The translations under genes were made by a program, and so were the position numbers. This document shows, piece by piece, positions 1-64,000 of a stretch of DNA of 64,000 nucleotides. A model generated the notes under the pieces. That model was given only the letters and a program-made list of their open reading frames with translations, did no database searches and was not told the origin of the DNA. The stretch spans positions 62,001 to 126,000 of the forward strand of contig LDXL01000008.1 of NCBI GenBank assembly GCA_001443365.1, given 5' to 3'. This DNA is from Thaumarchaeota archaeon CSP1-1. GTDB taxonomy: Archaea; Thermoproteota; Nitrososphaeria; Nitrososphaerales; Nitrosopumilaceae. Numbering within the stretch: the first letter of the stretch is position 1; each line of letters opens with the position of its first letter.

Positions 1-46
1 TCTTCGATTTTACTCAGATTTCCTAGAAACTATGGTAGTCTAGTTC

Positions 47-343
47 TTAGCCTTTCTTTAGTTTCTTTCGCTTTGTTTTCTTTGGTATATTTTCATCTTC
101 ATACTCTATTTCTTGTCCACAGAAAGGACAAAAATCAATAGTTTTTACTGAATGTCCTTCATAGGTTATTTGATCAACTATTGCAAACTTACCTTGCTCA
201 TAGTTCCATCCTGTGAACTTTTTGCAGTAATTTTTGAATTTTTCACAACAAAATTCTGTATCACGTTTTAATGTATAACTTGAATATGTACTATTTTCAG
301 ATTCTGGATCTTGTAATGTTTCTTTTTTATACAATGCTTTCAT
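47..343 (-). CDS. Hypothetical small zinc-ribbon-like protein
   Basis: 98-residue protein that I cannot assign to a named family. It carries a CPFCGQ knuckle near residues 73-78 and an earlier Cys cluster (CCEKF at about 32, Cys40), which suggests a metal-binding fold. The C-terminus is Lys-rich (KKTKRKKLKKG), compatible with nucleic acid contact, but that is inference. The ATG start gives a complete reading frame ending 46 bases from the window edge. It belongs to a set of tiny CxxC proteins scattered through the window. Cys spacing and codon use look coding; the function is unknown. Confidence 0.65.
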   Translation of the reverse strand: MKALYKKETLQDPESENSTYSSYTLKRDTEFCCEKFKNYCKKFTGWNYEQGKFAIVDQITYEGHSVKTIDFCPFCGQEIEYEDENIPKKTKRKKLKKG

Positions 344-610
344 CGTCTATCTAATTTTCTTAATTCCTGTTTTTTCTGAATTAAACTAGAAATTAAGAAT
401 TTCCAAGTATTTTCATTTTTCATGATCAAACTCTCATCAGCTGGCATCTTGCATGATTTTTGCCGACATGGAGAAAGTCCTAGTAAATGGGTTTTTCATG
501 TTCTTACTTGAAAAATAATACTGTACTATAGTAATGAAGCCTCTGAATTACAATATTGAACTAGGCAGATAGGTAACATTCTAAGAGGGAAAAACAAAGG
601 TAAAATGATT
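344..610. other. Intergenic stretch, nothing recognised
   Basis: AT-rich DNA between two small minus-strand genes. I see no reading frame with coding character, no clear hairpin and no RNA gene. It may hold the promoter of the gene ending at 47, but no convincing TATA element stands out. Confidence 0.4.
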
Positions 611-715
611 CTATTCAGATTCCTTCTTACATTGAGGACACCCCAATGTCATTGGGTAATCTCTTTGGTGTTTATTGCAGTAAGCCATATTATCGTCTTT
701 GGATTTAGATTTCAT
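611..715 (-). CDS. Tiny CxxC zinc-binding protein (34 aa)
   Basis: 34-codon frame on the minus strand starting at ATG 715. It has the order AYC-x2-KH near the N-terminus and GCPQCKKESE at the C-terminus, so a Cys..His plus CxxC set that could bind one zinc ion. It resembles the very small zinc-ribbon proteins common in Nitrosopumilus-type genomes. A decayed paralogue lies at 50367-50502, which supports this being a real gene family. The 21 bases that contain and precede the start codon recur at 51270-51290. Function unknown. Confidence 0.6.
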   Translation of the reverse strand: MKSKSKDDNMAYCNKHQRDYPMTLGCPQCKKESE

Positions 716-764
716 ATTTGATTATTCAGATTTCCTTAAATTCTTAAACATATTTTAATCCTAC

Positions 765-1112
765 ATGCAATACTTTGCTGCACTTAGAATGGGTCAAAAA
801 AGAGTTCAGGTTGCAAGAGAATATCTTAACAAATTAGCTGATGACAAAGCAATGCCTGCATTGGCTTTGCTTGATAATAAAACAAATGTATGGGAGCCAG
901 TTGGTGAGGAAAACCTCTATGCCTTTGTTAACGAGTCTTCTGGTTTTGTGTTGACTGACACCAGTGGCTACATTCTTGCTCTATGTGATAAAAATGGGAT
1001 TTCAAAGGCAATAGTACAAGGGGTTTCTAAGGAGCAGAAAGAAAACATAGAAAAAATGCTCAAAGATGACAATATTCCTGAATACAAAGGTAAAGTATCT
1101 CTACCGGTGTGA
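765..1112 (+). CDS. Hypothetical protein, likely partner of the downstream LOR/SDH gene
   Basis: 115-residue soluble protein without signal peptide or membrane segment and without a motif I can name. It ends 8 nt before the TIGR00300-type enzyme, so the two genes are almost certainly cotranscribed. The start is the first ATG of the frame; an AT-rich TATA-like stretch lies just upstream. The regular alternation of charged and hydrophobic residues and its place in an operon make it a credible gene. Role unknown; it could be an accessory subunit of the next enzyme, which is inference from position only. Confidence 0.7.
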   Translation: MQYFAALRMGQKRVQVAREYLNKLADDKAMPALALLDNKTNVWEPVGEENLYAFVNESSGFVLTDTSGYILALCDKNGISKAIVQGVSKEQKENIEKMLKDDNIPEYKGKVSLPV

Positions 1113-1120
1113 TATGATCA

Positions 1121-2347
1121 ATGGCTAAATTTTCTCGTGAAATAGAGGTTAGAGGACATCTTATAGATTCCTTGATTCTAACGAAGATTTTTGATGGAGT
1201 AATGGATCTTGGAGGAGAATTTGAGGTACTAAAAATACAAATTGGAAAAAAGAAAAAGGACGAAAGCTACGCCGAACTTCGAATACAAGGAAAAAACCAA
1301 AACCATCTTGAAAGAATCCTTGAACTAGTTTACAGAGAAGGCGCAACTGCAAAAATTCAAAAAGAGGTTAATTTGAAGCCTGCTTCTAAAAATAATGTAA
1401 TACCTGATAATTTTTACAGTACTACAAATAACCATACTCTGATTTTTCTTAAAGGCAATTGGGTTAATGTGGATGACATGATGATGGATAAATGCATCGT
1501 AGTAAAATCAAACAAAGCAAAGTGTACTCCAATTCGTGATGTTAAAAAAGGTGACAAAATTGTTGTGGGAGAAGAAGGAGTCCGAATCATTCCTCCAAAA
1601 AGACCACGTGAGGGTATGAATGTATTTCAGTTTATGGGGGGAAGTAGCTCAAGTGAAAGGCCTACTCAACATATTGCAAAAAAAGTTGCAGAAGATATCT
1701 ACAAAACAAGAAAATTAGGTGGGAAAATTGTTCTTGTTGGTGGACCTGCAATAGTGCATACTGGTGCTGCAGACTCTGTAGCCACATTGATTAGGCTTGG
1801 TTTCATTAATGCATTACTTGCTGGAAATGCATTAGCTGTGCACGATATAGAATATTCTACATTAGGAACTTCTCTTGGAATGAATATTAATGATGGAACT
1901 CTTGCTGTAAGAGGGTATAGAAATCATATGCAAGCAATAAACTCAGTTTTCAAAGCAGGTTCTATAGTAAAAATGGTAAAAAGTAAACAGTTGTCAAAAG
2001 GTATAATGTATGAATGTGTTAGAAAAAATATTCCATATGTCTTAGCTGGATCAATACGTGATGATGGGCCTCTTCCAGATGTAATAACTGACGTTGTTGT
2101 TGCACAACAAAAATACAAAGAAGTATTAAAAAATGCAAAGATGGTCATTATGGCATCAACAATGCTTCACTCCATTGCAACTGGGAATATGCTGCCAGCT
2201 GATGTTAAAATAATAATAATCGATATCAATCAGCCAACAGTAACTAAACTAATGGATAGAGGAACATGGCAAGCTGTTGGGGTAGTTTCTGATGTAGGTG
2301 CATTCATACCTATGGTAACACAAGAACTTAAAAAATTAAATAAATAG
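1121..2347 (+). CDS. TIGR00300/LOR-SDH family protein, putative archaeal ornithine cyclodeaminase
   Basis: 408 residues, a normal length for the archaeal TIGR00300 family. The N-terminal part (FSREIEVRGHLIDSLIL) matches the LOR/SDH bifunctional-enzyme conserved domain, and the C-terminal half contains Gly-rich Rossmann-type segments (VLVGGPAIVHTGA near 205-217; GFINALLAGNALAVHDIE after it) expected to hold NAD(P). Members of this family include an ornithine cyclodeaminase described from methanogens, and the same domain is found at the C-terminus of cyanobacterial AgrE/ArgZ. I therefore infer ornithine-to-proline chemistry, but the substrate is not shown by the sequence. It follows a small hypothetical gene after 8 nt. 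Confidence 0.8.
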   Translation: MAKFSREIEVRGHLIDSLILTKIFDGVMDLGGEFEVLKIQIGKKKKDESYAELRIQGKNQNHLERILELVYREGATAKIQKEVNLKPASKNNVIPDNFYSTTNNHTLIFLKGNWVNVDDMMMDKCIVVKSNKAKCTPIRDVKKGDKIVVGEEGVRIIPPKRPREGMNVFQFMGGSSSSERPTQHIAKKVAEDIYKTRKLGGKIVLVGGPAIVHTGAADSVATLIRLGFINALLAGNALAVHDIEYSTLGTSLGMNINDGTLAVRGYRNHMQAINSVFKAGSIVKMVKSKQLSKGIMYECVRKNIPYVLAGSIRDDGPLPDVITDVVVAQQKYKEVLKNAKMVIMASTMLHSIATGNMLPADVKIIIIDINQPTVTKLMDRGTWQAVGVVSDVGAFIPMVTQELKKLNK

Positions 2348-2372
2348 CTTTATGTTCTACAATATTGGAAAG

Positions 2373-3023
2373 TTATACACTTAACTCTTGAAGAAACTCT
2401 TTGATTTGTTTTTGTGACATAATATCCTTCATATTTTCTGTTAATGAGTTTAAGATATAATCTTGATATGATTCGCCAAACAAATCCTTCAAAACCTGTT
2501 TAAGATATTGTGGATACTCGTAACAATCTTCTAAAGTACAATTGTAATCTTTATGTAATATATCAGTCACTTTATCCAATTCTTGAGTCCCTAATTGAAG
2601 TAAGGTATTTTTTAATGCCAAAGTTACCATTGTCTTTCTCATATGTTGTTCAGAATCTGTTGTAGGTGCACATAACTCATTAGTTTTTTTTATTATTTCG
2701 TTAATATCGATAGGTTCGTGAATTACTGCAGATGGATTTAGTCTATTCATAGCCATTTCATTATTTAGGGTAATATTGTCAGCCAACATAATGATGACCG
2801 CATCTAGATTTAATTCTCTTATTTTCTCCAAGGCATAAATTCCATCAAAAACAGGCATGGTTACGTCAAGATAAACTACGTCTGGTTTTAGTTTCTGATA
2901 CAAAAACACTGCATCATGTCCATTGAATCCCTTTCCTACGACCTTGATGCCATTACTTTGTAGTAATTCGCTAAAAAGCTTGACTGTTTCCTTATCATCA
3001 TCTGCCACTACTGCTCTAATCAA
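2373..3023 (-). CDS. Response regulator with degenerate receiver site and unknown C-terminal domain
   Basis: 216 residues. Residues 1-120 are a CheY-like receiver: acidic cluster ADDD at 7-10, phospho-acceptor Asp53 in YLDVTMP. The usual Lys-Pro of beta5 is Glu-Pro (HEP), and the Thr/Ser position in beta4 also looks altered, so the switch may work atypically. Residues 125-216 form a helical domain without a DNA-binding motif I recognise. It resembles the single-domain regulators at 38806 and 46636 (shared GKGFNG and PxFDG/PNYDG segments). No kinase gene is adjacent. Function unknown beyond signal reception. Confidence 0.85.
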   Translation of the reverse strand: MIRAVVADDDKETVKLFSELLQSNGIKVVGKGFNGHDAVFLYQKLKPDVVYLDVTMPVFDGIYALEKIRELNLDAVIIMLADNITLNNEMAMNRLNPSAVIHEPIDINEIIKKTNELCAPTTDSEQHMRKTMVTLALKNTLLQLGTQELDKVTDILHKDYNCTLEDCYEYPQYLKQVLKDLFGESYQDYILNSLTENMKDIMSQKQIKEFLQELSV

Positions 3024-3234
3024 TACTGATTTCTACAAATTTTTAATTATAAAGTATTTGTTTTGATTCAAATTACGTTTGATCAAAGCGATCGAACTAG
3101 GTTCAAATGTTTAGTTTAACCGCAAATTTAGTCACAAATTTTTGTTTTCTCTTACACTTTTGTATCATGAATAAAAGTATCTACTCGCGTTTTTAAATTA
3201 AAAAATAACTATTCATCTTGCGTAATAACAGAAA

Positions 3235-4644
3235 CTAGGTAATGCCCAATTTTTTCTTCAAAATATTCAATGTCATTGAAGGATCTGCCTTCCCCTTTGA
3301 CTTTTTCATTACTTTACCTACAAGAAAGTTTACCGTTTCTGGTTTTTCTTTTACCTCTTGAACTGCATTGGCTTCTTCGTTTAGTACCTCATTAATAATG
3401 GAAGATATTGTAGATTCATCAGAAACGTTGTCTAAATCTTGTTCTGAAATTATTTCAATAAGCGATTTTCCAGTGCTAACCATTTCTTGAAGGGCAGTTT
3501 TTGCAGAATTTCTGGTTATTTTATTATCCATAATAGAATTTACTAATTCAGTCAAGTGTTGATGAGTGAGTTTTGAAGTTTCACGTTTTTCTCGTGTATC
3601 AACAAACCCCATTAAATCAGTGGTAATTATATTGGCTATTTCTTTGGCATTTTTTTCATCATGAGATTGTTCAAATAAATCTGCATAATATTTGTCAGAA
3701 GAAAGTACATCAGCTACTTGGTTTGTTATGCCATATTTCTCAACATAACGCTCTCTTTTTGATGCAATACTCTCAGGCATTTTTTCTCTCAATTTTTTAA
3801 AATGATCTGAGTTAAGTTTAACCCATGGTATATCCCCCTCAAGGAAATATCTATAATCCTGTTCTTCTTCTTTTTTTCTTGCAGAAATTGTAATCTTTCT
3901 TCTATCGTCCCACTGTCTTGTTTCTGATATAATTGGAATATTGCGTTCTACGAGACTTTGCTGTCTAGTAATTTCAAAGTGAATTGCTTTTTCCAGATCA
4001 TGAAAAGATGCCACGTTTTTAATTTCAATCTTATTTCCTCCTTCAACTGAAACATTGCCATCTGCTCTTAATGCCCCCTCAAGAGTTGGGTCTGATACCC
4101 CGAGATTTTCTAGTAAATCAACTAGAATATTCAAAAATACTCTTACCTGTTTAGGATTATCAAAATCAGGCTCTGTAACAATTTCTACTAACGGAGTGCC
4201 TGCTCTATTGTAATCAACTAAGGGGATTTGGGTTTTTTCAGACGTACCTTCATAGATTAATCTTCCAGGATCTTCTTCAATTTGAATTCGTCTAATTCTA
4301 ATTTCTTTGCCTTCAATTGTAATTTTTCCATCATGACCTATACTTGTTGGCCCGTATGCATCAAATTGTGTAATTTGAAAGTTTTTTGGTAAATCAGGAT
4401 AAAAATAATTTTTTCTAAAAAATGCAATTTTTTCTGGAGTCTTACAATTCAATGCCATTGAAATCATAGTGGCTTTTTCAACTGCTTTTTGATTTAACAT
4501 TGGAAGAGAACCTGGTAATCCGACACAAATAGGACAAATGTTTGTATTTGGAGAAAATTCTCGGTAATTTGCTTTACATGAGCAAAATAATTTACTTTGT
4601 AAATTTGTAAGTTGACAATGTATTTCTAACCCTATTTTTGTCAT
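3235..4644 (-). CDS. gatB: Asp/Glu-tRNA amidotransferase subunit B
   Basis: 469 residues, normal for GatB. The start is taken as the ATG at 4644, giving the family-typical N-terminus MTKIGLEIHCQL; a longer in-frame extension would run inside gatA. Motifs seen: the CSC..CPICVGLPGSLP zinc/kinase-core region at the N-terminus, VDYNRAGTPLVEIVTEPD, and a C-terminal YqeY-like tail (VNFLVGKVMKKSKGKADP). GatB phosphorylates mischarged Glu-tRNAGln or Asp-tRNAAsn and receives ammonia from GatA. It is the last gene of aspS-gatC-gatA-gatB, one base after the gatA stop codon. Confidence 0.97.
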   Translation of the reverse strand: MTKIGLEIHCQLTNLQSKLFCSCKANYREFSPNTNICPICVGLPGSLPMLNQKAVEKATMISMALNCKTPEKIAFFRKNYFYPDLPKNFQITQFDAYGPTSIGHDGKITIEGKEIRIRRIQIEEDPGRLIYEGTSEKTQIPLVDYNRAGTPLVEIVTEPDFDNPKQVRVFLNILVDLLENLGVSDPTLEGALRADGNVSVEGGNKIEIKNVASFHDLEKAIHFEITRQQSLVERNIPIISETRQWDDRRKITISARKKEEEQDYRYFLEGDIPWVKLNSDHFKKLREKMPESIASKRERYVEKYGITNQVADVLSSDKYYADLFEQSHDEKNAKEIANIITTDLMGFVDTREKRETSKLTHQHLTELVNSIMDNKITRNSAKTALQEMVSTGKSLIEIISEQDLDNVSDESTISSIINEVLNEEANAVQEVKEKPETVNFLVGKVMKKSKGKADPSMTLNILKKKLGIT

Positions 4645-4645
4645 T

Positions 4646-6118
4646 TTAGATAGGTACCTCTGGAAGTTTGACTGTATTTTGAAGTGCATATGCAGCCTGT
4701 AAAAGCATCTTATCTTGCATTGACTTTCCCAATAATTGAATTCCAATTGGCAAACCTCCAGAAATTTCAAACTGTATCGAAATTGCAGGTTTTTCTGTTA
4801 GATTTGCAGTCACAGTATTGATATCTACCAAAAAAAGTGCAACTGGATCATCTATTTTTTCTCCAAATCTAAATGGAAGAATTGGCACTGTTGGCGCTAT
4901 TAACATGTCGACTTTTTTTAGAGCTTCGTTTACCTGTGCTGTTAATTTACTTTTTACTTTCATTGCTTTTAGGAAATATTTTCCTGCATGGCCTGCAGAC
5001 GGCACAAATCCTCCAAGAATCATTCTTCGAGTAACTTCAGGCCCAAAATTTTTTCTAGCTTTTGAAAGATATGAATTAAACTCATAACCCTCTGAATCGA
5101 AATCATAACCATAACGAAGATTATCATAACGCGCAAGATTACTACCAGCCTCAGTTGCTGTAATAATATAGTATGCTGCAACTGAATATGCTACCATATC
5201 AAGGGATATTTCCTCAAAAGTTGCTCCCAGTCCTTCAAAATTTGAAATAGCTTTATTTGTTGCAGCAGAAACTTGTTTATCAACTCCTTCATGCGTCATT
5301 TCTTTAATTATTCCTATTTTTTTTCCTTCAACTCCAGAATCGATATCATTTAGATAATTTTCATTTTGATTATCGATTGTAGTATTGTCGTGAGGATCCA
5401 TCCCTGCAATAATGTTAAGCAAAAAAGCAGTATCTTCTACGGTTCTTGTAATTGGGCCAATTTGCTCAATACTGTTAGAATATGAAATTAGACCATATCT
5501 GCTAATCAAACCATAGGTAGGTTTCAAACCTACCACAGAACAAAAACTAGCAGGGTTTCTTACTGAACCTCCAGTATCTGAGCCTAGTGATGCAATGCAT
5601 TCTAACGCACTGACTGCTGCTGCACTCCCACCAGAAGAGCCACCAGGTACATATTCAGTATTCCATGGGTTTTTGCTAGGGCCATAGGCACTAAATTCTG
5701 TTGTAAAGCCCATTGCAAACTCGTCAAGATTTGTTTTTCCTATAATTATCGTGTCTTCTGCTTTTAATTTTGAAACTACTGTTGCATCATATGGCGCAAT
5801 AAAATCTTCTAGCATCTTTGAGGCACACGTTGTTTTTGTCCCTTTAACGCATATGTTGTCTTTAATAGAAATCGGCATTCCCATACATGCACCAACATTT
5901 TCCTTTGCTTTGATTTTTTTATCTATTGATTTTGCCTGCTCTACGGCTTGTTCATTTATTGATAGATATGCATGAAGTTTTGAATCAACTTTTTGAATTC
6001 TTTCGATAGTTTTAGAAATAAATTCTTCTGCAGTTAGATTGCCATTTTTAATTTCCCCTATATACTTTAGAGCAGATATCCCAAGATTCAAATCAAACCA
6101 GCTTTGGTGCCCTGACAT
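4646..6118 (-). CDS. gatA: Asp/Glu-tRNA amidotransferase subunit A
   Basis: 490-residue amidase-signature protein that releases ammonia from glutamine for GatB. The Ser-cisSer-Lys triad is visible: Lys86 in SIKDN, Ser161 in GGSSGGS, and nucleophile Ser185 in GSDTGGSVRNPA. The length is normal. The start ATG at 6118 lies inside the end of gatC (26 nt overlap), indicating translational coupling. With GatB and GatC it forms the heterotrimeric transamidosome core, here encoded next to aspartyl-tRNA synthetase, pointing to Asn-tRNA formation. Confidence 0.97.
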   Translation of the reverse strand: MSGHQSWFDLNLGISALKYIGEIKNGNLTAEEFISKTIERIQKVDSKLHAYLSINEQAVEQAKSIDKKIKAKENVGACMGMPISIKDNICVKGTKTTCASKMLEDFIAPYDATVVSKLKAEDTIIIGKTNLDEFAMGFTTEFSAYGPSKNPWNTEYVPGGSSGGSAAAVSALECIASLGSDTGGSVRNPASFCSVVGLKPTYGLISRYGLISYSNSIEQIGPITRTVEDTAFLLNIIAGMDPHDNTTIDNQNENYLNDIDSGVEGKKIGIIKEMTHEGVDKQVSAATNKAISNFEGLGATFEEISLDMVAYSVAAYYIITATEAGSNLARYDNLRYGYDFDSEGYEFNSYLSKARKNFGPEVTRRMILGGFVPSAGHAGKYFLKAMKVKSKLTAQVNEALKKVDMLIAPTVPILPFRFGEKIDDPVALFLVDINTVTANLTEKPAISIQFEISGGLPIGIQLLGKSMQDKMLLQAAYALQNTVKLPEVPI

Positions 6119-6359
6119 AGGAGCCCTTGTAATTTTTCAAGTTTTCAATTAGTTTCCCATCATAAGGAATGTACTTGTCTTCTCTAAGAGCATCAATTGT
6201 TTGTTCCCTTACTATTAGCTCCTCTGATTCTACATTTGCCTTATCAAGAATGTCAAAATAAGCAATCATTTTCTGTATTCTATCAATGTGTACCACATGA
6301 TCATCAATTTCAATTCTCATCAATTTTGCAACATGCTCAATCTCTTCTTTTGATACCAT
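6093..6359 (-). CDS. gatC: Asp/Glu-tRNA amidotransferase subunit C
   Basis: 88 residues, typical GatC size. The N-terminal segment (SKEEIEHVAKLMRIEI) and the C-terminal end rich in Arg-Ala-Pro (YVRAPKLV) fit the family, which wraps around the GatA-GatB interface and stabilises the complex. It starts 9 nt after the aspS stop and overlaps gatA by 26 nt, so aspS, gatC, gatA and gatB form one transcription unit. No catalytic residues are expected in this subunit. Confidence 0.93.
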   Translation of the reverse strand: MVSKEEIEHVAKLMRIEIDDHVVHIDRIQKMIAYFDILDKANVESEELIVREQTIDALREDKYIPYDGKLIENLKNYKGSYVRAPKLV

Positions 6360-6368
6360 TTATTCCAC

Positions 6369-7679
6369 CTAAGGTGTTAACCTATCAACATCTCTCGGAT
6401 AAAATGTTGTATCTCGTATATTTTCAGTTCCAGTAAGGGCCATCATTAGTCTCTCAAGACCCATTCCACAGCCTGCATGCGGGGGAACCCCATAATCAAA
6501 AGCTCCCAAGTGATATTCAAACGCATCAACTTTCATTCCTTTGTTTTTCATGCGCTCAGCGAGTTCATTCTTTTTTTCAATTCTTGTACTGCCTGATGAT
6601 AATTCTAAATCTCCAAACATCAGGTCAAATGATTCTGAAATCTTCGCATTTTCTTTGCTAACCTTAACGTAAAATGGTTTAGGAGCAGTAGGCCAATCTT
6701 TGATAAAATAAAATCCCTCTAGGCCAATTTTTTTTAGATTTGATGGATAAAGATCATCTCCCCATTCTGTGTTAGCTCCAGCTTTTAGCATTTTTTCAAC
6801 TAATTCTGTGTAAGAATATCTTGGAATTGATTCAGGCAAGTTAGGAACGATAAATTCAGAATCTGGATTTTCCTTGGTATAATCATTTACAGTTTGAATA
6901 ACTTTTTTGATAATTTTTTCAATTCTATTCATTACATCGCTGTAATCAACAAATGCTTCTTCGAAATCAATTGAAATAGCTTCCGCCAAATGTCTATTTG
7001 TTCGAGAAGGCTCAGCACGAAATATAGGTGCAATTTCAAAAACTTTTTCAAAACTCATTGTAAGTTGTTCTTTGTATAACTGTGGGCTTTGTGCAAGAAA
7101 TGCTTCTTTGTTATAATAAAAAATTGGGAACAATGCAGCTCCGCCTTCGGTAGCTGTTGAAATCATTTTTGGTGTGTTAATTTCAATGAAACACTCTTGA
7201 TAAAAATAATCTCGGATTGATTTTAACACAAGACTACGTGCTAAAAATATATGTTGTAAAACTTTTCTTCTAAGATCAATTGGCCTTACCTCCAATCTTG
7301 TATCGATGTTTTTTACAGTTTTTGCTTGGGGTTCAAAAGGAGGAATTTTTTCTACCTCTGAAAATACTCTTAACTCTTTTGGAATAATTTCTACTCCATT
7401 TGGTGCCTTTTCAGAAGATTTTACCATACCTGATATCCCAATTGATGAATGCTCCTTTAGTTTTGAAATCTTTTCGCGTATATCATCAGGACAATTCCCT
7501 GCCTTGGCTACTATTTGAATTTCGCCTAATTTATCACGGATTGTAACAAACGAAATGTTGCCATGTCCTCTTACACTTAAAACCCAACCCATTACAGTAA
7601 CATCAGACCCATCTTTTGAGGGATCCAGTTCTTTTGAATAATGAGTTCTACGTAAATTTCCCAGTTCTGTCTCTATCAT
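6369..7679 (-). CDS. aspS: Aspartyl-tRNA synthetase, archaeal type, probably non-discriminating
   Basis: 436 residues, the short archaeal/eukaryal AspRS form without the bacterial GAD insertion. Order: OB-fold anticodon-binding domain (about 1-105, VMGWVLSVRGHGNISFV), then a class II catalytic domain with FIEINTPKMI, FEIAPIFRAEPS (motif 2), and GMGLERLMM (motif 3). Because it heads an operon with gatCAB, it probably charges both tRNAAsp and tRNAAsn, the misacylated Asp-tRNAAsn then being amidated. That specificity is inferred from context. The ATG at 7679 begins the normal family N-terminus. Confidence 0.95.
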   Translation of the reverse strand: MIETELGNLRRTHYSKELDPSKDGSDVTVMGWVLSVRGHGNISFVTIRDKLGEIQIVAKAGNCPDDIREKISKLKEHSSIGISGMVKSSEKAPNGVEIIPKELRVFSEVEKIPPFEPQAKTVKNIDTRLEVRPIDLRRKVLQHIFLARSLVLKSIRDYFYQECFIEINTPKMISTATEGGAALFPIFYYNKEAFLAQSPQLYKEQLTMSFEKVFEIAPIFRAEPSRTNRHLAEAISIDFEEAFVDYSDVMNRIEKIIKKVIQTVNDYTKENPDSEFIVPNLPESIPRYSYTELVEKMLKAGANTEWGDDLYPSNLKKIGLEGFYFIKDWPTAPKPFYVKVSKENAKISESFDLMFGDLELSSGSTRIEKKNELAERMKNKGMKVDAFEYHLGAFDYGVPPHAGCGMGLERLMMALTGTENIRDTTFYPRDVDRLTP

Positions 7680-7901
7680 AACTTTAATTTTGTCTTACCC
7701 TTCCTCTTAAAAAATTATGTTGAAAATTATGTTTTGGGATGACTTTCACGAGAGAAATGAGGGATAAAACTAGATTATGTTATGGATTTTCATGTCATGT
7801 TAAGAGAGAATCCATCAGATCTGTTATACTTGTAATATTTTCAGTAAAGATATGGTTATGAGAATTCAGGTACTATCTAAATCATTTTTCTTATTTTATT
7901 A

Positions 7902-9332
7902 TTACAGATCTGGAAATAATAATTCTTTGAGCGATGGCACCTTGTCTTTAACATCCACTTTGGTCAAATTTTTCTTTTTTATTTGTCCATAAGATGTTAA
8001 ATCTCGTTTAAAGAAAGAGTCAACAGTCCAATCTAAAATAACCTTAATCTTTTTTCCTATTGATGGCATTTGAAGTACATAATACGTTCTCCAAATAAGC
8101 CATGGAATAATGCCTTGTAAATTATATCCAAATATTGATACAATAGCATTTCTCTTGCCAATTGTTGCCATCATGCCTTTACTATGATATGAAAATTGAT
8201 TCATTTTATCTTTACCAGTTAATAATACATTGAGATTATGAGATACTGTTTGACTCTGATGAATTGCATGTTGTGCTGTAGGAGGATATGGTTTACCAGT
8301 AGCAGTGTCAATTATTTCAGCACAGTCTCCAAGTGCAAATACATTCGGATATCCAATTAATCGTAAAAATTTGTCGACTTGGACCTTTCCTGATTTTTCA
8401 TGTTCGCATTTTAATTCAGAAATAACAGGATCAACTGTTACCCCGCCAGTCCAAATTAGAGTAGTGCAAGGAATTTTTTTATTATTATCTAATAATACAT
8501 AATCTTCATCAGCATCAATAGCTTTTGTATTAGTTAATACCTTTACTCCATGATTTTTCAAATATTTCATTGCTTTTTTGCTAAGAGATTCACTTACTTC
8601 TGGTAAAATTCCATTTTTTGATGAAACTAAGACCATATTGATCTTTTCACGATTAATATTTGGATACATACGCGAAGCTGATTCTCTGATAAGATGATTA
8701 AGTTCTCCAATAGTTTCAACACCAGCAAATCCTCCCCCAACTACTGTAAATGTCATAAGTTTTTGTTGTAGATCAGGATCACTAGTTTGACCCGCATTTT
8801 CAAGCATGTTGATTGCATGATTTCTAATGCCTATTGCATCTTCAACTGTTTTTATTGTGAAAGAATGGTTCTCGATATTTTTGTTTCCAAAAAAGTTTGT
8901 TACGCTTCCCAGAGCAAGAACAAGATAATCATATTCTAATGCATGCACCTTTCCATCAAAGAGTCTAGTTATTGTAACTAATTTTTGTTCCAAGTCAATT
9001 GAAGATACAACTGCTTGATAGAATTTAGCACGTTTACAAAAAGTTCGAATAGGAATAGAAATATCACGTGGATGAATCATTCCAGAAGCTACTTCTGGTA
9101 GCATTGGAGTAAAAAGAAAGAAATTTTCCTGATTTACAATACTAATATCTACATTTACTTTATCTTGAAACATTTTTTGAATATCTCTTAAAATATTTAC
9201 TCCCCCAAATCCTCCTCCTAAAATTAAGATCTTCTTAACTGACGGAAAATCAGATTTATGGATATATTGAATATGTTGTTCTAGAGTCCTTTTTTTCTGA
9301 AATTCCAGATGGCATTTATTGCATCGATGCAT
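7902..9332 (-). CDS. Type II NADH dehydrogenase-like flavoprotein with N-terminal C2H2 zinc finger
   Basis: 476 residues. From about residue 34 it is a pyridine nucleotide-disulphide oxidoreductase of the NDH-2 type: FAD dinucleotide fold (ILILGGGFGGV), NAD fold (FTVVGGGFAGVETIGEL), FAD-binding VFALGDCAE, and a C-terminal amphipathic/hydrophobic segment (IPWLIWRTYYVL) likely to touch the membrane. NDH-2 passes electrons from NAD(P)H to quinone without proton pumping. Unusually, residues 4-25 form a canonical C-x2-C-x12-H-x4-H finger directly before the FAD domain. The ATG start is the only one that retains the finger; a downstream start cannot be excluded. Confidence 0.88.
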   Translation of the reverse strand: MHRCNKCHLEFQKKRTLEQHIQYIHKSDFPSVKKILILGGGFGGVNILRDIQKMFQDKVNVDISIVNQENFFLFTPMLPEVASGMIHPRDISIPIRTFCKRAKFYQAVVSSIDLEQKLVTITRLFDGKVHALEYDYLVLALGSVTNFFGNKNIENHSFTIKTVEDAIGIRNHAINMLENAGQTSDPDLQQKLMTFTVVGGGFAGVETIGELNHLIRESASRMYPNINREKINMVLVSSKNGILPEVSESLSKKAMKYLKNHGVKVLTNTKAIDADEDYVLLDNNKKIPCTTLIWTGGVTVDPVISELKCEHEKSGKVQVDKFLRLIGYPNVFALGDCAEIIDTATGKPYPPTAQHAIHQSQTVSHNLNVLLTGKDKMNQFSYHSKGMMATIGKRNAIVSIFGYNLQGIIPWLIWRTYYVLQMPSIGKKIKVILDWTVDSFFKRDLTSYGQIKKKNLTKVDVKDKVPSLKELLFPDL

Positions 9333-9425
9333 GAACCGATTTATTCAGCCAATGCATAAAAACCATGTCTGTTCATGTTTCACATACAACATCAAAAAAT
9401 CTCTTAGGTAATTTTCACCATTTTT

Positions 9426-9662
9426 ATGTCTGAATCTAAAAGAATTTTCATGGTTTTATCAAATAAAGAAAAAGCTATATCTCTAATTTCAAACGCCATT
9501 GCTGCCTATTCTTTATACACTGAAAAGAAGTCTTTGCCTGAAAACCAATCCCTAATTGATTTTATTTTAAAATCAATTCCTAAAGAAGTAAAATCTGAAA
9601 TTTCTATGGATTTGATTGATGAAGTATTCGATTATGTTTCCAAAACCCGGGTGAACTCATAA
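9426..9662 (+). CDS. Hypothetical small helical protein
   Basis: 78 residues, soluble, predicted mostly helical from its composition (KEKAISLISNAIAAYSLY at about 14-31). No cysteine cluster, signal peptide or named motif. It is divergent from the NDH-2 gene and stands alone. The start ATG at 9426 follows a short AT-rich region. I do not recognise the family; the even codon use supports it being real. Confidence 0.6.
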   Translation: MSESKRIFMVLSNKEKAISLISNAIAAYSLYTEKKSLPENQSLIDFILKSIPKEVKSEISMDLIDEVFDYVSKTRVNS

Positions 9663-9707
9663 TCTATGATGTTCAACAATGTATTGATAGACAAGTGAGT
9701 TTTAGAT

Positions 9708-9839
9708 TTATTCAATCAATGATCTACCGCAAGAGGGGCATTTTGGAGCCATTTTTAACATTGCATATTCTAATGTGTCATTTATTTTAAAACACTTTTT
9801 TCCTCCATCATTACAAATATGACAAAATTCCTTTGCCAT
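9708..9839 (-). CDS. Tiny zinc-ribbon protein (43 aa)
   Basis: Minus-strand frame of 43 codons from ATG 9839. It has two Cys pairs, FCHIC at residues 6-9 and KCPSCG at about 34-37, spaced like a minimal zinc ribbon, plus Cys16. No other domain would fit. It lies alone in a 297-base gap between a small hypothetical gene and purP. Two CxxC knuckles in one short open frame are unlikely by chance, so I call it a gene, function unknown. Confidence 0.6.
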   Translation of the reverse strand: MAKEFCHICNDGGKKCFKINDTLEYAMLKMAPKCPSCGRSLIE

Positions 9840-9959
9840 GGCAGTATAGTGCATTTGTTAGATTAAGCATAGAGTGTGTTCAAAATAGAAAACAATCCTA
9901 GAACAACTCATGTTGCTATATGATTCATAAAGTGTTATTTTTTAATAAATAGTGTAGAT

Positions 9960-10985
9960 TTGGCTGCAATCGCTACTTTGGGTTCCCACTGTGCTCTTCA
10001 AGTTCTAAAAGGAGCAAAAGACGAAGGTCTTAAATCAATTTTGATCTGTGAAAAAAAACGAGAAAAACTTTATCGTAGGTTTGGGTTTATTGATGAATTA
10101 ATTTTGGTTGATTCATTTCTTGAAATTTTAGAACAAAAATGTAACTCCATTTTAGAAAAAAATAACGCCATCTTAATTCCACATGGTACCTTGATTGCGC
10201 AGATGAACTCCGAACAAATAGAATCTCTCAAAGTTCCAGTTTTTGGTAACAAATCGATTTTACGATGGGAGTCAGATAGAAAACTAAAAGAAAAATTAAT
10301 GCATGAAGCAAATCTGAATGTTCCAAAATCAATTTCTAATCCTAAAGAAATTAACAAACTAGTAATTGCTAAAAGATATGGTGCAGCTGGCGGAAAAGGA
10401 TACTTTCTTACAACTAGCGAAGCTGATTATAATAAAAAACGGGACAAGCTTATTGCACAAGGAATAATCAAAGGGGATAATGATCTATATCTTCAAGAAT
10501 ATCATTCAGGAGTTTTGGCATATTTACAATATTTTTATTCTCCATTAAAAGAAGAATTAGAATTTTTTGGAGTTGATAAAAGACATGAATCAGATATTGA
10601 AGGATTAGCAAGAATCCCATCTAAGCAACAAATGGAAATTGAAGATGTTCCATCCTTTAATGTAATAGCAAATAGCCCTCTAGTGTTACGTGAATCATTA
10701 TTAGATGAAGTTTATTCTATGGGTGAACGATTTGTCGAAGCTTCCAAAAAATTGGTTTCGCCAGGAATGAATGGCCCATTTTGTATTGAAGGGGTTTATG
10801 ATGCAGATGCAAAGTTCAATGCATTTGAATTCTCAGCAAGAATAGTTGCTGGTACCAATATGTACATGGAAGGTTCGCCATACTCTACTTTACTGTATGA
10901 CGTTCCAATGAGCATGGGAAGAAGAATTGCATTAGAAATAAAGAACGCAGAATCTAGTAATCAAATAGACAAAATTGTTACCTAA
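9960..10985 (+). CDS. purP: IMP biosynthesis enzyme PurP (formate-dependent FAICAR synthetase)
   Basis: 341 residues. The N-terminal segment ATLGSHCALQVLKGAK and the ATP-grasp body (KRYGAAGGKGYF; GPFCIEGVYDAD; EFSARIVAGTNMY) match archaeal PurP, which converts AICAR to FAICAR using ATP and formate in purine synthesis. The frame begins with TTG at 9960; this keeps the conserved N-terminus and no ATG is available nearby. It overlaps the convergent PEF-CTERM gene by 8 nt at its end. Confidence 0.93.
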   Translation: MAAIATLGSHCALQVLKGAKDEGLKSILICEKKREKLYRRFGFIDELILVDSFLEILEQKCNSILEKNNAILIPHGTLIAQMNSEQIESLKVPVFGNKSILRWESDRKLKEKLMHEANLNVPKSISNPKEINKLVIAKRYGAAGGKGYFLTTSEADYNKKRDKLIAQGIIKGDNDLYLQEYHSGVLAYLQYFYSPLKEELEFFGVDKRHESDIEGLARIPSKQQMEIEDVPSFNVIANSPLVLRESLLDEVYSMGERFVEASKKLVSPGMNGPFCIEGVYDADAKFNAFEFSARIVAGTNMYMEGSPYSTLLYDVPMSMGRRIALEIKNAESSNQIDKIVT

Positions 10986-11463
10986 AAAAGAATTTTTTAG
11001 ATTTTTGTAACAGAATAATTATTCCAGTTATTGAACCTAGTGCCAGAACTGCCCCTAAAGGAAATTCTGGAACGACATGCGTTCCAATAATTTCGATTTC
11101 TTCGGTATACACAGGAACAAAAAAAGTAAGATATGTATCACCTGTCTCAACCACTTCATACTCTACTTCAAAACCATTTACAAGTATTGCAAATTCGTTG
11201 TTTTCAGCACTAATAAGATCGTTTGGTAATGTAATTTGAAATTGTGAATCTTTTACATTTTCTGTTCCAATTAACAAAGAATTTAATTCCTTATCGATTT
11301 CCATCGCAATTACATCTCCATCAAAATCATATTTAATATCAAAAGAATTATCGTCTATTTCCATATGGTAATTTTTTTCTGCATACGCTGAAAGATTTGA
11401 TAGAATTAGAATTGTAAAAACAATTAAAGTGAATGCATATTTGTTTAGAGATTTGATATTCAA
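10978..11463 (-). CDS. Secreted protein with PEF-CTERM-like sorting signal
   Basis: 161 residues. An N-terminal signal peptide (hydrophobic core around 10-24, ending SAYA) is followed by an acidic beta-rich ectodomain and then VVPEFPLGAVLAL, a hydrophobic helix and the basic tail KSKKFFFR. That tripartite end matches PEF-CTERM sorting signals processed by archaeosortases. The gene overlaps phnE by 4 nt, so it is the fourth gene of the phnDCE operon and probably a surface protein cooperating with the transporter. Its ligand or role cannot be read from the sequence. Confidence 0.75.
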   Translation of the reverse strand: MNIKSLNKYAFTLIVFTILILSNLSAYAEKNYHMEIDDNSFDIKYDFDGDVIAMEIDKELNSLLIGTENVKDSQFQITLPNDLISAENNEFAILVNGFEVEYEVVETGDTYLTFFVPVYTEEIEIIGTHVVPEFPLGAVLALGSITGIIILLQKSKKFFFR

Positions 11464-12242
11464 ATTTTAACTTCCATCCCTTTTTGTGCTTTAACAATGT
11501 ATTTATCACGAATTTTTACACTAACAAAATCAATTATTAATACAGTAATTAATACAACTAGCATGAAGACTGCAGCTTTTCCATATTCAAAGAACTTTAT
11601 GTAATTGATAATATAAAAACCAATTCCACCTGCACCAACAAGACCTAGAATACTTGTTTGTCTTACGTTGTAATCGAACATATACAATATTTGACTAAGT
11701 AAATGCGGTGCTGATTCAGGTATTATGACATGCCGAATTAACTGCCATTTAGAAACACCAATTGAATTGACTGCCTCTACAGGATCAGAGTCTACTGCTT
11801 CTATTGATTCGTACTGTAATTTGGCAATAAATCCTACAGTATACATGATGATGGCAAGAACTCCTGCAAATGTTCCTAATCCCACCATAATTACAAACAA
11901 AATTGCCCATAAAATTGAAGGAAATGTACGTGCTGCTGCGAGGATTCCTCTTAATGGCACATAAACAAATTTGCTATTGAGATTTCGTGCAGCCAACATA
12001 CTCAATGGAAGTGCAATAGTAACTCCGACAACAGTTCCAATAAATGCCATTTCGATTGTTTCAAGCATTGACCAAAATGCCGTACCAAATAAGTTAGGTT
12101 CTACCTCAGTCATCTCCTTAAGTACGATTGCTAGATTGGGAATTCCTTTTACAAATTCAGCAGGGTTTGCATCTATGTTATACGACATTGCAATAATTCC
12201 TGCAATTACCAATGCAATTATCAGATTATTTTTAGGGTTCAT
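11460..12242 (-). CDS. phnE: Phosphonate/phosphate-type ABC transporter permease
   Basis: 260 residues with about six hydrophobic helices. The coupling-loop signature is visible around EAVNSIGVSKWQLIRHVIIPESAPHLL, and the C-terminal segment VGAGGIGFYIINY is typical of PhnE permeases. It forms the membrane channel for the PhnC ATPase and PhnD binding protein. It overlaps phnC by 11 nt and the PEF-CTERM gene by 4 nt. Substrate class (phosphonate, phosphite or phosphate) is inferred from the family. Confidence 0.92.
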   Translation of the reverse strand: MNPKNNLIIALVIAGIIAMSYNIDANPAEFVKGIPNLAIVLKEMTEVEPNLFGTAFWSMLETIEMAFIGTVVGVTIALPLSMLAARNLNSKFVYVPLRGILAAARTFPSILWAILFVIMVGLGTFAGVLAIIMYTVGFIAKLQYESIEAVDSDPVEAVNSIGVSKWQLIRHVIIPESAPHLLSQILYMFDYNVRQTSILGLVGAGGIGFYIINYIKFFEYGKAAVFMLVVLITVLIIDFVSVKIRDKYIVKAQKGMEVKI

Positions 12243-13080
12243 TACTATTGTAAAGCTCCATAATTTCTTGCTGAGACATATTTCCTGACTGGAAATCTAT
12301 AATTTTGTCACCTTCTATTCCAATCTCTAGAATTTTTTGACCTTCTTTAATTACTGCCACCCGATTTGCGTATTCTAATGCAAGGTGCATATCATGATGT
12401 ACCATTACAGCAGTAAGATTTAGGCGCTGTTGTGCATCTGCTACCAAATCCATTATTTCTCTTGCAGTTACTTGATCTAATTCAGAAACAATTTCATCTG
12501 CTAGTAAAAGAATTGGTTTTTGCATTAATGCTCTTGCAATTGCAACTCTTCTTTTTTCTCCACCGCTTAACATGTATGTCTTTCTTTCAGATTTTCCCCC
12601 AAGGCCTACAAGTTTGATAATTTTTTCAGCTTCTTGTATTTCACTTTCTGGAAATTTTTTTAATAAAGAATTTAATTTCCCAATGCGGGGTAAAGAGCCA
12701 ATCAAAACATTTTCTAAAACTGTGATGTTTTTTACCAGCCCTAAACTTTGTGGTATGTAGCCTATTTTTGACATTGCTCGTTTGAATTCTTTATTATTTA
12801 TGTTTGGAGTTTGATAATCAACTTTAATCTGACCTTTACTTGGGATCATCATACCATTGATTAGTTTGAGCAAAGTGGATTTTCCTGAACCGGATTGGCC
12901 CACAATAGCATAGTTTGTTCCTCTTTCAATTGACAAAGTAATTTCTTTTAAAGAATAATTTTTAGCATCATATGATGCCCAAACATTATTCATTTGAATT
13001 AATGTTTTAGTTGAAATTGTGGAAAGATTAGAAAAAAAATGAGTTGGCAATAATTGTTTGGCTAGTTTATTAAATGACAT
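12232..13080 (-). CDS. phnC: Phosphonate/phosphate-type ABC transporter ATP-binding protein
   Basis: 282 residues. Walker A GQSGSGKST, Q-loop IPQSLG, signature MLSGGEKRRVAIARALM, Walker B ILLLADEIVSELD and the H-loop MVHHDMHLAL are all intact. Asp-Glu in Walker B supports active ATP hydrolysis. The N-terminus has about 30 extra residues before the ABC fold. It overlaps the phnD stop in a TAATG arrangement and phnE by 11 nt, so the three are translationally coupled. Confidence 0.94.
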   Translation of the reverse strand: MSFNKLAKQLLPTHFFSNLSTISTKTLIQMNNVWASYDAKNYSLKEITLSIERGTNYAIVGQSGSGKSTLLKLINGMMIPSKGQIKVDYQTPNINNKEFKRAMSKIGYIPQSLGLVKNITVLENVLIGSLPRIGKLNSLLKKFPESEIQEAEKIIKLVGLGGKSERKTYMLSGGEKRRVAIARALMQKPILLLADEIVSELDQVTAREIMDLVADAQQRLNLTAVMVHHDMHLALEYANRVAVIKEGQKILEIGIEGDKIIDFQSGNMSQQEIMELYNSNEP

Positions 13081-14159
13081 TATTTTTGGAAGTTATACGC
13101 ATCAAGTATTTTTTGATCTAGTCCTGTAAGTGAATCAATATATTTTCCAAATTCCCCTATGTGCATGGTTGTAGTTGTGGGAAGTAAGGCCTCGGCTCCA
13201 TAAACATTTTTCAAAATATGATTATTTTCATCTTCATTCAAACCAAGCATTGCGTCAACTAGAAGTTTTTTTGTTGATTCTGACATATCAGCACTAATAA
13301 CAAAGACATGTGATGGTACAGGTCCTATCTGTTCGACAATTCTCAATTGATTTTGTTGTTCTGCTGTAAGATACTTTTGTGGTGCTATATCTGAACCAAA
13401 TGCAACATCCACATTATCATTTAACAATAGTTCAAGTGCTGCTTTGTATCCTCCTGCAAACGTATGTGCCTCAAATGTATCTGCCAATGCAGCTTCTAGG
13501 CCAATCAAATCATTTCCTTGAATTTTTACATCTCCATTTGCAACGAGAGTTCCCATGGGTAGAACAAAGCCTGAAGACCCTGTGATGCTAGTAAATGCAA
13601 CTCGTTTTCCTATAGTATCAGAAAGCGAATGAATTGAATCATTATCTGCCCTAGTCCAAATAGTTGCCTGATAGTATACTTTACCTTCAACTACTTCAGC
13701 TGCTACAACCTTGGCTCCAGATCGTTGATAGGCAATCCAAGCAGGTCCTGTATCCATAAAAGCTGCATCAATGTGCCCAAAACGAAGTCCTTCAATTATA
13801 GTTTCATAGTTACTTGGTACAACAATTTCAACACTAGTTCCTAATCTTTGCTGCAGGTATTGTTTCAGTTCTTCCGCTTTAGGGGTTAATTCTTCAGCTT
13901 TTTCTGTTGGTATGAAACCAATTGTGATGGTATCGATTTCAGTTACAGTTGGAAAAATTGGAATTTGTATTGTACCTTTTTCAATTAGGTACTCTATTGC
14001 GTCCATAAATTCACTATCAGAGATTAAACCTTCTGACCACCATCCTGCACTATTTTTAATCCAGCTTGGAATTCCATCTGTCTGCGCTGATGCTGCAATC
14101 GGCAATATTGTTATTCCAAAAATGATTCCTAAAATGGCAAGTATGGTTTTGTAATTCAT
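13080..14159 (-). CDS. phnD: Phosphonate/phosphate-type binding protein with N-terminal thaumarchaeal W-rich domain
   Basis: 359 residues. Signal peptide (about 1-25, ending ASA), then a roughly 40-residue domain with WIKNSAGWWSEGLIS and a following EF/AIEYLIEKG segment, a module found on many secreted thaumarchaeal proteins. From about residue 70 it is a PhnD-like periplasmic-type binding protein (IGFIPTEKAEEL; FMDTGPAW; TGSSGFVLPMG; LNDNVDVAFGSD). It delivers substrate to PhnEC at the cell surface. The TATA-like 11-mer GTTATTTAAAC (plus-strand reading) lies 33 nt upstream and an inverted repeat further upstream. Confidence 0.93.
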   Translation of the reverse strand: MNYKTILAILGIIFGITILPIAASAQTDGIPSWIKNSAGWWSEGLISDSEFMDAIEYLIEKGTIQIPIFPTVTEIDTITIGFIPTEKAEELTPKAEELKQYLQQRLGTSVEIVVPSNYETIIEGLRFGHIDAAFMDTGPAWIAYQRSGAKVVAAEVVEGKVYYQATIWTRADNDSIHSLSDTIGKRVAFTSITGSSGFVLPMGTLVANGDVKIQGNDLIGLEAALADTFEAHTFAGGYKAALELLLNDNVDVAFGSDIAPQKYLTAEQQNQLRIVEQIGPVPSHVFVISADMSESTKKLLVDAMLGLNEDENNHILKNVYGAEALLPTTTTMHIGEFGKYIDSLTGLDQKILDAYNFQK

Positions 14160-14186
14160 ATCCTATCTTCGATTAGGATGAGCTAA

Positions 14187-14197
14187 GTTATTTAAAC
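14187..14197 (-). promoter_or_regulatory. TATA element of the phnD operon
   Basis: GTTATTTAAAC on the plus strand (GTTTAAATAAC for the transcript). Its centre is about 33 nt before the phnD ATG, placing the transcription start about 7 nt before the start codon. The identical 11-mer precedes the winged-helix gene pair at 14973-14983. Confidence 0.65.
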
Positions 14198-14219
14198 AGC
14201 AGTTTTATTCTAACAATTT

Positions 14220-14237
14220 ATTCTATCTTTGTAGAAT
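14220..14237. promoter_or_regulatory. Candidate operator upstream of phnD (ATTCTA-N6-TAGAAT)
   Basis: Perfect 6-bp inverted repeat ATTCTA tctttg TAGAAT, centred about 36 nt upstream of the phnD TATA centre. An extra half site ATTCTA occurs at 14206-14211. The same repeat with the same 6-nt spacer is at 14995-15012 in front of the adjacent winged-helix genes. A position upstream of the TATA box fits binding by a dimeric regulator. Confidence 0.6.
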
Positions 14238-14263
14238 GTAATATTATTTTATTTCAGCGAAAA

Positions 14264-14608
14264 CTAACGTTCTTGACCATTATTTGGATATAAATTCAAA
14301 ACTGGTTCAATACCTTTGATTTTAATTTCTACACCAGCAATTCTGCTTTTATACATCTTGATTTTTTTTCCTTCCTCAGAAATTTTGAATGTATCTACAT
14401 TAACTAGTGCAAGATCCTCTAAATGTGCTAGTGTTTTGTATACGTTTGAAATAGATAATTTCAACTCATCTGCAATTTGAGTAGCATCCTTTGCTTCTGT
14501 CAATATTGAGAATAATACTGATCTGGAACAAACATTTGCTACTGTTTCAATAATTTTCTGTGTAATGTCATATTCATCTAGTTGTTGAATTATGTTTGAT
14601 TTTGACAA
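14264..14608 (-). CDS. Winged-helix transcription regulator (second of a tandem pair)
   Basis: 114 residues with an ArsR/HTH-like winged helix: YDITQKIIETVAN, then DATQIADELKLSISNVYKTLAHLEDLAL (recognition helix around SISNVYKTL) and a wing. No metal-binding Cys set is seen. It is clearly paralogous to the gene upstream (same YDITQK start, same register through the helix-turn-helix). The 13-nt gap to that gene implies one transcript. Proximity and the shared inverted repeats make phnDCE the likely target; this is inference. Confidence 0.85.
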   Translation of the reverse strand: MSKSNIIQQLDEYDITQKIIETVANVCSRSVLFSILTEAKDATQIADELKLSISNVYKTLAHLEDLALVNVDTFKISEEGKKIKMYKSRIAGVEIKIKGIEPVLNLYPNNGQER

Positions 14609-14621
14609 TCTTTTGGCACCT

Positions 14622-14951
14622 TTAATTTGGAACTAAAATAAGTGATGGCTCTGATTTTTTTATGCTGATATCTGCTTTACTAATTCTACTTCGATATACC
14701 TTGAATTTTCTACCTTTATCTGAAATCAGCCATTTTTCTACCTCAACTAGAGTCAAATTCTCAAGGTCAGATAGTTTTTTGTAAACAGAGCTTAATGGAA
14801 TTTTACATTTCTCTGAAATATCAGAAGCAGTTCTGCCTTTTTTAATTATTGAAAACAAAATAGCTCTTGATTCTGCATCAGCTAATGCCTCAATTACTTT
14901 TTGTGTAATATCATATTTTTTTAATTGCGGCAATGTTAATCTACGTTTCAA
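14622..14951 (-). CDS. Winged-helix transcription regulator (first of a tandem pair)
   Basis: Paralogue of the next gene (YDITQKVIEALAD; TASDISEKCKIPLSSVYKKLSDLENLTLVEVEKW). I choose the TTG at 14951 as start because a TATA-like 11-mer is centred 27 nt upstream, fitting a leaderless message, and because this makes its N-terminus align without gaps to the partner (18 residues to the shared YDITQK). ATG codons at 14966 and 14996 are alternatives, but the first lies only 12 nt from the TATA centre and the second upstream of it. Likely autoregulated through the 14995-15012 repeat. Confidence 0.83.
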   Translation of the reverse strand: MKRRLTLPQLKKYDITQKVIEALADAESRAILFSIIKKGRTASDISEKCKIPLSSVYKKLSDLENLTLVEVEKWLISDKGRKFKVYRSRISKADISIKKSEPSLILVPN

Positions 14952-14972
14952 GTATGTGCTATCCATTGCTGA

Positions 14973-14983
14973 GTTATTTAAAC
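14973..14983 (-). promoter_or_regulatory. TATA element of the winged-helix pair
   Basis: GTTATTTAAAC on the plus strand, identical to the phnD TATA 11-mer. The centre is 27 nt upstream of the TTG at 14951, which decides the start of that gene. Confidence 0.6.
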
Positions 14984-14994
14984 CTGCAATTCTC

Positions 14995-15012
14995 ATTCTA
15001 GATTATTAGAAT
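14995..15012. promoter_or_regulatory. Candidate operator upstream of the winged-helix pair (ATTCTA-N6-TAGAAT)
   Basis: Perfect inverted repeat ATTCTA gattat TAGAAT, the same half sites and spacer length as in front of phnD. It is about 25 nt upstream of the TATA centre and just 5 nt beyond the stop codon of cbtA. Confidence 0.6.
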
Positions 15013-15016
15013 AAAA

Positions 15017-15748
15017 TTAATGAGTTTTCGTATGAATTGGTTTGTCAGGCTTGAATCGTTGCCACAAGACACCCAAAATGATAGCATTAGATACCCAATA
15101 TACCAATACAGCTGCAAGAGACATTACTCTAAAACCGTTTACTAACTCTATGGGAGCTGTTATTTCATCAGGGTTTGTGGGCATAAGAGCAAACACTATA
15201 CTCATGAAAGCAGCATAACCAATAATAGATAGAATTTTTTTTCTTTTTTGGAGTTTTTTAGATAAACGATAAAACCCTAGTGCCCCAAAACCAGAAATTG
15301 CAATAAACGAGAGAAACAAAATCCCTCTGAGAACTACGGTGTCGGGATCCCCCACTGTTGGAGGATTTGCAGGATATTTCAGAAATGGAATTAAAAATAT
15401 TGTAAACCACATGATTGCAGCTAGAACAAGAGCTTTTTTGGCATCATGTCCTTCAGGTAGGGCTTTTCTAGAAAATGCAAAAATAATTCCAAACAAGGAA
15501 CCAAAAGACATTCCCAATATTCCTCCAGCCAAAATCTGTCCCCCTTTTTGCCAGTTTCTATACGAATTATACTCTACCCAAAATGAAGGGCTATCTTGGG
15601 CTTCTCCTGATGCAAATAAATTTTGATTTTCAATTCCAATTGCTTCATCAAGATATGGTTCAACTAGAGTAAGGTTTGTTAATCCATGAATAATTCCAGC
15701 AGAAAAACCAGAAAATAACACTATTGCAAGAAAAAGCGACGTCTTCAA
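15017..15748 (-). CDS. cbtA: Predicted cobalt transporter subunit CbtA
   Basis: 243 residues with about six membrane segments. The family features seen are the N-terminal GFSAGIIHGL helix, the KGGQILAGGILGMSFG segment and the Pro-rich loop FLKYPANPPTVGDP. CbtA works with CbtB as a cobalt importer that supplies cobalamin synthesis. It starts 13 nt after cbtB. Cobalt need fits the B12-dependent methylmalonyl-CoA mutase encoded at the end of this window. The ion is inferred from family context, not from transport residues. Confidence 0.88.
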   Translation of the reverse strand: MKTSLFLAIVLFSGFSAGIIHGLTNLTLVEPYLDEAIGIENQNLFASGEAQDSPSFWVEYNSYRNWQKGGQILAGGILGMSFGSLFGIIFAFSRKALPEGHDAKKALVLAAIMWFTIFLIPFLKYPANPPTVGDPDTVVLRGILFLSFIAISGFGALGFYRLSKKLQKRKKILSIIGYAAFMSIVFALMPTNPDEITAPIELVNGFRVMSLAAVLVYWVSNAIILGVLWQRFKPDKPIHTKTH

Positions 15749-15761
15749 ATTTTATTTCACC

Positions 15762-15977
15762 TTAATGACAGGGAAAACCTGCAGCATGTCTCATATCATG
15801 AGTGAGTTCATGTATGAATTGCTCAGCATATGCATCTTCACCTAAAACTATACTGAAAATATGTCCCTGATCATAGCCCACAACAAATAATCCAAAAGCA
15901 AAAATTCCTGCGAGAAGTATTATAGCATAAAGCGGGACTTCGGACTTTGAAATTGTTATGCCCCTTGACTTACTCAT
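15762..15977 (-). CDS. cbtB: Predicted cobalt transporter subunit CbtB
   Basis: 71 residues: one membrane helix (YAIILLAGIFAFGLFVVGYDQG) followed by a His-rich outer segment (FIHELTHDMRHAAGFPCH) expected to capture cobalt. This is the normal CbtB layout. It precedes cbtA by 13 nt. A TATA-like box at 16001-16010 is centred 28 nt before the ATG, so the message is probably leaderless; there is therefore no room for a cobalamin riboswitch leader. Confidence 0.88.
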   Translation of the reverse strand: MSKSRGITISKSEVPLYAIILLAGIFAFGLFVVGYDQGHIFSIVLGEDAYAEQFIHELTHDMRHAAGFPCH

Positions 15978-16000
15978 CTTTTATTTCACTTCTTGCTGGC

Positions 16001-16010
16001 GTATTTAAAT
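16001..16010 (-). promoter_or_regulatory. TATA element of cbtBA
   Basis: Sequence gtatttaaat (plus strand) centred 28 nt upstream of the cbtB ATG, the spacing expected for a leaderless archaeal transcript. Confidence 0.55.
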
Positions 16011-16091
16011 TATTGTACAATGGTTGGATGATGATTTTGAATTTATTTCATACGATCAATTAATTACATCATCAAAAAACCAATTAGGATA

Positions 16092-16730
16092 ATGAAACAC
16101 CGATACTATATAGCAGTCCCAATAATTTTTGGGTTTATTTCCGGATTATTTCTATATGGCATAGGAGATGATAAGGAAGTACTTTTGAGTAGAGAAAATC
16201 TCATAAAAAACGGTTCTCCAATGATTGGAGACCCATCTGCACCAATAACGATATTGGAATGGGGAGACTATCAATGCACGTACTGCTATCGATTTCATGA
16301 ATCAAGTTTGAATACAATTTTAGATGAATACATTAACTCTGGAAAAGTTAATCTTGTTTTCAAGGATTTTCCATTGAATGGTCCTGATTCTGTTTTAGCC
16401 GCTGAAGCAACATATTGTGCAGATGATCAAGGAAAATATTGGGAATATCATGATGAATTGTATACTAATTGGGGCGGAGAAAGAACTGGTTGGATTACTC
16501 TGGATTCCTTAAACAAATTTGCAAGTACAGTCAATTTAGAAATTGGTGAGTTTGATTCATGTTTAAACGAACATAAATACAGACAAAAGGTACTTGAATT
16601 AGAAAAATTTGGCAGAGATATTGGAATTGATGCAACTCCATCTTTTTTAGTATTTAATGACGAAAAAATTATCAAAATAAGGGGAAATCAGCCAATAGAT
16701 GTTTTTAGAAAAGCAATTGATGGTTTATAA
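16092..16730 (+). CDS. DsbA-like thiol-disulphide oxidoreductase, membrane anchored
   Basis: 212 residues. An N-terminal membrane anchor (about 6-24) is followed by a DSBA/thioredoxin domain: DPSAPITILEWGDYQCTYC with the CxxC active site at about 63-66, an inserted helical part, and the cis-Pro loop IDATPSFLVF. It would act outside the membrane in forming or shuffling disulphides. No VKOR-type partner is adjacent. The ATG at 16092 starts the signal-anchor directly. Confidence 0.9.
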   Translation: MKHRYYIAVPIIFGFISGLFLYGIGDDKEVLLSRENLIKNGSPMIGDPSAPITILEWGDYQCTYCYRFHESSLNTILDEYINSGKVNLVFKDFPLNGPDSVLAAEATYCADDQGKYWEYHDELYTNWGGERTGWITLDSLNKFASTVNLEIGEFDSCLNEHKYRQKVLELEKFGRDIGIDATPSFLVFNDEKIIKIRGNQPIDVFRKAIDGL

Positions 16731-16733
16731 TTA

Positions 16734-17927
16734 TTAGATAGTAGAGATTTCAAGCATTTTTGGTAGTTTTATTGTGAATACGCTTGGCTTATTTTTTACT
16801 GTAATACTTCCACCGTGTTGTTCTATGATGCTTTTACAGCTTGCCAAACCTAGTCCAGTACCTTTGATTTTTGTAGTAAAAAGTGGTTCAAAAACCTTTG
16901 ATATAATATCATCTGGAACACCACTACCTGAATCTTCTACTTCAACAACAACATCATTCTCTAAATCATTTACTCTAATTGTAATTTCTCCACTATCATT
17001 AATTGCTTGCAAAGCATTAGTTAACAAATTATCCAAAACTACTTCAATCTTATCTGCATCATATACAAATTCTACATCTTTGTCAGGAATATTTATTTTA
17101 ATATTGTCTGATTTTTTTATTTTTGCTAATGATAATCCAATTGTATCCAAAAGTGAATTTTTAGTAGTTCGTAAAGATTGAATCTTTACAAATTCTAAAA
17201 CATCGTCAATTTGATTTGACATTCTAGAAATTGCCCGTTCCATCATGTCAATTTGTTTTGAAGAAAAGCCTATGTTGTTTAGATTATTTCTTGTTTTGGT
17301 AATTTCAACAACTCCTTTAATTACAGTTAAAGGGTTTCTCAAATCATGTGCCAAGCGAGCAGATAACTCTCCAATAGCTGAAAGTCTTTCAGCTTGAACT
17401 AGTCTTTTTGTTTTTTCTCGTAATTCTATCTCTAAATTATCCCGCTCTCGTTTTAATTTTAGTTCAGAAATTGCAATACTGGATAAATTTTCCTTTAATT
17501 TTTGATTAAGTTCCCTTGTTTGCTTTTTTTCATTATTGAATAATTTTTTCATTAAATCAAGTTTTTCAGTAGCGTATTTTTCAATAAGAGTCGATAATTC
17601 TGAATTTACCTTAATTGCTTCTGGGACATCAATAATTTCATCTATTATATCCATAATGGTATTTTTGGATTGTAAATTTTTTCCAGATTGTAATTTTTCA
17701 ATCTGATGTTCAAATTTTGCATGAGAGTTTTTGATTTTATCAATTCTAGATACCCGATCAGATAGTTGATCATTAATTTTTTTCATATATTCTTCGGCTT
17801 TTCTAATCTGAAGATCAGTATTATTTAATGAAAGTTTTTTGGGATTGTCTTTATTGTGATATTCTTCTTCCATTTGTCTTGTTTTATGTTTTCTAAATAT
17901 ACTGAGTTCTGTGTTCGTTTCGAACAC
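16734..17927 (-). CDS. Cytoplasmic sensor histidine kinase
   Basis: 397 residues, no membrane segment. The N-terminal half (about 35-185) is a long charged coiled coil; then HisKA with His194 in ARLAHDLRNPLT, N box DNLLTNALQAI, G1 VEDSGSGVPDD and G2 GTGLGLASCKSI of the HATPase domain. It should autophosphorylate and feed one of the several orphan receivers in the window, but none is adjacent. It lies 21 nt behind a hypothetical gene on the same strand and converges on the DsbA-like gene. Confidence 0.92.
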   Translation of the reverse strand: MFETNTELSIFRKHKTRQMEEEYHNKDNPKKLSLNNTDLQIRKAEEYMKKINDQLSDRVSRIDKIKNSHAKFEHQIEKLQSGKNLQSKNTIMDIIDEIIDVPEAIKVNSELSTLIEKYATEKLDLMKKLFNNEKKQTRELNQKLKENLSSIAISELKLKRERDNLEIELREKTKRLVQAERLSAIGELSARLAHDLRNPLTVIKGVVEITKTRNNLNNIGFSSKQIDMMERAISRMSNQIDDVLEFVKIQSLRTTKNSLLDTIGLSLAKIKKSDNIKINIPDKDVEFVYDADKIEVVLDNLLTNALQAINDSGEITIRVNDLENDVVVEVEDSGSGVPDDIISKVFEPLFTTKIKGTGLGLASCKSIIEQHGGSITVKNKPSVFTIKLPKMLEISTI

Positions 17928-17948
17928 ACGATTTACAAAAAAGTATAC

Positions 17949-18329
17949 TTAATTTCTATCCTTTTGGTGTATTCTAATAGCAATCCTAGGATCATATTGC
18001 GGATTTGGAGCAATAAAATCGCGCATTGTAAGGCTATTTAGTACTTCTTTGATAAAGTCAGTTTCCACTCCGCCATATTTTTTGGCTCGATCTGAAATAT
18101 CTCGAAACATTGCTTCTTCGTCAATGCGCTTAGTTTGGCAAATGTATGTTTTTAATAAAAGGCCTAATTGAGTTAATTTATTCAAAGACAGTTCTTTGTT
18201 TTCTACGTAAATCTCTCGAATCAAATCTTCGATATAGAATATCCCTTTTTCAGAAACTTTGTATCTCAAAAGTTTTGGATAATCATCTAACGGAATAGGA
18301 TATAGTTTTCCAATCGTGCGGCTTACCAT
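17949..18329 (-). CDS. Hypothetical thaumarchaeal protein upstream of histidine kinase
   Basis: 126 residues, soluble, charged, no motif I recognise. A segment such as YKVSEKGIFYIEDLIREIYVEN looks like part of a winged-helix fold, but the evidence is too weak for a call. It ends 21 nt before the histidine kinase start, so it may be an accessory or sensor component of that kinase. The start ATG at 18329 sits beyond an AT-rich divergent promoter region shared with aRF1. Confidence 0.65.
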   Translation of the reverse strand: MVSRTIGKLYPIPLDDYPKLLRYKVSEKGIFYIEDLIREIYVENKELSLNKLTQLGLLLKTYICQTKRIDEEAMFRDISDRAKKYGGVETDFIKEVLNSLTMRDFIAPNPQYDPRIAIRIHQKDRN

Positions 18330-18465
18330 AGATTTCTATGTCATGGTATAGGTAATGTTTAGTGCGGTAAATTTTTCAAAATAATAGGTCCAAATTGGCA
18401 CTATCTAATTAATCTCTAAAAAAGCCAATCAAACTTAATATTCATATCATCAAACAAATTGAAAC

Positions 18466-19740
18466 ATGGGCAAAATAGCTATACAAAAGCAAGATTCTGT
18501 AAAACTTTACAAAATAAGAAAGACGTTGGAGGAGTTATCTCAAAAATCTGGTCGTGGAACTGAGTTAATCAGCTTGTATGTTCCACAAGGCAAACAACTT
18601 CACGAGGTGATTACTAGTTTAAGAGAGGAACAGGGAACTGCTGATAATATTAAATCAGATTTAACACGAACTCATGTAGTAGATTCTTTATCTAAAGTAG
18701 TTCAAAGATTAAAGATGTACAAAAAAACTCCCGAACGAGGTTTGGTAATGTTTTGTGGTGCTCTGCCACCTGAAGGAGGAGGACCACTTGGAAGTGAGGT
18801 GGTTACAGTCTATGAAATTGATCCACCCAAAGATTTGAAGACATTTCTGTATAGATGCGATGACCATTTTCATGTAGATATTCTAAAAGACATGCTTAAG
18901 GATGACAATCTAATAGGATTTCTTGCGATTGATTCTAAGGATGCTGGATGGGGGTTATTACATGGGGATAAGATAGAAGTTCTAAAGGAGACAGGTTCTG
19001 GAGTTGCAGGAAAACATAGACAGGGTGGACAGTCTGCAAAAAGATTTCAAAAACTACGCGAGATGGAGCTTACATATTTTTTTAATAGAGTAGCAGCAAT
19101 TACCAAAGAGTATTTTATAGATATTTATCCTATCAAAGGACTAATCATCTCTGGACCAGGTCCTACCAAAGAGGAATTTATCAATGATAATTACCTCGAA
19201 TATCGATTACAGGATATGATTTTAGATACAATAGATGCATCCTATTCTGGATCAGAAGGTATTAGAGAAGCATTTGCAAAATCGGGTGAAATTTTATCAG
19301 ACTATAGAATGGTTGAAGAGAAAAAAATGGTAGAAGATTTGTTCAAACATATCAATACAAACACTGGACTTGGATCTTATGGAATGAAAGAGGTGATTTC
19401 ATACTTGAAGAACAACGTTGTCGATAGAATAGTGATAACTGATGATACTAACCTACATAGAGTTGAAGCCACATGTAAAAGATGTAAAAATATCCAAGAA
19501 GTAATTGTTGAGCGTCCACAAGTAATACCAAAAAAAACTGAGTTCTTAAATTCACCATGCCCAAATTGTAAAAGTACAGATTCTGAGGTAATCGAACAAG
19601 ACATTGTAGATTATCTTTCTTTAATTGCTACAAAAACTGGTACAACAATTGAAGTTGTTTCTGGAAAAGCAGAACATGGAGCAATGCTATCAAGTATTGG
19701 AAAGATTGGAGCCGTTTTAAGATATAACCCAAATCAATAA
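18466..19740 (+). CDS. prf1: Peptide chain release factor aRF1
   Basis: 424 residues, the normal archaeal eRF1-type length. NIKS at 61-64 (stop-codon reading domain), GGQ at 187-189 in AGKHRQGGQSAKRF (peptidyl hydrolysis) and a C-terminal domain with two CxxC pairs (CKRC and CPNC) are intact. It decodes all three stop codons and releases the polypeptide. Monocistronic, divergent from the hypothetical/kinase pair. Confidence 0.97.
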   Translation: MGKIAIQKQDSVKLYKIRKTLEELSQKSGRGTELISLYVPQGKQLHEVITSLREEQGTADNIKSDLTRTHVVDSLSKVVQRLKMYKKTPERGLVMFCGALPPEGGGPLGSEVVTVYEIDPPKDLKTFLYRCDDHFHVDILKDMLKDDNLIGFLAIDSKDAGWGLLHGDKIEVLKETGSGVAGKHRQGGQSAKRFQKLREMELTYFFNRVAAITKEYFIDIYPIKGLIISGPGPTKEEFINDNYLEYRLQDMILDTIDASYSGSEGIREAFAKSGEILSDYRMVEEKKMVEDLFKHINTNTGLGSYGMKEVISYLKNNVVDRIVITDDTNLHRVEATCKRCKNIQEVIVERPQVIPKKTEFLNSPCPNCKSTDSEVIEQDIVDYLSLIATKTGTTIEVVSGKAEHGAMLSSIGKIGAVLRYNPNQ

Positions 19741-19743
19741 CAA

Positions 19744-20238
19744 TTAACGTATAGCTTCTTTATCCTGTGTTATTGTCATCAAGTTGTTTACTTGATCTCC
19801 TTTTATCCTGTCTTCAAGAGTCCTATTTGCACGGGAGTTGAGAATCCTTCCTTCAATTTTTTTTACCAAAAAATCTAATGAAAATGGTTTTTGGAGAATT
19901 TGTATCGTGTCTTCTTTGACATTGTCAGCACCAACTAATATTTTCTGTGCATATGCTGACAAGAATATTATTCTTTGATTCCCTCTAAGGCCTAAAATTT
20001 CTTTGGCAACTTCAATTCCAGTTTTTTTTGGCATGTTTTGATCTAACAGTACAACATCAAAAGGAGATTGCTTTGATTTTTTAAATAATTCTGAATATTT
20101 GACCTCATCATTATATACATCAAAACATTCTTCACCATCTTTAGTTAACGTTACCTGGTGACCTTTCTTTTCTAATGCAGTTTTGTATTGTTTTGCGGTA
20201 AATTCATTGTCTTCTGCGACCAAAATATTGAATGTCAT
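19744..20238 (-). CDS. Response regulator receiver protein, long-loop type
   Basis: 164 residues, receiver only. Acidic pair ED at 9-10, phospho-acceptor Asp66 in LLDQNMP, and Lys in QKPF. An insertion of about 13 residues before beta3 (around 45-58) is shared with the regulator at 36297. No output domain, so it probably signals through protein contacts. It converges on prf1; no kinase is adjacent. Confidence 0.88.
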   Translation of the reverse strand: MTFNILVAEDNEFTAKQYKTALEKKGHQVTLTKDGEECFDVYNDEVKYSELFKKSKQSPFDVVLLDQNMPKKTGIEVAKEILGLRGNQRIIFLSAYAQKILVGADNVKEDTIQILQKPFSLDFLVKKIEGRILNSRANRTLEDRIKGDQVNNLMTITQDKEAIR

Positions 20239-20335
20239 CTTCTATTTTTAAATAAAACACAACCACCTTTTAAGACGAGTTTGTTTATGCTGAACAAACG
20301 AAATCGTTAATTTTAATATAAAAAAATTATGAGAA

Positions 20336-20740
20336 TTAGATGCATTTACGAATTTTTTCAGCAAGGATCTTCAATGCATCATCATTTCCGATTTCTCTTT
20401 TTGTCCAGATGGTGCCTTTGTCATTGAATCTTGGGATAATATGTACATGTACATGTGGTACAATTTGTTTTGCAGCCCTTCCATTATTTTGTGTCATACT
20501 AAAGGCATCTGCATTTGTAGTTTGTATAATGGCTTTTGCAATTTTAGGAACCTTAGAAAAAAGATCTCCTACTTTATCTGCAGTCATATCAGTTACTTTT
20601 TCAAAATGCTCCCGTGGTAAAACCAGAGAATGACCATGGTCGATGGGGTATTTATCCAAAAATGCAACATGGGTATCATCTTCGTAAATAAAATGACCTT
20701 GTTTTTTCCCTTGTATAATATCACAAAAAATACAGGCCAT
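20336..20740 (-). CDS. HIT family nucleotide hydrolase
   Basis: 134 residues. Zinc-type N-terminus (CIFCDII), the substrate-binding DHGHSLVLPREH segment, and the histidine triad HVHVHIIPRF are complete. Members hydrolyse nucleoside phosphoramidates or dinucleoside polyphosphates (Hint-like). The exact substrate is not visible. Single gene, divergent from the membrane protein at 20826. Confidence 0.93.
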   Translation of the reverse strand: MACIFCDIIQGKKQGHFIYEDDTHVAFLDKYPIDHGHSLVLPREHFEKVTDMTADKVGDLFSKVPKIAKAIIQTTNADAFSMTQNNGRAAKQIVPHVHVHIIPRFNDKGTIWTKREIGNDDALKILAEKIRKCI

Positions 20741-20825
20741 ATTAAGATCCGACGCTGTATTTTATTTATGGTTTTTCCATTGATTCAGTTAATTAATTAA
20801 GGGAATTTTCGTAAATTGACTACAC

Positions 20826-21422
20826 ATGGGCAAAAAATCACGAATAGAACGAGAAGAAAAAAGGGATAGTTTTGCTACTCAACGGACAAAAGAAAAAAGA
20901 AAGCATACTTTGATAGCTATAGCGGTTCTTAGCGGCATATTTGCTATTGTAGGTGTATCTGTATACAATTTTGCAAATCTTAGTGAAAGTGCTCCAGGCG
21001 CACCTCCAGGAGCTGGCATACTTGGAGATGAGCATGTACATTCTTCTATGTTAGTCAAAATTTTTGGTGATAGTTTTGATTTCTCACTTCCTGCTTATCA
21101 GATTAAGAGTAGCTGGATACATTTTGAAGCTCAGGATGGTACCACAGTTCATAGACATTCAACAGGCGTGACTCTTGGTTATCTTTTTGAAACAATGAGA
21201 ATCAATCTAACTGATGAATGTTTTATTTTCCCAGATGGAAAAGAATTTTGTACGAATGAAGATTATTCTTTAAAGTTTTACGTTGATCATAACCCAGTTC
21301 CTAGCATAACAGATTTGGTATTTCAAGATGGAGATAGAATATTAATTTCCTATGGTAACGAAAATCAAACACAAATCGATACCCAATTAGCAGAATTAGA
21401 CGCCCAACCAATCCTATCCTAG
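20826..21422 (+). CDS. Hypothetical single-span membrane protein with His-rich ectodomain
   Basis: 198 residues: a very basic N-terminus (KKSRIEREEKRD... to about 26), one membrane helix (about 28-48), then an external domain with GDEHVHSSM and GTTVHRHSTG and a Cys pair (Cys at ECFIF and EFCTN) that could form a disulphide. Clustered His could bind copper or another metal; that is inference. Known to me only as a conserved thaumarchaeal type. It is followed by ilvD after about 80 nt. Confidence 0.7.
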   Translation: MGKKSRIEREEKRDSFATQRTKEKRKHTLIAIAVLSGIFAIVGVSVYNFANLSESAPGAPPGAGILGDEHVHSSMLVKIFGDSFDFSLPAYQIKSSWIHFEAQDGTTVHRHSTGVTLGYLFETMRINLTDECFIFPDGKEFCTNEDYSLKFYVDHNPVPSITDLVFQDGDRILISYGNENQTQIDTQLAELDAQPILS

Positions 21423-21505
21423 CAACAACTTTCTAATTACAACAACTAGGGATGTAATTTTCAAGAAACCCTAAATTATGGCAATATGTTTGGAGTGTGT
21501 TATCG

Positions 21506-23179
21506 ATGGAAATTTCAAGTAGGAATGTTGTAGTAGGTACTGCACGTTCTCCACATAGAGCAATGTACAAGGCAATGGGGTTAACTGATGACGACCTAAG
21601 CAAACCATTCATTGGTGTATGTCACACTGGAAATGAAGCTACACCATGTAATATTCATCTTGGAAGATTAGCTCAAAAAGCAAAAGAAGGAGTTCTAGAA
21701 GGGGGAGCTACCCCCAGAGAGTTTAGTACAATAGCAGTAAGTGATGGAATTGCTATGGGACACGAAGGAATGAAATCTTCACTAGTTTCTCGAGAAGTAA
21801 TTGCTGATTCTATAGAATTAATGGTACGAGCTCATCAATATGATGCCTTAGTAGGAATTGCAGGATGCGATAAGAGCTTACCTGGAACTATGATGGCAAT
21901 GACTCGATTGAATCTACCGTCTGTTTTTGTTTATGGCGGAACCATAATGCCAGGAATCTTAGATGGACGTGAATTAACTGTAGTAGATGTGTATGAAGCA
22001 GTAGGGGCATATGATGCAGGACAGTTATCACTTGAAGCTTTAAAAAATATTGAAAATACTGCATGCCCAAGTGCTGGATCTTGTGGTGGAATGTTTACTG
22101 CAAATACAATGGCATCTATTTCTGAAGCTATTGGTCTTGCATTACCTGGAAGTGCTAGTCCTCCAGCAGAAGATGATAGAAGAGAAAAGATAGTCTTTGA
22201 TACTGGAAAGGCTTGTGTAAAATTATTAGAATTAAACATCAAACCTCGTGATATTTTGACTTTTGAGGCGTTTGAGAACGCAATTACAATGTTAAATGCC
22301 ATAGGTGGCTCAACAAATGGAATATTGCACCTATTGGCTTTAGCTTATGAAGCCAAACTCAAACTAACATATGATGATTTTGAAAGAATTAGAAAAAAGA
22401 CTCCACATCTCGCGGATATGAAGCCTGGTGGAAGCTATGTAATGAATTCATTAGATAAAATTGGCGGAATTCCATTTGTTTTAAAAAAATTAGATGACAA
22501 AGGACTGATCAATAGAAATTGTATTACAGTTACTGGTAAAACAATTCATGAAAATCTAAAGTCAATGAGTATTCCAGAAGTAGAGCAAAACATTGTAAAA
22601 TCAGTTGATAATCCAATCCATAATGTTGGAACTGCAGTTATTCTAAAAGGAAGTTTGGCTCCTGATGGGGCAGTAATTAAAACTGCTGGAGTGGAGATGA
22701 CTAAATTTACTGGAAAAGCACGAGTATTTGATAGAGAAGAGTATGCTTTTGATGCAGTTTCAAAAGGTGAAATAGAAGAAGGAGATGTGATAGTAATCAG
22801 ATATGAGGGTCCTAAAGGGGGTCCTGGAATGCGAGAGATGTTAGCTACTACTGCAGCTATTATCGGTCAAGGACTAGGAAAAAAAGTTGCAATGGCTACT
22901 GATGGTAGATTTTCTGGAGGCACTCGTGGACTAATGGTAGGACATGTGGCACCTGAAGCCTTTGTAGGCGGACCAATAGCTCTTGTCAAAAACGGGGATG
23001 AGATAACAATTGATATTGAGACTAATGCAATTGATCTTCATGTATCTAGAGAGGATTTAGAACAAAGAAGAAAAAAATGGGTTAGGCCAGCGCCAAATTA
23101 TACATCAGGAGCATTAGCAAAATATGCTTCTCTTGTAGGATCAGCTTCTCAAGGAGCCATAACAAAACCTGTCGATTAG
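21506..23179 (+). CDS. ilvD: Dihydroxy-acid dehydratase
   Basis: About 557 residues. IlvD motifs are present: [45 protein letters not shown], and the C-terminal [21 protein letters not shown]. It dehydrates dihydroxy-isovalerate and -methylvalerate for branched-chain amino acids using an Fe-S cluster bound by these cysteines. I take the ATG at 21506, which begins [20 protein letters not shown]; a GTG 9 nt earlier is possible. It overlaps the small convergent gene by 4 nt. Confidence 0.96.
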
Positions 23180-23382
23180 TCTACAGAATAGTGCTTGTCA
23201 CAAAACAGTATGGTTCCAGTAGCGGAATTTTTTGCAGTAATTGAATAGCCATCTTCAAGACCTTTGCCACATACATAACATGAAGCTTCAACTGCAATTG
23301 TATCTAAACAAGATTTTTTGGCTGGAAAAATTAGGTCTTGGTAAAGACTAGACCCTGTTTTTCTTACAAGCAATTGACTCAT
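23176..23382 (-). CDS. Hypothetical small CxxC protein
   Basis: 68 residues from the ATG at 23382. It has Cys at about 30, CYVCGKG at 36-39 and FCDKH near the C-terminus, giving CxxC..CxxH, a probable zinc site. The start is chosen because a TATA box (23404-23413) lies 26 nt upstream, fitting a leaderless message; a longer frame back to 23454 would run through the promoter and a structured element. Function unknown. It converges on ilvD. Confidence 0.7.
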
Positions 23383-23403
23383 GAGATTATTTACGCGTGA
23401 TCG

Positions 23404-23413
23404 CATATAAAGG
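23404..23413. promoter_or_regulatory. Bidirectional TATA element
   Basis: CATATAAAGG. Read on the minus strand (CCTTTATATG) it sits about 26 nt before the ATG at 23382. Read on the plus strand it would place a transcript start near 23436, directly before the hairpin at 23441-23492. Confidence 0.55.
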
Positions 23414-23435
23414 TACCGTACTATACCGTAATTAA

Positions 23436-23500
23436 AGGAGACTGAGGATCCCAAAATGGAGGGGCATAACTGGGCTTGGGAAGTCCCTCAGTTCCTATAT
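23436..23500 (+). ncRNA. Candidate small structured RNA
   Basis: GC-rich island (over half G+C) in AT-rich intergenic DNA. It folds as two nested helices: ACTGAGG (23441-23447) with CCTCAGT (23486-23492), and TCCCAA with TTGGGA inside, closing a 21-nt loop. A TATA-like box 26-30 nt upstream supports independent transcription. The trpE TATA box lies about 90 nt further downstream, so this is not a trp attenuator. The 7-bp outer stem recalls a tRNA acceptor, but the total length and the missing T-arm rule out a normal tRNA. Confidence 0.4.
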
Positions 23501-23578
23501 GATTGCAACGTGAAATTAACAATTAAGAACATGTTTGTATCATAAGAACAAACTCCCGCCCGAATTATCTAGTAGAAA

Positions 23579-23587
23579 TTTTAAATA
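23579..23587 (+). promoter_or_regulatory. TATA element of the trp cluster
   Basis: TTTTAAATA centred 33 nt before the GTG start of trpE. It implies a very short leader and no room for leader-peptide attenuation. Confidence 0.55.
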
Positions 23588-23615
23588 GAGAACATAATTA
23601 TGATGCCTATCATGG

Positions 23616-24968
23616 GTGGCCATATTTGGACGCAATAATCCTAAAGTAATACCCCTAGAGTTAACTGGCACTCAATTTGAAATATACAATAAATTTTCAC
23701 GGAATTACACACATTCGTTTTTGTTTGAATCACTTACTGGTCCAGAGGAATTAGCAGAAACTTCAATCATGGGATTTGACCCATCAATAATTGTAAAAGG
23801 ATATTCTAACAAAGTTATTTTTCTATACAAAGATGGAACTCAAAAAACAATTAAGACTGATGACCCTTTGGAAACACTTAAGCAATTTCTTGAAAAAATA
23901 TCTGACCAATCGTATAGATACTTGGGAGGGGCAGTAGGTGTCATAAATTATGACGCAGTAACATTATGGGAAAAAATTCCTCAATCGCATTCAATAGATA
24001 TGCCGTTAATGGAATTTGGGATATATGAAGATGGAATTTTGTACGATAACAAACAAAATAAATCATTTTACTTTTACTATAAAGAAAACCGAATAAACAA
24101 ACTCAAACTATCAGAAAATAAATTTGATGATTTTCATGTTTCAGAAATTTCAGTAAACTTGGATAAATCAAAATTTATAAAAATTGTTGATCAAGCAAAA
24201 AAATATATCCATGACGGAGATGTATTCCAGGTAGTCCTCTCAAGAAGATTTAGTTTTGAAGCTAATGGAGATTATTTAAAAGTATACAAAATTTTACGCA
24301 GTATGAATCCTTCTCCCTATCTTTATCATATGAAAATGAATGATAGAACAATTATTGGTGCAAGCCCAGAGATGTTGCTCAGAGTGACTGGAGATGTTGT
24401 AGAAACATTTCCAATTGCAGGCACAAGAAAAATTACCGATGATGAAACACAAAATGAGCAATTAAAACAAGAAATGCTAAATGATGAAAAAGAGCTTGCA
24501 GAACACACTATGTTGGTTGATTTGGGACGAAATGATATTGGAAGGGTTTGCAAATACGGCTCAGTTCATGTTGACGAATTAATGGAAGTAAAACGATTCA
24601 GCCATGTTCAACATATGGTTACTCATGTGGTAGGAAATCTAGATAAAAAATACGATATGTTTGATGCCTTCAAAGCAGTTTTTCCAGCTGGTACTGTATC
24701 TGGAGCCCCAAAAGTAAGGGCTATGGAAATAATTGATGAGCAAGAACCTCATTCAAGAGGGGCGTATGGAGGGGCGGTAGGATATTTTTCTTTTAATGGT
24801 TGTTGCGATTTTGCCATTGCCATTAGGAGTATATTTTTTGATGGTTCAAAAGGATTTGTTCAAGCTGGTGCTGGAATTGTATCTGATTCTATACCTGAAA
24901 ATGAGCTAAAAGAAACAGAACACAAAGCAAATGCTATGATTTTAGCATTAAAGGAGGCATCGAAATGA
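23616..24968 (+). CDS. trpE: Anthranilate synthase component I
   Basis: 450 residues, chorismate-binding enzyme. Motifs: SRRFSFEANGD, PSPYLYHMKM, SPEMLLRV, PIAGTRKI (Trp-type PIAGTR), DLGRNDIGRV and GTVSGAPKVRAMEIID. It makes anthranilate from chorismate with ammonia from TrpG. GTG at 23616 is chosen because the ATG at 23612 is out of frame and the TATA box is 33 nt upstream. It overlaps trpG by 4 nt (ATGA). First gene of trpE-G-D-C-B-A. Confidence 0.95.
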   Translation: MAIFGRNNPKVIPLELTGTQFEIYNKFSRNYTHSFLFESLTGPEELAETSIMGFDPSIIVKGYSNKVIFLYKDGTQKTIKTDDPLETLKQFLEKISDQSYRYLGGAVGVINYDAVTLWEKIPQSHSIDMPLMEFGIYEDGILYDNKQNKSFYFYYKENRINKLKLSENKFDDFHVSEISVNLDKSKFIKIVDQAKKYIHDGDVFQVVLSRRFSFEANGDYLKVYKILRSMNPSPYLYHMKMNDRTIIGASPEMLLRVTGDVVETFPIAGTRKITDDETQNEQLKQEMLNDEKELAEHTMLVDLGRNDIGRVCKYGSVHVDELMEVKRFSHVQHMVTHVVGNLDKKYDMFDAFKAVFPAGTVSGAPKVRAMEIIDEQEPHSRGAYGGAVGYFSFNGCCDFAIAIRSIFFDGSKGFVQAGAGIVSDSIPENELKETEHKANAMILALKEASK

Positions 24969-25554
24969 AATTTCTCATAATTGATAACTATGATTCGTTT
25001 GTGTATAATTTAGCCCAAATTTTAGGGGAACTAGGTGTCAATTCAGACGTTATACGTAATGATAAAATCTCTATTGATGATATCAAAGAAAAAAACTATG
25101 ACGCAATAATTATTTCTCCAGGTCCTGGAACCCCTGAAGAAAAAAAATACTTTGGAATTTGTAATGATGTTATTACAAAATTAGGCCCAACAGTTCCAAT
25201 ACTTGGAGTTTGTTTAGGACATCAGGGAATTATCCACTGTTTTGGTGGTAAAGTAGTAAATGCAGGACATGTTAGACATGGAAAGACCAGTCCAATCAAG
25301 CATTATGAAGATCCAATATTCAAAGATGTAAAAAATCCATTTCAGGCAACAAGATACCACTCATTGGTAGGTGATAAGACAATAATTCCGACAGTCTAAA
25401 GATTACCGCAATGGCTCTAGATGATGGAGAGATTATGGGTGTCAGTCACAAAACATACCTCATAGAAGGAGTACAATTTCATCCTGAATCTATTATGACT
25501 CCAGAAGGAAAAAAGATTCTAGAAAATTTTGTAAAAATGGTGAAAAATAAATGA
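24965..25554 (+). pseudogene. trpG: Anthranilate synthase glutamine amidotransferase, frameshifted
   Basis: Class I glutamine amidotransferase. The first 144 codons give the TrpG N-terminus (IIDNYDSFVYNLAQ), the oxyanion strand PGPGTPEE and nucleophile Cys83 in GVCLGHQG. The frame then stops at 25397-25399. One base lost near 25389-25395 restores [15 protein letters not shown] and continues through [16 protein letters not shown], which holds the catalytic His and Glu, to a stop that overlaps trpD in ATGA. The total of 590 nt is one short of a multiple of three. As written, TrpG lacks two of three triad residues. Could be a sequencing deletion, a real lesion, or (least likely) recoding. Confidence 0.9.
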
Positions 25555-26591
25555 TTGCAGACATGTTATCCAAATTAAAAAATAAAAATAATCTTTCTTA
25601 TGATGAAATCAGTAATGCAATGGAAGATATTTTGAGTGGAAATGTCTCAGACGAAAATATTAGTGATTTTTTAAAATCTCTTCGAGATAAAGGTGAATCT
25701 GATGATGAGTTACTTGGAATGTTAGATAAAATGCAAGCCTTTGCATTACATATTTCACCAAAGCGTAAAGGAACAATTATTGATGTATGTGGTACTGGAG
25801 GAGATAATTTACAGACATTTAACATATCTACCACTGCCTCCTTCGTAATTGCTGCAGCAGGGGGAGTTGTTGCAAAACATGGTAATCGTTCAATATCGGG
25901 AGTTTCAGGAAGTGCAGACATTTTTGAGTATTTTGGCTATGATTTGAATTCGTCCCCAGAACGAGTTACCCAGATTATCGATAAATTTGGAATTGGATTT
26001 ATGTTTGCTCAAAAGTTTCATCCTGCGATGAAAAACGTAGCAAATGCAAGAAAAATGATAGGGGGAAGAACAGCATTTAATCTATTAGGCCCATTGACCA
26101 ATCCAGCTCAAGTAAAAAATCAGTTAATTGGAGTATTCTCAGATGATCTTTTAGAAAGATTGGCGTTATTGTTAAAAAAACGAGGTTCTGAAAACATAAT
26201 GACTGTAAGATCACAAGATGGATTAGATGAGCTATCCACTACATCAAAAAACAAAGTGTATTTTCTAAAAAATGGAATAATAACTCCAATGATTGTAGAT
26301 CCAGAAAAACTAGGATTAACCAAACCGCAGATAAAAGAAATTCAAGTCACAAACAAACAAGAAGCTGTAAATGCATTTGTTTCAGTTCTAAATAGTAGTG
26401 CAAACAATGCAATGATGGAAATTACTGCATTAAATGCTGCTGGTGGTCTATTAGTTGCAAATATTGCAAATAGTTTTGAGGAGGGAATTGAAATTGCACT
26501 TGATATAATTAAAAGCGGAATGTCATACAGTCTTTTTGAAGACTTTGTTCGCTATTGTGGTGATATAAAAAAATTAGAGGGATTTGAATAG
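25551..26591 (+). CDS. trpD: Anthranilate phosphoribosyltransferase
   Basis: 346 residues. [14 protein letters not shown] (PRPP loop), [18 protein letters not shown], and [16 protein letters not shown] match TrpD. It transfers phosphoribose from PRPP to anthranilate. The start ATG overlaps the trpG stop. It is followed 2 nt later by trpC. Confidence 0.96.
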
Positions 26592-26593
26592 TC

Positions 26594-27367
26594 ATGGAGG
26601 GAATTCTTCGAAAACTTTTTGAAAATTCTAAAACTGCAATAAACGATGGCATTTATGATATTAAGGAAAACTTGTCCCAATCAAATCAGGATTTTATAAA
26701 AATAATTAAAGAAAATCAGCATGCTACTCTAATCACAGAAATAAAATTTTCTTCTCCATCATTAGGGGAAATTAAAAAAAAATCAGATCCTGTTGGAATT
26801 GCAAAATCTATGATTAATGGGGGTGCAAAAGCATTATCTATACTAACACAACCACATTTATTTTCTGGATCACCAGAATTTTTTATTAAAATAAGAAAGG
26901 AGATTAAAGTACCCTTGCTAATGAAAGACATTATTATTGATAAAATCCAAATCGATGCAGCCAAAAAAATTGGAGCAGATTATATTTTGTTAATTCAATC
27001 CTTGTTTGATCAAGGTTTTGTCAATGAAATTGATGAATTAATAGAATATGGGCATAAAAATAGCCTCAAAATATTGTTAGAATCTCATACTGGAAAAGAA
27101 TTTAAAAATTCGCTAAAAACAGAGGCGGATATTTTAGGCATAAACAATAGAAATTTAGACACTCTAGAATTAGACATCAACAATACAAAGAGAATTTTGG
27201 AAAATTATGAACAATCCAGAATAGTGATTTCTGAAAGTGGGATTGAAACTCCAGAAGATATTCGTTTTCTCCATAGCTGTGGCGCAGATGCTTTTCTTGT
27301 TGGCTCTAGTATAATGAAAAGCGATAATATCAAAGAGAGGGTCAGTCAATTGGTGAATGCAATATGA
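26594..27367 (+). CDS. trpC: Indole-3-glycerol phosphate synthase
   Basis: 257-residue TIM barrel. [45 protein letters not shown] and [13 protein letters not shown] carry the family's catalytic Lys, Glu and Asn positions. It closes the indole ring from CdRP. It is a stand-alone TrpC, not fused to TrpF, and no trpF follows; trpB begins with a 4-nt overlap. Confidence 0.95.
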
Positions 27368-28560
27368 AAACAAGTCTTCCAAAACAAGGCAGATTTGGTG
27401 ACTATGGTGGAAGATACATTCCTGAAACACTTGTTCCTGCAATTGAGGAGCTAGAAGAGAATTATCTAAAATTCAAAGATGATAAAAATTTCAAAAAAGA
27501 ATTGGACTATTATCTAAAATATTACGCAGGAAGGCCAACCCCACTTTACTTTGCAAAAAACCTTACAGAAAAAATCGGCGGTGCAAAAATTTATCTTAAA
27601 AAGAGAGGACTTGCTTCATGCGGAGCTCATAAGATAAACAATACACTTGGACAAGCACTTCTTGCAAAAAAAATGAAAAAGAAACGCATTATTGCAGAAA
27701 CTGGGGCAGGACAACACGGAGTTGCTACTGCAATGGCATGTGCATGTCTTGGAATACATTCTGAGGTCTACATGGGATACAAGGATACAATTCGTCAAAA
27801 GCTCAATGTATTTAGAATGAATCTTTTAGGATCAAAAGTACATCCAGTAAAATCTGGCTCTCAAACACTCAAGGATGCAATAAACGAGGCAATTCGAGAT
27901 TGGATTACAAATGTTGATACTACATATTACCTATTAGGGTCTGCAGTTGGTCCACACCCATATCCTGTCATGGTGCGTGACTTTCAATCAGTCATTGGTA
28001 AAGAAATAAAAAAACAGATGAAGAAAATTAATAATAAAACGCCTGATGCTGTTGTTGCTTGTGTCGGGGGAGGATCAAACGCTATTGGAACATTTTATCC
28101 GTTACTTGATAGTGATACAGAAATGATTGGTGTAGAAGCCGCTGGTCTTGGATTAAAAACTGATAAACATTCAGCCACTCTTAGCGCAGGTTCAAAAGGG
28201 GTACTCCATGGAATGATGACTTATCTATTACAGGACAAAGAGGGCCAAATTCGTGAGACGCATAGCATCTCAGCAGGGCTAGACTATCCTGGAGTAGGGC
28301 CTGAACATTCCTATCTCAAGGACACTGGTAGGGTAAAATATCATAGTGCTACAGACAAAGAAGTAATTGATGCATTTTTGTTATTAACTAGAACCGAAGG
28401 AATAATTCCTGCTTTGGAATCTGCACACGCCATTGCAGATGTAATTAAACTTGCAAAAAAAAGACCCAAGTCAGAATCAATAGTAGTTACCCTGTCAGGT
28501 CGAGGTGATAAGGACGTAGAAATTGTTGAGGAATACATGAAAAAACATGTCAAGAATTAA
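27364..28560 (+). CDS. trpB: Tryptophan synthase beta chain (conserved motif disrupted)
   Basis: 398 residues, TrpB1 type ([16 protein letters not shown] start; [39 protein letters not shown]). PLP lysine is Lys90 in CGAHKINN. The segment before it reads KKRGLASC, whereas TrpB proteins have a KREDLxHTGAHK motif. The +1 frame over 27602-27619 reads REDLLH, so an extra A in the A5 run at 27598-27602 and a lost base near 27620 together explain the change. Either the protein is damaged or the assembly has two compensating errors. It overlaps trpA by 14 nt. Confidence 0.95.
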
Positions 28561-29347
28561 AAATAAATTTTTAGAGCTAAAAAAGAAAAAAGAAAAAGCC
28601 CTAATTGCATACATAATGGTTGGGTATCCAAATGAAAAAACTACAATATCTGCAATAAGGGGATTATTAAAAGGAGGAGCTGACATTATTGAGATTGGAT
28701 TTCCATTTTCAGATCCTATTGCTGATGGACCTGTAATTCAAAATGCAAGTACCATATCCTTAAACAAAGGAACTAAACTTGAGAATTTTTTTCAAATAAT
28801 AAAAAAAATTCGAAAAGAAACTGATGTGCCGTTAGTGTTGATGACTTATACTAACATACTATATAGAAAAGGATTTGATAAATTCATGAAAAGAGCAAAA
28901 AGTGTTGGGATAGATGGGTTGATTTTGCCAGATATGGCAGTAGAAGAATCTAAAACCTATTTGGATGCAGCAAGGAAAAACCAATTAGATACTATATTTT
29001 TGATCTCGCCTAATACCAGTACAGAACGTATTAAAAAAATTCTAAAAGCAACATCTGGGTTTTTGTATCTAGTATCAATCTATGGCACTACAGGAATGCA
29101 TACTAGAATTCAGAAATATACTATTGATGCAATTAAAAAAACAAAAAAAATTGTGAATAAAAAAATTCCCATTGGAATTGGTTTTGGTGTTTATACACCA
29201 GATGACGCAAGGAATTTTTTGTCTCTAGGAGTAGATGCCATCATTGTAGGGAGTGCATTTCTTCGATTAATAGACCAAACTCCCTTTGAAAAAATCGAAT
29301 CAAAAATTGCTACTTTTACAAAAAGTCTAAAAAACACTACCAGATAA
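28547..29347 (+). CDS. trpA: Tryptophan synthase alpha chain
   Basis: 266-residue TIM barrel. Catalytic Glu in [11 protein letters not shown] and Asp in [21 protein letters not shown], and the phosphate-binding [12 protein letters not shown] and VGSAFLRLI are intact. It cleaves indole-glycerol phosphate to indole, which is channelled to TrpB. Last gene of the trp cluster; pyrG follows 36 nt later with its own TATA-like box. Confidence 0.96.
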
Positions 29348-29383
29348 TGTGAGAAATAAATAAGGGATTTTCTATTCCCATAT

Positions 29384-30991
29384 GTGCAGACGAAATTTAT
29401 CTTCATTACTGGGGGAGTTATGTCTGGCCTTGGAAAAGGCGTTGTTTCATCTTCAATAGCAAAATTGTTACAATTATCAAATCAGAAGGTATCTTGTGTA
29501 AAGATAGATCCCTACCTAAATTATGATGCAGGAACCATGAATCCAGTTGCTCATGGAGAGGTCTTTGTTACAGATGATGGGGGCGAATGTGATATGGATA
29601 TTGGAAATTATGAGAGATTTCTAAATCAAAACATTCCAAAATCTCACAATATCACTACTGCTCAAATTTATTCTAATGTAATTGAAGCAGAACGAAGGGG
29701 AGAATATCTTGGAGCATGTGTACAAATAATTCCACATATCACAGATGAAATTAAAAATCGCATTAGAAAGATTGCAGAAGATGAAAAACTCGATATTTTA
29801 GTAGTCGAATGTGGAGGAACTGTAGGAGACATAGAAAGCTTACCATTTCTTGAAGCTTTAAGACAAATTAGAACAGAAGACGGTCCTGAAAACGTCATTT
29901 TTGTCCATGTTACTTTGGCTCCATCACTTGATGTAGTAGGAGAACAAAAAACTAAACCAACACAACATAGTGTACAGGAATTACGAAGGATTGGTATTCA
30001 ACCTGATTTACTTACAGTTCGTTGCACCAGTCCGCTATTAGAAAAAACCAAGAAAAAGATTTCAATGTTTACTAATGTTTCTGTAAAAGATGTATTTTCT
30101 TGTCATGATGTAGATTCTATCTTTAAAGTACCACAAATTTTGTATGATCAAGATCTAGTAAACATTATTTTTAAAAAATTTGGCATGGTTGGACTAGTCA
30201 ACGCATCAGCAAACTGGGATAAATGGAATTCAATTGTTAATTCAATAAAGAAATATGAAAAAACAGTAAATATTGCAATGGTTGGAAAATATGTTACTTT
30301 AACTGATAGCTATGTTAGTGTAAACCATGCATTAAAACATGCAGGGGCATCAATTGGTAAAAATGTATCAATAGAATGGATTGACTCTGAAACTCTAGAT
30401 GGAAACATGGAAAAATTAGGGAATTTTGATGGGATACTTGTTCCTGGAGGCTTTGGGACAAGGGGTTCTGAGGGAATAATAAAAACTGCAAATTTTGCTC
30501 GTGAAAAAAACATACCATATCTAGGGATATGTTTTGGTTTTCAGTTGGCTGCAGTTGCATTTGGAAGAAATGTATGTGGTTTGAATGGTGCAAATTCTAC
30601 AGAAGTAGATCCTAAAACAACAAATCCTGTAATTGATTTGCTGCCTGAACAAAAAGCTGTTGCAAATATGGGAGGTTCGTTGAGATTAGGAGCAAATGAT
30701 ATCAATGTAAAAGAAAATTCCCTAGCATACAAAGTCTACAATTCCAAATTCATTTCCAAACGACATAGACATAGATTCGAGTTCAATAAAAAGTACATTG
30801 ACATGTTTATTGAAAAAGGAATGGTCTTTTCCGGAGAAAGTGATAATGGAAAAAGAATGGAGATATTAGAGATCCCATCACACAAATTCTTTTTTGGAGT
30901 ACAATTTCATCCTGAATTCAGTAGTAGACCTGGCTTTCCTGAAGAAGCGTTTAAGGCATTTTTAGAAGCTGCATCTAGTAACTCTAAGTGA
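29384..30991 (+). CDS. pyrG: CTP synthase
   Basis: 535 residues. N-terminal synthetase domain ([45 protein letters not shown]) and a class I glutaminase domain with GICFGFQ (nucleophile Cys) and VQFHPEF (His, Glu). It aminates UTP to CTP. GTG at 29384 starts the canonical N-terminus about 30 nt after an AAATAAATA-type TATA element. The usual Leu after the nucleophile Cys is Phe here. Confidence 0.96.
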
Positions 30992-31083
30992 TTTTTAGAA
31001 TTACTTCAAATCTCAAAGCAATTTAGCGAAATTGTAAAGTCATTTACAAATTTGGATAATAGTAATTTTGCGAGTTTACAGTT

Positions 31084-31572
31084 TTACTTAACTAATAAAA
31101 CTGGACATTTAGCATTTAATCCCACAGAACTGGAAACTCTTCCTAATAACATCTCTTTCCACATTGCGTTACCTTTTGTTCCCATTACAACGAGATCGAT
31201 TTTTTGGGAATCGATTAATGCAAGGATAGAATCTGATACTTTTCTTGATGGGATTATTGTATAGTCAAATGGGATTTGAAACTTTTTGGCTTGTTCTTCT
31301 AGCTTTTTAATTCCTTTTTTTAGAATATCAACACTACTAAGTGATATTGATTTTTCTCGACTTGGCGTTCCATTGACCCAGCTTCTCTGGAGATCCTTAT
31401 TGACTATTGATACAATCGTAATAGATGCACCCATTATTTTTGCCAAAGTCATGGCAAACCCAAACACATTAGGTGCATGTCTGGCATCATTAAAAGGAAC
31501 AAGAATTCGTCTAACAAATGCATAATCTGTTACTTTACAATTACCAATTTCCTGGCATACAATATGAGACAT
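31084..31572 (-). CDS. UspA-family universal stress protein
   Basis: 162 residues. The Usp fold is recognised from RRILVPFNDARHAPNVFGFA and the ATP-loop-like end VMGTKGNAMWKEMLLGRVSSSVG. The Gly pattern resembles the G-x2-G-x9-G(S/T) motif, but Arg-Val replaces part of it, so nucleotide binding is uncertain. N-terminus has about 20 residues before the first strand. Function: stress-related, unknown partner. A second Usp gene is at 50499. Confidence 0.88.
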   Translation of the reverse strand: MSHIVCQEIGNCKVTDYAFVRRILVPFNDARHAPNVFGFAMTLAKIMGASITIVSIVNKDLQRSWVNGTPSREKSISLSSVDILKKGIKKLEEQAKKFQIPFDYTIIPSRKVSDSILALIDSQKIDLVVMGTKGNAMWKEMLLGRVSSSVGLNAKCPVLLVK

Positions 31573-31652
31573 TTCTATATTTTATATATATACGAAAATT
31601 CTTAAGAATATTTGTATGTAATATCTTTCAAACATCATATAATTTATAATAT

Positions 31653-31907
31653 TTAGAGAAATAATTGTAATATTTTACGAATAAATTGTAAATGGGTGTA
31701 AACAAGTGATAATGCAAGAATGACCATATTCCAGGAATCGTCAGTTTTGTTGGTAGTTCTTGAGGCCAACATGAGACGAGTATTCGCGTTACAAGCAGAG
31801 ATAGATTCGTAAGTGTATTGTTTTAATTTTCCATTGAATCGATAGAATCCAATTTGCAAGTAAAACACATCACTAGCAGATTTGTAACTATAACATGCTC
31901 TGCTCAT
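31653..31907 (-). CDS. Hypothetical protein (84 aa)
   Basis: Frame of 84 codons between the NAD kinase and UspA genes, on the same strand. It has SASDVFYLQIGFYRFNG and a C-terminal hydrophobic stretch (NMVILALSLVYTHL) that could be a membrane helix. The sequence reads as a plausible protein, with unbiased amino-acid use, and I suspect it is conserved in relatives, but I cannot name a family and see no promoter. It fills an otherwise empty 385-base gap. Confidence 0.5.
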   Translation of the reverse strand: MSRACYSYKSASDVFYLQIGFYRFNGKLKQYTYESISACNANTRLMLASRTTNKTDDSWNMVILALSLVYTHLQFIRKILQLFL

Positions 31908-31957
31908 AACGAAAACGCTTGAATTTTAGTGTGTGGGAGTGTGGATTCTATTTTTAG

Positions 31958-32956
31958 TTAATCTAATTTAGAAATTTCATAGATTTTTTGTCTAGCATCG
32001 CGAATTGAAACCTTCTTTTTAACATACCCCTTGCCTAATAGATGACTGAGTGCCAATCTTATCGTCCGGTCTGGCAACATTGTTTTAGTTAAAAGTTCTT
32101 TTTGAGTCATAGCACCTTCATATTCGAGAATCTTTAGTAACAATTTTGAGCTTGGAGGCATGCGGAGAAGATCTTCAGCAAGATGTACCTTTTTAGCAAG
32201 AGCAGAAATTGCAGTGGAGTCCTTTTTCATTCTGATGATTTTGGCAGGATTGAATTTCTTACATTCTAAAGTTTTATTGACTTTGTACCTGTCTATCCCA
32301 TCTAATATCGCTTCACAGTAAAGTCTAGACGAGATATCATCAACTTCAATTAGACTTTCGTTAGAAACAATTAGAGGACGTCTAGTCACATCAAGAGAGT
32401 TTACAGAGATTATTCCAAAAACTGGTGAATCTTGAAAAATTACAGGGCCACCCGCTGACATAGAATAAGCTGAAGAGCCAATTGGAGTCGATATTATTAC
32501 ACCATCGCTACTATCATGCCATACTTCTTCACCATTTACTCGCAAAGTGTATTCCATCAAGGTGGCACTCTTAGAAGTAAAGACTGCTACATCATTGAGT
32601 ACTGGATATGCGTTTTTACCATCAATTTTTACTCCAATTCTTGGTACCTCTTCTATTTTGTAATTTTGATTTTTTAATCGATTAAGATATGATGAAAACT
32701 CTTTTAGATCAATCTGAGCTAAAAAACCACTTGATTCAGATTCGCCAATGCCTAATACTGGAATGTTTGAACCATCATTTCCATGAAAATAATTTCTAAC
32801 CCCTCTATCTCCACCTAGGACGATAATACAATCAGCTGTTTTGGGGCTGGAACGGGAACTAATAGTAAAAGAACGAATTCCTGCGTTGTCTAATTCATTT
32901 TTTATAGATTTGACTGCAGACTCGTTAATTCCTGCGTCAAAGATACCAATTTGCAT
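31958..32956 (-). CDS. NAD kinase fused to a C-terminal winged-helix domain
   Basis: 332 residues. Residues 1-250 are an ATP-NAD kinase: VLGGDRGVRNYF takes the place of the GGDGT loop, then LNDVAVF, DGVIISTPIGSSAYSMSAGGP (NE/D and GSTAY-like motif), and ISVNSLDVTRRPLIV. Residues about 262-332 form a winged helix (MTQKELLTKTMLPDRTIRLALSHL, then GYVKKK wing). The fusion suggests either DNA binding or a dimerisation role. It makes NADP from NAD. Upstream (same strand) is a frameshifted PfkB gene 31 nt away. Confidence 0.87.
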   Translation of the reverse strand: MQIGIFDAGINESAVKSIKNELDNAGIRSFTISSRSSPKTADCIIVLGGDRGVRNYFHGNDGSNIPVLGIGESESSGFLAQIDLKEFSSYLNRLKNQNYKIEEVPRIGVKIDGKNAYPVLNDVAVFTSKSATLMEYTLRVNGEEVWHDSSDGVIISTPIGSSAYSMSAGGPVIFQDSPVFGIISVNSLDVTRRPLIVSNESLIEVDDISSRLYCEAILDGIDRYKVNKTLECKKFNPAKIIRMKKDSTAISALAKKVHLAEDLLRMPPSSKLLLKILEYEGAMTQKELLTKTMLPDRTIRLALSHLLGKGYVKKKVSIRDARQKIYEISKLD

Positions 32957-32987
32957 AAAACAATTACAATATTTTGTTCAATAAAAA

Positions 32988-33858
32988 CTAGACCGGCTTA
33001 AATTTTATTTGATTGTAGAAATATGCTGCATTAGTCTCTATAGCACCCTTTGCAGGGATTTTTTCTAGCCCAATTTCTTTAGATTCAATTGCTGCTTGAG
33101 CTGCTCCTCCTGCAAAACACAAAGCCCAAAAAAAATCCTTTTCTTTTAACATGGTGCAGCAAAATGTTGAACAAAAAATATCTCCAATTCCAGTCGTATC
33201 ATATAATTCTAGATTAGGAAGAGTAATAGAATATAGTTTATCTTTTACAAGCATAGTAATTTCTCTTTTATTAGTGACAATAACATGTTCGACTCCCCTT
33301 TTTTTGAAGATTTTTCATAGCTTCAATTCCAATATTGTTTGTTAGACAAAAAAGCTCATCAGGACTAGTCTTTGTTGTAGAAATTTTTGATAGATCAATG
33401 TCAGTTTTTTCTAAAATGATCCTTTTTTCAGAATCTGTTCGGCGTAGGAATCCTTGAGGATCTAGTAACACAAAACTTGAATCTTGTTTAATTTTTTTGT
33501 ACACGTCATTTGTAATCTCATGATATACAGGACTAATAACAATACCATCAGCATTTGTTTTTGAATATTCAATTGGCTCACATGTGTTTAGAAGAGATAA
33601 TGTTCTATCTGATCCTGAAATTGTGATTTTAAATCTAGTTGTTGGTTGTTCAGATAATGCATTTTCAAATTCTATTTTATTTCTTAAAAGAAATTCCTTT
33701 GGAAAATCATTTCCAAACTTGGTATGAATTTTGGCATCAAACTTTAGGTTTCTTGCAGTAATGCCACAATAGCATGCAGCCCCACCAATCTGTTCATTAG
33801 AAGAGGTGTCAAGTTCTATAGTATCAATGGTGCAATGAGAAAATACAGCGAATTTCAT
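32988..33858 (-). pseudogene. PfkB-family carbohydrate kinase, frameshifted
   Basis: Ribokinase-like sugar kinase of about 290 residues if joined. The N-terminal part has FSHCTIDTIEL, EQIGGAACYCGITARNL and TKTSPDELFCLTNN; the C-terminal part has DTTGIGDIFCSTF (anion hole and catalytic Asp) and FAGGAAQAA. The frames are separated by one extra base in an A7G4 run (minus strand; plus 33295-33305). Removing it gives QKRGVEHVIVTNKREITML, a good PfkB strand. As written, the first frame ends early at 33271 without the catalytic Asp. Substrate unknown. Confidence 0.85.
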
Positions 33859-33884
33859 TTCTTACTACGAATTTAATGAGATTA

Positions 33885-33989
33885 TTAGTTTTCCTTTATT
33901 TTTTTATGGCAGTCTTTGCATAGAATTTTGCCTTTAACTATGACGAGCTCAACATTAGACGTCAAGCACGAGTGGCATAATCCTTTCAT
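33885..33989 (-). CDS. Tiny two-CxxC zinc protein (34 aa)
   Basis: 34 codons from ATG 33989 on the minus strand. It reads LCHSC at residues 4-8 and LCKDCHKK at 23-27, i.e. two CxxC knuckles 16 residues apart with a Lys-rich end, a minimal zinc ribbon. Just upstream of the PfkB gene (26 nt), so it could be cotranscribed. Function unknown. Confidence 0.6.
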   Translation of the reverse strand: MKGLCHSCLTSNVELVIVKGKILCKDCHKKIKEN

Positions 33990-34059
33990 GCTATTCCTAA
34001 TAAAATGTACTTTAAATTTTTTAAATGAAATTTGTATCTTTGGCAGAGCATTTTTAGGA

Positions 34060-34160
34060 AATAATCCCCAAATAGCTCATACCAAAGGGCTATGGTCGGT
34101 CAGACAGAGTGAGGACAATAAGATTCCCCACGTTCCTATCTTACTGATTTTTGTCTTGTT
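34060..34160. ncRNA. GC-rich structured island upstream of S26e
   Basis: About half G+C in AT-rich surroundings. Hairpins on the plus strand: ATAGCTC (34072-34078) with GGGCTAT (34087-34093), and TAAGAT (34119-34124) with ATCTTA (34138-34143), followed by a T-rich run. No protein frame makes sense. It could be a small RNA on either strand or part of a structured leader of the S26e message, which unusually has a Shine-Dalgarno site. Not matched to RNase P, SRP, tRNA or a clear C/D box RNA. Confidence 0.35.
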
Positions 34161-34219
34161 TCAATAAAAGACTCGCGTAGAAATCATCAGTAAAAACACA
34201 AGCATATTAGGAAGAAAAT

Positions 34220-34224
34220 GGAGG
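34220..34224 (+). promoter_or_regulatory. Shine-Dalgarno site of S26e
   Basis: GGAGG ending 7 nt before the ATG at 34232. Most starts in this window have no such site, so this message probably carries a 5' leader. Confidence 0.55.
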
Positions 34225-34231
34225 ATATCTC

Positions 34232-34519
34232 ATGCCACTAAAGCGTGCCAGTAGAGGACGTAGAAAAGGTGGAAAGGGATCTTCTACCCGTATTCAGTGT
34301 ACAAATTGTGGTGCTACTGTACCTAGTGATAAAGCAAAAAAGGTTACATCTAGACTAAATCTAGTAGAGCACACTCTTGCAAAAGAGTTACGCGCACAAG
34401 GAGCCTACATCGCATCACCTAGAATCTTAAAATGGTATTGCATTTCATGTGCCATACATTTTGGCATATTGAAAATAAGATCAGAATCTAAAAGAAGAGA
34501 TCGTGGAAGACTCCGTTAG
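34232..34519 (+). CDS. rps26e: 30S ribosomal protein S26e
   Basis: 95 residues with basic N-terminus (PLKRASRGRRKGGKG), zinc-finger half CTNCGA, second half YCISC, and a basic tail (KRRDRGRLR), matching the archaeal/eukaryal S26e family that sits at the mRNA exit of the small subunit. S26e is absent from most euryarchaea, so it supports a TACK-type archaeon. Shine-Dalgarno GGAGG precedes the ATG. It converges on the phosphatidyltransferase gene with a 1-nt gap. Confidence 0.92.
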   Translation: MPLKRASRGRRKGGKGSSTRIQCTNCGATVPSDKAKKVTSRLNLVEHTLAKELRAQGAYIASPRILKWYCISCAIHFGILKIRSESKRRDRGRLR

Positions 34520-34520
34520 A

Positions 34521-35093
34521 TTATTCATTCAATTGTTTTGTAGTAGCAAGAATTCTTTGAATTAAGGTTATTCCAGCTATTACAATCACTATCACTATTG
34601 CGTATTCCATGAATCCAATCATGCCAATTATAGCTATTACTAGCAATCTTTCTGCACGTTCTCCAATACCAATCCCTTGAAGTTTTATTCCAAGTGATTC
34701 TGCTCGTGCCCTAGCATAACTAACCAACAAAGATAATGTGATTGCTAACAACACTAAATATGGCTCTGCAAATCCACCGATTAAAATTCCAAGAAATATT
34801 AAAACTTCAGCAATTTTATCAAATATAGAATCAAGAAATGCACCTTTCTTTGATGTCTTATTAGTAACTCTAGCAACTTGGCCATCCACAATATCAAAAA
34901 ATCCTGATACTAGTAAAAGAGCGCCGCCAATGATTAGCGCAAACTCAATATTCAAGCCGTATGCAATTGCTGAAGCAAACGCAAATGCAATTCCTACTCC
35001 TGTCCAAAAATTAGGAGAAAGACCGGTTGCTGCAAATCCGCTTCCAATCTTTTCTAAATACGGTTGTAACGAATGCCTAAGGTTGTTTAACAC
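34521..35093 (-). CDS. CDP-alcohol phosphatidyltransferase, probably archaetidylinositol-phosphate synthase-like
   Basis: 190 residues with about six membrane helices. The family signature D-G-x2-A-R-x8-G-x3-D-x3-D is complete (DGQVARV... then GAFLDSIFD). It transfers a phosphorylated alcohol to CDP-archaeol in membrane lipid synthesis. The start MLNNLRHSLQPYLEKIG and length resemble archaeal enzymes using inositol phosphate, but the alcohol is not certain. Start at ATG 35093, just before a TATATATA-rich region. Confidence 0.87.
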   Translation of the reverse strand: MLNNLRHSLQPYLEKIGSGFAATGLSPNFWTGVGIAFAFASAIAYGLNIEFALIIGGALLLVSGFFDIVDGQVARVTNKTSKKGAFLDSIFDKIAEVLIFLGILIGGFAEPYLVLLAITLSLLVSYARARAESLGIKLQGIGIGERAERLLVIAIIGMIGFMEYAIVIVIVIAGITLIQRILATTKQLNE

Positions 35094-35226
35094 GTGATTC
35101 CCCTAAATTTTCATATATATAAAAAAATTCATGACCAAAAGTTTTCAATCTAGTATTTAGGCATGGTTCCTTGTCGATTTTTTTTGAACACACAACATCC
35201 TTTATTCATATATACAAAAAATCAAC

Positions 35227-35391
35227 ATGGTCATAACTACACATATGATTCATAAAATGACTCTCAAATCTCAACAAGAATCAAATAATGATAAAGTGCC
35301 TAACAATCCAGACTCGGCAATACTTGAATCATTCCTGAAAAATTCAGACGACTTTCAGAGTAATCAAAAAGTTATTTCTTCACATTCATAG
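35227..35391 (+). CDS. Possible small protein (54 aa)
   Basis: Short plus-strand frame after an AT-rich CATATATAC element. Alternative starts exist at 35245 and 35257; the last begins MTLKSQQESNND and better fits the distance from the TATA-like element (about 45 nt, so leadered) while 35245 would be nearly leaderless. Hydrophilic, Asn/Ser/Gln-rich, no motif. The end overlaps the agmatinase gene by 20 nt, tail to tail. Weak call. Confidence 0.35.
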   Translation: MVITTHMIHKMTLKSQQESNNDKVPNNPDSAILESFLKNSDDFQSNQKVISSHS

Positions 35392-36241
35392 CTATAATTG
35401 CTGACATTAACCTTGCAGCCATTGATGAGGTTGCACCGTTATCAAATGTTGGACTCAATTCTACAATATCTGCACCCGTAATCTTTTGATCTTTAAGAGA
35501 AGAAATCATTTCATATAACTCTCTAGAAGTTATCCCTACTGCCTCAGGATTACCAACACCTGGAGCAAATGCAGGATCTAATACATCTAGATCAATGCTA
35601 ACATACAACTTGTCAAATACTGAGACTGCGTCTTTTACTAACTTTGGACCATTGCCATGTCGAATATCCCAATCAGAGATGGTCTTTACTTTGTGCTCTT
35701 CTTTAAATGCTAATTCTTCTTTAACATATGACCTTGCACCAACATGGATTATTCTATCAGAGCCTTGTTTTTCGATTATTCTTCGCAAATATGCAGCATG
35801 ACTAAGTTTAGTATCAGCGTATTCATCGCGAAGATCATAATGTGCATCAAAAACAATGTAACCTGTTTCTTTTGGAAAACTGGTGTAAGTTCCTAGAGTG
35901 ATTAGATGTTCTCCACCTAAAATGATGATTTGTTTTTCTTTTTTGAGTAGCTCTGATGTGATTTTGGATACCATATCAAGCATTTCTTTTGCAACTACAG
36001 TATGTTTTGTGTTCCCTAAATCTTCAATGTTAACTGATTCTAAATCAACTGAAAACTGCGGCATGAAGATTTCTATGTTGTTAAATGCTTCTCGTATTGC
36101 GTCAGGCCCGAATCTTGTCCCAGGTCGATAAGAGTGGGTAGAATCAAAAGGCACTCCATACATAATAGTTGATGGTTCTCCCTCCTCACTTGGGCTTGTA
36201 ATTAAGGGATTTCCATTCATGTACAAGTCAAGAAAGCTCAT
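35372..36241 (-). CDS. Agmatinase/arginase family ureohydrolase
   Basis: 289 residues. Manganese-binding motifs: GGEHLITLG, FDAHYDLRDEY (DAHxD), and SIDLDVLDPAFAPGVGNPE (DxD). These are the complete binuclear metal set of the ureohydrolase superfamily. Agmatinase is the most likely activity (agmatine to putrescine and urea), as in archaeal polyamine synthesis, and would feed the deoxyhypusine pathway through spermidine. Guanidine-type substrates remain possible. Confidence 0.9.
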   Translation of the reverse strand: MSFLDLYMNGNPLITSPSEEGEPSTIMYGVPFDSTHSYRPGTRFGPDAIREAFNNIEIFMPQFSVDLESVNIEDLGNTKHTVVAKEMLDMVSKITSELLKKEKQIIILGGEHLITLGTYTSFPKETGYIVFDAHYDLRDEYADTKLSHAAYLRRIIEKQGSDRIIHVGARSYVKEELAFKEEHKVKTISDWDIRHGNGPKLVKDAVSVFDKLYVSIDLDVLDPAFAPGVGNPEAVGITSRELYEMISSLKDQKITGADIVELSPTFDNGATSSMAARLMSAIIAMNVKK

Positions 36242-36296
36242 CTATCAACACAAGATAATAGAAAATCCACCCTATAATAAATTCAAAGCGATTGCA

Positions 36297-36770
36297 TTAT
36301 TGAAGAACTTCTGATAGTCCTTCTTCTCCATCCCATGGTTCTTTTGCCGTGTTTTCAACCATTTTTTTTATCCACCTTGCATTGACTCCTTCAACTTGGC
36401 GGATCATTGCATTAACTGGAAAAGGTTTTTGCAATAATTCAATTTTTTGGCCTATTTTTCGTACTCCTTTCATCATGTCTTTAACATACCCTGTAACAAA
36501 TAGAATTCTTTGTTTTGGATTCATTTCTATAATTTCTTTTGCGACATCTGTGCCCTGCATTCTTGGCATTTTATGATCTAGAATTACTAGATCATATAGT
36601 GAAGTTTTTTTCTTGTCATCTCCACGAATTTTAAAATCATCAGAGTATTGGTAGAGGCATTTTAATCCATTTTCAGTAATTATTACTGTGTGACCTCGTT
36701 TTTCCAATGATTTTTTGTATAGTAAAGCAATAGATGGGCTATCCTCTGCTACAAGTATTTTCAATCCCAT
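36297..36770 (-). CDS. Response regulator receiver protein, long-loop type
   Basis: 157 residues, receiver only. ED at 9-10, Asp65 in VILDHKMP, Lys in LQKPFP. The loop before beta3 is enlarged (about 44-58, SDDFKIRGDDKKK) as in the regulator at 19744, and the C-terminal part ends with an acidic tail. Closest relative in the window is 19744. It sits 56 nt upstream of the agmatinase stop on the same strand; no kinase nearby. Confidence 0.88.
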   Translation of the reverse strand: MGLKILVAEDSPSIALLYKKSLEKRGHTVIITENGLKCLYQYSDDFKIRGDDKKKTSLYDLVILDHKMPRMQGTDVAKEIIEMNPKQRILFVTGYVKDMMKGVRKIGQKIELLQKPFPVNAMIRQVEGVNARWIKKMVENTAKEPWDGEEGLSEVLQ

Positions 36771-36849
36771 AGGTTTTCTAAATTAAATTTAGTCCTAGAT
36801 GATTTCTGCCTTAGTCTGTTTGAATTGAACGCACCTAAAGTGAACGATG

Positions 36850-38700
36850 CTAAACCATTATTTGTGGTCTAGAAGTTATGTGACGATTTGAATTAAGGCC
36901 TGAAAATGGTTTATCTTTAATTTGTTCGCGTATCCTATTTACAAAGTCATCAAATACAATTTGTTTGACTTCCCCAGTTTCTCTATCTCTGACATTAAGA
37001 TCTTTGGCATTAACTTCTTTTTCTCCAATTACCAAAATATATCGTATCCATTCAGTTTCTGCTTCTCTAATTCTTTTTCCAATGCTTTCATTTCTATCAT
37101 CAATGTCTACTCTTATTTTAGATTCTGTAAGTTTATCAGCTAAATTTTCACAAAATGGTAAAAATTCTGGATTTATTGGAATTAGTCTTACTTGAGTTGG
37201 AGACAGCCAGAATGGAAGATGAGATTTTCTGCCTTCTTTGGTATCCTTTGCAGCCTTTTCAAGAAGTGCATAAATTATTCGTTCGACTGCACCGCTAGGA
37301 GAATTATGTAAAATGATTGGATGATGTGGTTTGTTTTGTTCATCAAAAAATTCTATATTGTATCTTTTTCCATTTTCTACATCTATTTGATCAGTAGACA
37401 AAGCTGATGCCTTGCCTAGATTATCAATAAAGTTGAATTCCCATTTTAATACAAAATAAAAGAATTTTTCCTTCCACATTTCTATCAAAACTGGTTTGTT
37501 AAGTTTTTTGACAGTTTCTTGAATAATCTGTTTGTTTTGATTGTAAAATTCCTCTGTAAATCGTATTGCCATCTCATAATCAGAATCAACTAATCCTAAA
37601 CCGTGAAGTACTTCACGTGATAATTCAAATCGTTTTTTAAATTCATCAATTGCTTGGTTCATGTCTTTACAGAAGGCATGACAGTCAGGCATTGTAAATG
37701 CACGCAGTCTTCTAAGACCAACAAGTTCTCCTGATTGTTCACGTCGGAAGCTGTATCTTGTCATTTCATAAAGTCTTAGTGGCAAACTTCTATAAGATAA
37801 TTGAAAATCTGCTGCCATCAAAAACTGCCCAAAACAAGCAGCAAATCTCAAGATTAGTTGTTTACCTTCAGAATTAATGTTGTATTGTCTAGCAGGAAAA
37901 CGATTAAAGTAACTCTCAAGGCTGGGATGATGTGAGTCATACATTATAGGAGTCTCAACTTCAAATCCACCATAGTTTAGAACTTTTTCTGATACGTATC
38001 GTTCTATTAGAGATTTAATCAGTCTTCCATTAGGATAAAATCGCATATTACCAGAATCAGATGCAGGTTCATAATCAGCAATTGCCATCTTCTTCATTAG
38101 CTTAACATGTGGGGGAGGTTCATCAACAGATCTTTTCTTCGCTGCTTCATATTTTGTTAGAATCTCCAGTTGAGGGTATGGCGAAAAATTAAATTTTTCA
38201 ACTTCTTGCATTGTTCCATCTGGACTCATAATATACCAGTATGACTTAATCTTGGATTCAGACTTGATTGCTTCAGAAGTGTCGTCTTTTCCTTCCTCCT
38301 TAGTAATTACTTTGGAATTTTCAGCTAGTGGATGTCCTTTTACATCTAATTTGTAAGATTTTGTCCATCCAAATGGTGCTCTTGAAACATCTAGATCAAT
38401 AGCAAGGGATTCCATTTCTTTTAGAACGGACAATGCTGAAGTTGGTGATGCAAGTTTTGAGCTGAGATGCGCATAAGGATACAACAATAATTTTTTACAT
38501 CCAACCTTCGCCATAGAATCTTTAATTTCTGTAATAGCTTTTTTTGCAACGGTCTTATCATCGCCTTCTTCTACAGCAATAAAGGTCACAACGACTTCAT
38601 CAAGATGTTTTGTTTCTGGCGTAATTTCTTCGGCTGATTTGATCTCTTTTTTCGTAGGAGTGAATTCTATACTGTTACAATGTAATTGGAGTATACGCAC
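36850..38700 (-). CDS. thrS: Threonyl-tRNA synthetase, archaeal type
   Basis: 616 residues. The N-terminal ~140 residues (MRILQLHCNSIEF...; LLLYPYAHLSS) are the archaeal D-aminoacyl-tRNA-deacylase-like editing domain in place of the bacterial TGS/N2. Then class II core: GGFEVETPIMYD, FRREQSGELVGLRRLRAF (motif 2), HHPIILHNSPSGAVERIIYALLE (motif 3), and the anticodon domain (PFWLSPTQVRLIPI). It charges tRNAThr and edits Ser. Start ATG 38700 gives the conserved editing-domain beginning. Confidence 0.96.
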   Translation of the reverse strand: MRILQLHCNSIEFTPTKKEIKSAEEITPETKHLDEVVVTFIAVEEGDDKTVAKKAITEIKDSMAKVGCKKLLLYPYAHLSSKLASPTSALSVLKEMESLAIDLDVSRAPFGWTKSYKLDVKGHPLAENSKVITKEEGKDDTSEAIKSESKIKSYWYIMSPDGTMQEVEKFNFSPYPQLEILTKYEAAKKRSVDEPPPHVKLMKKMAIADYEPASDSGNMRFYPNGRLIKSLIERYVSEKVLNYGGFEVETPIMYDSHHPSLESYFNRFPARQYNINSEGKQLILRFAACFGQFLMAADFQLSYRSLPLRLYEMTRYSFRREQSGELVGLRRLRAFTMPDCHAFCKDMNQAIDEFKKRFELSREVLHGLGLVDSDYEMAIRFTEEFYNQNKQIIQETVKKLNKPVLIEMWKEKFFYFVLKWEFNFIDNLGKASALSTDQIDVENGKRYNIEFFDEQNKPHHPIILHNSPSGAVERIIYALLEKAAKDTKEGRKSHLPFWLSPTQVRLIPINPEFLPFCENLADKLTESKIRVDIDDRNESIGKRIREAETEWIRYILVIGEKEVNAKDLNVRDRETGEVKQIVFDDFVNRIREQIKDKPFSGLNSNRHITSRPQIMV

Positions 38701-38805
38701 AGTTTGACACTCATAGGTTATTGAAATAAAGGTATCTAATACTTTAAAATTAAAAAATTATCAAATCAAGTGAATTTTAGAGTTATTTACTGGTTTTTTA
38801 ATAAT

Positions 38806-39198
38806 TTATTTTACTATTGTTGGAGTAGCTAAGGCAATTTTATTTACTGTATCTATAAAGGGCTCGAGATCGTATGGTTTTGTAAAAATTGCGTCGGCTT
38901 GTTCTTTTTCAAACGTATAATTAGTAAAACCAGTCACTACTACTATTTTTGCATTTGGATAATCCTGCTTAATTTTTTCAAGAGCATACGCTCCATCATA
39001 ATTAGGCATATTCATATCCAAAATAACAATATCAGGTGTCAGTGTTTTATACAATTGATATGCTTGCTCTCCATCAAAACCTTTACCGATTACATTTATT
39101 CCAGATATTTCAAGTGCTTGACAAATTGAATCTGATGAATCTTCGTCATCATCTATAACAATGGCTTTGATTCTTTCTTTGTTAACCTGTAAAGTCAT
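38806..39198 (-). CDS. Response regulator receiver protein
   Basis: 130 residues, receiver only. DDDE at 16-19, Asp61 in ILDMNMP, beta5 Lys in TKPYD. The segments GKGFDGEQAYQLY and MPNYDGAYALEKI are nearly shared with the regulators at 46636 and 2373, defining a local subfamily. No DNA-binding output and no neighbouring kinase; probably acts through protein interaction. Confidence 0.89.
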   Translation of the reverse strand: MTLQVNKERIKAIVIDDDEDSSDSICQALEISGINVIGKGFDGEQAYQLYKTLTPDIVILDMNMPNYDGAYALEKIKQDYPNAKIVVVTGFTNYTFEKEQADAIFTKPYDLEPFIDTVNKIALATPTIVK

Positions 39199-39258
39199 TG
39201 TATATTATAGACAAAAAGAGAATAAAGTCGCTTGTTTGTAAAAGAAAATAAACAGGGT

Positions 39259-39600
39259 TTAGCTAGATTTCTGATACGATTCAAGAGATATAATAGAACG
39301 TAAAATTATTCCAGATATTCCTAGGTTTAAGATAAGAAACTCTTTTATCTTTTCAAGAGGATTTAATCCAATATAGCCTTCCTCATATGTCATTTCAATT
39401 GTACCTTTGTCAGTTTCCACAAATGAAGTAATCAATGAAAAAGGTCCAAGTTTTTTATCTGTTTTTTCGAGATAAAGTCGAAGCTCTACTTTTTTTATCT
39501 TAAATCCATGTTCAGAGTAATTTCCTTGAGAAAGCAGTATTACTGAGTTATCAGGTAAACGATTGACTCGCAGAGGATTAGAAACATCGATAATTTTCAT
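39259..39600 (-). CDS. Hypothetical protein (113 aa)
   Basis: From ATG 39600 (MKIIDVSNPLRVN). A longer frame back to 39684 exists but would overlap the divergent deoxyhypusine synthase-like gene, so the shorter form is preferred. The N-terminal part alternates strands (NSVILLSQGNYSEHG; KKVELRLYLEKTDKKLGPFSL); the C-terminal region contains an amphipathic or hydrophobic segment (KEFLILNLGISGIIL). No family recognised. Confidence 0.6.
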   Translation of the reverse strand: MKIIDVSNPLRVNRLPDNSVILLSQGNYSEHGFKIKKVELRLYLEKTDKKLGPFSLITSFVETDKGTIEMTYEEGYIGLNPLEKIKEFLILNLGISGIILRSIISLESYQKSS

Positions 39601-39665
39601 TTTACTGCCTATGCTTGATTCATGTGCCTCATAAGAACATAATTTTAATTCGCAAGTATTAATTA

Positions 39666-40787
39666 GTGTTAGAAATTTTTTCATTTGTGGATCATCATCA
39701 TTTTCATGGCAAAGACATTCCGCACATTAAACTAGATCCTAAAATGAAAATAGAAGAACTAGTGGAGATCTATGCTCGAAGTGGGTTTAATGGAAGGCAA
39801 CTTGGAGAAGCTGCAAAACTTTATACTAAAATGATTAAAGAGAACGCAGTAATCTGCCTTACAGTTTCAGGGGCATTGACACCAGTTGGTTTTGGGGGGA
39901 TAATCAAGACTCTAATTGAAAAAGGATTTGTGGATTGGATAGTTACAACTGGTGCAAACGTATACCATGAAGATCATTTTGCTTGGGGTTTTCCTGTAAA
40001 ACAAGGTCATTATGAAGTTGATGATATGAAACTTTATGAAAAGGAAATTGTTAGAATTCGAGATGTTTTTATCAAGTTCTATGAAACGCTTGAGGCGGAA
40101 GATAAAGTAGTGCAGAAAATGTTTAAAGAAAATCTTACTGACAAACCGTTTACTAGTGCAGAATTTTGTAACCTTATGGGAAAGATTAGCAAGAAAAATG
40201 CAAAATATCCTAAAAGAAGTTTCATTACAACTGCATATGACTATGACGTACCAGTTTATGTTCCTGCATTACTTGATTCGTCACTTGCTATGAATTTGGC
40301 TGTACACAGATTTAGAGATAAATTATACAACTTGGATTTTGTCAGGGAGATAATTGAGCAAGCAGCAATTGTTTATCATTCTAAAAAATCAGGGATTCTT
40401 GAATTAGGAGGCGGTGTTCCTAAAAATTCTGCACAGCAAACTGGACCTCTTTTAGATCAAATATTAAAAAGAAATGATGGAGGACAGGATTACATTATTC
40501 AAATTACCGATGCACGCCCCGATACAGGTGGACTCTCAGGAGCAACTCTTCAAGAAGGAAAAAGTTGGGGCAAAGTGCAAGATGCTTACCATGATATGAT
40601 AACTGTATACGCAGATTCTACTATTGCTTTTCCTATTCTTGCATTATATGCACTAAGTAACCAAAAACCAAGAAAACCAAAGAGGCTTTACAAAAAACTA
40701 GGTCAATATTATAACAATCTTAGAGATGAGTTTTTGAGTGAATCACCATCTAAAGTTGATAGTGTAAAACATAGAAAAAGAAATTAG
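39666..40787 (+). CDS. dys: Deoxyhypusine synthase family protein
   Basis: 373 residues. Family motifs include CLTVSGALTPVGFGG, DWIVTTGANVYHED, GILELGGGVPKN and EGKSWGKVQDAYH with the Lys that carries the aminobutyl intermediate. It uses spermidine and NAD to modify the lysine of aIF5A. GTG at 39666 is the first start; a second GTG 21 nt on (VDHHHFHGKD) is possible. Note that the family also contains homospermidine-type enzymes, so the activity is inferred. Confidence 0.88.
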   Translation: MLEIFSFVDHHHFHGKDIPHIKLDPKMKIEELVEIYARSGFNGRQLGEAAKLYTKMIKENAVICLTVSGALTPVGFGGIIKTLIEKGFVDWIVTTGANVYHEDHFAWGFPVKQGHYEVDDMKLYEKEIVRIRDVFIKFYETLEAEDKVVQKMFKENLTDKPFTSAEFCNLMGKISKKNAKYPKRSFITTAYDYDVPVYVPALLDSSLAMNLAVHRFRDKLYNLDFVREIIEQAAIVYHSKKSGILELGGGVPKNSAQQTGPLLDQILKRNDGGQDYIIQITDARPDTGGLSGATLQEGKSWGKVQDAYHDMITVYADSTIAFPILALYALSNQKPRKPKRLYKKLGQYYNNLRDEFLSESPSKVDSVKHRKRN

Positions 40788-40996
40788 AACTTGTCAAATC
40801 TTGCACGTTCAAGATCACGATCATCTTTTGATGCTTTTTTCCATTCTTTATAGTGTTCTTTACAAAGAACGGTTTTTTTCCCACTTGATGAAACCTGCAA
40901 ACCCGCATTTTCTACCTTAGTGGCATTTAGTGAACGTGCCCCATCATTATTACAATCACCTACATTACACTTTGCTCCTTTTGCAATAACTCCCAT
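40784..40996 (-). CDS. Small Cys/His protein
   Basis: 70 residues. KCNVGDCNNDG (residues 10-16) and VLCKEHYKEWKK near 44-47 give a C-x5-C..C-x2-H set, likely one zinc. The end is strongly charged. It converges on the deoxyhypusine synthase-like gene with a 4-nt overlap. The VLCKEHY end resembles FCDKHY of the small protein at 23176, suggesting a shared minimal zinc fold. Function unknown. Confidence 0.7.
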   Translation of the reverse strand: MGVIAKGAKCNVGDCNNDGARSLNATKVENAGLQVSSSGKKTVLCKEHYKEWKKASKDDRDLERARFDKF

Positions 40997-41306
40997 AATT
41001 TCTCATAGGAATGATATTATATATAGTTGAAATGTTAGCGGTGTAAGAATTTTAATTAAAGTTACTAACCTGTTTGAATAAATCAATTATTATTATGAAG
41101 ATTTTTTGATGTTTTAACACTTAGAATACAACCGACCACAAAATCAAGTAAATTCACGGAAAAATTGAATTGAGAAGAACTTTTCCCATATATGGAAAAA
41201 ATTTATGTTTATGATTATACAGAAATATTTGTAGAGTGCGTGGAAGAAAAATAAATTATGGAATAGCCTCCACCTTTATAAGTAGGATAAATTTTCAAAT
41301 TTTTCT
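40997..41306. other. Intergenic region upstream of S25e
   Basis: No coding frame recognised in about 310 bases between divergent genes. It holds the S25e TATA box and, at 41181-41199, a near-palindrome (TTTTCC...GGAAAA around CATATATG), which may be an operator or chance in AT-rich DNA. Confidence 0.4.
41275..41282 (+). promoter_or_regulatory. TATA element of S25e
   Basis: TTTATAAG centred 28 nt before the ATG at 41307, fitting a leaderless transcript; no Shine-Dalgarno site is present. Confidence 0.6.
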
Positions 41307-41639
41307 ATGGGTGGAGCAAAAAAGAAATCACCAGCTCAACAGGAAAAATCTCAGACTGATGATTCTTCAAAGAAATCAGATATAAAAAAGAAAGGAAAAA
41401 AGAAAGAAAAATCAGCAGAGGGTTCTTCAAAAGCTGAGATCACAGTAATTGTAAATGAAGAACAAGCTATGAAATATATCAAAAGTGCAAAGGTAATTAC
41501 AATTCAAGACCTTGCAAGACAGACTGGAGTTAAGATTTCTGCTGCAAATGCATTTTTGAAAAAATTAGCAAAAGAAGGCATTGTCAAAAGAGTTGGCGGT
41601 TACAGTGGCCACCATATTTATCAACCAATGTCTGTATAA
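41307..41639 (+). CDS. rps25e: 30S ribosomal protein S25e
   Basis: 110 residues. A Lys/Ser-rich tail (1-40, rich in KKK runs) precedes the winged-helix S25e core (KYIKSAKVITIQDLARQTGVKISAANAFLK). S25e occurs in eukaryotes and TACK archaea and binds the small-subunit head. Leaderless promoter. The last 19 bases overlap the convergent cyclophilin-like gene. Confidence 0.92.
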   Translation: MGGAKKKSPAQQEKSQTDDSSKKSDIKKKGKKKEKSAEGSSKAEITVIVNEEQAMKYIKSAKVITIQDLARQTGVKISAANAFLKKLAKEGIVKRVGGYSGHHIYQPMSV

Positions 41640-42007
41640 AGTAAAATCACATCACCTGGTTTTATGTTCTGTAAAACGGTGCTATCTGAAGTAATTTTTC
41701 CAATTGGAGTCATGGTTTTCGTTGAAAATGTATTTTCAAAAAAAAAGCAAATACTTCCATTTGCGGGTAAAAAAGCAATATCACCTTTTTTGAATTCTTT
41801 TCTTGGTCTATCAATACCTGATTCGATTGAAGTTTCAAAATAAGCTATACTGTTACCTAGTAAATGCGCATTTCCTTCTAATGGTAAGCATCTCGAGATA
41901 ATCCCCACTGTCCTTGGAGAAAGATGTCGCTTTAGTTCACAGTTTAGTTTTGCCTTTCCTCGTAACTCTAGAATAAGTTTGATTTTCGATACAGAGTCTT
42001 GTTCCAT
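41621..42007 (-). CDS. Cyclophilin-like fold protein
   Basis: 128 residues. The pattern of a hydrophobic strand core, NSIAYFETSI, FKKGDIAFLPANGSICFFF, and TPIGKI resembles the small archaeal/bacterial cyclophilin-like proteins (TM1367-type). These lack the Arg of true peptidyl-prolyl isomerases, so a binding role is likelier than catalysis. Overlaps rps25e by 19 nt, tail to tail. Confidence 0.65.
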   Translation of the reverse strand: MEQDSVSKIKLILELRGKAKLNCELKRHLSPRTVGIISRCLPLEGNAHLLGNSIAYFETSIESGIDRPRKEFKKGDIAFLPANGSICFFFENTFSTKTMTPIGKITSDSTVLQNIKPGDVILLYTDIG

Positions 42008-42129
42008 TTATCGTAGCGTCTCAGTTCCATAGATAAACACTAGGGTTTAGGACATGTACAAAAAATCCTGATACATCTTGTGTCTTAGTCCGTATTCGAT
42101 TATATTACCGCTTTTTGAAAATTGTATAC

Positions 42130-42633
42130 TTGTCTGAAGTAGCTGAAGAAACAGAAATAATCGAACCAATAGTAGAAGTTGAGGAACCTGTTGAAGAAAA
42201 TGGAGAGGATGGATCAGAATTAGGAAAAAGTGTGGATGATGCCATTACAGCTTATAGAAAAATAAAACAAGGAAAAGAAGAGCTATCCGAAAAAGAGTTA
42301 GCCGCTTTAGATCAAGAATGCAAAGTAATTGAGAATCGAGAAATTATAGAAATAGACCCAGTTCATGAAGCTAAAGAAATTGAGATAACAGGAAAAGGAA
42401 AAATAATGATAGGACCTCCAACATTAACTAGATTTGAAAAGGCTCGAATTATGGGAGCAAGAGCTTTGCAGCTTTCGCTTGGTGCGCCTCCATTTATAGA
42501 AATTCCAAAAACGGCAGGTACATCACTAGATATTGCACTAGAAGAACTTGAACAACGCGCAATTCCAATTATCATTAGAAGAAAATTACCAAACGGAGAT
42601 TTTCAAAATATACCCATTGATTACTTCGATTAA
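42130..42633 (+). CDS. rpoK: DNA-directed RNA polymerase subunit K (Rpo6)
   Basis: About 167 residues from the TTG at 42130, the start that best fits a TATATTA element 25-29 nt upstream; another TTG at 42115 is in frame. An acidic N-terminal extension (about 1-95, Glu-rich) is followed by the RpoK/Rpb6 core: LTRFEKARIMGARALQLSLGAPP, ALEELEQRAIPIIIRRKLPNG. The subunit stabilises the polymerase clamp. The long acidic extension is also reminiscent of eukaryotic Rpb6. Alba follows downstream. Confidence 0.92.
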   Translation: MSEVAEETEIIEPIVEVEEPVEENGEDGSELGKSVDDAITAYRKIKQGKEELSEKELAALDQECKVIENREIIEIDPVHEAKEIEITGKGKIMIGPPTLTRFEKARIMGARALQLSLGAPPFIEIPKTAGTSLDIALEELEQRAIPIIIRRKLPNGDFQNIPIDYFD

Positions 42634-42685
42634 TGGATGATTCGTCGATAATATTTTTAAACTCAAGAATTTTTCCTGTATTGGG

Positions 42686-43012
42686 TTGAGCATGATGGAG
42701 GATTCTGGTCAAAGTAAATTATTGTCATCCATTTCAGCTAATCAAAATGATGAATTACCAATTTTTAATGTTCATAGTGAACCAGTGATGATAGAAGCCA
42801 TAAATGTAATTTCTCTTTTAGGAAAATCAAACAAAGTAATTATTAGAGCAAAGGGGGATTCTATTCCAAATGCAGTGGCAATAGCCAATATAATTACTGA
42901 AAAAATGCTAAAAGGAAATTCAAAAATTCAAAAAATTGTGGTGGATACTGAAATGCCTGCAGGCATTGGAAAAATGCTTTCAACTATTGAGATTGTTTTA
43001 CAAAAAAATTAG
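42686..43012 (+). CDS. albA: DNA/RNA-binding chromatin protein Alba
   Basis: 108 residues. The core VIIRAKGDSIPNAVAIANIITEKML matches Alba (Lys in the RAKG loop binds DNA or RNA and is the usual acetylation site). An extra N-terminal 30 residues is present. Start: TTG at 42686 is about 28 nt after a TTTTTAAA element; ATGs at 42692 and 42695 are alternatives. Confidence 0.93.
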   Translation: MSMMEDSGQSKLLSSISANQNDELPIFNVHSEPVMIEAINVISLLGKSNKVIIRAKGDSIPNAVAIANIITEKMLKGNSKIQKIVVDTEMPAGIGKMLSTIEIVLQKN

Positions 43013-43016
43013 TAAT

Positions 43017-43433
43017 CTAATAGACGCTACCAGGTCCTTTAAGAAGCATAGTTTCGCATTCTTTGCATACAGCCTCATCAATATTTGATTCGAGGTTGTG
43101 ATGAATTTCGCAAATCAGCAAGCTTGACTTTATGTAGTTACATAAACCGATAAATTTTGATAAACTTGCTGGAGTGTACGCTTTATTGGAAGCAAGGTTC
43201 TCACTAATTTCAGAGATCATTTCTGCAACCGATTTTTGAGATAAAAGTTTGGCAATCAATTTTGGATCTCCTCTTGTACCTCTAATGTAATTACTTATAG
43301 CTGCCTGTGTTACTCCCAACATCTTAGAAATTTCATCCTCCCTAATTTTGTGGTCTTCAGCAAGTTTTTTTGCCAAAATTGCTCGCAATGCAGGAATCAA
43401 AGTTTTTGATTCAATTTCTGCTGGCAGTAACAT
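43017..43433 (-). CDS. HTH transcription regulator
   Basis: 138 residues. Helix-turn-helix at about 33-55 (REDEISKMLGVTQAAISNYIRGTRG), then a helical linker and a C-terminal segment with Cys110, Cys117 region (LICEIHHNL) and CKECE, which could hold a metal or Fe-S centre. This layout is known from archaeal predicted regulators of the COG2522 type. Targets unknown. It converges on alba. Confidence 0.82.
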   Translation of the reverse strand: MLLPAEIESKTLIPALRAILAKKLAEDHKIREDEISKMLGVTQAAISNYIRGTRGDPKLIAKLLSQKSVAEMISEISENLASNKAYTPASLSKFIGLCNYIKSSLLICEIHHNLESNIDEAVCKECETMLLKGPGSVY

Positions 43434-43560
43434 GTAGTAAAAATATTTGATAAAATATTTAAAGGTACATACGAAGATTGCGAGCTTTATGTCTACACTT
43501 TTTTTATTTACCTTGACAAAATTAGGTTAACCTATATAATTTCAGATTCAATGTTTAATA

Positions 43561-44511
43561 ATGCAAAAATTTTTGGAAGAACTATATGATATTTTAGAAG
43601 AATCCACGTCGGCTTGCAAAGCAAGAACCCTTGCCTTATCTGGGGGGCTAGATAGTAGCATTCTTGCATACTTTCTTAAGGAAAAAAGATGTAACGCAAT
43701 TTCAATTAGTACAGAAGATTTTATTGCAACGGATTTGACATTCTGTCAACTAGTTGCAAAAAAATTCAATCTCAAATTAGAAATGAAAATAGTAAGTATT
43801 GAAAATCTATTGTCGGCCATTGAGGAGACTATTAAGATTCTAAAGGTTTTCAATGATATAGAAATTAGAAATTCAGTTGTGATATATCTTGCATTAAAGT
43901 CTATTAAAGAAAATGGCCAACACAGTATCATAACAGGTGATGGAGCAGACGAACTTTTTGCAGGATATAGTTTTTTTTTGAAAAAAAATGATCTTGAACT
44001 ACAAAAAGATCTTGAAAGAATATGGAAAATAATGCATTTTTCCTCAAAAAAAATTGGCCAGGCATTAGGGATCACGGTGGAAACTCCATTTCTTGATAAA
44101 AACGTAGTAGATTTTGCAAAAAATATTCCTGTAAATTTGAAAGTAAGAGAAAAAGATGGAAAAAAATATGGAAAGTGGATTTTACGAAAAGCCTTTGAAG
44201 ATAAACTCCCTCAAACTATAGTTTGGCGTGACAAATCTCCAATGCAAGATGGTGCAGGCACTACAGGATTAACACATCTATTTAACACGTTAATTTCTGA
44301 AGATGTTTTTAATACAAAATTTAAACAGATTCAAGATTCTGATAATGTTTCTATACAATCAAAAGAATCGCTTCATTATTATGAGATATACAGAAAATAT
44401 TTTGAGCCACCCCACAAGTTACATTCTTCTAATACTAAATGTCCAAATTGCCAATTCGAAGTCAAATACGATTCAAAGTTTTGTATAATGTGTGGTAGTT
44501 TTCCTATCTAA
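43561..44511 (+). CDS. Asparagine-synthetase-like ATP pyrophosphatase with C-terminal zinc ribbon, no glutaminase domain
   Basis: 316 residues. The PP-loop LALSGGLDSSILAYFL, ITGDGADELFAGYSFF, VETPFLDKNVVDFA and KWILRKAFEDKLPQ match the C-terminal AsnB synthase domain. The N-terminal Ntn glutaminase domain is absent, so ammonia or another amine must be the donor. Residues about 293-312 form a zinc ribbon (KCPNCQFEV...FCIMCGSF). The substrate is unclear; amidation or adenylation of another carboxylate is possible. Stop overlaps that of the YHS gene. Confidence 0.88.
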   Translation: MQKFLEELYDILEESTSACKARTLALSGGLDSSILAYFLKEKRCNAISISTEDFIATDLTFCQLVAKKFNLKLEMKIVSIENLLSAIEETIKILKVFNDIEIRNSVVIYLALKSIKENGQHSIITGDGADELFAGYSFFLKKNDLELQKDLERIWKIMHFSSKKIGQALGITVETPFLDKNVVDFAKNIPVNLKVREKDGKKYGKWILRKAFEDKLPQTIVWRDKSPMQDGAGTTGLTHLFNTLISEDVFNTKFKQIQDSDNVSIQSKESLHYYEIYRKYFEPPHKLHSSNTKCPNCQFEVKYDSKFCIMCGSFPI

Positions 44512-44654
44512 GAATTTTTCTTCCATTTTCGTGGTTTTTTAATAAATATTTTCCTACAACCATTACAACAAAAATAGTATTTTTTTCCTTGATGTTCATG
44601 AATAAGAGCTAAACTTTCATCAAGTTCAATTCCACACACAGGATCAACAGGCAC
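44508..44654 (-). CDS. YHS-domain metal-binding small protein (48 aa)
   Basis: GTG-initiated minus-strand frame: VPVDPVCGIEL, then GKKYYFCCNGCRKIF. This is the complete YHS domain signature (DPVCGM-like start, YYFC..C, hydrophobic Phe), usually a copper/heavy-metal binding module in metal ATPases and monooxygenases. Here it is free standing with a basic tail. It shares 4 nt of its stop with the AsnB-like gene. The ligand is not known. Confidence 0.78.
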   Translation of the reverse strand: MPVDPVCGIELDESLALIHEHQGKKYYFCCNGCRKIFIKKPRKWKKNS

Positions 44655-44792
44655 AGTTATCCACTTTGGTTTTTACTATTTATAAGATTCTAACATGAAT
44701 CTAGAGTCAACTTTTGGAGAAATTGTCTGTTCGCAGTAAACATACGAGAGAAAATACTGAATCATCTTACTTTGAAATTATAGGATAAGATA

Positions 44793-45482
44793 ATGAAAAA
44801 ACTACATAGGGCAGTATTCCCAATTTACAATACTGGCATAGCTGCCTTTTTCACAATCGCAGTAATTATGGTAATTTTACTTGTAAACATAGGATTATCA
44901 GTTACCAATACACAAAAAGAAGTTGTAGATGATGCATTAGATGAAATAGATGAACGGTTGGTAATAGCAGGAAAAATTTCTGCATTTGCAGATGTATCTT
45001 CACATAAAATAATGGCAACTGCAACACCGGTTAGAACCGCTTCAGATGGTGCAGTTAATGTGGATCCGCAAATTATGGATGTGTCATACAAACTTGTAAA
45101 AGTTGAGAATTATATGATCAACTATGATGATATCTATGTTGGAAGCATACGTAATAAAACCTATGATTCTCTAATGGAGGCAGTAGAAGATGCAAAGAAC
45201 ATGGGCATGATTGATAATAATCCCTATGTAGATGCACAAAAGCCTACAAGTACTTCTGCCTTTGTTTATTGGATAATAAATCAAAATTTTGATAATTATA
45301 TTGATAATAATGAATTAGCAGTACTTGCAATAGTGTATGCTGATAAAGATAGACCGTCTAGTGGAGAGCAGCTATTCATCCAAGCAAATGTTCCTGAAGG
45401 ATATGTTTTAGAAATTGACCAACATGTGCCAAACATTTCAAGCGAAATTCTAAACTTTGGTGGAATTATTCACGAATCATAA
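44793..45482 (+). CDS. Archaellin/type IV pilin-like secreted protein
   Basis: 229 residues. A basic N-terminus (KKLHRAV) precedes a long hydrophobic helix (about 15-38, IAAFFTIAVIMVILLVNIGL) that runs into a heptad-like segment, the layout of archaellins and type IV pilins, followed by a beta-rich ectodomain (VDVSYKL.. DIYVGSIRNKTYDSL.. IFIQANVPEG). Structural role (archaellin-like filament subunit) is inferred; the processing site is not clear. No other archaellum gene is seen here. Confidence 0.5.
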   Translation: MKKLHRAVFPIYNTGIAAFFTIAVIMVILLVNIGLSVTNTQKEVVDDALDEIDERLVIAGKISAFADVSSHKIMATATPVRTASDGAVNVDPQIMDVSYKLVKVENYMINYDDIYVGSIRNKTYDSLMEAVEDAKNMGMIDNNPYVDAQKPTSTSAFVYWIINQNFDNYIDNNELAVLAIVYADKDRPSSGEQLFIQANVPEGYVLEIDQHVPNISSEILNFGGIIHES

Positions 45483-45495
45483 CGAAAAATAAATT

Positions 45496-46611
45496 TTAGC
45501 TGGTTTGAGATGATCTCAATTTTTTGACTAGGTTTTGAAATTCAATTTCAGTAATTGGGGGAATTTTCATAATTTCAAGATTTTCATTCACATGCTGTTC
45601 TAACTTGTGTCCAATAAGAGGAGCGAGCACCCCAGGCGTTGAACGAGTAAATTGTAAAGCCCTCAATGATGGTTTAAGATCATTAAACTCAGGCATTACA
45701 CCTGGTGAGAGAAGCTTTGCCTGCATTAAAGGAACACTTGTGAAAACGCCTATGTCATAACTTTTTGCAACTTGTAAAATCGAATCAAGTGTTCCATCAA
45801 ATGACTGATTTTTCATTATTAATGCCTGATCAAGGTACATGTTAAATGGTAATTGGATAAATCTAAAGCCATGTTCTGCACCTCCAACTTCATTTGCTAG
45901 AGTCATGACCTCAGATAACTCTAAAAAATTTGGATTGTCTGGTTGAACCCTAAAGCATTCCCAAGTAGCCATTCCATAAAATCTGATTTTTCCTTCTTTT
46001 CTTTTAGATTCATAAAATTCAAAAACCATACGCAAGTTTTTCATGAATTGTTCTTTTGTAACGTCTTGAATTTGGCCCTCAACTGCATTATGAAGATACA
46101 TTAAATCAATGCATTGAAGCCCTAAATTTTTTCTACTACGTTCAAGTTGGTCTTCAAGGTAGGGGATTGTCATGCAGTGGTAGCCAGATGAAATGTCATT
46201 TTTTTGAATTACTCCCTTTGCAACATATTCTCTGTTTACATACTGCCAAAAATCCTCTTTAATATCACCATCATTTGTTACATAACCATTTTTAGTGCTG
46301 ATAAAGATCTCATTCCGATTAATTTTTCCATCATGTATTAATTCCAAAATTGCTTTACTAACAGAACGCTCTGCTTTCTGAGAACGATAGTTTATTGCAG
46401 TGTCAATAACATTGATACCTGCAAGAATAGATTTTTTTACAGCGTTTGTTACCAATTCGTCTGTCTGTGCATCTGGATTTCCAAGGTAAGTTCCGACGCC
46501 TATATTTGATAATGTCAATCCATGTATTTTTCGAAAATTTTTTGGGTTTACATCAGGATGTTTTTTTAAAAATTCAGCGGTACCCTCTGGGGTGGCATGA
46601 CCATCTATCAT
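45496..46611 (-). CDS. Aldo/keto reductase family protein
   Basis: 371 residues. AKR TIM barrel: LSNIGVGTYLGNP, INVIDTAINYRSQKAERSVSKAI (catalytic Asp and Tyr), EIFISTKNGYV (Lys), IDLMYLHNA (His). An internal insertion around 110-135 makes it longer than usual AKRs. Reduces an unknown aldehyde or ketone with NADPH. It follows a response regulator (25 nt) and a prenyltransferase on the same strand. Confidence 0.9.
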   Translation of the reverse strand: MIDGHATPEGTAEFLKKHPDVNPKNFRKIHGLTLSNIGVGTYLGNPDAQTDELVTNAVKKSILAGINVIDTAINYRSQKAERSVSKAILELIHDGKINRNEIFISTKNGYVTNDGDIKEDFWQYVNREYVAKGVIQKNDISSGYHCMTIPYLEDQLERSRKNLGLQCIDLMYLHNAVEGQIQDVTKEQFMKNLRMVFEFYESKRKEGKIRFYGMATWECFRVQPDNPNFLELSEVMTLANEVGGAEHGFRFIQLPFNMYLDQALIMKNQSFDGTLDSILQVAKSYDIGVFTSVPLMQAKLLSPGVMPEFNDLKPSLRALQFTRSTPGVLAPLIGHKLEQHVNENLEIMKIPPITEIEFQNLVKKLRSSQTS

Positions 46612-46635
46612 GATATGTTTGGAAAACTGGATGGT

Positions 46636-47040
46636 TTAATTGTTTTTGGAAAATGCAGTTGGAACTTTTTTAACTTCAATTCCATGGTTTACCTTATGGA
46701 TTACTTCAATGATATTATTGAGGTCATAAGGTTTAAGGGAAATTGAATTGACGTTCATCTCTAGCAGTTTTTGAACATATGTGTGAGTCAATGATGCTGA
46801 AATGATCATTATCTTAGATTTTGGATCAAATTCACGAATTTTTTCAATACCATAAAATCCATCATAATTTGGCATTACTAGATCCATCAAAACTAGATCA
46901 GGATGTAGTTTTCGATATAATTGAATTGCATCTTCTCCGTTTTTACCTCGTCCCAAAACCTTAATGCCTTTAAGTTTTAAAAATTCGCACAAAACTTCAG
47001 CTACGTCATGTTCATCGTCAATTACTATTACTCTAATCAA
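46636..47040 (-). CDS. Response regulator receiver protein
   Basis: 134 residues, receiver only. DDEHD at 8-12, Asp53 in LMDLVMP, Lys in LKPYDL. The GRGKNGEDAIQLY and MPNYDGFYGIEKI segments match those of the regulator at 38806. It lies between the MenA-like gene and the aldo/keto reductase. No kinase close by. Confidence 0.89.
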   Translation of the reverse strand: MIRVIVIDDEHDVAEVLCEFLKLKGIKVLGRGKNGEDAIQLYRKLHPDLVLMDLVMPNYDGFYGIEKIREFDPKSKIMIISASLTHTYVQKLLEMNVNSISLKPYDLNNIIEVIHKVNHGIEVKKVPTAFSKNN

Positions 47041-47095
47041 GAAGTAAATTTATGAAAAACTTGTAATATCACATTGTATGTTTTTAATGAACATA

Positions 47096-47980
47096 TTAGA
47101 GATTTAAAAGAAAACCAATAACAAATAAGGCTCCAGTTATTCTGCTAAAAGTAATTGTATAACTCATTGCAGGTATGAGTTTATTGATATTATCAAAATT
47201 TTGTTTTAGCAAGAGCCCAGCTTTAATTATTAGTGGAAACATTACTATTGAAATAATACAATAAATTGGAAAGATTTCATAAAAAATACCAGAAATTAAT
47301 ATAGAATAAATAACTATAGGAAAAATCCAAAACACTATCGTTGCCTTTTGTTTTCCCACAGATATGACTAGGGTCTTTCTTCCTTTTGCCTTATCTGCTT
47401 CAAAATCTGGGAATGAAGTAATAAACAAGACAAGAGATGACAATACGCCAATAAAAATTCCCCCCATGATTGTTGTAAGATTAATTTCTAAAGTTTGAAT
47501 AAAATATGTTCCAAGAACAATCATCGTTCCTTTTATTGCTACAAATATTTCAGCAAGTCCAGAGTCAACAATTTTTGTAGAATAAAAATAGATAGACACC
47601 ACAGCAAATGCTAGTATCATTCCAATTACTATTCCATCAATAATTACAAAGTAGCTTCCAATTAGAGCTCCAATTATAAGAAAACCAAGTCCTGCGCGGT
47701 ATACCTGATTAGGTTGAAGTAAGCCTTCAGGAAGAACGCCAGTGCCACCACTCATCTTGGTTCGTTGGGTCTGAGTGTCTATCCCACGCTTAAAGTCCCA
47801 ATAGTCATTGAGAAGATCAACACTAGCATGTAGGGAAACAACACCACCCATAGTCATTATTGCATACAAAATATCAATCTGACCTATATGCCACCAACTA
47901 ATGGCAAGCCCTACAGATACTGCAATTACTGAAGATAATAGAAACCGAATTCGAATTACACGAAACCACGCAGACAACAT
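47096..47980 (-). CDS. MenA-like 1,4-dihydroxy-2-naphthoate polyprenyltransferase (UbiA family)
   Basis: 294 residues, about eight or nine membrane helices. UbiA motifs: LLNDYWDFKRGIDT (first Asp-rich) and SFPDFEADKAKGRKTL (second). The NDYxDxxxGxDT form and KMSGGTGVLPEG are typical of MenA. It attaches the prenyl tail in menaquinone synthesis, which fits the menaquinone pool of ammonia-oxidising archaea. No other men genes are adjacent. Confidence 0.88.
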   Translation of the reverse strand: MLSAWFRVIRIRFLLSSVIAVSVGLAISWWHIGQIDILYAIMTMGGVVSLHASVDLLNDYWDFKRGIDTQTQRTKMSGGTGVLPEGLLQPNQVYRAGLGFLIIGALIGSYFVIIDGIVIGMILAFAVVSIYFYSTKIVDSGLAEIFVAIKGTMIVLGTYFIQTLEINLTTIMGGIFIGVLSSLVLFITSFPDFEADKAKGRKTLVISVGKQKATIVFWIFPIVIYSILISGIFYEIFPIYCIISIVMFPLIIKAGLLLKQNFDNINKLIPAMSYTITFSRITGALFVIGFLLNL

Positions 47981-48113
47981 ACTACCTACCCTACTTTTTA
48001 CCCTCTAAACATTTTTTGGTATTTTGAAAATATGAGGCCAAAGCAAATTTTGAGAAGTGTCCGTTCGCTTTAGACTACATACTAGTCATATTTAATGACC
48101 ATTCAAAAAGAAT

Positions 48114-48896
48114 ATGTTAGAAAAGCACCTGAAGAGAATAAAAAAAGCAGAATCAGGATTAACCGAAGAAGATGAATGGGAAGAAATTCCAACTCTTGGA
48201 CAAAAATTAGAGGATCAGATAATAGCAGAAGTTCCAGACAGATCCGTAATCATTGAGAGAATTAATAAGAAAAACCTTGATGCATATGAAGAAGATGCCC
48301 CAAAAGTAAAAGATGCTTTCAGTAACACTGCTCAATATACTAATTTAGTAAGACAGTATGTTGAAGAAAAAAAATCAGGTTTTGATAAATTTAAAAAAGA
48401 TTATGAGCGGTTTGACAAGGAAATATCTATCCTCAACCCTCCAAAACAAGAAATAAAGTTTGATCTGAATAAATTTGATTACAAAGAAATTAAAGTTACT
48501 AAATTAAAACAGGGATTAGTTAAGCTAGAAACTGAGCGTGAAGAAATCAAAAATAATTTAATTCATTTTAAGAATCAAATTAACCAAGCTCAGTCAGAGT
48601 ATGATTTCAAAGTAGAACAAATTGATGATATTGAGCTAGAATTACATCGTCTTGAAAAGAAAGAAGCATTACAAAATAAAATAAAAACAGAACAGGAGGC
48701 AATTGACATCATTAAAAAGGAATTAGCTAGAGGTGGAGATCTAAATGAATCTAGAAGAATATTCCGTACTGTAAACGTATTGGTAGATCTTGTAAATGAA
48801 AAAAATAAAGTCACACTAAACGAACTTAATTCAGTGAAAGCTGAATTAAGAGAGTTACAAAAAAAGTATGTTGAAGTAATGAGTAAACTAAAGTAA
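48114..48896 (+). CDS. Hypothetical coiled-coil protein
   Basis: 260 residues, very charged (Lys/Glu), with heptad-rich coiled-coil segments at about 125-195 and 220-258. No membrane segment or enzyme motif. The N-terminal part has EEDEWEEIPTLGQKLEDQI. Likely structural or scaffold protein; family not recognised. Convergent with DUF2203. Confidence 0.75.
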   Translation: MLEKHLKRIKKAESGLTEEDEWEEIPTLGQKLEDQIIAEVPDRSVIIERINKKNLDAYEEDAPKVKDAFSNTAQYTNLVRQYVEEKKSGFDKFKKDYERFDKEISILNPPKQEIKFDLNKFDYKEIKVTKLKQGLVKLETEREEIKNNLIHFKNQINQAQSEYDFKVEQIDDIELELHRLEKKEALQNKIKTEQEAIDIIKKELARGGDLNESRRIFRTVNVLVDLVNEKNKVTLNELNSVKAELRELQKKYVEVMSKLK

Positions 48897-48898
48897 TA

Positions 48899-49300
48899 TT
48901 ACACTAAGGATTCATCACTAACACTAATTGGTTTTCTTCCACTAAATCCAACGTCTTTTTCATGCCAGAACTTTATTTCTTTTTCACCCTCTTTCCAACA
49001 AAGCCATATCTCATCATCAAATCGTTTTGATGGAAAATCTAAGAGACCATCATCAATTCCTTTAATCACAACACCTGTATTTTCAAGGTCTTCAATGGCT
49101 TGATAGAATTTTGTTACAGCGGAATTTAGTTTTTGTTTTATTGTTACATACTGCTCAAATGTACTAGTAGGAGTTAAGGCTAAATTTAGTTCATGTTCAA
49201 TTTTTACTATTTCATTTTTAAGTTTGATGATATTTTTGAATTTGTCTACTACTATGGGAAGTTTTTCATTAGCAGTAGCAATAGTGAAATAAGAAAACAT
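48899..49300 (-). CDS. DUF2203 family protein
   Basis: 133 residues. The end VVIKGIDDGLLDFPSKRF..IWLCWKEGEKEIKFWHEKDVGFSGRKPI is the DUF2203 signature (LxDFPA/S, CWxxGE, WHE). The N-terminal half is a helical coiled coil, as in the family. It is known from bacteria and archaea with unknown function. Confidence 0.87.
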   Translation of the reverse strand: MFSYFTIATANEKLPIVVDKFKNIIKLKNEIVKIEHELNLALTPTSTFEQYVTIKQKLNSAVTKFYQAIEDLENTGVVIKGIDDGLLDFPSKRFDDEIWLCWKEGEKEIKFWHEKDVGFSGRKPISVSDESLV

Positions 49301-49398
49301 AGTTGTGCTAAAAGTTAGGTTTATTAAAAATCTATTTCAAGACTGGAAATTTTAAAATTTAGGTTCATGTTTATTACCCAATTGACTTCACGCCAATT

Positions 49399-49683
49399 AT
49401 GAGCGAAAACGAACAATTAGAACAACTCATCAATCAGACATTAGATGGTGCTCTTGCAACAATTCCAGCACATTTACAAGAAATCGAACAAAATAAGGAT
49501 ATCATTCAAGTAGAAAATCCTAATGAATTTGTCTATGGACTAATTATTGGATCGGCCTTAACAACTGGCATTATGGGGCTAGTTCAGATAAAACAAGGCC
49601 TTCCTACTCCAGAAGATCAGCTAAAAATCAGAGACATGGTTTACAAAAAAATTCCTCATATAAGAGAACGAATTTTTGGCTAA
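49399..49683 (+). CDS. Hypothetical protein (94 aa)
   Basis: Acidic N-terminus, then a mildly hydrophobic segment with small residues (YGLIIGSALTTGIMGLVQI) that may be a short membrane or buried helix, then PTPEDQLKIRDMVYKKIP. No named family. Ends 14 nt before the hairpin at 49698, which could terminate it. Confidence 0.65.
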   Translation: MSENEQLEQLINQTLDGALATIPAHLQEIEQNKDIIQVENPNEFVYGLIIGSALTTGIMGLVQIKQGLPTPEDQLKIRDMVYKKIPHIRERIFG

Positions 49684-50009
49684 TTCTGTAAAAAAGAAAA
49701 ATCCGAGGGGAAATAGGACATTGCTATTGGGATGAGAGCATGGCCCCTCGGATTTTCATTTGCTTACTATAGTTTAGAAGAATTGCTTGATATCTCTGAA
49801 TATGTCCAAAAAAAGACAGACAAACCAGAATCAAAAATAGCCATAAATCCATAAAAATATTAGCACAAAGGTACAAAATTACGCCTGATGGTTTCATTTT
49901 CACAAGAAAAGCTAATTCTAAACGTACTTTTTATATTATGAAACGGCTGGGAAGATTTAGATTTTATTCGGATTTCCTATTTCTTAATTAGATAGTTCAG
50001 ATTCCCAAA
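49684..50009. other. Intergenic region with strong hairpin
   Basis: 326 bases with no protein frame that I support. The only clear structure is the 13-bp stem at 49698-49756; the rest is AT-rich. Confidence 0.4.
49691..49756. terminator. Long hairpin: terminator and/or small RNA
   Basis: Perfect 13-bp stem AAAATCCGAGGGG (49698-49710) with CCCCTCGGATTTT (49744-49756); a nested AATAG/CTATT pair sits in the 33-nt loop. On the minus strand the stem is followed by TTTTTCTTTTTT, the pattern of a poly-U terminator; on the plus strand it follows the gene ending at 49683. GC content is far above its surroundings. It could be a bidirectional terminator or a ~60-nt structured RNA. Confidence 0.5.
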
Positions 50010-50327
50010 TTATCGAGATATTACCCACTTGTAAATTACCTTAATTTGTTCTATAATAATCTGATTTAGATTTTTTATTTCCTCATTCAACTCATCTATT
50101 TTCATTTTAAGTTCTTTGATTTCGAGATTTAGATCAGCAATTTGTTTTTTAAGTTTATCAACTTCTGATTCAGCAATCGGATCTGGTTTTGGTATTTGTT
50201 TAGGCGCAGGTGCAGGTTCAGGTTCAGGAATGGATGGAGGTTCTGGCTCTTCAGCTGAAATGGATAGAATTGTAATTACACTAACTGCTACTATTATAGT
50301 TGCAAAAAGATTCCACTTTCTCAGCAT
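50010..50327 (-). CDS. Secreted/anchored Pro-rich coiled-coil protein
   Basis: 105 residues: a hydrophobic N-terminal signal or anchor (about 8-25), a Pro-Glu-Pro linker (about 28-50), then a Leu/Ile heptad coiled coil (VDKLKKQIADLNLEIKELKM and on to about 92). Probably a small surface protein that oligomerises. No family name. The minus-strand terminator-like hairpin lies 250 nt downstream. Confidence 0.7.
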   Translation of the reverse strand: MLRKWNLFATIIVAVSVITILSISAEEPEPPSIPEPEPAPAPKQIPKPDPIAESEVDKLKKQIADLNLEIKELKMKIDELNEEIKNLNQIIIEQIKVIYKWVISR

Positions 50328-50366
50328 ACTTGGTAAACATAACTCTTGTAGTTATGATTTCCTATT

Positions 50367-50502
50367 TTATTCAGATTTCTTTTCTTTTTTCAAAAATTGT
50401 TTCTCATTATTACATTCAGACAGTCCAATATCATTAGACAAGGTCTTCATGTTTATTGTGGTAAGCCATATTATTTTCATTATCTCTTGATTTATTTTTC
50501 AT
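50367..50502 (-). pseudogene. Decayed paralogue of the tiny CxxC protein at 611-715
   Basis: From ATG 50502 it reads MKNKSRDNENNMAYHNKHEDL, clearly related to the start of the 611-715 gene (MKSKSKDDNMAYCNKH), then hits a stop. A one-base shift restores NDIGLSECNNEK..KKSE and a stop. The first Cys is His and the CPQC knuckle has become SEC, so metal ligands are lost. Start overlaps the end of the UspA gene. Confidence 0.55.
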
Positions 50503-50933
50503 CTAACTAGAAGAACAGGAATTTTTGATTTATGAATTACATAGCTTGAGACGCTTCCAAGAAGCAGTTCTTTGCCAGATCCTAACCCACGTGCACCAAT
50601 CACAATAAGATCAAACATATTTTTTTGAGCAAATTTTACAATTTCTGCACCTGGTCTACCTGAAGATGTTTTATAATCTACACCTATCTCTTCTTTGTCT
50701 GAGATCTTTATACTTTTAGAAATTATCTTATAAGCTTTTTTAATACCATTTTCTAACATGGAATTAGTTATGTGTATTACACTAGTCATTGGTAATTCTA
50801 GAACATGAAACGCTGTAATAGAGGCACCACATTGCCTTGCAAGATAAATTGCTTTTTTTAATCCCCGAATGGAGTTTGGGGAGTTATCTATTGGAACAAG
50901 AATTTTTTTTATTTCTTCATTCATTTTCATCAA
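50499..50933 (-). CDS. UspA-family universal stress protein
   Basis: 144 residues. Usp fold KKILVPIDNSPNSIRGLKKAI and a complete ATP-binding loop VIGARGLGSGKELLLGSVSSYVIHKSKIPVLLV (G-x2-G-x9-GS). ATP binding is therefore likely, unlike the Usp gene at 31084. It overlaps the upstream membrane protein gene by 17 nt, so the two are coupled. Confidence 0.92.
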   Translation of the reverse strand: MMKMNEEIKKILVPIDNSPNSIRGLKKAIYLARQCGASITAFHVLELPMTSVIHITNSMLENGIKKAYKIISKSIKISDKEEIGVDYKTSSGRPGAEIVKFAQKNMFDLIVIGARGLGSGKELLLGSVSSYVIHKSKIPVLLVR

Positions 50934-51213
50934 AACTTACTTCTTTATCTAGAGGAAATTGTGCATTCCAGTCTATTGTCCATTTTCTTAGAAAATAAAA
51001 TGCGACCCAGGGAGTACCCCCTAGTACTATTATCAAACCATAAGGAAAAGGGATTACATAGTTAATTCCAATATTAATTGCAGAAATTCCAACTATAATC
51101 AAGGATCCTAACCTCAACTTTTCAATTCTAAAAAATGCCCATGCCCATATAGGCCAAATGGGAATAAAAGCCCAATACTTGTTGTTTGAAGCTGCAAATG
51201 CTTTCTTAGCCAA
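50917..51213 (-). CDS. Hypothetical membrane protein
   Basis: 98 residues with three hydrophobic segments (YWAFIPIWPIWAWAFF, LIIVGISAINIGINYVIPF, YGLIIVLGGTPWVAFYFL) and an acidic C-terminus. Aromatic/Trp-rich first helix. No family recognised. It overlaps and precedes the UspA gene, so it may work with it. Alternative start none better. Confidence 0.7.
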   Translation of the reverse strand: MAKKAFAASNNKYWAFIPIWPIWAWAFFRIEKLRLGSLIIVGISAINIGINYVIPFPYGLIIVLGGTPWVAFYFLRKWTIDWNAQFPLDKEVSFDENE

Positions 51214-51518
51214 ATTTCTCGCTAGAATTTTAGAAAGTGAATATGCTAGTTAAGTTAGATCACAATTTTCATGTTTGATTATTCAGATTTTTCTTGGATT
51301 GTTTTTCAACCTTTTTAATCAAACCATAAATCGTCTGACCTAAGTAATTATACCGAGAAAACTGATTACCAATCCGTGTCAAAAACTTACAGCCATATTC
51401 CACTTACGAACATTGAGGCAATCCCATCCTTCCCACGAACAAAAAATTATAGTTTTATTCAAACTGTAAAGTAATTTAGCGAAATTAATTAAGTATCGTC
51501 CTATTCATAAAATACCAA
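51214..51518. other. Intergenic region with repeat remnant
   Basis: No gene recognised in about 305 bases between divergent genes. At 51270-51290 it repeats, with one mismatch, the 21 bases at 713-733 that overlap the start of the tiny CxxC gene. Remnant of that gene family is likely. Confidence 0.4.
51270..51290 (-). repeat. 21-nt repeat shared with 713-733
   Basis: The plus-strand copy here and the one at 713-733 agree in 20 of 21 positions. In both, the minus strand has an ATG following the AAATCTGAATAATCAAA segment, so it is the 5' flank and start codon of the small-gene family; here the frame closes after five codons. Confidence 0.55.
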
Positions 51519-51914
51519 ATGCGCTTCTCGCAAAAAGAGATAGAATTTCTAAATAAAATGGAAGAATGCAGAGTAGCTACATCCCATGATAATATACCTC
51601 ATGTCAAGCCTGTCTCGTATCTTTATGAAGATGGGGTAATTTTCATTGCTACAGATTACGATACTAGAATGTACAAAAATCTGCTCAATAACCCTAATGC
51701 TGCCATTTCAATTGACATTTACAAAGACAAAGCACACAAGGCAGTTTGTATGCAGGGAAAAGTAACAATTATTGAAAATGGGAAAGAATTTTCAAAATTA
51801 TATAAAAAATTCTATGATAGATTTGAATGGGTTAGGAATCAACCTTGGGATGAAAATGAGGCCCCGTTTATCAAAATTATACCATTTAGAAAATCAAGTT
51901 GGGGTTTAGAATAA
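51519..51914 (+). CDS. Pyridoxamine 5'-phosphate oxidase-like flavin-binding protein
   Basis: 131 residues. The split-barrel pattern (FLNKMEECRVATSHDNIPHVKPVSYLYEDG, then FIATDYDTRMYKNLLNNPNAAISID) matches the PPOX-like FMN or F420-binding family. Actual cofactor and reaction are unknown. It starts a short plus-strand pair with the parvulin gene (30 nt gap). Confidence 0.88.
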   Translation: MRFSQKEIEFLNKMEECRVATSHDNIPHVKPVSYLYEDGVIFIATDYDTRMYKNLLNNPNAAISIDIYKDKAHKAVCMQGKVTIIENGKEFSKLYKKFYDRFEWVRNQPWDENEAPFIKIIPFRKSSWGLE

Positions 51915-51944
51915 TATTTTAATGAAAAACTATAAGGATAAAGC

Positions 51945-52223
51945 ATGTCAGATAAAATAAAATGTTCCCATATTTTGGTAAATAAGCAAAGTGAGGCTCT
52001 GGCTATTCTTGAAAGGATAAAAAAAGGTGAAAAATTTGGCAAGCTAGCAAAGGAGCTGTCAATTGATTCAGGGAGCGCAAAAAGAGATGGGAGTCTGGGA
52101 TATTTTGGAAGAGGAATGATGGTCAAGCCATTTGAAGAAGCAGCATTTAAGCTTCAAGTTGGAGCCATATCAGAACTAGTAAAATCAGAATTTGGCTATC
52201 ATATAATCAAAAGACTAGGATAA
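51945..52223 (+). CDS. pinA: Single-domain parvulin peptidyl-prolyl isomerase
   Basis: 92 residues, only the parvulin domain: CSHILVNKQSEAL, GEKFGKLAKELSID, GSAKRDGSLGYFGRGMMVKPFEEAAF, SEFGYHIIKRLG. This matches the cytosolic PinA proteins known from thaumarchaea such as Cenarchaeum and Nitrosopumilus. Catalyses cis-trans isomerisation of prolyl bonds in folding. No signal peptide. Confidence 0.94.
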   Translation: MSDKIKCSHILVNKQSEALAILERIKKGEKFGKLAKELSIDSGSAKRDGSLGYFGRGMMVKPFEEAAFKLQVGAISELVKSEFGYHIIKRLG

Positions 52224-52224
52224 A

Positions 52225-53730
52225 TTAGAAATAAGCATCAAGTGCTGCTTTAGGTTTTTCAACTTGTTTTAGTAATACTTTAGACATTTTTTCTCCCATG
52301 TTTTTGGCCGAGGTCATTTTTCTTTTTCCAATCCAATAGTATGTCTCATCGATTGTATCTTTTGCAATTAATACAATTAGTTTACCAGCATCTTTTCTTC
52401 CTGTACGTCCCCTTCTTTGAATATACCTAATAGAACTAGGTACATTATCATAAAAAATTACATGGTTCACTTCTGATATATCAAGTCCCTCTTCACCAAC
52501 TCTTGTTGCAATTAATACCTTGAAAACACCTTCACGAAAGTTTTGTACAGTTTCGATTTGCTTTTTTTGTTTTAAACCAGTTTCTCCTGCCTTGCCAATT
52601 AAAAATCCAGCCTCAATTCCCATTTCAGTTAATTTTTGATGAATTACTTCTACCGAATCGCGGTAACTTGTAAAGACTAGAGCTTTGCCATCTACTGACT
52701 GTAAAATCTCTTTTAGTTTTGGGATCTTGCTATGTTCAATCCCTTTTTCTTGAGCAGCTTTTGCCAAAAGAATAGCCTGAGTAAAGTTTTGATCATTTTC
52801 AAAAAGATCCCGTATTCCTACACCTTTTTTCTTACTGGCTCTATCACAAAATCTCAGAAATGGCGTTATTCCATGAGATTCAAAAATACTAAGCGCGTAA
52901 TGGATTCTAATTGCAGTAAAGAGAGGTTTTGCAGAACGGCGGTTCTGTCTTAAAACATAATCTCGTAGTCTAAGTAATTGCGATAGGGATCTACTATCTG
53001 TAACGTTGACACCGTTTCTTTTTAGCTCCTTGTATCTTTCTTCAAGTGCTTTTTTGATCAAACTTTGAATGTGTTTCATCTCAGGCGGCAGTTCTACATT
53101 TATCCACTCTGTTTTTGTTTCTTGAATGTAGGGTTTAACATCAGGGCTTTCCTCTGTTCTTTGGGCTATACTTGAGATCCTAAGAGTTGTAATAAGTTCA
53201 GTTGCTTTTTCTTTCTCGCTAGGTAACGTTGCAGTCATACCCATAATTCTTGCATTGGAGGTAGCAAATCGTTCTGCAATTCCAGAATAAGCATAGTCAC
53301 CAATTGTTCTATGAGCCTCATCAAAAATTACCAGACTAAATTGGTCAGTAGAAACAATTTGTCGGTCTAAATCATTTTTTGTAATTTCTGGCGTTGCACA
53401 AATTACACTATTCATCCAAAGTTTTTTTCTCTTGCTTATTAGATCCTCGCCTGTAATTAATGCAATATCTTCAATGGTTAGATTATTTTTTAAAAATTCA
53501 TAATGTTGATTTGCAAGTACTCTTGTTGGTGCTAAAAATAATATTCCTCCAGTACCTTTTGTAAGAAATTCGGCTATCACTTGAAGAGCAACTGCAGTTT
53601 TACCAAGACCAGTAGGTAAGACCACAAGACAATTTTCTGATTTTGCTTGATTAGCTAAATTGACTTGATAGTCTCTGTTCTCAATAGTATTTTTTTGTAA
53701 AAATCTATGTTCTAGATATTCTGAAGACAT
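52225..53730 (-). CDS. Hef/FANCM-type SF2 helicase lacking the nuclease domain
   Basis: 501 residues. Motif I LPTGLGKTAVAL, motif II FDEAHR, motif III MTATLP, helical insert of Hef, motif IV/V VLIATRVGEEGLD, motif VI YIQRRGRTGR. Euryarchaeal Hef carries a C-terminal XPF nuclease; this protein ends after the helicase. The last eight residues KAALDAYF resemble a PCNA-binding (PIP) box. It probably remodels stalled forks. Ends 1 nt from pinA stop, tail to tail. Confidence 0.93.
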   Translation of the reverse strand: MSSEYLEHRFLQKNTIENRDYQVNLANQAKSENCLVVLPTGLGKTAVALQVIAEFLTKGTGGILFLAPTRVLANQHYEFLKNNLTIEDIALITGEDLISKRKKLWMNSVICATPEITKNDLDRQIVSTDQFSLVIFDEAHRTIGDYAYSGIAERFATSNARIMGMTATLPSEKEKATELITTLRISSIAQRTEESPDVKPYIQETKTEWINVELPPEMKHIQSLIKKALEERYKELKRNGVNVTDSRSLSQLLRLRDYVLRQNRRSAKPLFTAIRIHYALSIFESHGITPFLRFCDRASKKKGVGIRDLFENDQNFTQAILLAKAAQEKGIEHSKIPKLKEILQSVDGKALVFTSYRDSVEVIHQKLTEMGIEAGFLIGKAGETGLKQKKQIETVQNFREGVFKVLIATRVGEEGLDISEVNHVIFYDNVPSSIRYIQRRGRTGRKDAGKLIVLIAKDTIDETYYWIGKRKMTSAKNMGEKMSKVLLKQVEKPKAALDAYF

Positions 53731-53827
53731 CTTTCTCTAAATTGATGATAAGTTTTATTGATTTTATGGTTTCGTGTCATCAATTGATAGCTATTGCTCA
53801 AATATCAATAGACTGTGCTAGCCTGAG

Positions 53828-53902
53828 TTACTTGACTATGAATGATAAAGCATTAAAAAATTCTTGTTGGGATATGAAACCATCTTTAGCCCATTTTGCC
53901 AT
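53828..53902 (-). pseudogene. Fragment of thaumarchaeal W-rich secreted-protein module
   Basis: Minus-strand frame that stays open to about 53938 and reads KMAKWAKDGFISQQEFFNAL. It matches the extracytoplasmic module at residues about 30-70 of PhnD (shared A.W...G.IS..EF..A pattern). It has no signal peptide and an upstream stop at the Gly-Trp codons, so it is either a remnant or a 24-residue peptide starting at ATG 53902. The other ~330 bases of this gap hold nothing else coding that I support. Confidence 0.4.
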
Positions 53903-53951
53903 CTTGTTAACCAGAGATTTTTCATATGCCCGCCAGCCTCAAAATTAACAA

Positions 53952-53974
53952 GCGATCTATTTATTTTAGATCGC
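53952..53974. repeat. 8-bp inverted repeat GCGATCTA-N7-TAGATCGC
   Basis: Perfect palindromic arms separated by 7 AT-rich bases in the gap before dCMP deaminase. It may be an operator, a terminator stem for the plus strand, or chance; it is 60 nt upstream of the TATA box of the next gene. Confidence 0.4.
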
Positions 53975-54034
53975 AAAATGTCATTATCGCTATATTTTTT
54001 GAAAATTTATCAAAGAATCAGCAAGTTTCAAATT

Positions 54035-54043
54035 CATATATTA
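54035..54043 (+). promoter_or_regulatory. TATA element of dCMP deaminase
   Basis: CATATATTA centred about 25 nt before the GTG at 54064. It decides the start of the deaminase gene against a longer frame back to 53926. Confidence 0.55.
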
Positions 54044-54063
54044 TAGGAAACGCCATTTTTGCT

Positions 54064-54600
54064 GTGAGTAGTTCTTTTGAGAGACCAACATGGGATGAGT
54101 ATTTCATGCTACAGGCAGAGCTTGCCAAATTACGCTCAAACTGCATGACTCGCCACGTAGGTGCAGTAATTGTTAGAAATCATAGGCAAATTGCAACTGG
54201 ATATAATGGAACTCCTCCAGGTATAAAAAATTGCTTTGAGGGAGGTTGCAAGCGCTGTCAGCTAAGAATGGAAGGCAAAATCGAATCAGGGGCTTCATTA
54301 GATAGATGTCTTTGCAATCATGCAGAAGCCAATGCGATAATGCATTGCGCAATTTTAGGAATTGAAGCTGGTTCAGAAGGTGCCATCCTGTATACTACTT
54401 TTGTACCATGTTTGGAATGCACTAAAATGGCAATCACCATAGGTATTAAAAAAATGGTATGCCTTGACACTTATCCTGAAACAGATTATGAACTTATCGA
54501 AGAAGCAGGAGTAAAAGTAATAACACTTGAAAAAACCAAAATTGAGTATTGGGCAAAAAAATTAATCGAGAATTATAATGAAAAGTTAATTCCCAAATAG
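54064..54600 (+). CDS. Deoxycytidylate deaminase-like zinc enzyme
   Basis: 178 residues from the GTG at 54064 (VSSSFERPTWDEYF), which fits the promoter; 46 further in-frame codons upstream look non-coding. Zinc motifs CNHAEANAI and FVPCLECTK, plus RHVGAVIVRN and GYNGTPPGIKNC (dCMP-binding) are present. A second Cys cluster GGCKRCQ can hold a structural zinc. It makes dUMP for dTMP synthesis. PolB follows after 8 nt, an attractive pairing of dNTP supply and replication. Confidence 0.92.
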   Translation: MSSSFERPTWDEYFMLQAELAKLRSNCMTRHVGAVIVRNHRQIATGYNGTPPGIKNCFEGGCKRCQLRMEGKIESGASLDRCLCNHAEANAIMHCAILGIEAGSEGAILYTTFVPCLECTKMAITIGIKKMVCLDTYPETDYELIEEAGVKVITLEKTKIEYWAKKLIENYNEKLIPK

Positions 54601-54608
54601 GTGAATGT

Positions 54609-57161
54609 GTGACTCCCCAAGTAGCTAAATCAAATGAAAATCAAACAGTCCCTGCATCATTATTGGTATCTGCAACATATAATAGTCAAAATAATGCAGC
54701 AGTTCTAAAATTTTACGAACCAGAATCACAAAAAATTATTCTTTGGCCAGATCAAACTGGGCATAAGCCGTATTGTTACTCAAAGCTAAACCCAGATGAA
54801 TTAGATTTTCTTTCCGATAGAGATGATGTTGAAAAAATTGAATCAGTCAAAAAACATGATATGATAAATGATTGTGAAATCACAGTATCAAAAATTGTTG
54901 TATCAAACCCTCTGGCAATTGGAGGAACAGACAAAAGTATTCGTAATTTGATTGATACATGGGAATCAGATATAAAATATTATGAGAACTATCTATACGA
55001 TAAATCACTAATTGTTGGCAAATACTATAGAATTGAAAATGGAAAAATAATTCCAGAAAATTTACAAATTTCTGATGAAGTTCGTCTGGCATTAAAAACT
55101 CTACTATGGGATAAAGCTGCAGATGATGGAATGGTAGATTCAAAAGAATTTCAAAAATATGTTTCTGAGTGGGCTGATCTTCTCAATCAACCCATACCAA
55201 AAATTAAGCGGGTAAGCTTTGATATCGAAGTAGAAGCTGAAGTTGGTAGAATACCTGATGCAAAAATTGCAGACAAAAGAGTGACAGCAATCGGATTTGA
55301 AGGAACTGATAATTTTAAACAAGTATTTGTTTTAAGAAAAGAAGGTGCCGAGGAAGGTAAAAACGATCTTCCTTCAGATGTTAAAGTGCAGTTTTATGAT
55401 GAAAATAAAGAAAAAGAGATGATTTTAGATGCATTTAAAAAAATTTCAGAGTATCCTTTTGTTATTACATACAATGGGGACGATTTTGATATGCCATATC
55501 TTTACAATCGTGCTCAAAGATTAGGAATCAAACAAGAAGAAAATCCATTCTACATGATGAAAGATTCTGCAACTCTAAAGGAGGGAATCCATATTGATTT
55601 ATACCGAACCCTTTCGAATAGGTCATTTCAGATTTACGCGTTCAGCCACAAATACACTGACTTTTCTTTGAATAGTGTTTCAAAAGCTCTCTTAGATGAA
55701 ACTAAAATCGATTATGGGATTGAGCTTGCCGATTTGAATCTTTACCAGACAGCAAATTATTGTTTTAATGATGCTAGACTCACATACAAGCTAATTAGCT
55801 TTAACAACGATTTATTGATGAATCTGCTTGTAGTAGTTTCTAGAATCGCAAGAATGCCAATTGATGACATTGCAAGAATGGGCGTATCCCAGTGGATTAG
55901 GAGCCTCATCTATTACGAACACAGACAACGTAATGCATTGATACCAAAAAGAATTGAGCTTGAAAAAAAATCAGTAGGAGTAGTTAGCGATGCAATAATT
56001 AAAGATAAGAAATACAGAGGAGGCCTAGTAGTTGAACCAACAGAAGGAATTCATTTTAACGTGACTGTTATGGATTTTGCCAGTCTGTATCCCAGCATAA
56101 TCAAAGTCAAAAATATATCATATGAAACTGTAAGATGCCCACATGAAGAATGTAAAAAAAATACAATACCGCAAACAAATCATTGGGTGTGTACAAAACA
56201 CAATGGGTTAACATCTCTTTTAATAGGTTCACTAAGAGATCTTAGAGTAAATTATTACAAACATCTCTCAAAAAATGAATCGTTATCAGAAGAACAAAGA
56301 CAGCAATACGATGTAGTTAGCCAAGCACTCAAAGTAATACTTAATGCTAGCTATGGAGTGATGGGGGCTGAAATATTCCCATTATATTTTCTGCCTGCAG
56401 CAGAAGCTACTACTGCAATTGGAAGGCATACAATTTTAGAGACTATAAAAAGATGCAAAGAATTAGAAATAGAGGTTCTATACGGCGATACTGATTCACT
56501 ATTTATTAAAAATCCTACTCGAGAACAAATCCAAAAAGTAATTGAGTGGGCAAAAAAAGAACACAGTGTAGAGTTAGAAGTAGATAAGGAATATCGATAT
56601 GTTGTACTTAGTAGCCGAAAGAAAAACTATCTTGGAGTAACAAAGGGTGGCAAAGTTGATGTAAAAGGATTAACTGGAAAAAAATCCCATACTCCTCCTT
56701 TTATCAAGACGTTATTTTATGAACTACTAGATATTCTCTCACAGGTACAATCGGTGGAAGATTTTACAAATGCAAAAAAACAGATCAGTAACAAAATCAC
56801 AGAATACGTCAAAAAAGTAGAAGCAAAGGAGATTCCACTTTCTGAGCTTGCATTTAATGTAATGATAAGTAAAACACCATCAGAATATGTTAAGACTGTA
56901 CCTCAACATATTCGTGCAGCAAAATTACTTGAATCTATTAGAGAAATAAAAAAAGGCGACATTATTTCATATGTTAAAATTATCAACAAGCCTGGAGTCA
57001 AGCCAGTTGAGATGGCAAGACAAGACGAGATTGATTCCAAAAAGTATATGGAGTTTATGGAAAGTACACTAGACCAAATAACCTCCTCGATGGATCTTGA
57101 TTTTGATACAATACTTGGCAAACCAAAGCAAACAGGATTGGACCAGTTTTTCTGGAATTAA
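54609..57161 (+). CDS. polB: Family B DNA polymerase
   Basis: 850 residues. 3'-5' exonuclease: Exo I FDIE at 204-207, Exo II YNGDDFD at 288-294, Exo III YCFNDARLTY at 384-393. Polymerase: DFASLYPSI at 489-497, KVILNASYG at 575-583, YGDTDS at 625-630. A Cys/His cluster (C510, C515, C528, H531) lies in the palm insertion, as in other archaeal PolB. The C-terminal QTGLDQFF (841-848) is a good PIP box for PCNA. GTG start 8 nt after the deaminase stop. Confidence 0.97.
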   Translation: MTPQVAKSNENQTVPASLLVSATYNSQNNAAVLKFYEPESQKIILWPDQTGHKPYCYSKLNPDELDFLSDRDDVEKIESVKKHDMINDCEITVSKIVVSNPLAIGGTDKSIRNLIDTWESDIKYYENYLYDKSLIVGKYYRIENGKIIPENLQISDEVRLALKTLLWDKAADDGMVDSKEFQKYVSEWADLLNQPIPKIKRVSFDIEVEAEVGRIPDAKIADKRVTAIGFEGTDNFKQVFVLRKEGAEEGKNDLPSDVKVQFYDENKEKEMILDAFKKISEYPFVITYNGDDFDMPYLYNRAQRLGIKQEENPFYMMKDSATLKEGIHIDLYRTLSNRSFQIYAFSHKYTDFSLNSVSKALLDETKIDYGIELADLNLYQTANYCFNDARLTYKLISFNNDLLMNLLVVVSRIARMPIDDIARMGVSQWIRSLIYYEHRQRNALIPKRIELEKKSVGVVSDAIIKDKKYRGGLVVEPTEGIHFNVTVMDFASLYPSIIKVKNISYETVRCPHEECKKNTIPQTNHWVCTKHNGLTSLLIGSLRDLRVNYYKHLSKNESLSEEQRQQYDVVSQALKVILNASYGVMGAEIFPLYFLPAAEATTAIGRHTILETIKRCKELEIEVLYGDTDSLFIKNPTREQIQKVIEWAKKEHSVELEVDKEYRYVVLSSRKKNYLGVTKGGKVDVKGLTGKKSHTPPFIKTLFYELLDILSQVQSVEDFTNAKKQISNKITEYVKKVEAKEIPLSELAFNVMISKTPSEYVKTVPQHIRAAKLLESIREIKKGDIISYVKIINKPGVKPVEMARQDEIDSKKYMEFMESTLDQITSSMDLDFDTILGKPKQTGLDQFFWN

Positions 57162-57171
57162 GTGGTGAAAA

Positions 57172-57456
57172 ATGTTATTTGATGAATTATCTTTAGGAAT
57201 TTTAGCTACTGTTGCAGGAATTATTATACTGGCAGGGTGGGTTCCTCAGATTATCAAAGGATATCGTACAAAAATGCTTAAGGATGTATCCAAATATTTA
57301 ATGATTCTGATAGCTGTAGGAGCTTTTTTGTGGATTCTGTATGGTGTTGAAAAAGATGATCCCTACATCATAGGGGTAAACGTTGCTGCCATAGCACTAA
57401 CCATGACAGTACTAATTATGAAATTAAGGTACGAAAGTCACAAAATGAGAGTATAA
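57172..57456 (+). CDS. SemiSWEET/PQ-loop sugar transporter-like protein
   Basis: 94 residues, three membrane helices. The first carries GWVPQIIKGYRTK (PQ motif), then DVSKYLMILIAVGAFLWILYG and a third helix. This triple-helix bundle is the SemiSWEET form, which dimerises. The sugar or other substrate is unknown. It starts 10 nt after polB, possibly cotranscribed. Confidence 0.8.
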   Translation: MLFDELSLGILATVAGIIILAGWVPQIIKGYRTKMLKDVSKYLMILIAVGAFLWILYGVEKDDPYIIGVNVAAIALTMTVLIMKLRYESHKMRV

Positions 57457-57556
57457 AAAATACAGATTTTTGTTAAAATAGAATTTCAATCTTATGGCGT
57501 GTTTGATATGAACACACAAGGCGATATTACCATAAATTGTGACTATAATTTTCAGA

Positions 57557-57715
57557 ATGGCATTTCAAAGACAGTGTCCAAGTTGTACCAAATACGTTAC
57601 AATTCCAACCGTAGAAGGTAAATATGAAACAACTCACAGATGTGCCCACTGTGGCTTTATGATTCGTATACCCCCTAAGGAACATGTTATGAAAAGTGTG
57701 GATTATGGAGACTAA
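57557..57715 (+). CDS. Tiny zinc-ribbon protein (52 aa)
   Basis: 52 codons from ATG 57557: RQCPSCTKY at 7-10 and HRCAHCGF at about 29-32, then IRIPPKEHV. Two CxxC knuckles with 18 residues between form a classical zinc ribbon, as in TFB- or RpoP-like folds, but it is shorter than those. Position upstream of triosephosphate isomerase; function unknown. Confidence 0.72.
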   Translation: MAFQRQCPSCTKYVTIPTVEGKYETTHRCAHCGFMIRIPPKEHVMKSVDYGD

Positions 57716-57755
57716 CCACTTTCTTTTTATTTGATATCATTACAAAAAAAACTAG

Positions 57756-58412
57756 TTGTTTATTATTAATTGTAAAAATTATGATGAAATATCTGGAGAG
57801 AAAATAACTAGGTTAGTTAAGATTGCACAAAGTGTATCTAAAAAATATGGAATTAAAATTGCAGTTGCCCCGCCTCAACATCTTTTATCTCAGGTAACCT
57901 CCTTTTCTATACCGATTCTGGCTCAGCATGTAGATAATGCAGAAGTAGGCAGTACTACAGGTTTCATTATACCTGAACTTTTAAAAAAATCAAATGTAAA
58001 AGGAGCCCTAATCAATCACAGCGAACATAGAATTTCTAGTAAGGAGATTGAACAATTGGTTTTACGATTAAAAAAACTCAAAATGATATCTGTTGTTTGT
58101 GTCAAAAATGTGGCTGAAGCATCAAGGTATGTAAAACTTAATCCAAATTATATTGCAATAGAGCCGCCTGAGCTGATTGGATCTGGAAAAGCTGTTTCAA
58201 AAGAAAAGCCGGAATTAATCACTCTAGCAGCAACTGCAGTAAAGAGTGCAAAAAATCAAACAAAACTTTTGTGTGGAGCTGGAATAGTTTCTGGGCAAGA
58301 TGTAAAAAAATCAATTGAGCTTGGATCTAAAGGAATACTTGTGGCCAGTGGTATTGTAAAAGCCAAAAATTGGCAGAAAATTATTGAAGAATTTGCAAAG
58401 GCAATGGTTTAA
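57756..58412 (+). CDS. tpiA: Triosephosphate isomerase, archaeal type
   Basis: 218 residues, short tetrameric archaeal form. INCKNY (Lys), LINHSEHR (His) and YIAIEPPELIGSGKAVS (catalytic Glu and loop 6) plus LCGAGIVSGQD are present. It interconverts DHAP and GAP. TTG at 57756 is chosen; it yields the normal N-terminus with the catalytic Lys near residue 7 and no ATG is closer. PpdK follows, fitting gluconeogenesis. Confidence 0.95.
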   Translation: MFIINCKNYDEISGEKITRLVKIAQSVSKKYGIKIAVAPPQHLLSQVTSFSIPILAQHVDNAEVGSTTGFIIPELLKKSNVKGALINHSEHRISSKEIEQLVLRLKKLKMISVVCVKNVAEASRYVKLNPNYIAIEPPELIGSGKAVSKEKPELITLAATAVKSAKNQTKLLCGAGIVSGQDVKKSIELGSKGILVASGIVKAKNWQKIIEEFAKAMV

Positions 58413-58457
58413 AATCCCCTATTTTTTCATTGAATAACCTAGGAAAATCAAACACAC

Positions 58458-61169
58458 ATGAAATCAATATATTTTTTCGATGAAGGCGATGGAAAAAATA
58501 GAAAGCTGCTAGGTGGAAAAGGAGCTGGGCTTTGTGAAATGACTAGATTGAAGCTTCCAGTACCTCCAGGATTTGTAATTACAACTGAAGTTTGTAAAAA
58601 TTACTATGAGAATAACAAAACACTTTCAAAAAATCTAATTTCTGAAGTTAAAAAAAACATTGCAAAAATTGAGAAAAAAACTGGGAAGAAATGGAACTCA
58701 AAAGAAGACCCACTGCTAGTTTCAGTTCGTTCAGGAGCATCAATCTCTATGCCTGGTATGATGGATACTATTCTTAATCTTGGTTTGAATGAGGAAACTG
58801 TCTTAGGGCTAGCCAAAAAAAGCAACAATCCAAGATTTGCATGGGATTCGTATAGGAGGTTTATCCAATTATTTGGCAAGGTAGTGTTTGGTGTTAATGA
58901 TCAAAAATTTGATGAAGTTTTAGATCATGCCAAAAAAAATCAAGCGGTTCAAGCAGATAGTGCATTAAATGAAAAAGCTCTAAAGCAAGTTGTATTTGAA
59001 TACAAAAAAATCTGTGAAAAACACACTGGTCGACTATTTCCAAGCGATCCGTTTGAGCAGTTAGAGCTTGCAATAAAAGCGGTCTTTGATAGTTGGATGG
59101 GAGAGCGTGCAATAGTTTATCGAAATAAAAACAACATTACTAAAGACATTGCAGATGGGACAGCAGTAAATGTCGTAACCATGGCTTTTGGCAACATGGG
59201 TAATGATAGTGCGACCGGAGTTGTATTTACAAGAAATCCAGCTGATGGAACAAAAAAGATCTTTGGAGAATATCTTGTAAATGCTCAAGGCGAAGATGTT
59301 GTTGCTGGAGTAAGAACTCCAAAATCAGTTGATCAACTAGAATTAGAATTACCTGACACTTACAAACAATTACTCAATACTTGTAAAAATCTTGAAAAAC
59401 ATTACAAAGAACCACAAGACATAGAGTTTACAGTTGAGCAAGGTAAATTCTACCTATTGCAAACTCGTTCTGCAAAAATGAATGCAGCTGGAATGGTTAA
59501 AACATCTGTAGATATGACAAAAGAAAAACTCATCACACAGGATAGAGCTTTACTTCGCTTGAATGCTGATCAGCTTGAACAATTGTTACATAATACAATA
59601 GATCCAAATGCAAAAGGATATGCACGGTTTACCAAAGGTATTACTGCATCTCCAGGTGCGGCAAGTGGGGTTGCAATATTTGATGTAAAGAGAGCTGTAG
59701 AAAAAGGAGATAGTGGTACAAGTGTGATCTTGGTAAGAGAAGAAACAAAGCCGGAAGATGTTCCTGCATTTTTTTCATCAGTTGGAATACTCACTAGCAG
59801 AGGAGGAAAGACCTCACATGCTGCAGTAGTAGCTCGAGGAATGGGAAAGGCCTGTATCGTTGGTTGTAATGAGCTAAAAATTGATTATGAGGCACGAAAA
59901 TGCCAAGCAAATGAAAGAGTGATTTCTGAAGGAGATGTGATTACAATTGATGGAAGTACTGGAACTGTATTTTTAGGAGCAGTTCCTACAATAAAGCCAG
60001 AGATAACTGAGGATTTTAAGACGATTCTTAATTGGTCACAGAAAGCAAAAAAAATTGGAATTCGTGGGAACGCAGATACTCCTGATGGTGCTAAATTAGC
60101 AAGACAGTATGGGGCAGAGGGGATTGGTTTGTGTAGAACAGAAAGGATGTTCAATGCAAAAGACCGAATTGGATTATTTGTTGATATGATCATGGCAAAA
60201 ACAATTGAAAAAAGAAAACAAGTTTTAGAAAAACTAGGAGAATTACAAAAAAGTGACTTTTTACAAATTCTCAAGGCAATGGAAGGATATCCGGTTACCA
60301 TAAGATTACTTGATCCTCCATTACACGAGTTCTTGCCAAATCCAGAAGAACTTGCAGATAAATTACGAAAACTAGAACAACAAAACATAACTCCCGAGAT
60401 TGAGAAAGCAAAAACTGTTCTAGAGCGAGCAAGAGATTTAGCTGAGATAAACCCAATGATGGGTCATCGTGGAGTACGTTTAGGTATTACTTATCCAGAA
60501 ATTTATGAAATGCAAATAAGGGCAGTCTTTGAGGCAGCAGCTGAATTAATGATGCAAAAAGTTGATGCACGTCCTCAGATAATGATTCCACAAGTAAGCA
60601 GCATAACAGAATTAAATCTTATCAAAAGAATTTATGATTCAATAAAAGCAGAGATAGAAAAAAAATACAATATGAAAATTAAAATTAATTTTGGTACTAT
60701 GATTGAAGTAGTACGAGCTGCCCTTACAGCAAACGAGTTAGCGGATACTGCAGAATTTTTCAGCTTTGGAACAAACGATCTTACACAAGGAACATTTAGC
60801 TTTAGTAGAGAAGATGCGGAAGGAACATTCCTTCCAGAGTATCTAGACAAAGAGTTGCTTGAAACTAGTCCATTTCAATCCCTTGATGTAAACGGAGTAG
60901 GAAGTTTAATGAAAATCGCTATTGAAAAGGGCAGAAAAATTAAACCTAAACTTGAGATAGGAATATGCGGAGAGCATGGAGGAGACCCACGTTCCATTAA
61001 TTTCTGCCATCATTCTGGCCTAGACTATGTTAGCGCCTCACCGCACAGAATACCAATAGCTATTGTAGCAGCAGCTCAGGCAGCTCTTGCTAAACCGTCT
61101 GGTTCTAAAAACAAAAAAACTGCTAAAAAATCAAAGAAAGTGACCAAAAAGAAGGCAAAAAGACGATAG
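58458..61169 (+). CDS. ppdK: Pyruvate, phosphate dikinase
   Basis: 903 residues. Order: ATP-grasp domain (LLGGKGAGLCEM; VSVRSGASISMPGMMDT), phosphohistidine domain GGKTSHAAVVARGMGKACIVG (catalytic His), and PEP barrel (HRGVRLGITYPE, FSFGTNDLTQGTF, ICGEHGGDPRSI with catalytic Cys). It makes PEP from pyruvate, ATP and Pi. A Lys-rich tail (KNKKTAKKSKKVTKKKAKRR) beyond the barrel is not part of the family core. A partial copy (58405-58414) of the 61181 palindrome half lies upstream. Confidence 0.97.
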   Translation: MKSIYFFDEGDGKNRKLLGGKGAGLCEMTRLKLPVPPGFVITTEVCKNYYENNKTLSKNLISEVKKNIAKIEKKTGKKWNSKEDPLLVSVRSGASISMPGMMDTILNLGLNEETVLGLAKKSNNPRFAWDSYRRFIQLFGKVVFGVNDQKFDEVLDHAKKNQAVQADSALNEKALKQVVFEYKKICEKHTGRLFPSDPFEQLELAIKAVFDSWMGERAIVYRNKNNITKDIADGTAVNVVTMAFGNMGNDSATGVVFTRNPADGTKKIFGEYLVNAQGEDVVAGVRTPKSVDQLELELPDTYKQLLNTCKNLEKHYKEPQDIEFTVEQGKFYLLQTRSAKMNAAGMVKTSVDMTKEKLITQDRALLRLNADQLEQLLHNTIDPNAKGYARFTKGITASPGAASGVAIFDVKRAVEKGDSGTSVILVREETKPEDVPAFFSSVGILTSRGGKTSHAAVVARGMGKACIVGCNELKIDYEARKCQANERVISEGDVITIDGSTGTVFLGAVPTIKPEITEDFKTILNWSQKAKKIGIRGNADTPDGAKLARQYGAEGIGLCRTERMFNAKDRIGLFVDMIMAKTIEKRKQVLEKLGELQKSDFLQILKAMEGYPVTIRLLDPPLHEFLPNPEELADKLRKLEQQNITPEIEKAKTVLERARDLAEINPMMGHRGVRLGITYPEIYEMQIRAVFEAAAELMMQKVDARPQIMIPQVSSITELNLIKRIYDSIKAEIEKKYNMKIKINFGTMIEVVRAALTANELADTAEFFSFGTNDLTQGTFSFSREDAEGTFLPEYLDKELLETSPFQSLDVNGVGSLMKIAIEKGRKIKPKLEIGICGEHGGDPRSINFCHHSGLDYVSASPHRIPIAIVAAAQAALAKPSGSKNKKTAKKSKKVTKKKAKRR

Positions 61170-61180
61170 TTTTTGTTAAA

Positions 61181-61193
61181 TGGTTTAAAACCA
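61181..61193 (+). promoter_or_regulatory. Palindromic TATA/operator of the XRE-CBS gene
   Basis: TGGTTTAAAACCA, a palindrome that includes the TATA sequence, centred 29 nt before the ATG at 61216. A regulator bound here would block TBP, so autorepression by the encoded XRE-CBS protein is plausible. The first ten bases recur at 58405-58414, about 50 nt before ppdK. Confidence 0.45.
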
Positions 61194-61215
61194 ATAACCC
61201 TAATTCTAATTTCAA

Positions 61216-61776
61216 ATGCTACCTAGAATAGACACCATCAAGCAATTAAGGATAAAACTTGGTATTACTCAAAAAAAGCTTGCAAGCATAGCTGGCGTTA
61301 GCACATCTATGATTAATCAAATAGAATCTGGGCGCAGTCAGCCAAGCTATGAAACTGCAAAAAGAATCTTTGATAATTTAGCTACTCTTGAAGGGCAGAC
61401 ATCCCCCTACAAAGCTGGTGATTTTTGTAGCAAGGACATTGTGAAAATAAAACCAACTAATACTCTGCTTGAAGCAATTGAAAAGATGCACAAATACTCG
61501 ATTAGTCAGATTCCAGTTTTTGATGGAAATGTTCCTGTTGGAGTAGTATCTGATGACGGAATAATGAAACATTTAGCAGATGTTGGTGAGTCTGAGTTAA
61601 AACATGCAAAGCTGTCTGAAACAATGGATCCTCCTCCACCAATAGTAGATTACGACACTCCAGCAAATGCTTTAGTTCCATTGATTAGATTCTCAAAATG
61701 TATTTTAGTTTCAAAAAAATCAAAATTTGTTGGAATTATTACTGCGTCAGATACTTTGAAGATGATGGAAGGATAA
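61216..61776 (+). CDS. XRE-type HTH regulator with CBS domain pair
   Basis: 186 residues. HTH at about 10-45 (LRIKLGITQKKLASIAGVSTSMINQIESGRSQPS), then two CBS motifs (about 68-122 and 130-186). CBS pairs commonly sense adenosyl ligands such as AMP/ATP or SAM, so it might read energy state. It follows ppdK after 46 nt with its own promoter. Regulation of ppdK or of itself is inferred from the shared TGGTTTAAAA element. Confidence 0.93.
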   Translation: MLPRIDTIKQLRIKLGITQKKLASIAGVSTSMINQIESGRSQPSYETAKRIFDNLATLEGQTSPYKAGDFCSKDIVKIKPTNTLLEAIEKMHKYSISQIPVFDGNVPVGVVSDDGIMKHLADVGESELKHAKLSETMDPPPPIVDYDTPANALVPLIRFSKCILVSKKSKFVGIITASDTLKMMEG

Positions 61777-61803
61777 GGTCGTGCTGGGATCTTCAATTTT
61801 TCA

Positions 61804-62199
61804 TTATTTTGAATGAGAACATAGTTCTGCTAGAACACCGCTAAGAGATTTTGGATGAATGAATATCACTTTGGTTCCTTCGGAGCCTGGTCTAATTTTG
61901 CCTAGAAATTGAATTCCACATCCTTCCATTCTTTCTACTTCACCTTCAATGTTATTAGTTTGTAAAGCCATATGATGCAACCCTTGACCTTTTTGATCCA
62001 AAAATTTCTTAATTGGACTCTCATCATTCATTGGTTGCATCAACTCAATTCGTCCATTCTCCAAGTGAAGTATTGCAAGTTTAACCCCTTCTGATTCTAC
62101 GGTTTCAAATTCAACGGTATCAACGCCTAGAGCCTCTTGGTAGATTTTTGCAGCTTCCTCTACATTATTTACAGCAATTGCGATATGATCAATTTTCAT
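61804..62199 (-). CDS. mce: Methylmalonyl-CoA epimerase
   Basis: 131 residues, single VOC domain: IDHIAIAVNNVEEAAKIYQEALG, HHMALQTNNIEGEV, and IFIHPKSLSGVLAELC with the metal His/Glu positions. It converts the (S) to the (R) isomer of methylmalonyl-CoA for the mutase. The ATG abuts the mutase stop, so both are in one operon (MeaB-like, mutase, epimerase). Confidence 0.94.
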   Translation of the reverse strand: MKIDHIAIAVNNVEEAAKIYQEALGVDTVEFETVESEGVKLAILHLENGRIELMQPMNDESPIKKFLDQKGQGLHHMALQTNNIEGEVERMEGCGIQFLGKIRPGSEGTKVIFIHPKSLSGVLAELCSHSK

Positions 62200-63798
62200 T
62201 TAAAACACTTCCTTAGGTTTGTACTCTCCAAATACTTCTCTGAATGTATTACTAATCTCGCCAGTTGTAGCATATACCTTTACTGAATCAAGAATGTATG
62301 GCATCAAGTTTTCCTCACTTTCAGCAATAGATTGCATCTTAGATAACGCGTGCTCCACTTTGTTGTTATCTCGAGTGCTTCGTAATTTCTTAAGCGCTTT
62401 GTGTTGCTGGATTTCTACTGTATCATCAATACGAAGAAGTTCTTGTTTTGTAGGTTCTACCTCTGAGAACTTGTTTACGCCTACAATAACTCTGGAATTA
62501 TTATCAATTTCTTTTTTTAATCTGTAAGCGTTTTGCTGAATTTCAGACTGGAAGAAGCCTCTTTCAATTCCTTTTATAGAACCCCCCATTTTTTCTATCT
62601 TTTTTAGATACTTCCATACACCATCTTCGATTTCATCACAAAGTTCTTCAAGATAATATGAGCCTGCCATAGGATCAACAGTTCGTGTAACTCCACTTTC
62701 ATGAGCTACTATCTGTTGCGTACGTAGTGCTATCTTTGCCGACTCTTGTGTAGGTAAAGCAAGTGCTTCATCTCGTGAGTTTGTATGCAATGATTGAGTT
62801 CCCCCAAGAACTGCTGCAAGAGATTGAATTGCAACTCTGACAATGTTATTGTCGGGTTGTTGGGCAGTCAATGATTCACCACTTGTTTGAGTATGGAATT
62901 TTAATTGTAGAGATTTTGGATCTTTTGCATGAAATCTTTCTTTGAGAATTTTAGCGTAAATTTTTCTTGCGACTCTGAACTTTGCAACTTCTTCAAATAA
63001 TTCTATTGTGCAACAAAAAAAGAAAGACAGTCTTGGTGCAAAATCATCAATCTTCAAACCTCTATCGATACAAGTTTGAATGTATTCAATGCCGTTAGCG
63101 ATAGTAAAAGCCACTTCTTGAATTGCAGTTGCCCCAGCTTCTCGCATATGATATCCAGAAATTGAGATTGGATACCATTGAGGAACCTCTTTAGAGCAAT
63201 ATTGTATCATGTCACCAATTAAACGCATTGAGGGTTTTGGTGGATAGATGTAGGTATTTCTAGCAATGTATTCTTTTAGAATATCATTTTGAGTTGTTCC
63301 TCGAAGCTCTTTACTGCTAAATCCTTGAGATTGACCAACTGCAATATAGTAAGCAAGTAATGTTGATGCAGTTGAATTAATTGTCATCGATGAACTTACC
63401 TTCCCTAATGGAATTCCATCAAATGCAGTCATCATGTCTTTTAAGGACGAAATTGAAACACCAACTTTACCAACTTCACCTTCTGCTTGAGGCGAGTCTG
63501 GATCATACCCAATCTGAGTTGGGAGATCAAATGCCATACTAAGACCTGTTTGACCTTTTTCTAACATGAACTTGAAGCGCTTATTTGTTTGTGCCGCATC
63601 CCCAAATCCTGAATACTGACGCATTGTCCAAAATCTTTCACGATACATTTCTTGATGTATTCCTCTAGTAAAGGGATATTTTCCTGGCTCTTCTTTTTTT
63701 ATTTTCTTTGGTACCTGATAAAATGGTTTTATAGGAATTTCAGAATCAGTGAAATATGTTTTTTTGTTTTGAGGTTTTATTTTTTTCATAAAAATCAC
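62200..63798 (-). CDS. mcmA1: Methylmalonyl-CoA mutase large (catalytic) subunit
   Basis: 532 residues: the TIM-barrel acyl-CoA half without the B12-binding domain, so a separate small subunit must exist outside the window. Motifs: MRQYSGFGDAAQTNKRF, AFDLPTQIGYDPDSP, SISGYHMREAGATAIQE, HTQTSGESLTAQQP. It isomerises methylmalonyl-CoA to succinyl-CoA, the B12-dependent step of the 3-hydroxypropionate/4-hydroxybutyrate cycle. Start GTG 63798 or ATG 63789. It overlaps the upstream GTPase gene end by 4 nt. Confidence 0.96.
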   Translation of the reverse strand: MIFMKKIKPQNKKTYFTDSEIPIKPFYQVPKKIKKEEPGKYPFTRGIHQEMYRERFWTMRQYSGFGDAAQTNKRFKFMLEKGQTGLSMAFDLPTQIGYDPDSPQAEGEVGKVGVSISSLKDMMTAFDGIPLGKVSSSMTINSTASTLLAYYIAVGQSQGFSSKELRGTTQNDILKEYIARNTYIYPPKPSMRLIGDMIQYCSKEVPQWYPISISGYHMREAGATAIQEVAFTIANGIEYIQTCIDRGLKIDDFAPRLSFFFCCTIELFEEVAKFRVARKIYAKILKERFHAKDPKSLQLKFHTQTSGESLTAQQPDNNIVRVAIQSLAAVLGGTQSLHTNSRDEALALPTQESAKIALRTQQIVAHESGVTRTVDPMAGSYYLEELCDEIEDGVWKYLKKIEKMGGSIKGIERGFFQSEIQQNAYRLKKEIDNNSRVIVGVNKFSEVEPTKQELLRIDDTVEIQQHKALKKLRSTRDNNKVEHALSKMQSIAESEENLMPYILDSVKVYATTGEISNTFREVFGEYKPKEVF

Positions 63799-64000
63799 TT
63801 TGTGATATTTTTTGAGATTTTATCTGCAGCTTCAAATGGATTCATTTTTTTTGATTGAACTTGTTTGAGATATTTAGAATAACTATTACCAGAGGCAAAC
63901 ATAGAATCAATTTTGTTTTTAATATTATTTAAAACAATATCCTTTAGTTCAGATTCTAGACGAAGTTTTTCAGTATCTTTTTTGGTCTTTTGTTTTTCTT
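63795..64000 (-). CDS. C-terminus of MeaB/ArgK-like GTPase (partial)
   Basis: Only the last ~67 codons are in the window. They read as a charged helical end with KKMNPFEAADKISKNITK, matching the end of MeaB-type P-loop GTPases (NPFEAAD/DPYAAAD), which load and guard B12 on methylmalonyl-CoA mutase. Its stop overlaps the mutase start. The GTPase motifs themselves lie beyond the edge, so identity rests on the tail and context. Confidence 0.7.
   Translation of the reverse strand, partial: EKQKTKKDTEKLRLESELKDIVLNNIKNKIDSMFASGNSYSKYLKQVQSKKMNPFEAADKISKNITK

Follow-up and report, generated by a model that had tools for sequence, protein, structure and literature searches.

An operator shared by a winged-helix pair and a Phn-type transporter points to control of iron uptake in Nitrosopumilaceae

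Introduction

Few cells in the sea are as abundant as the marine ammonia-oxidising archaea (AOA), and iron can limit them. In an archaeal genome of 1.36 Mb, whose close relatives are Nitrosopumilaceae, the same inverted repeat was found in front of a Phn-type ABC transporter operon and in front of two genes for small winged-helix proteins, which raises the questions of whether these genes form one regulon and what the transporter carries. The first-pass annotation had answered both by proposing a single regulon that controls phosphonate/phosphate uptake. In published work, the phnCDE genes of AOA were scored as phosphonate/phosphate uptake and ecological conclusions were drawn from them (PMC13018155, PMC12753310); a comparative study doubted phosphonate as the substrate, suspected another one, and reported that AOA have no C-P lyase (PMC7490402). 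Surveys of N. maritimus found no iron-specific importer and left open a possible uncharacterised one (PMC6776035, PMC9723733).

Results

The operators in the window

The window is the whole stretch of 64,000 nucleotides that was analysed. The genes of the locus were located on its minus strand in the order cbtB, cbtA, WH2, WH1, phnD, phnC, phnE and a gene for a PEFG-CTERM protein, so that the operators, at higher coordinates, lie upstream of the TATA elements.

15762..15977, minus strand: cbtB, conserved cassette member upstream, with its own promoter motif in many relatives
15017..15748, minus strand: cbtA, conserved cassette member upstream, outside the control of ATTCTA-N6-TAGAAT
14995..15012, unstranded: operator of the WH2-WH1 promoter, exact match to ATTCTA-N6-TAGAAT
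14989..14994, minus strand: additional half-site GAGAAT, which makes a four-hexamer array at WH2 (in the consensus of WH2 promoters, the 18-mer is followed by GAGAAt)
14973..14983, minus strand: WH2 TATA element, GTTTAAATAAC (WH2 promoter consensus, TTTAAATA)
14622..14951, minus strand: WH2, candidate regulator, winged-helix protein of 109 aa, probable TTG start
14264..14608, minus strand: WH1, candidate regulator, winged-helix protein of 114 aa, with a Cys kept in most orthologues
14220..14237, unstranded: phnDCE operator, exact ATTCTA-N6-TAGAAT
14207..14213, minus strand: additional half-site TTAGAAT, its end 10 bp before the TATA element of phnD
14187..14197, minus strand: phnD TATA element
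13080..14159, minus strand: phnD, substrate-binding protein, proposed to bind iron
12232..13080, minus strand: phnC, ABC ATPase
11460..12242, minus strand: phnE, permease
10978..11463, minus strand: gene for a PEFG-CTERM protein, the last of the operon in the genus

Both perfect inverted repeats (14220-14237 and 14995-15012) and both copies of the 11-mer GTTATTTAAAC (14187-14197 and 14973-14983) were located where the first-pass annotation had put them. The two spacers, described there as identical, were equal in length but differed in sequence (TCTTTG and GATTAT), and operator and TATA element were separated by 22 bp in the phnD promoter and by 11 bp in that of the WH gene. The half-sites at 14207-14213 and 14989-14994, as well as a further box at 14173-14186, had been missed. 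The translation of WH2 probably starts at the TTG at 14951, since its orthologues begin there and the upstream ATG would precede the expected start of the transcript.

In 300 first-order Markov simulations of the window, exact repeats appeared at a mean of 0.02 per 64 kb and never twice, and two or more copies of GTTATTTAAAC appeared in one simulation. Seven exact sites were counted in the genome of the window against 1 for the reversed control. The site was enriched in Nitrosopumilaceae, with 60 sites against 11 for the reversed control in 25 genomes of the same family, and 2 against 3 in 16 genomes from other families. A chance palindrome was ruled out by this family enrichment, by the conservation at WH2 and by the simulations. 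When one mismatch was allowed, the genome of the window contained 27 sites against 10 controls, and many of the remaining ones were intragenic, consistent with the chance rate. The 11-mer GTTATTTAAAC was ruled out as a signal specific to the operator regulon because it differs little from the usual TATA consensus of the whole family, TTTAAATAA.

Conservation and geometry of the operator in relatives

A named-genome search provided 80 loci with WH2 orthologues (77-88% identity). When 110 bp upstream of WH2 was scanned, the operator was present with at most three mismatches in all 80 loci and with at most one in 47 of them, mostly 40-52 bp from the start, and the intervening DNA contained a TATA element (usually TTTAAATA). 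The full WH2 site often consisted of four hexamers, ATTCTn-AnTCTn-TAGAAT-GAGAAn, which form two interleaved inverted repeats, and the phnD and FTR1 promoters had the mirror form TTCTC-ATTCTA-N6-TAGAAT. The distance from the end of the last half-site to the TATA element was 12 bp in 52 of 70 WH2 promoters; at phnD (34 of 41 promoters) and FTR1 (14 of 16) it was 10 bp. Since archaeal activators would be expected at a fixed distance ahead of the TATA element, this geometry suggests activation instead of steric repression.

Operators with at most one mismatch were found at phnD (38/45), FTR1 (15/18), HelP (8/8), phnD2 (2/2) and ZIP (2/3), where HelP is the name given here to a secreted FTR1-associated protein. 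Genes inside the cassette or operon had almost none (cbtB 1/69, cbtA 0/69, WH1 2/79), and the same held for the downstream genes phnC (1/44), phnE (0/44) and PEFG (0/22). Exact sites were absent from several family genomes that possess WH2. The conservation across the family strongly supported the earlier proposal that the shared operator joins the winged-helix pair and phnDCE in one regulon. Membership of cbtBA in the regulon was rejected for most species because it has its own promoter motif. In five loci (L076, L107, L119, L138 and L151), a different palindrome, TTGGATnAnnnATCCAA, adjoined the TATA element upstream of cbtB; it probably belongs to a separate regulator, perhaps one for cobalt. 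In another locus (L043:3655), an exact operator separated a distant phnD2CE operon from a divergently oriented third winged-helix paralogue.

The winged-helix pair

WH1 and WH2 were both single winged-helix proteins with about 45% mutual identity. WH2 exceeded the Pfam cut-off for the TrmB helix-turn-helix, and its structural model matched ArsR-type folds such as the heat-shock regulator of P. furiosus and NolR, so a winged helix-turn-helix of the TrmB/ArsR type was seen in both sequence and model. A conserved set of His/Cys metal ligands was looked for in the orthologues and was not found: most WH1 proteins had one Cys and WH2 had none, unlike ArsR/SmtB sensors with their conserved Cys/His metal site. 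The pair resembled OxsR of Haloferax volcanii, a single winged-helix regulator of the TrmB family (PMC9426492), in being small, single-domain and archaeal, in the motif upstream of BRE/TATA and, for WH1 only, in one conserved Cys. It differed from OxsR in being a tandem pair with an AT-rich operator and iron targets instead of hypochlorite, and the Cys was missing in WH2 and some WH1 proteins.

Other targets of the operator

Exact sites were found upstream of sufC in five genomes, upstream of sufB in one, and upstream of a 2[4Fe-4S] ferredoxin gene in seven, which in the genus lies beside a cysteine-desulfurase-like gene. The gene for a siroheme nitrite/sulfite reductase had an exact upstream site in two genomes and a one-mismatch site in the genome of the window, where one-mismatch sites were also present at a ferritin gene and near hemB. 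In alignments of the ferredoxin and sufC promoters, the twelve defined bases were unchanged and the flanks had diverged; in that of the siroheme reductase, the site was kept with one change. The shared operator is found at regulator, uptake and Fe-S genes alike, as in the iron regulon proposed here for Nitrosopumilaceae. Its distance upstream of the promoter was much greater at ferredoxin than at phnD, and the targets may therefore not all be controlled in the same way. The genome of the window also had a four-hexamer site where the gene for a ferritin-like protein and that for the general transcription factor TFB diverge (L168:2056-2079; G000 C8 near 151455).

Exchange of phnDCE with the iron permease FTR1

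The cassette cbtB-cbtA-WH2-WH1 was conserved among relatives, and the gene or genes after it were variable. Among 73 loci with enough sequence, the slot after WH1 contained phnDCE (44), FTR1 (17), ZIP (3), a distant phnD2CE (2), HelP (2) or other genes (5). On a tree of CbtA+WH2+WH1, made by a quick method with SH-aLRT support only, the FTR1 label needed seven changes, of which at least five were forced by well-supported branches, and FTR1, ZIP and phnDCE alternated in one Nitrosarchaeum clade. Among the 25 family genomes, 11 had phnD1, 10 had FTR1 and none had both (p=3e-4; the p-values of this exclusion are inflated by relatedness, but the exclusion nonetheless recurs within genera). Both genes occurred together in 6 of 250 family genomes against 29 expected (phnD1 in 115, FTR1 above the cut-off in 63), and in 6 of the 131 good ones against 22 expected (phnD1 in 69, FTR1 in 42). 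FTR1, the iron permease also known as EfeU/Ftr1, is not homologous to phnDCE and is absent from the genome of the window; in other Nitrosopumilaceae it occupies the same cassette slot under the same operator, often with the second box described below. The archaeal FTR1 proteins were about 740 aa long with a long secreted N-terminal part (L041:3497-5704, L051:3555-5789, L096:12137-14347), and in L100 and L130 a free-standing secreted HelP, which has no Pfam family, was found beside FTR1 under the same operator.

A second box of the DtxR/IdeR type

The phnD TATA element was directly followed on its 3' side by another box.

14173..14186, unstranded: second box TTAG-N6-CTAA, TTAGGATGAGCTAA, a half-site of the DtxR/IdeR type

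TTAG-N6-CTAA was present at 43 of 45 phnD, 10 of 18 FTR1 and 5 of 5 sufC promoters, and in nearly all orthologues the phnD box started 10-11 bp after the start of the TATA element. Of the 48 copies of a tight form, TTAGS-N4-SCTAA, that were counted in 1.17 Mb of loci, about 44 belonged to phnD or FTR1 promoters. The half-site of a single DtxR/IdeR dimer consists of two CCTAA-type repeats with a 4-bp spacer (PMC10317159), and at DtxR/IdeR-repressed genes the box overlaps the promoter (PMC10317159, PMC1382209); the phnD box had the same repeats, spacer and overlap. DtxR-family proteins were encoded in 24 of 25 genomes, with two genes in the genome of the window, and such a protein is the candidate binder of TTAG-N6-CTAA. 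The second box is separate evidence for a predicted iron control of phnDCE. The DtxR/IdeR regulon of actinobacteria governs iron uptake, storage and Fe-S assembly, and the second box is like its sites in half-site geometry and promoter overlap; the system here differs in its Phn-type transporter and in the addition, at the same promoters, of an unrelated operator and a winged-helix pair.

Family, fold and candidate ligands of PhnD

PhnE scored above the equivalog cut-off (TIGR01097). PhnC reached 197 bits against an equivalog cut-off of 266, and PhnD 115 bits against 261, although PhnD belonged to subfamily TIGR01098 of the phosphonate-binding superfamily. PhnD also matched the Pfam family Transferrin (PF00405) with 29.2 bits, above the curated cut-off of 20.3, and its family profile found melanotransferrin (3e-8) and ovotransferrin (5e-7). 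In the structural model (mean pLDDT 82), PtxB and ArrX were the first fold matches and diferric transferrin came further down, so similarity to transferrin was present in both sequence and fold. The ligands of the best structural matches are phosphite, phosphonate or arsenate. PhnD retains the oxyanion loop seen in phosphonate binders, a feature compatible both with a phosphorus oxyanion and with the synergistic anion in a transferrin-like site. D136, Y163 and H284 were conserved candidates for three of the transferrin ligands Asp, Tyr, Tyr and His, lying in DTGPAW (37 of 41 PhnD), YQAT (41/41) and PVPSH (40/41), and D136 was specific to phnD1. Presuming that the profile match is gapless, D136 falls on residue 78 of melanotransferrin, which is a ligand; fragment searches for a residue-level alignment of PhnD with transferrin gave none. 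A transferrin lobe has a fold like that of periplasmic binding proteins, whereas PhnD is an archaeal ABC substrate-binding protein in which iron binding is only proposed. The PhnDCE/PtxABC transporters for phosphonate and phosphite share with the operon a homologous binding protein, ATPase and permease, the same fold and the oxyanion loop, but here iron-type promoter boxes, exchange with FTR1 and transferrin similarity are added, and PhnD has Asp and His where PtxB has Gly and Tyr.

Discussion

The transporter named PhnDCE is probably the missing iron importer of marine AOA, because its promoter carries two iron-type control sites and its operon has repeatedly swapped places with the iron permease FTR1. 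As a whole, we give a probability of about two in three to the reading that iron uptake is under the joint control of the winged-helix pair and a DtxR-type repressor, that "PhnDCE" imports iron and that this operator regulon occurs in Nitrosopumilaceae. The predicted binding sites of the winged-helix pair are arrays of ATTCTn/nAGAAT hexamers, which end 10 or 12 bp upstream of the TATA element at most promoters, and the pair would act at its own promoter and that of the transporter. When iron is plentiful, a DtxR-type repressor loaded with Fe would sit on TTAG-N6-CTAA and block the transporter promoter. When iron, the presumed signal, is scarce, the repressor would leave, the pair would support transcription and phnDCE would be made. 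PhnDCE, whose binding protein shares its fold with transferrin, would then import ferric iron or a complex of it, as FTR1 or ZIP does in relatives with those genes in the slot. The sites, their geometry and conservation, the gene interchange and the targets were observed directly; the pairing of proteins with boxes, the direction of control, the substrate and the signal are inferred from them. The more specific statement that marine AOA import iron by a Phn-type ABC transporter with a transferrin-like site, interchangeable with FTR1, activated by a new winged-helix pair and repressed by a DtxR-type protein at a half-site adjoining the TATA element is tentative, somewhat short of even odds.

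Control of phosphonate/phosphate uptake by the pair through phnDCE, which the first-pass annotation had proposed, was unsupported by our results and was rejected as the main reading. It agrees with the family assignment of PhnD/C/E, with the phosphite or phosphonate ligands of the closest solved relatives of PhnD and with recent papers on AOA phnCDE. No phosphorus gene was seen adjoining the operator sites of the genome of the window, and the presence of PstA was unrelated to that of phnD in 25 genomes (5/11 against 9/14, p=0.43). Two complete genomes with FTR1 (G006 and G021) had neither phnD1 nor PstA; phnDCE therefore does not merely replace Pst. The exchange with FTR1 or ZIP under the same operator, the iron and Fe-S co-targets, the DtxR-type box and the lack of known phosphonate-degrading genes in AOA (PMC7490402) also stand against a phosphorus regulon, and we regard it as very unlikely. 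The genome of the window contained a Pit phosphate transporter and no PstA above the family cut-off, so phnDCE may have a phosphate role there. An iron-regulated phnDCE could also carry a phosphonate or phosphate compound for which demand rises under iron shortage; the retained oxyanion loop would suit this, and in a Synechococcus strain iron limitation raised the phnC and phnD transcripts, which was read as phosphorus redirection (PMC12274634). That explanation leaves the FTR1 or ZIP genes in the exact slot and the mutual avoidance of phnD1 and FTR1 unaccounted for, fits poorly with the phnD1-specific D136 and the transferrin similarity, and is unlikely.

The metal and the binding protein could also differ from those proposed. 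A regulon that serves a different metal or more than one (cobalt, zinc or manganese) would agree with the adjoining cbtBA, a proposed cobalt transporter, with ZIP in the slot of some species and with the resemblance of the WH fold to ArsR/SmtB metal sensors, but cbtBA mostly lacks the operator (1/69), and FTR1, Suf, ferredoxin, siroheme reductase and ferritin all indicate iron, which makes this highly improbable. Another protein might bind the operator, with the pair as a co-regulated passenger, given that the pair has no obvious metal ligands and that more distant WH paralogues exist, one of them in the genome of the window. The operator at the WH promoter in 80 of 80 loci, as in an autoregulator, and the restriction of the motif enrichment to the family with close WH2 orthologues argue against a passenger, and the DtxR-type box is a separate motif; a passenger role is quite unlikely, and the sequences make the WH2-WH1 pair the most likely regulator of the operator.

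Under iron limitation, the proteome of N. maritimus reportedly contains more Phn protein. If so, the link between iron and Phn is itself known, and the novelty lies in the operator and its candidate regulator pair, in the DtxR-type box and in reading phnDCE as an iron importer. If the phnDCE operons are iron importers under an iron regulon, the published phosphonate/phosphate readings of these genes change, and there would be a concrete gene set for testing iron stress in the ocean and a defined operator with a candidate regulator for archaeal iron control.

Two further occurrences of the operator were observed. Two genomes had a conserved exact site 174 bp upstream of a thermosome gene and within the 3' end of an amidohydrolase gene (L022:3626, L029:2739), which may reflect coding conservation only. 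A protein of about 103 aa that had no Pfam match carried the operator in two genera (L169:2009, L068:1616).
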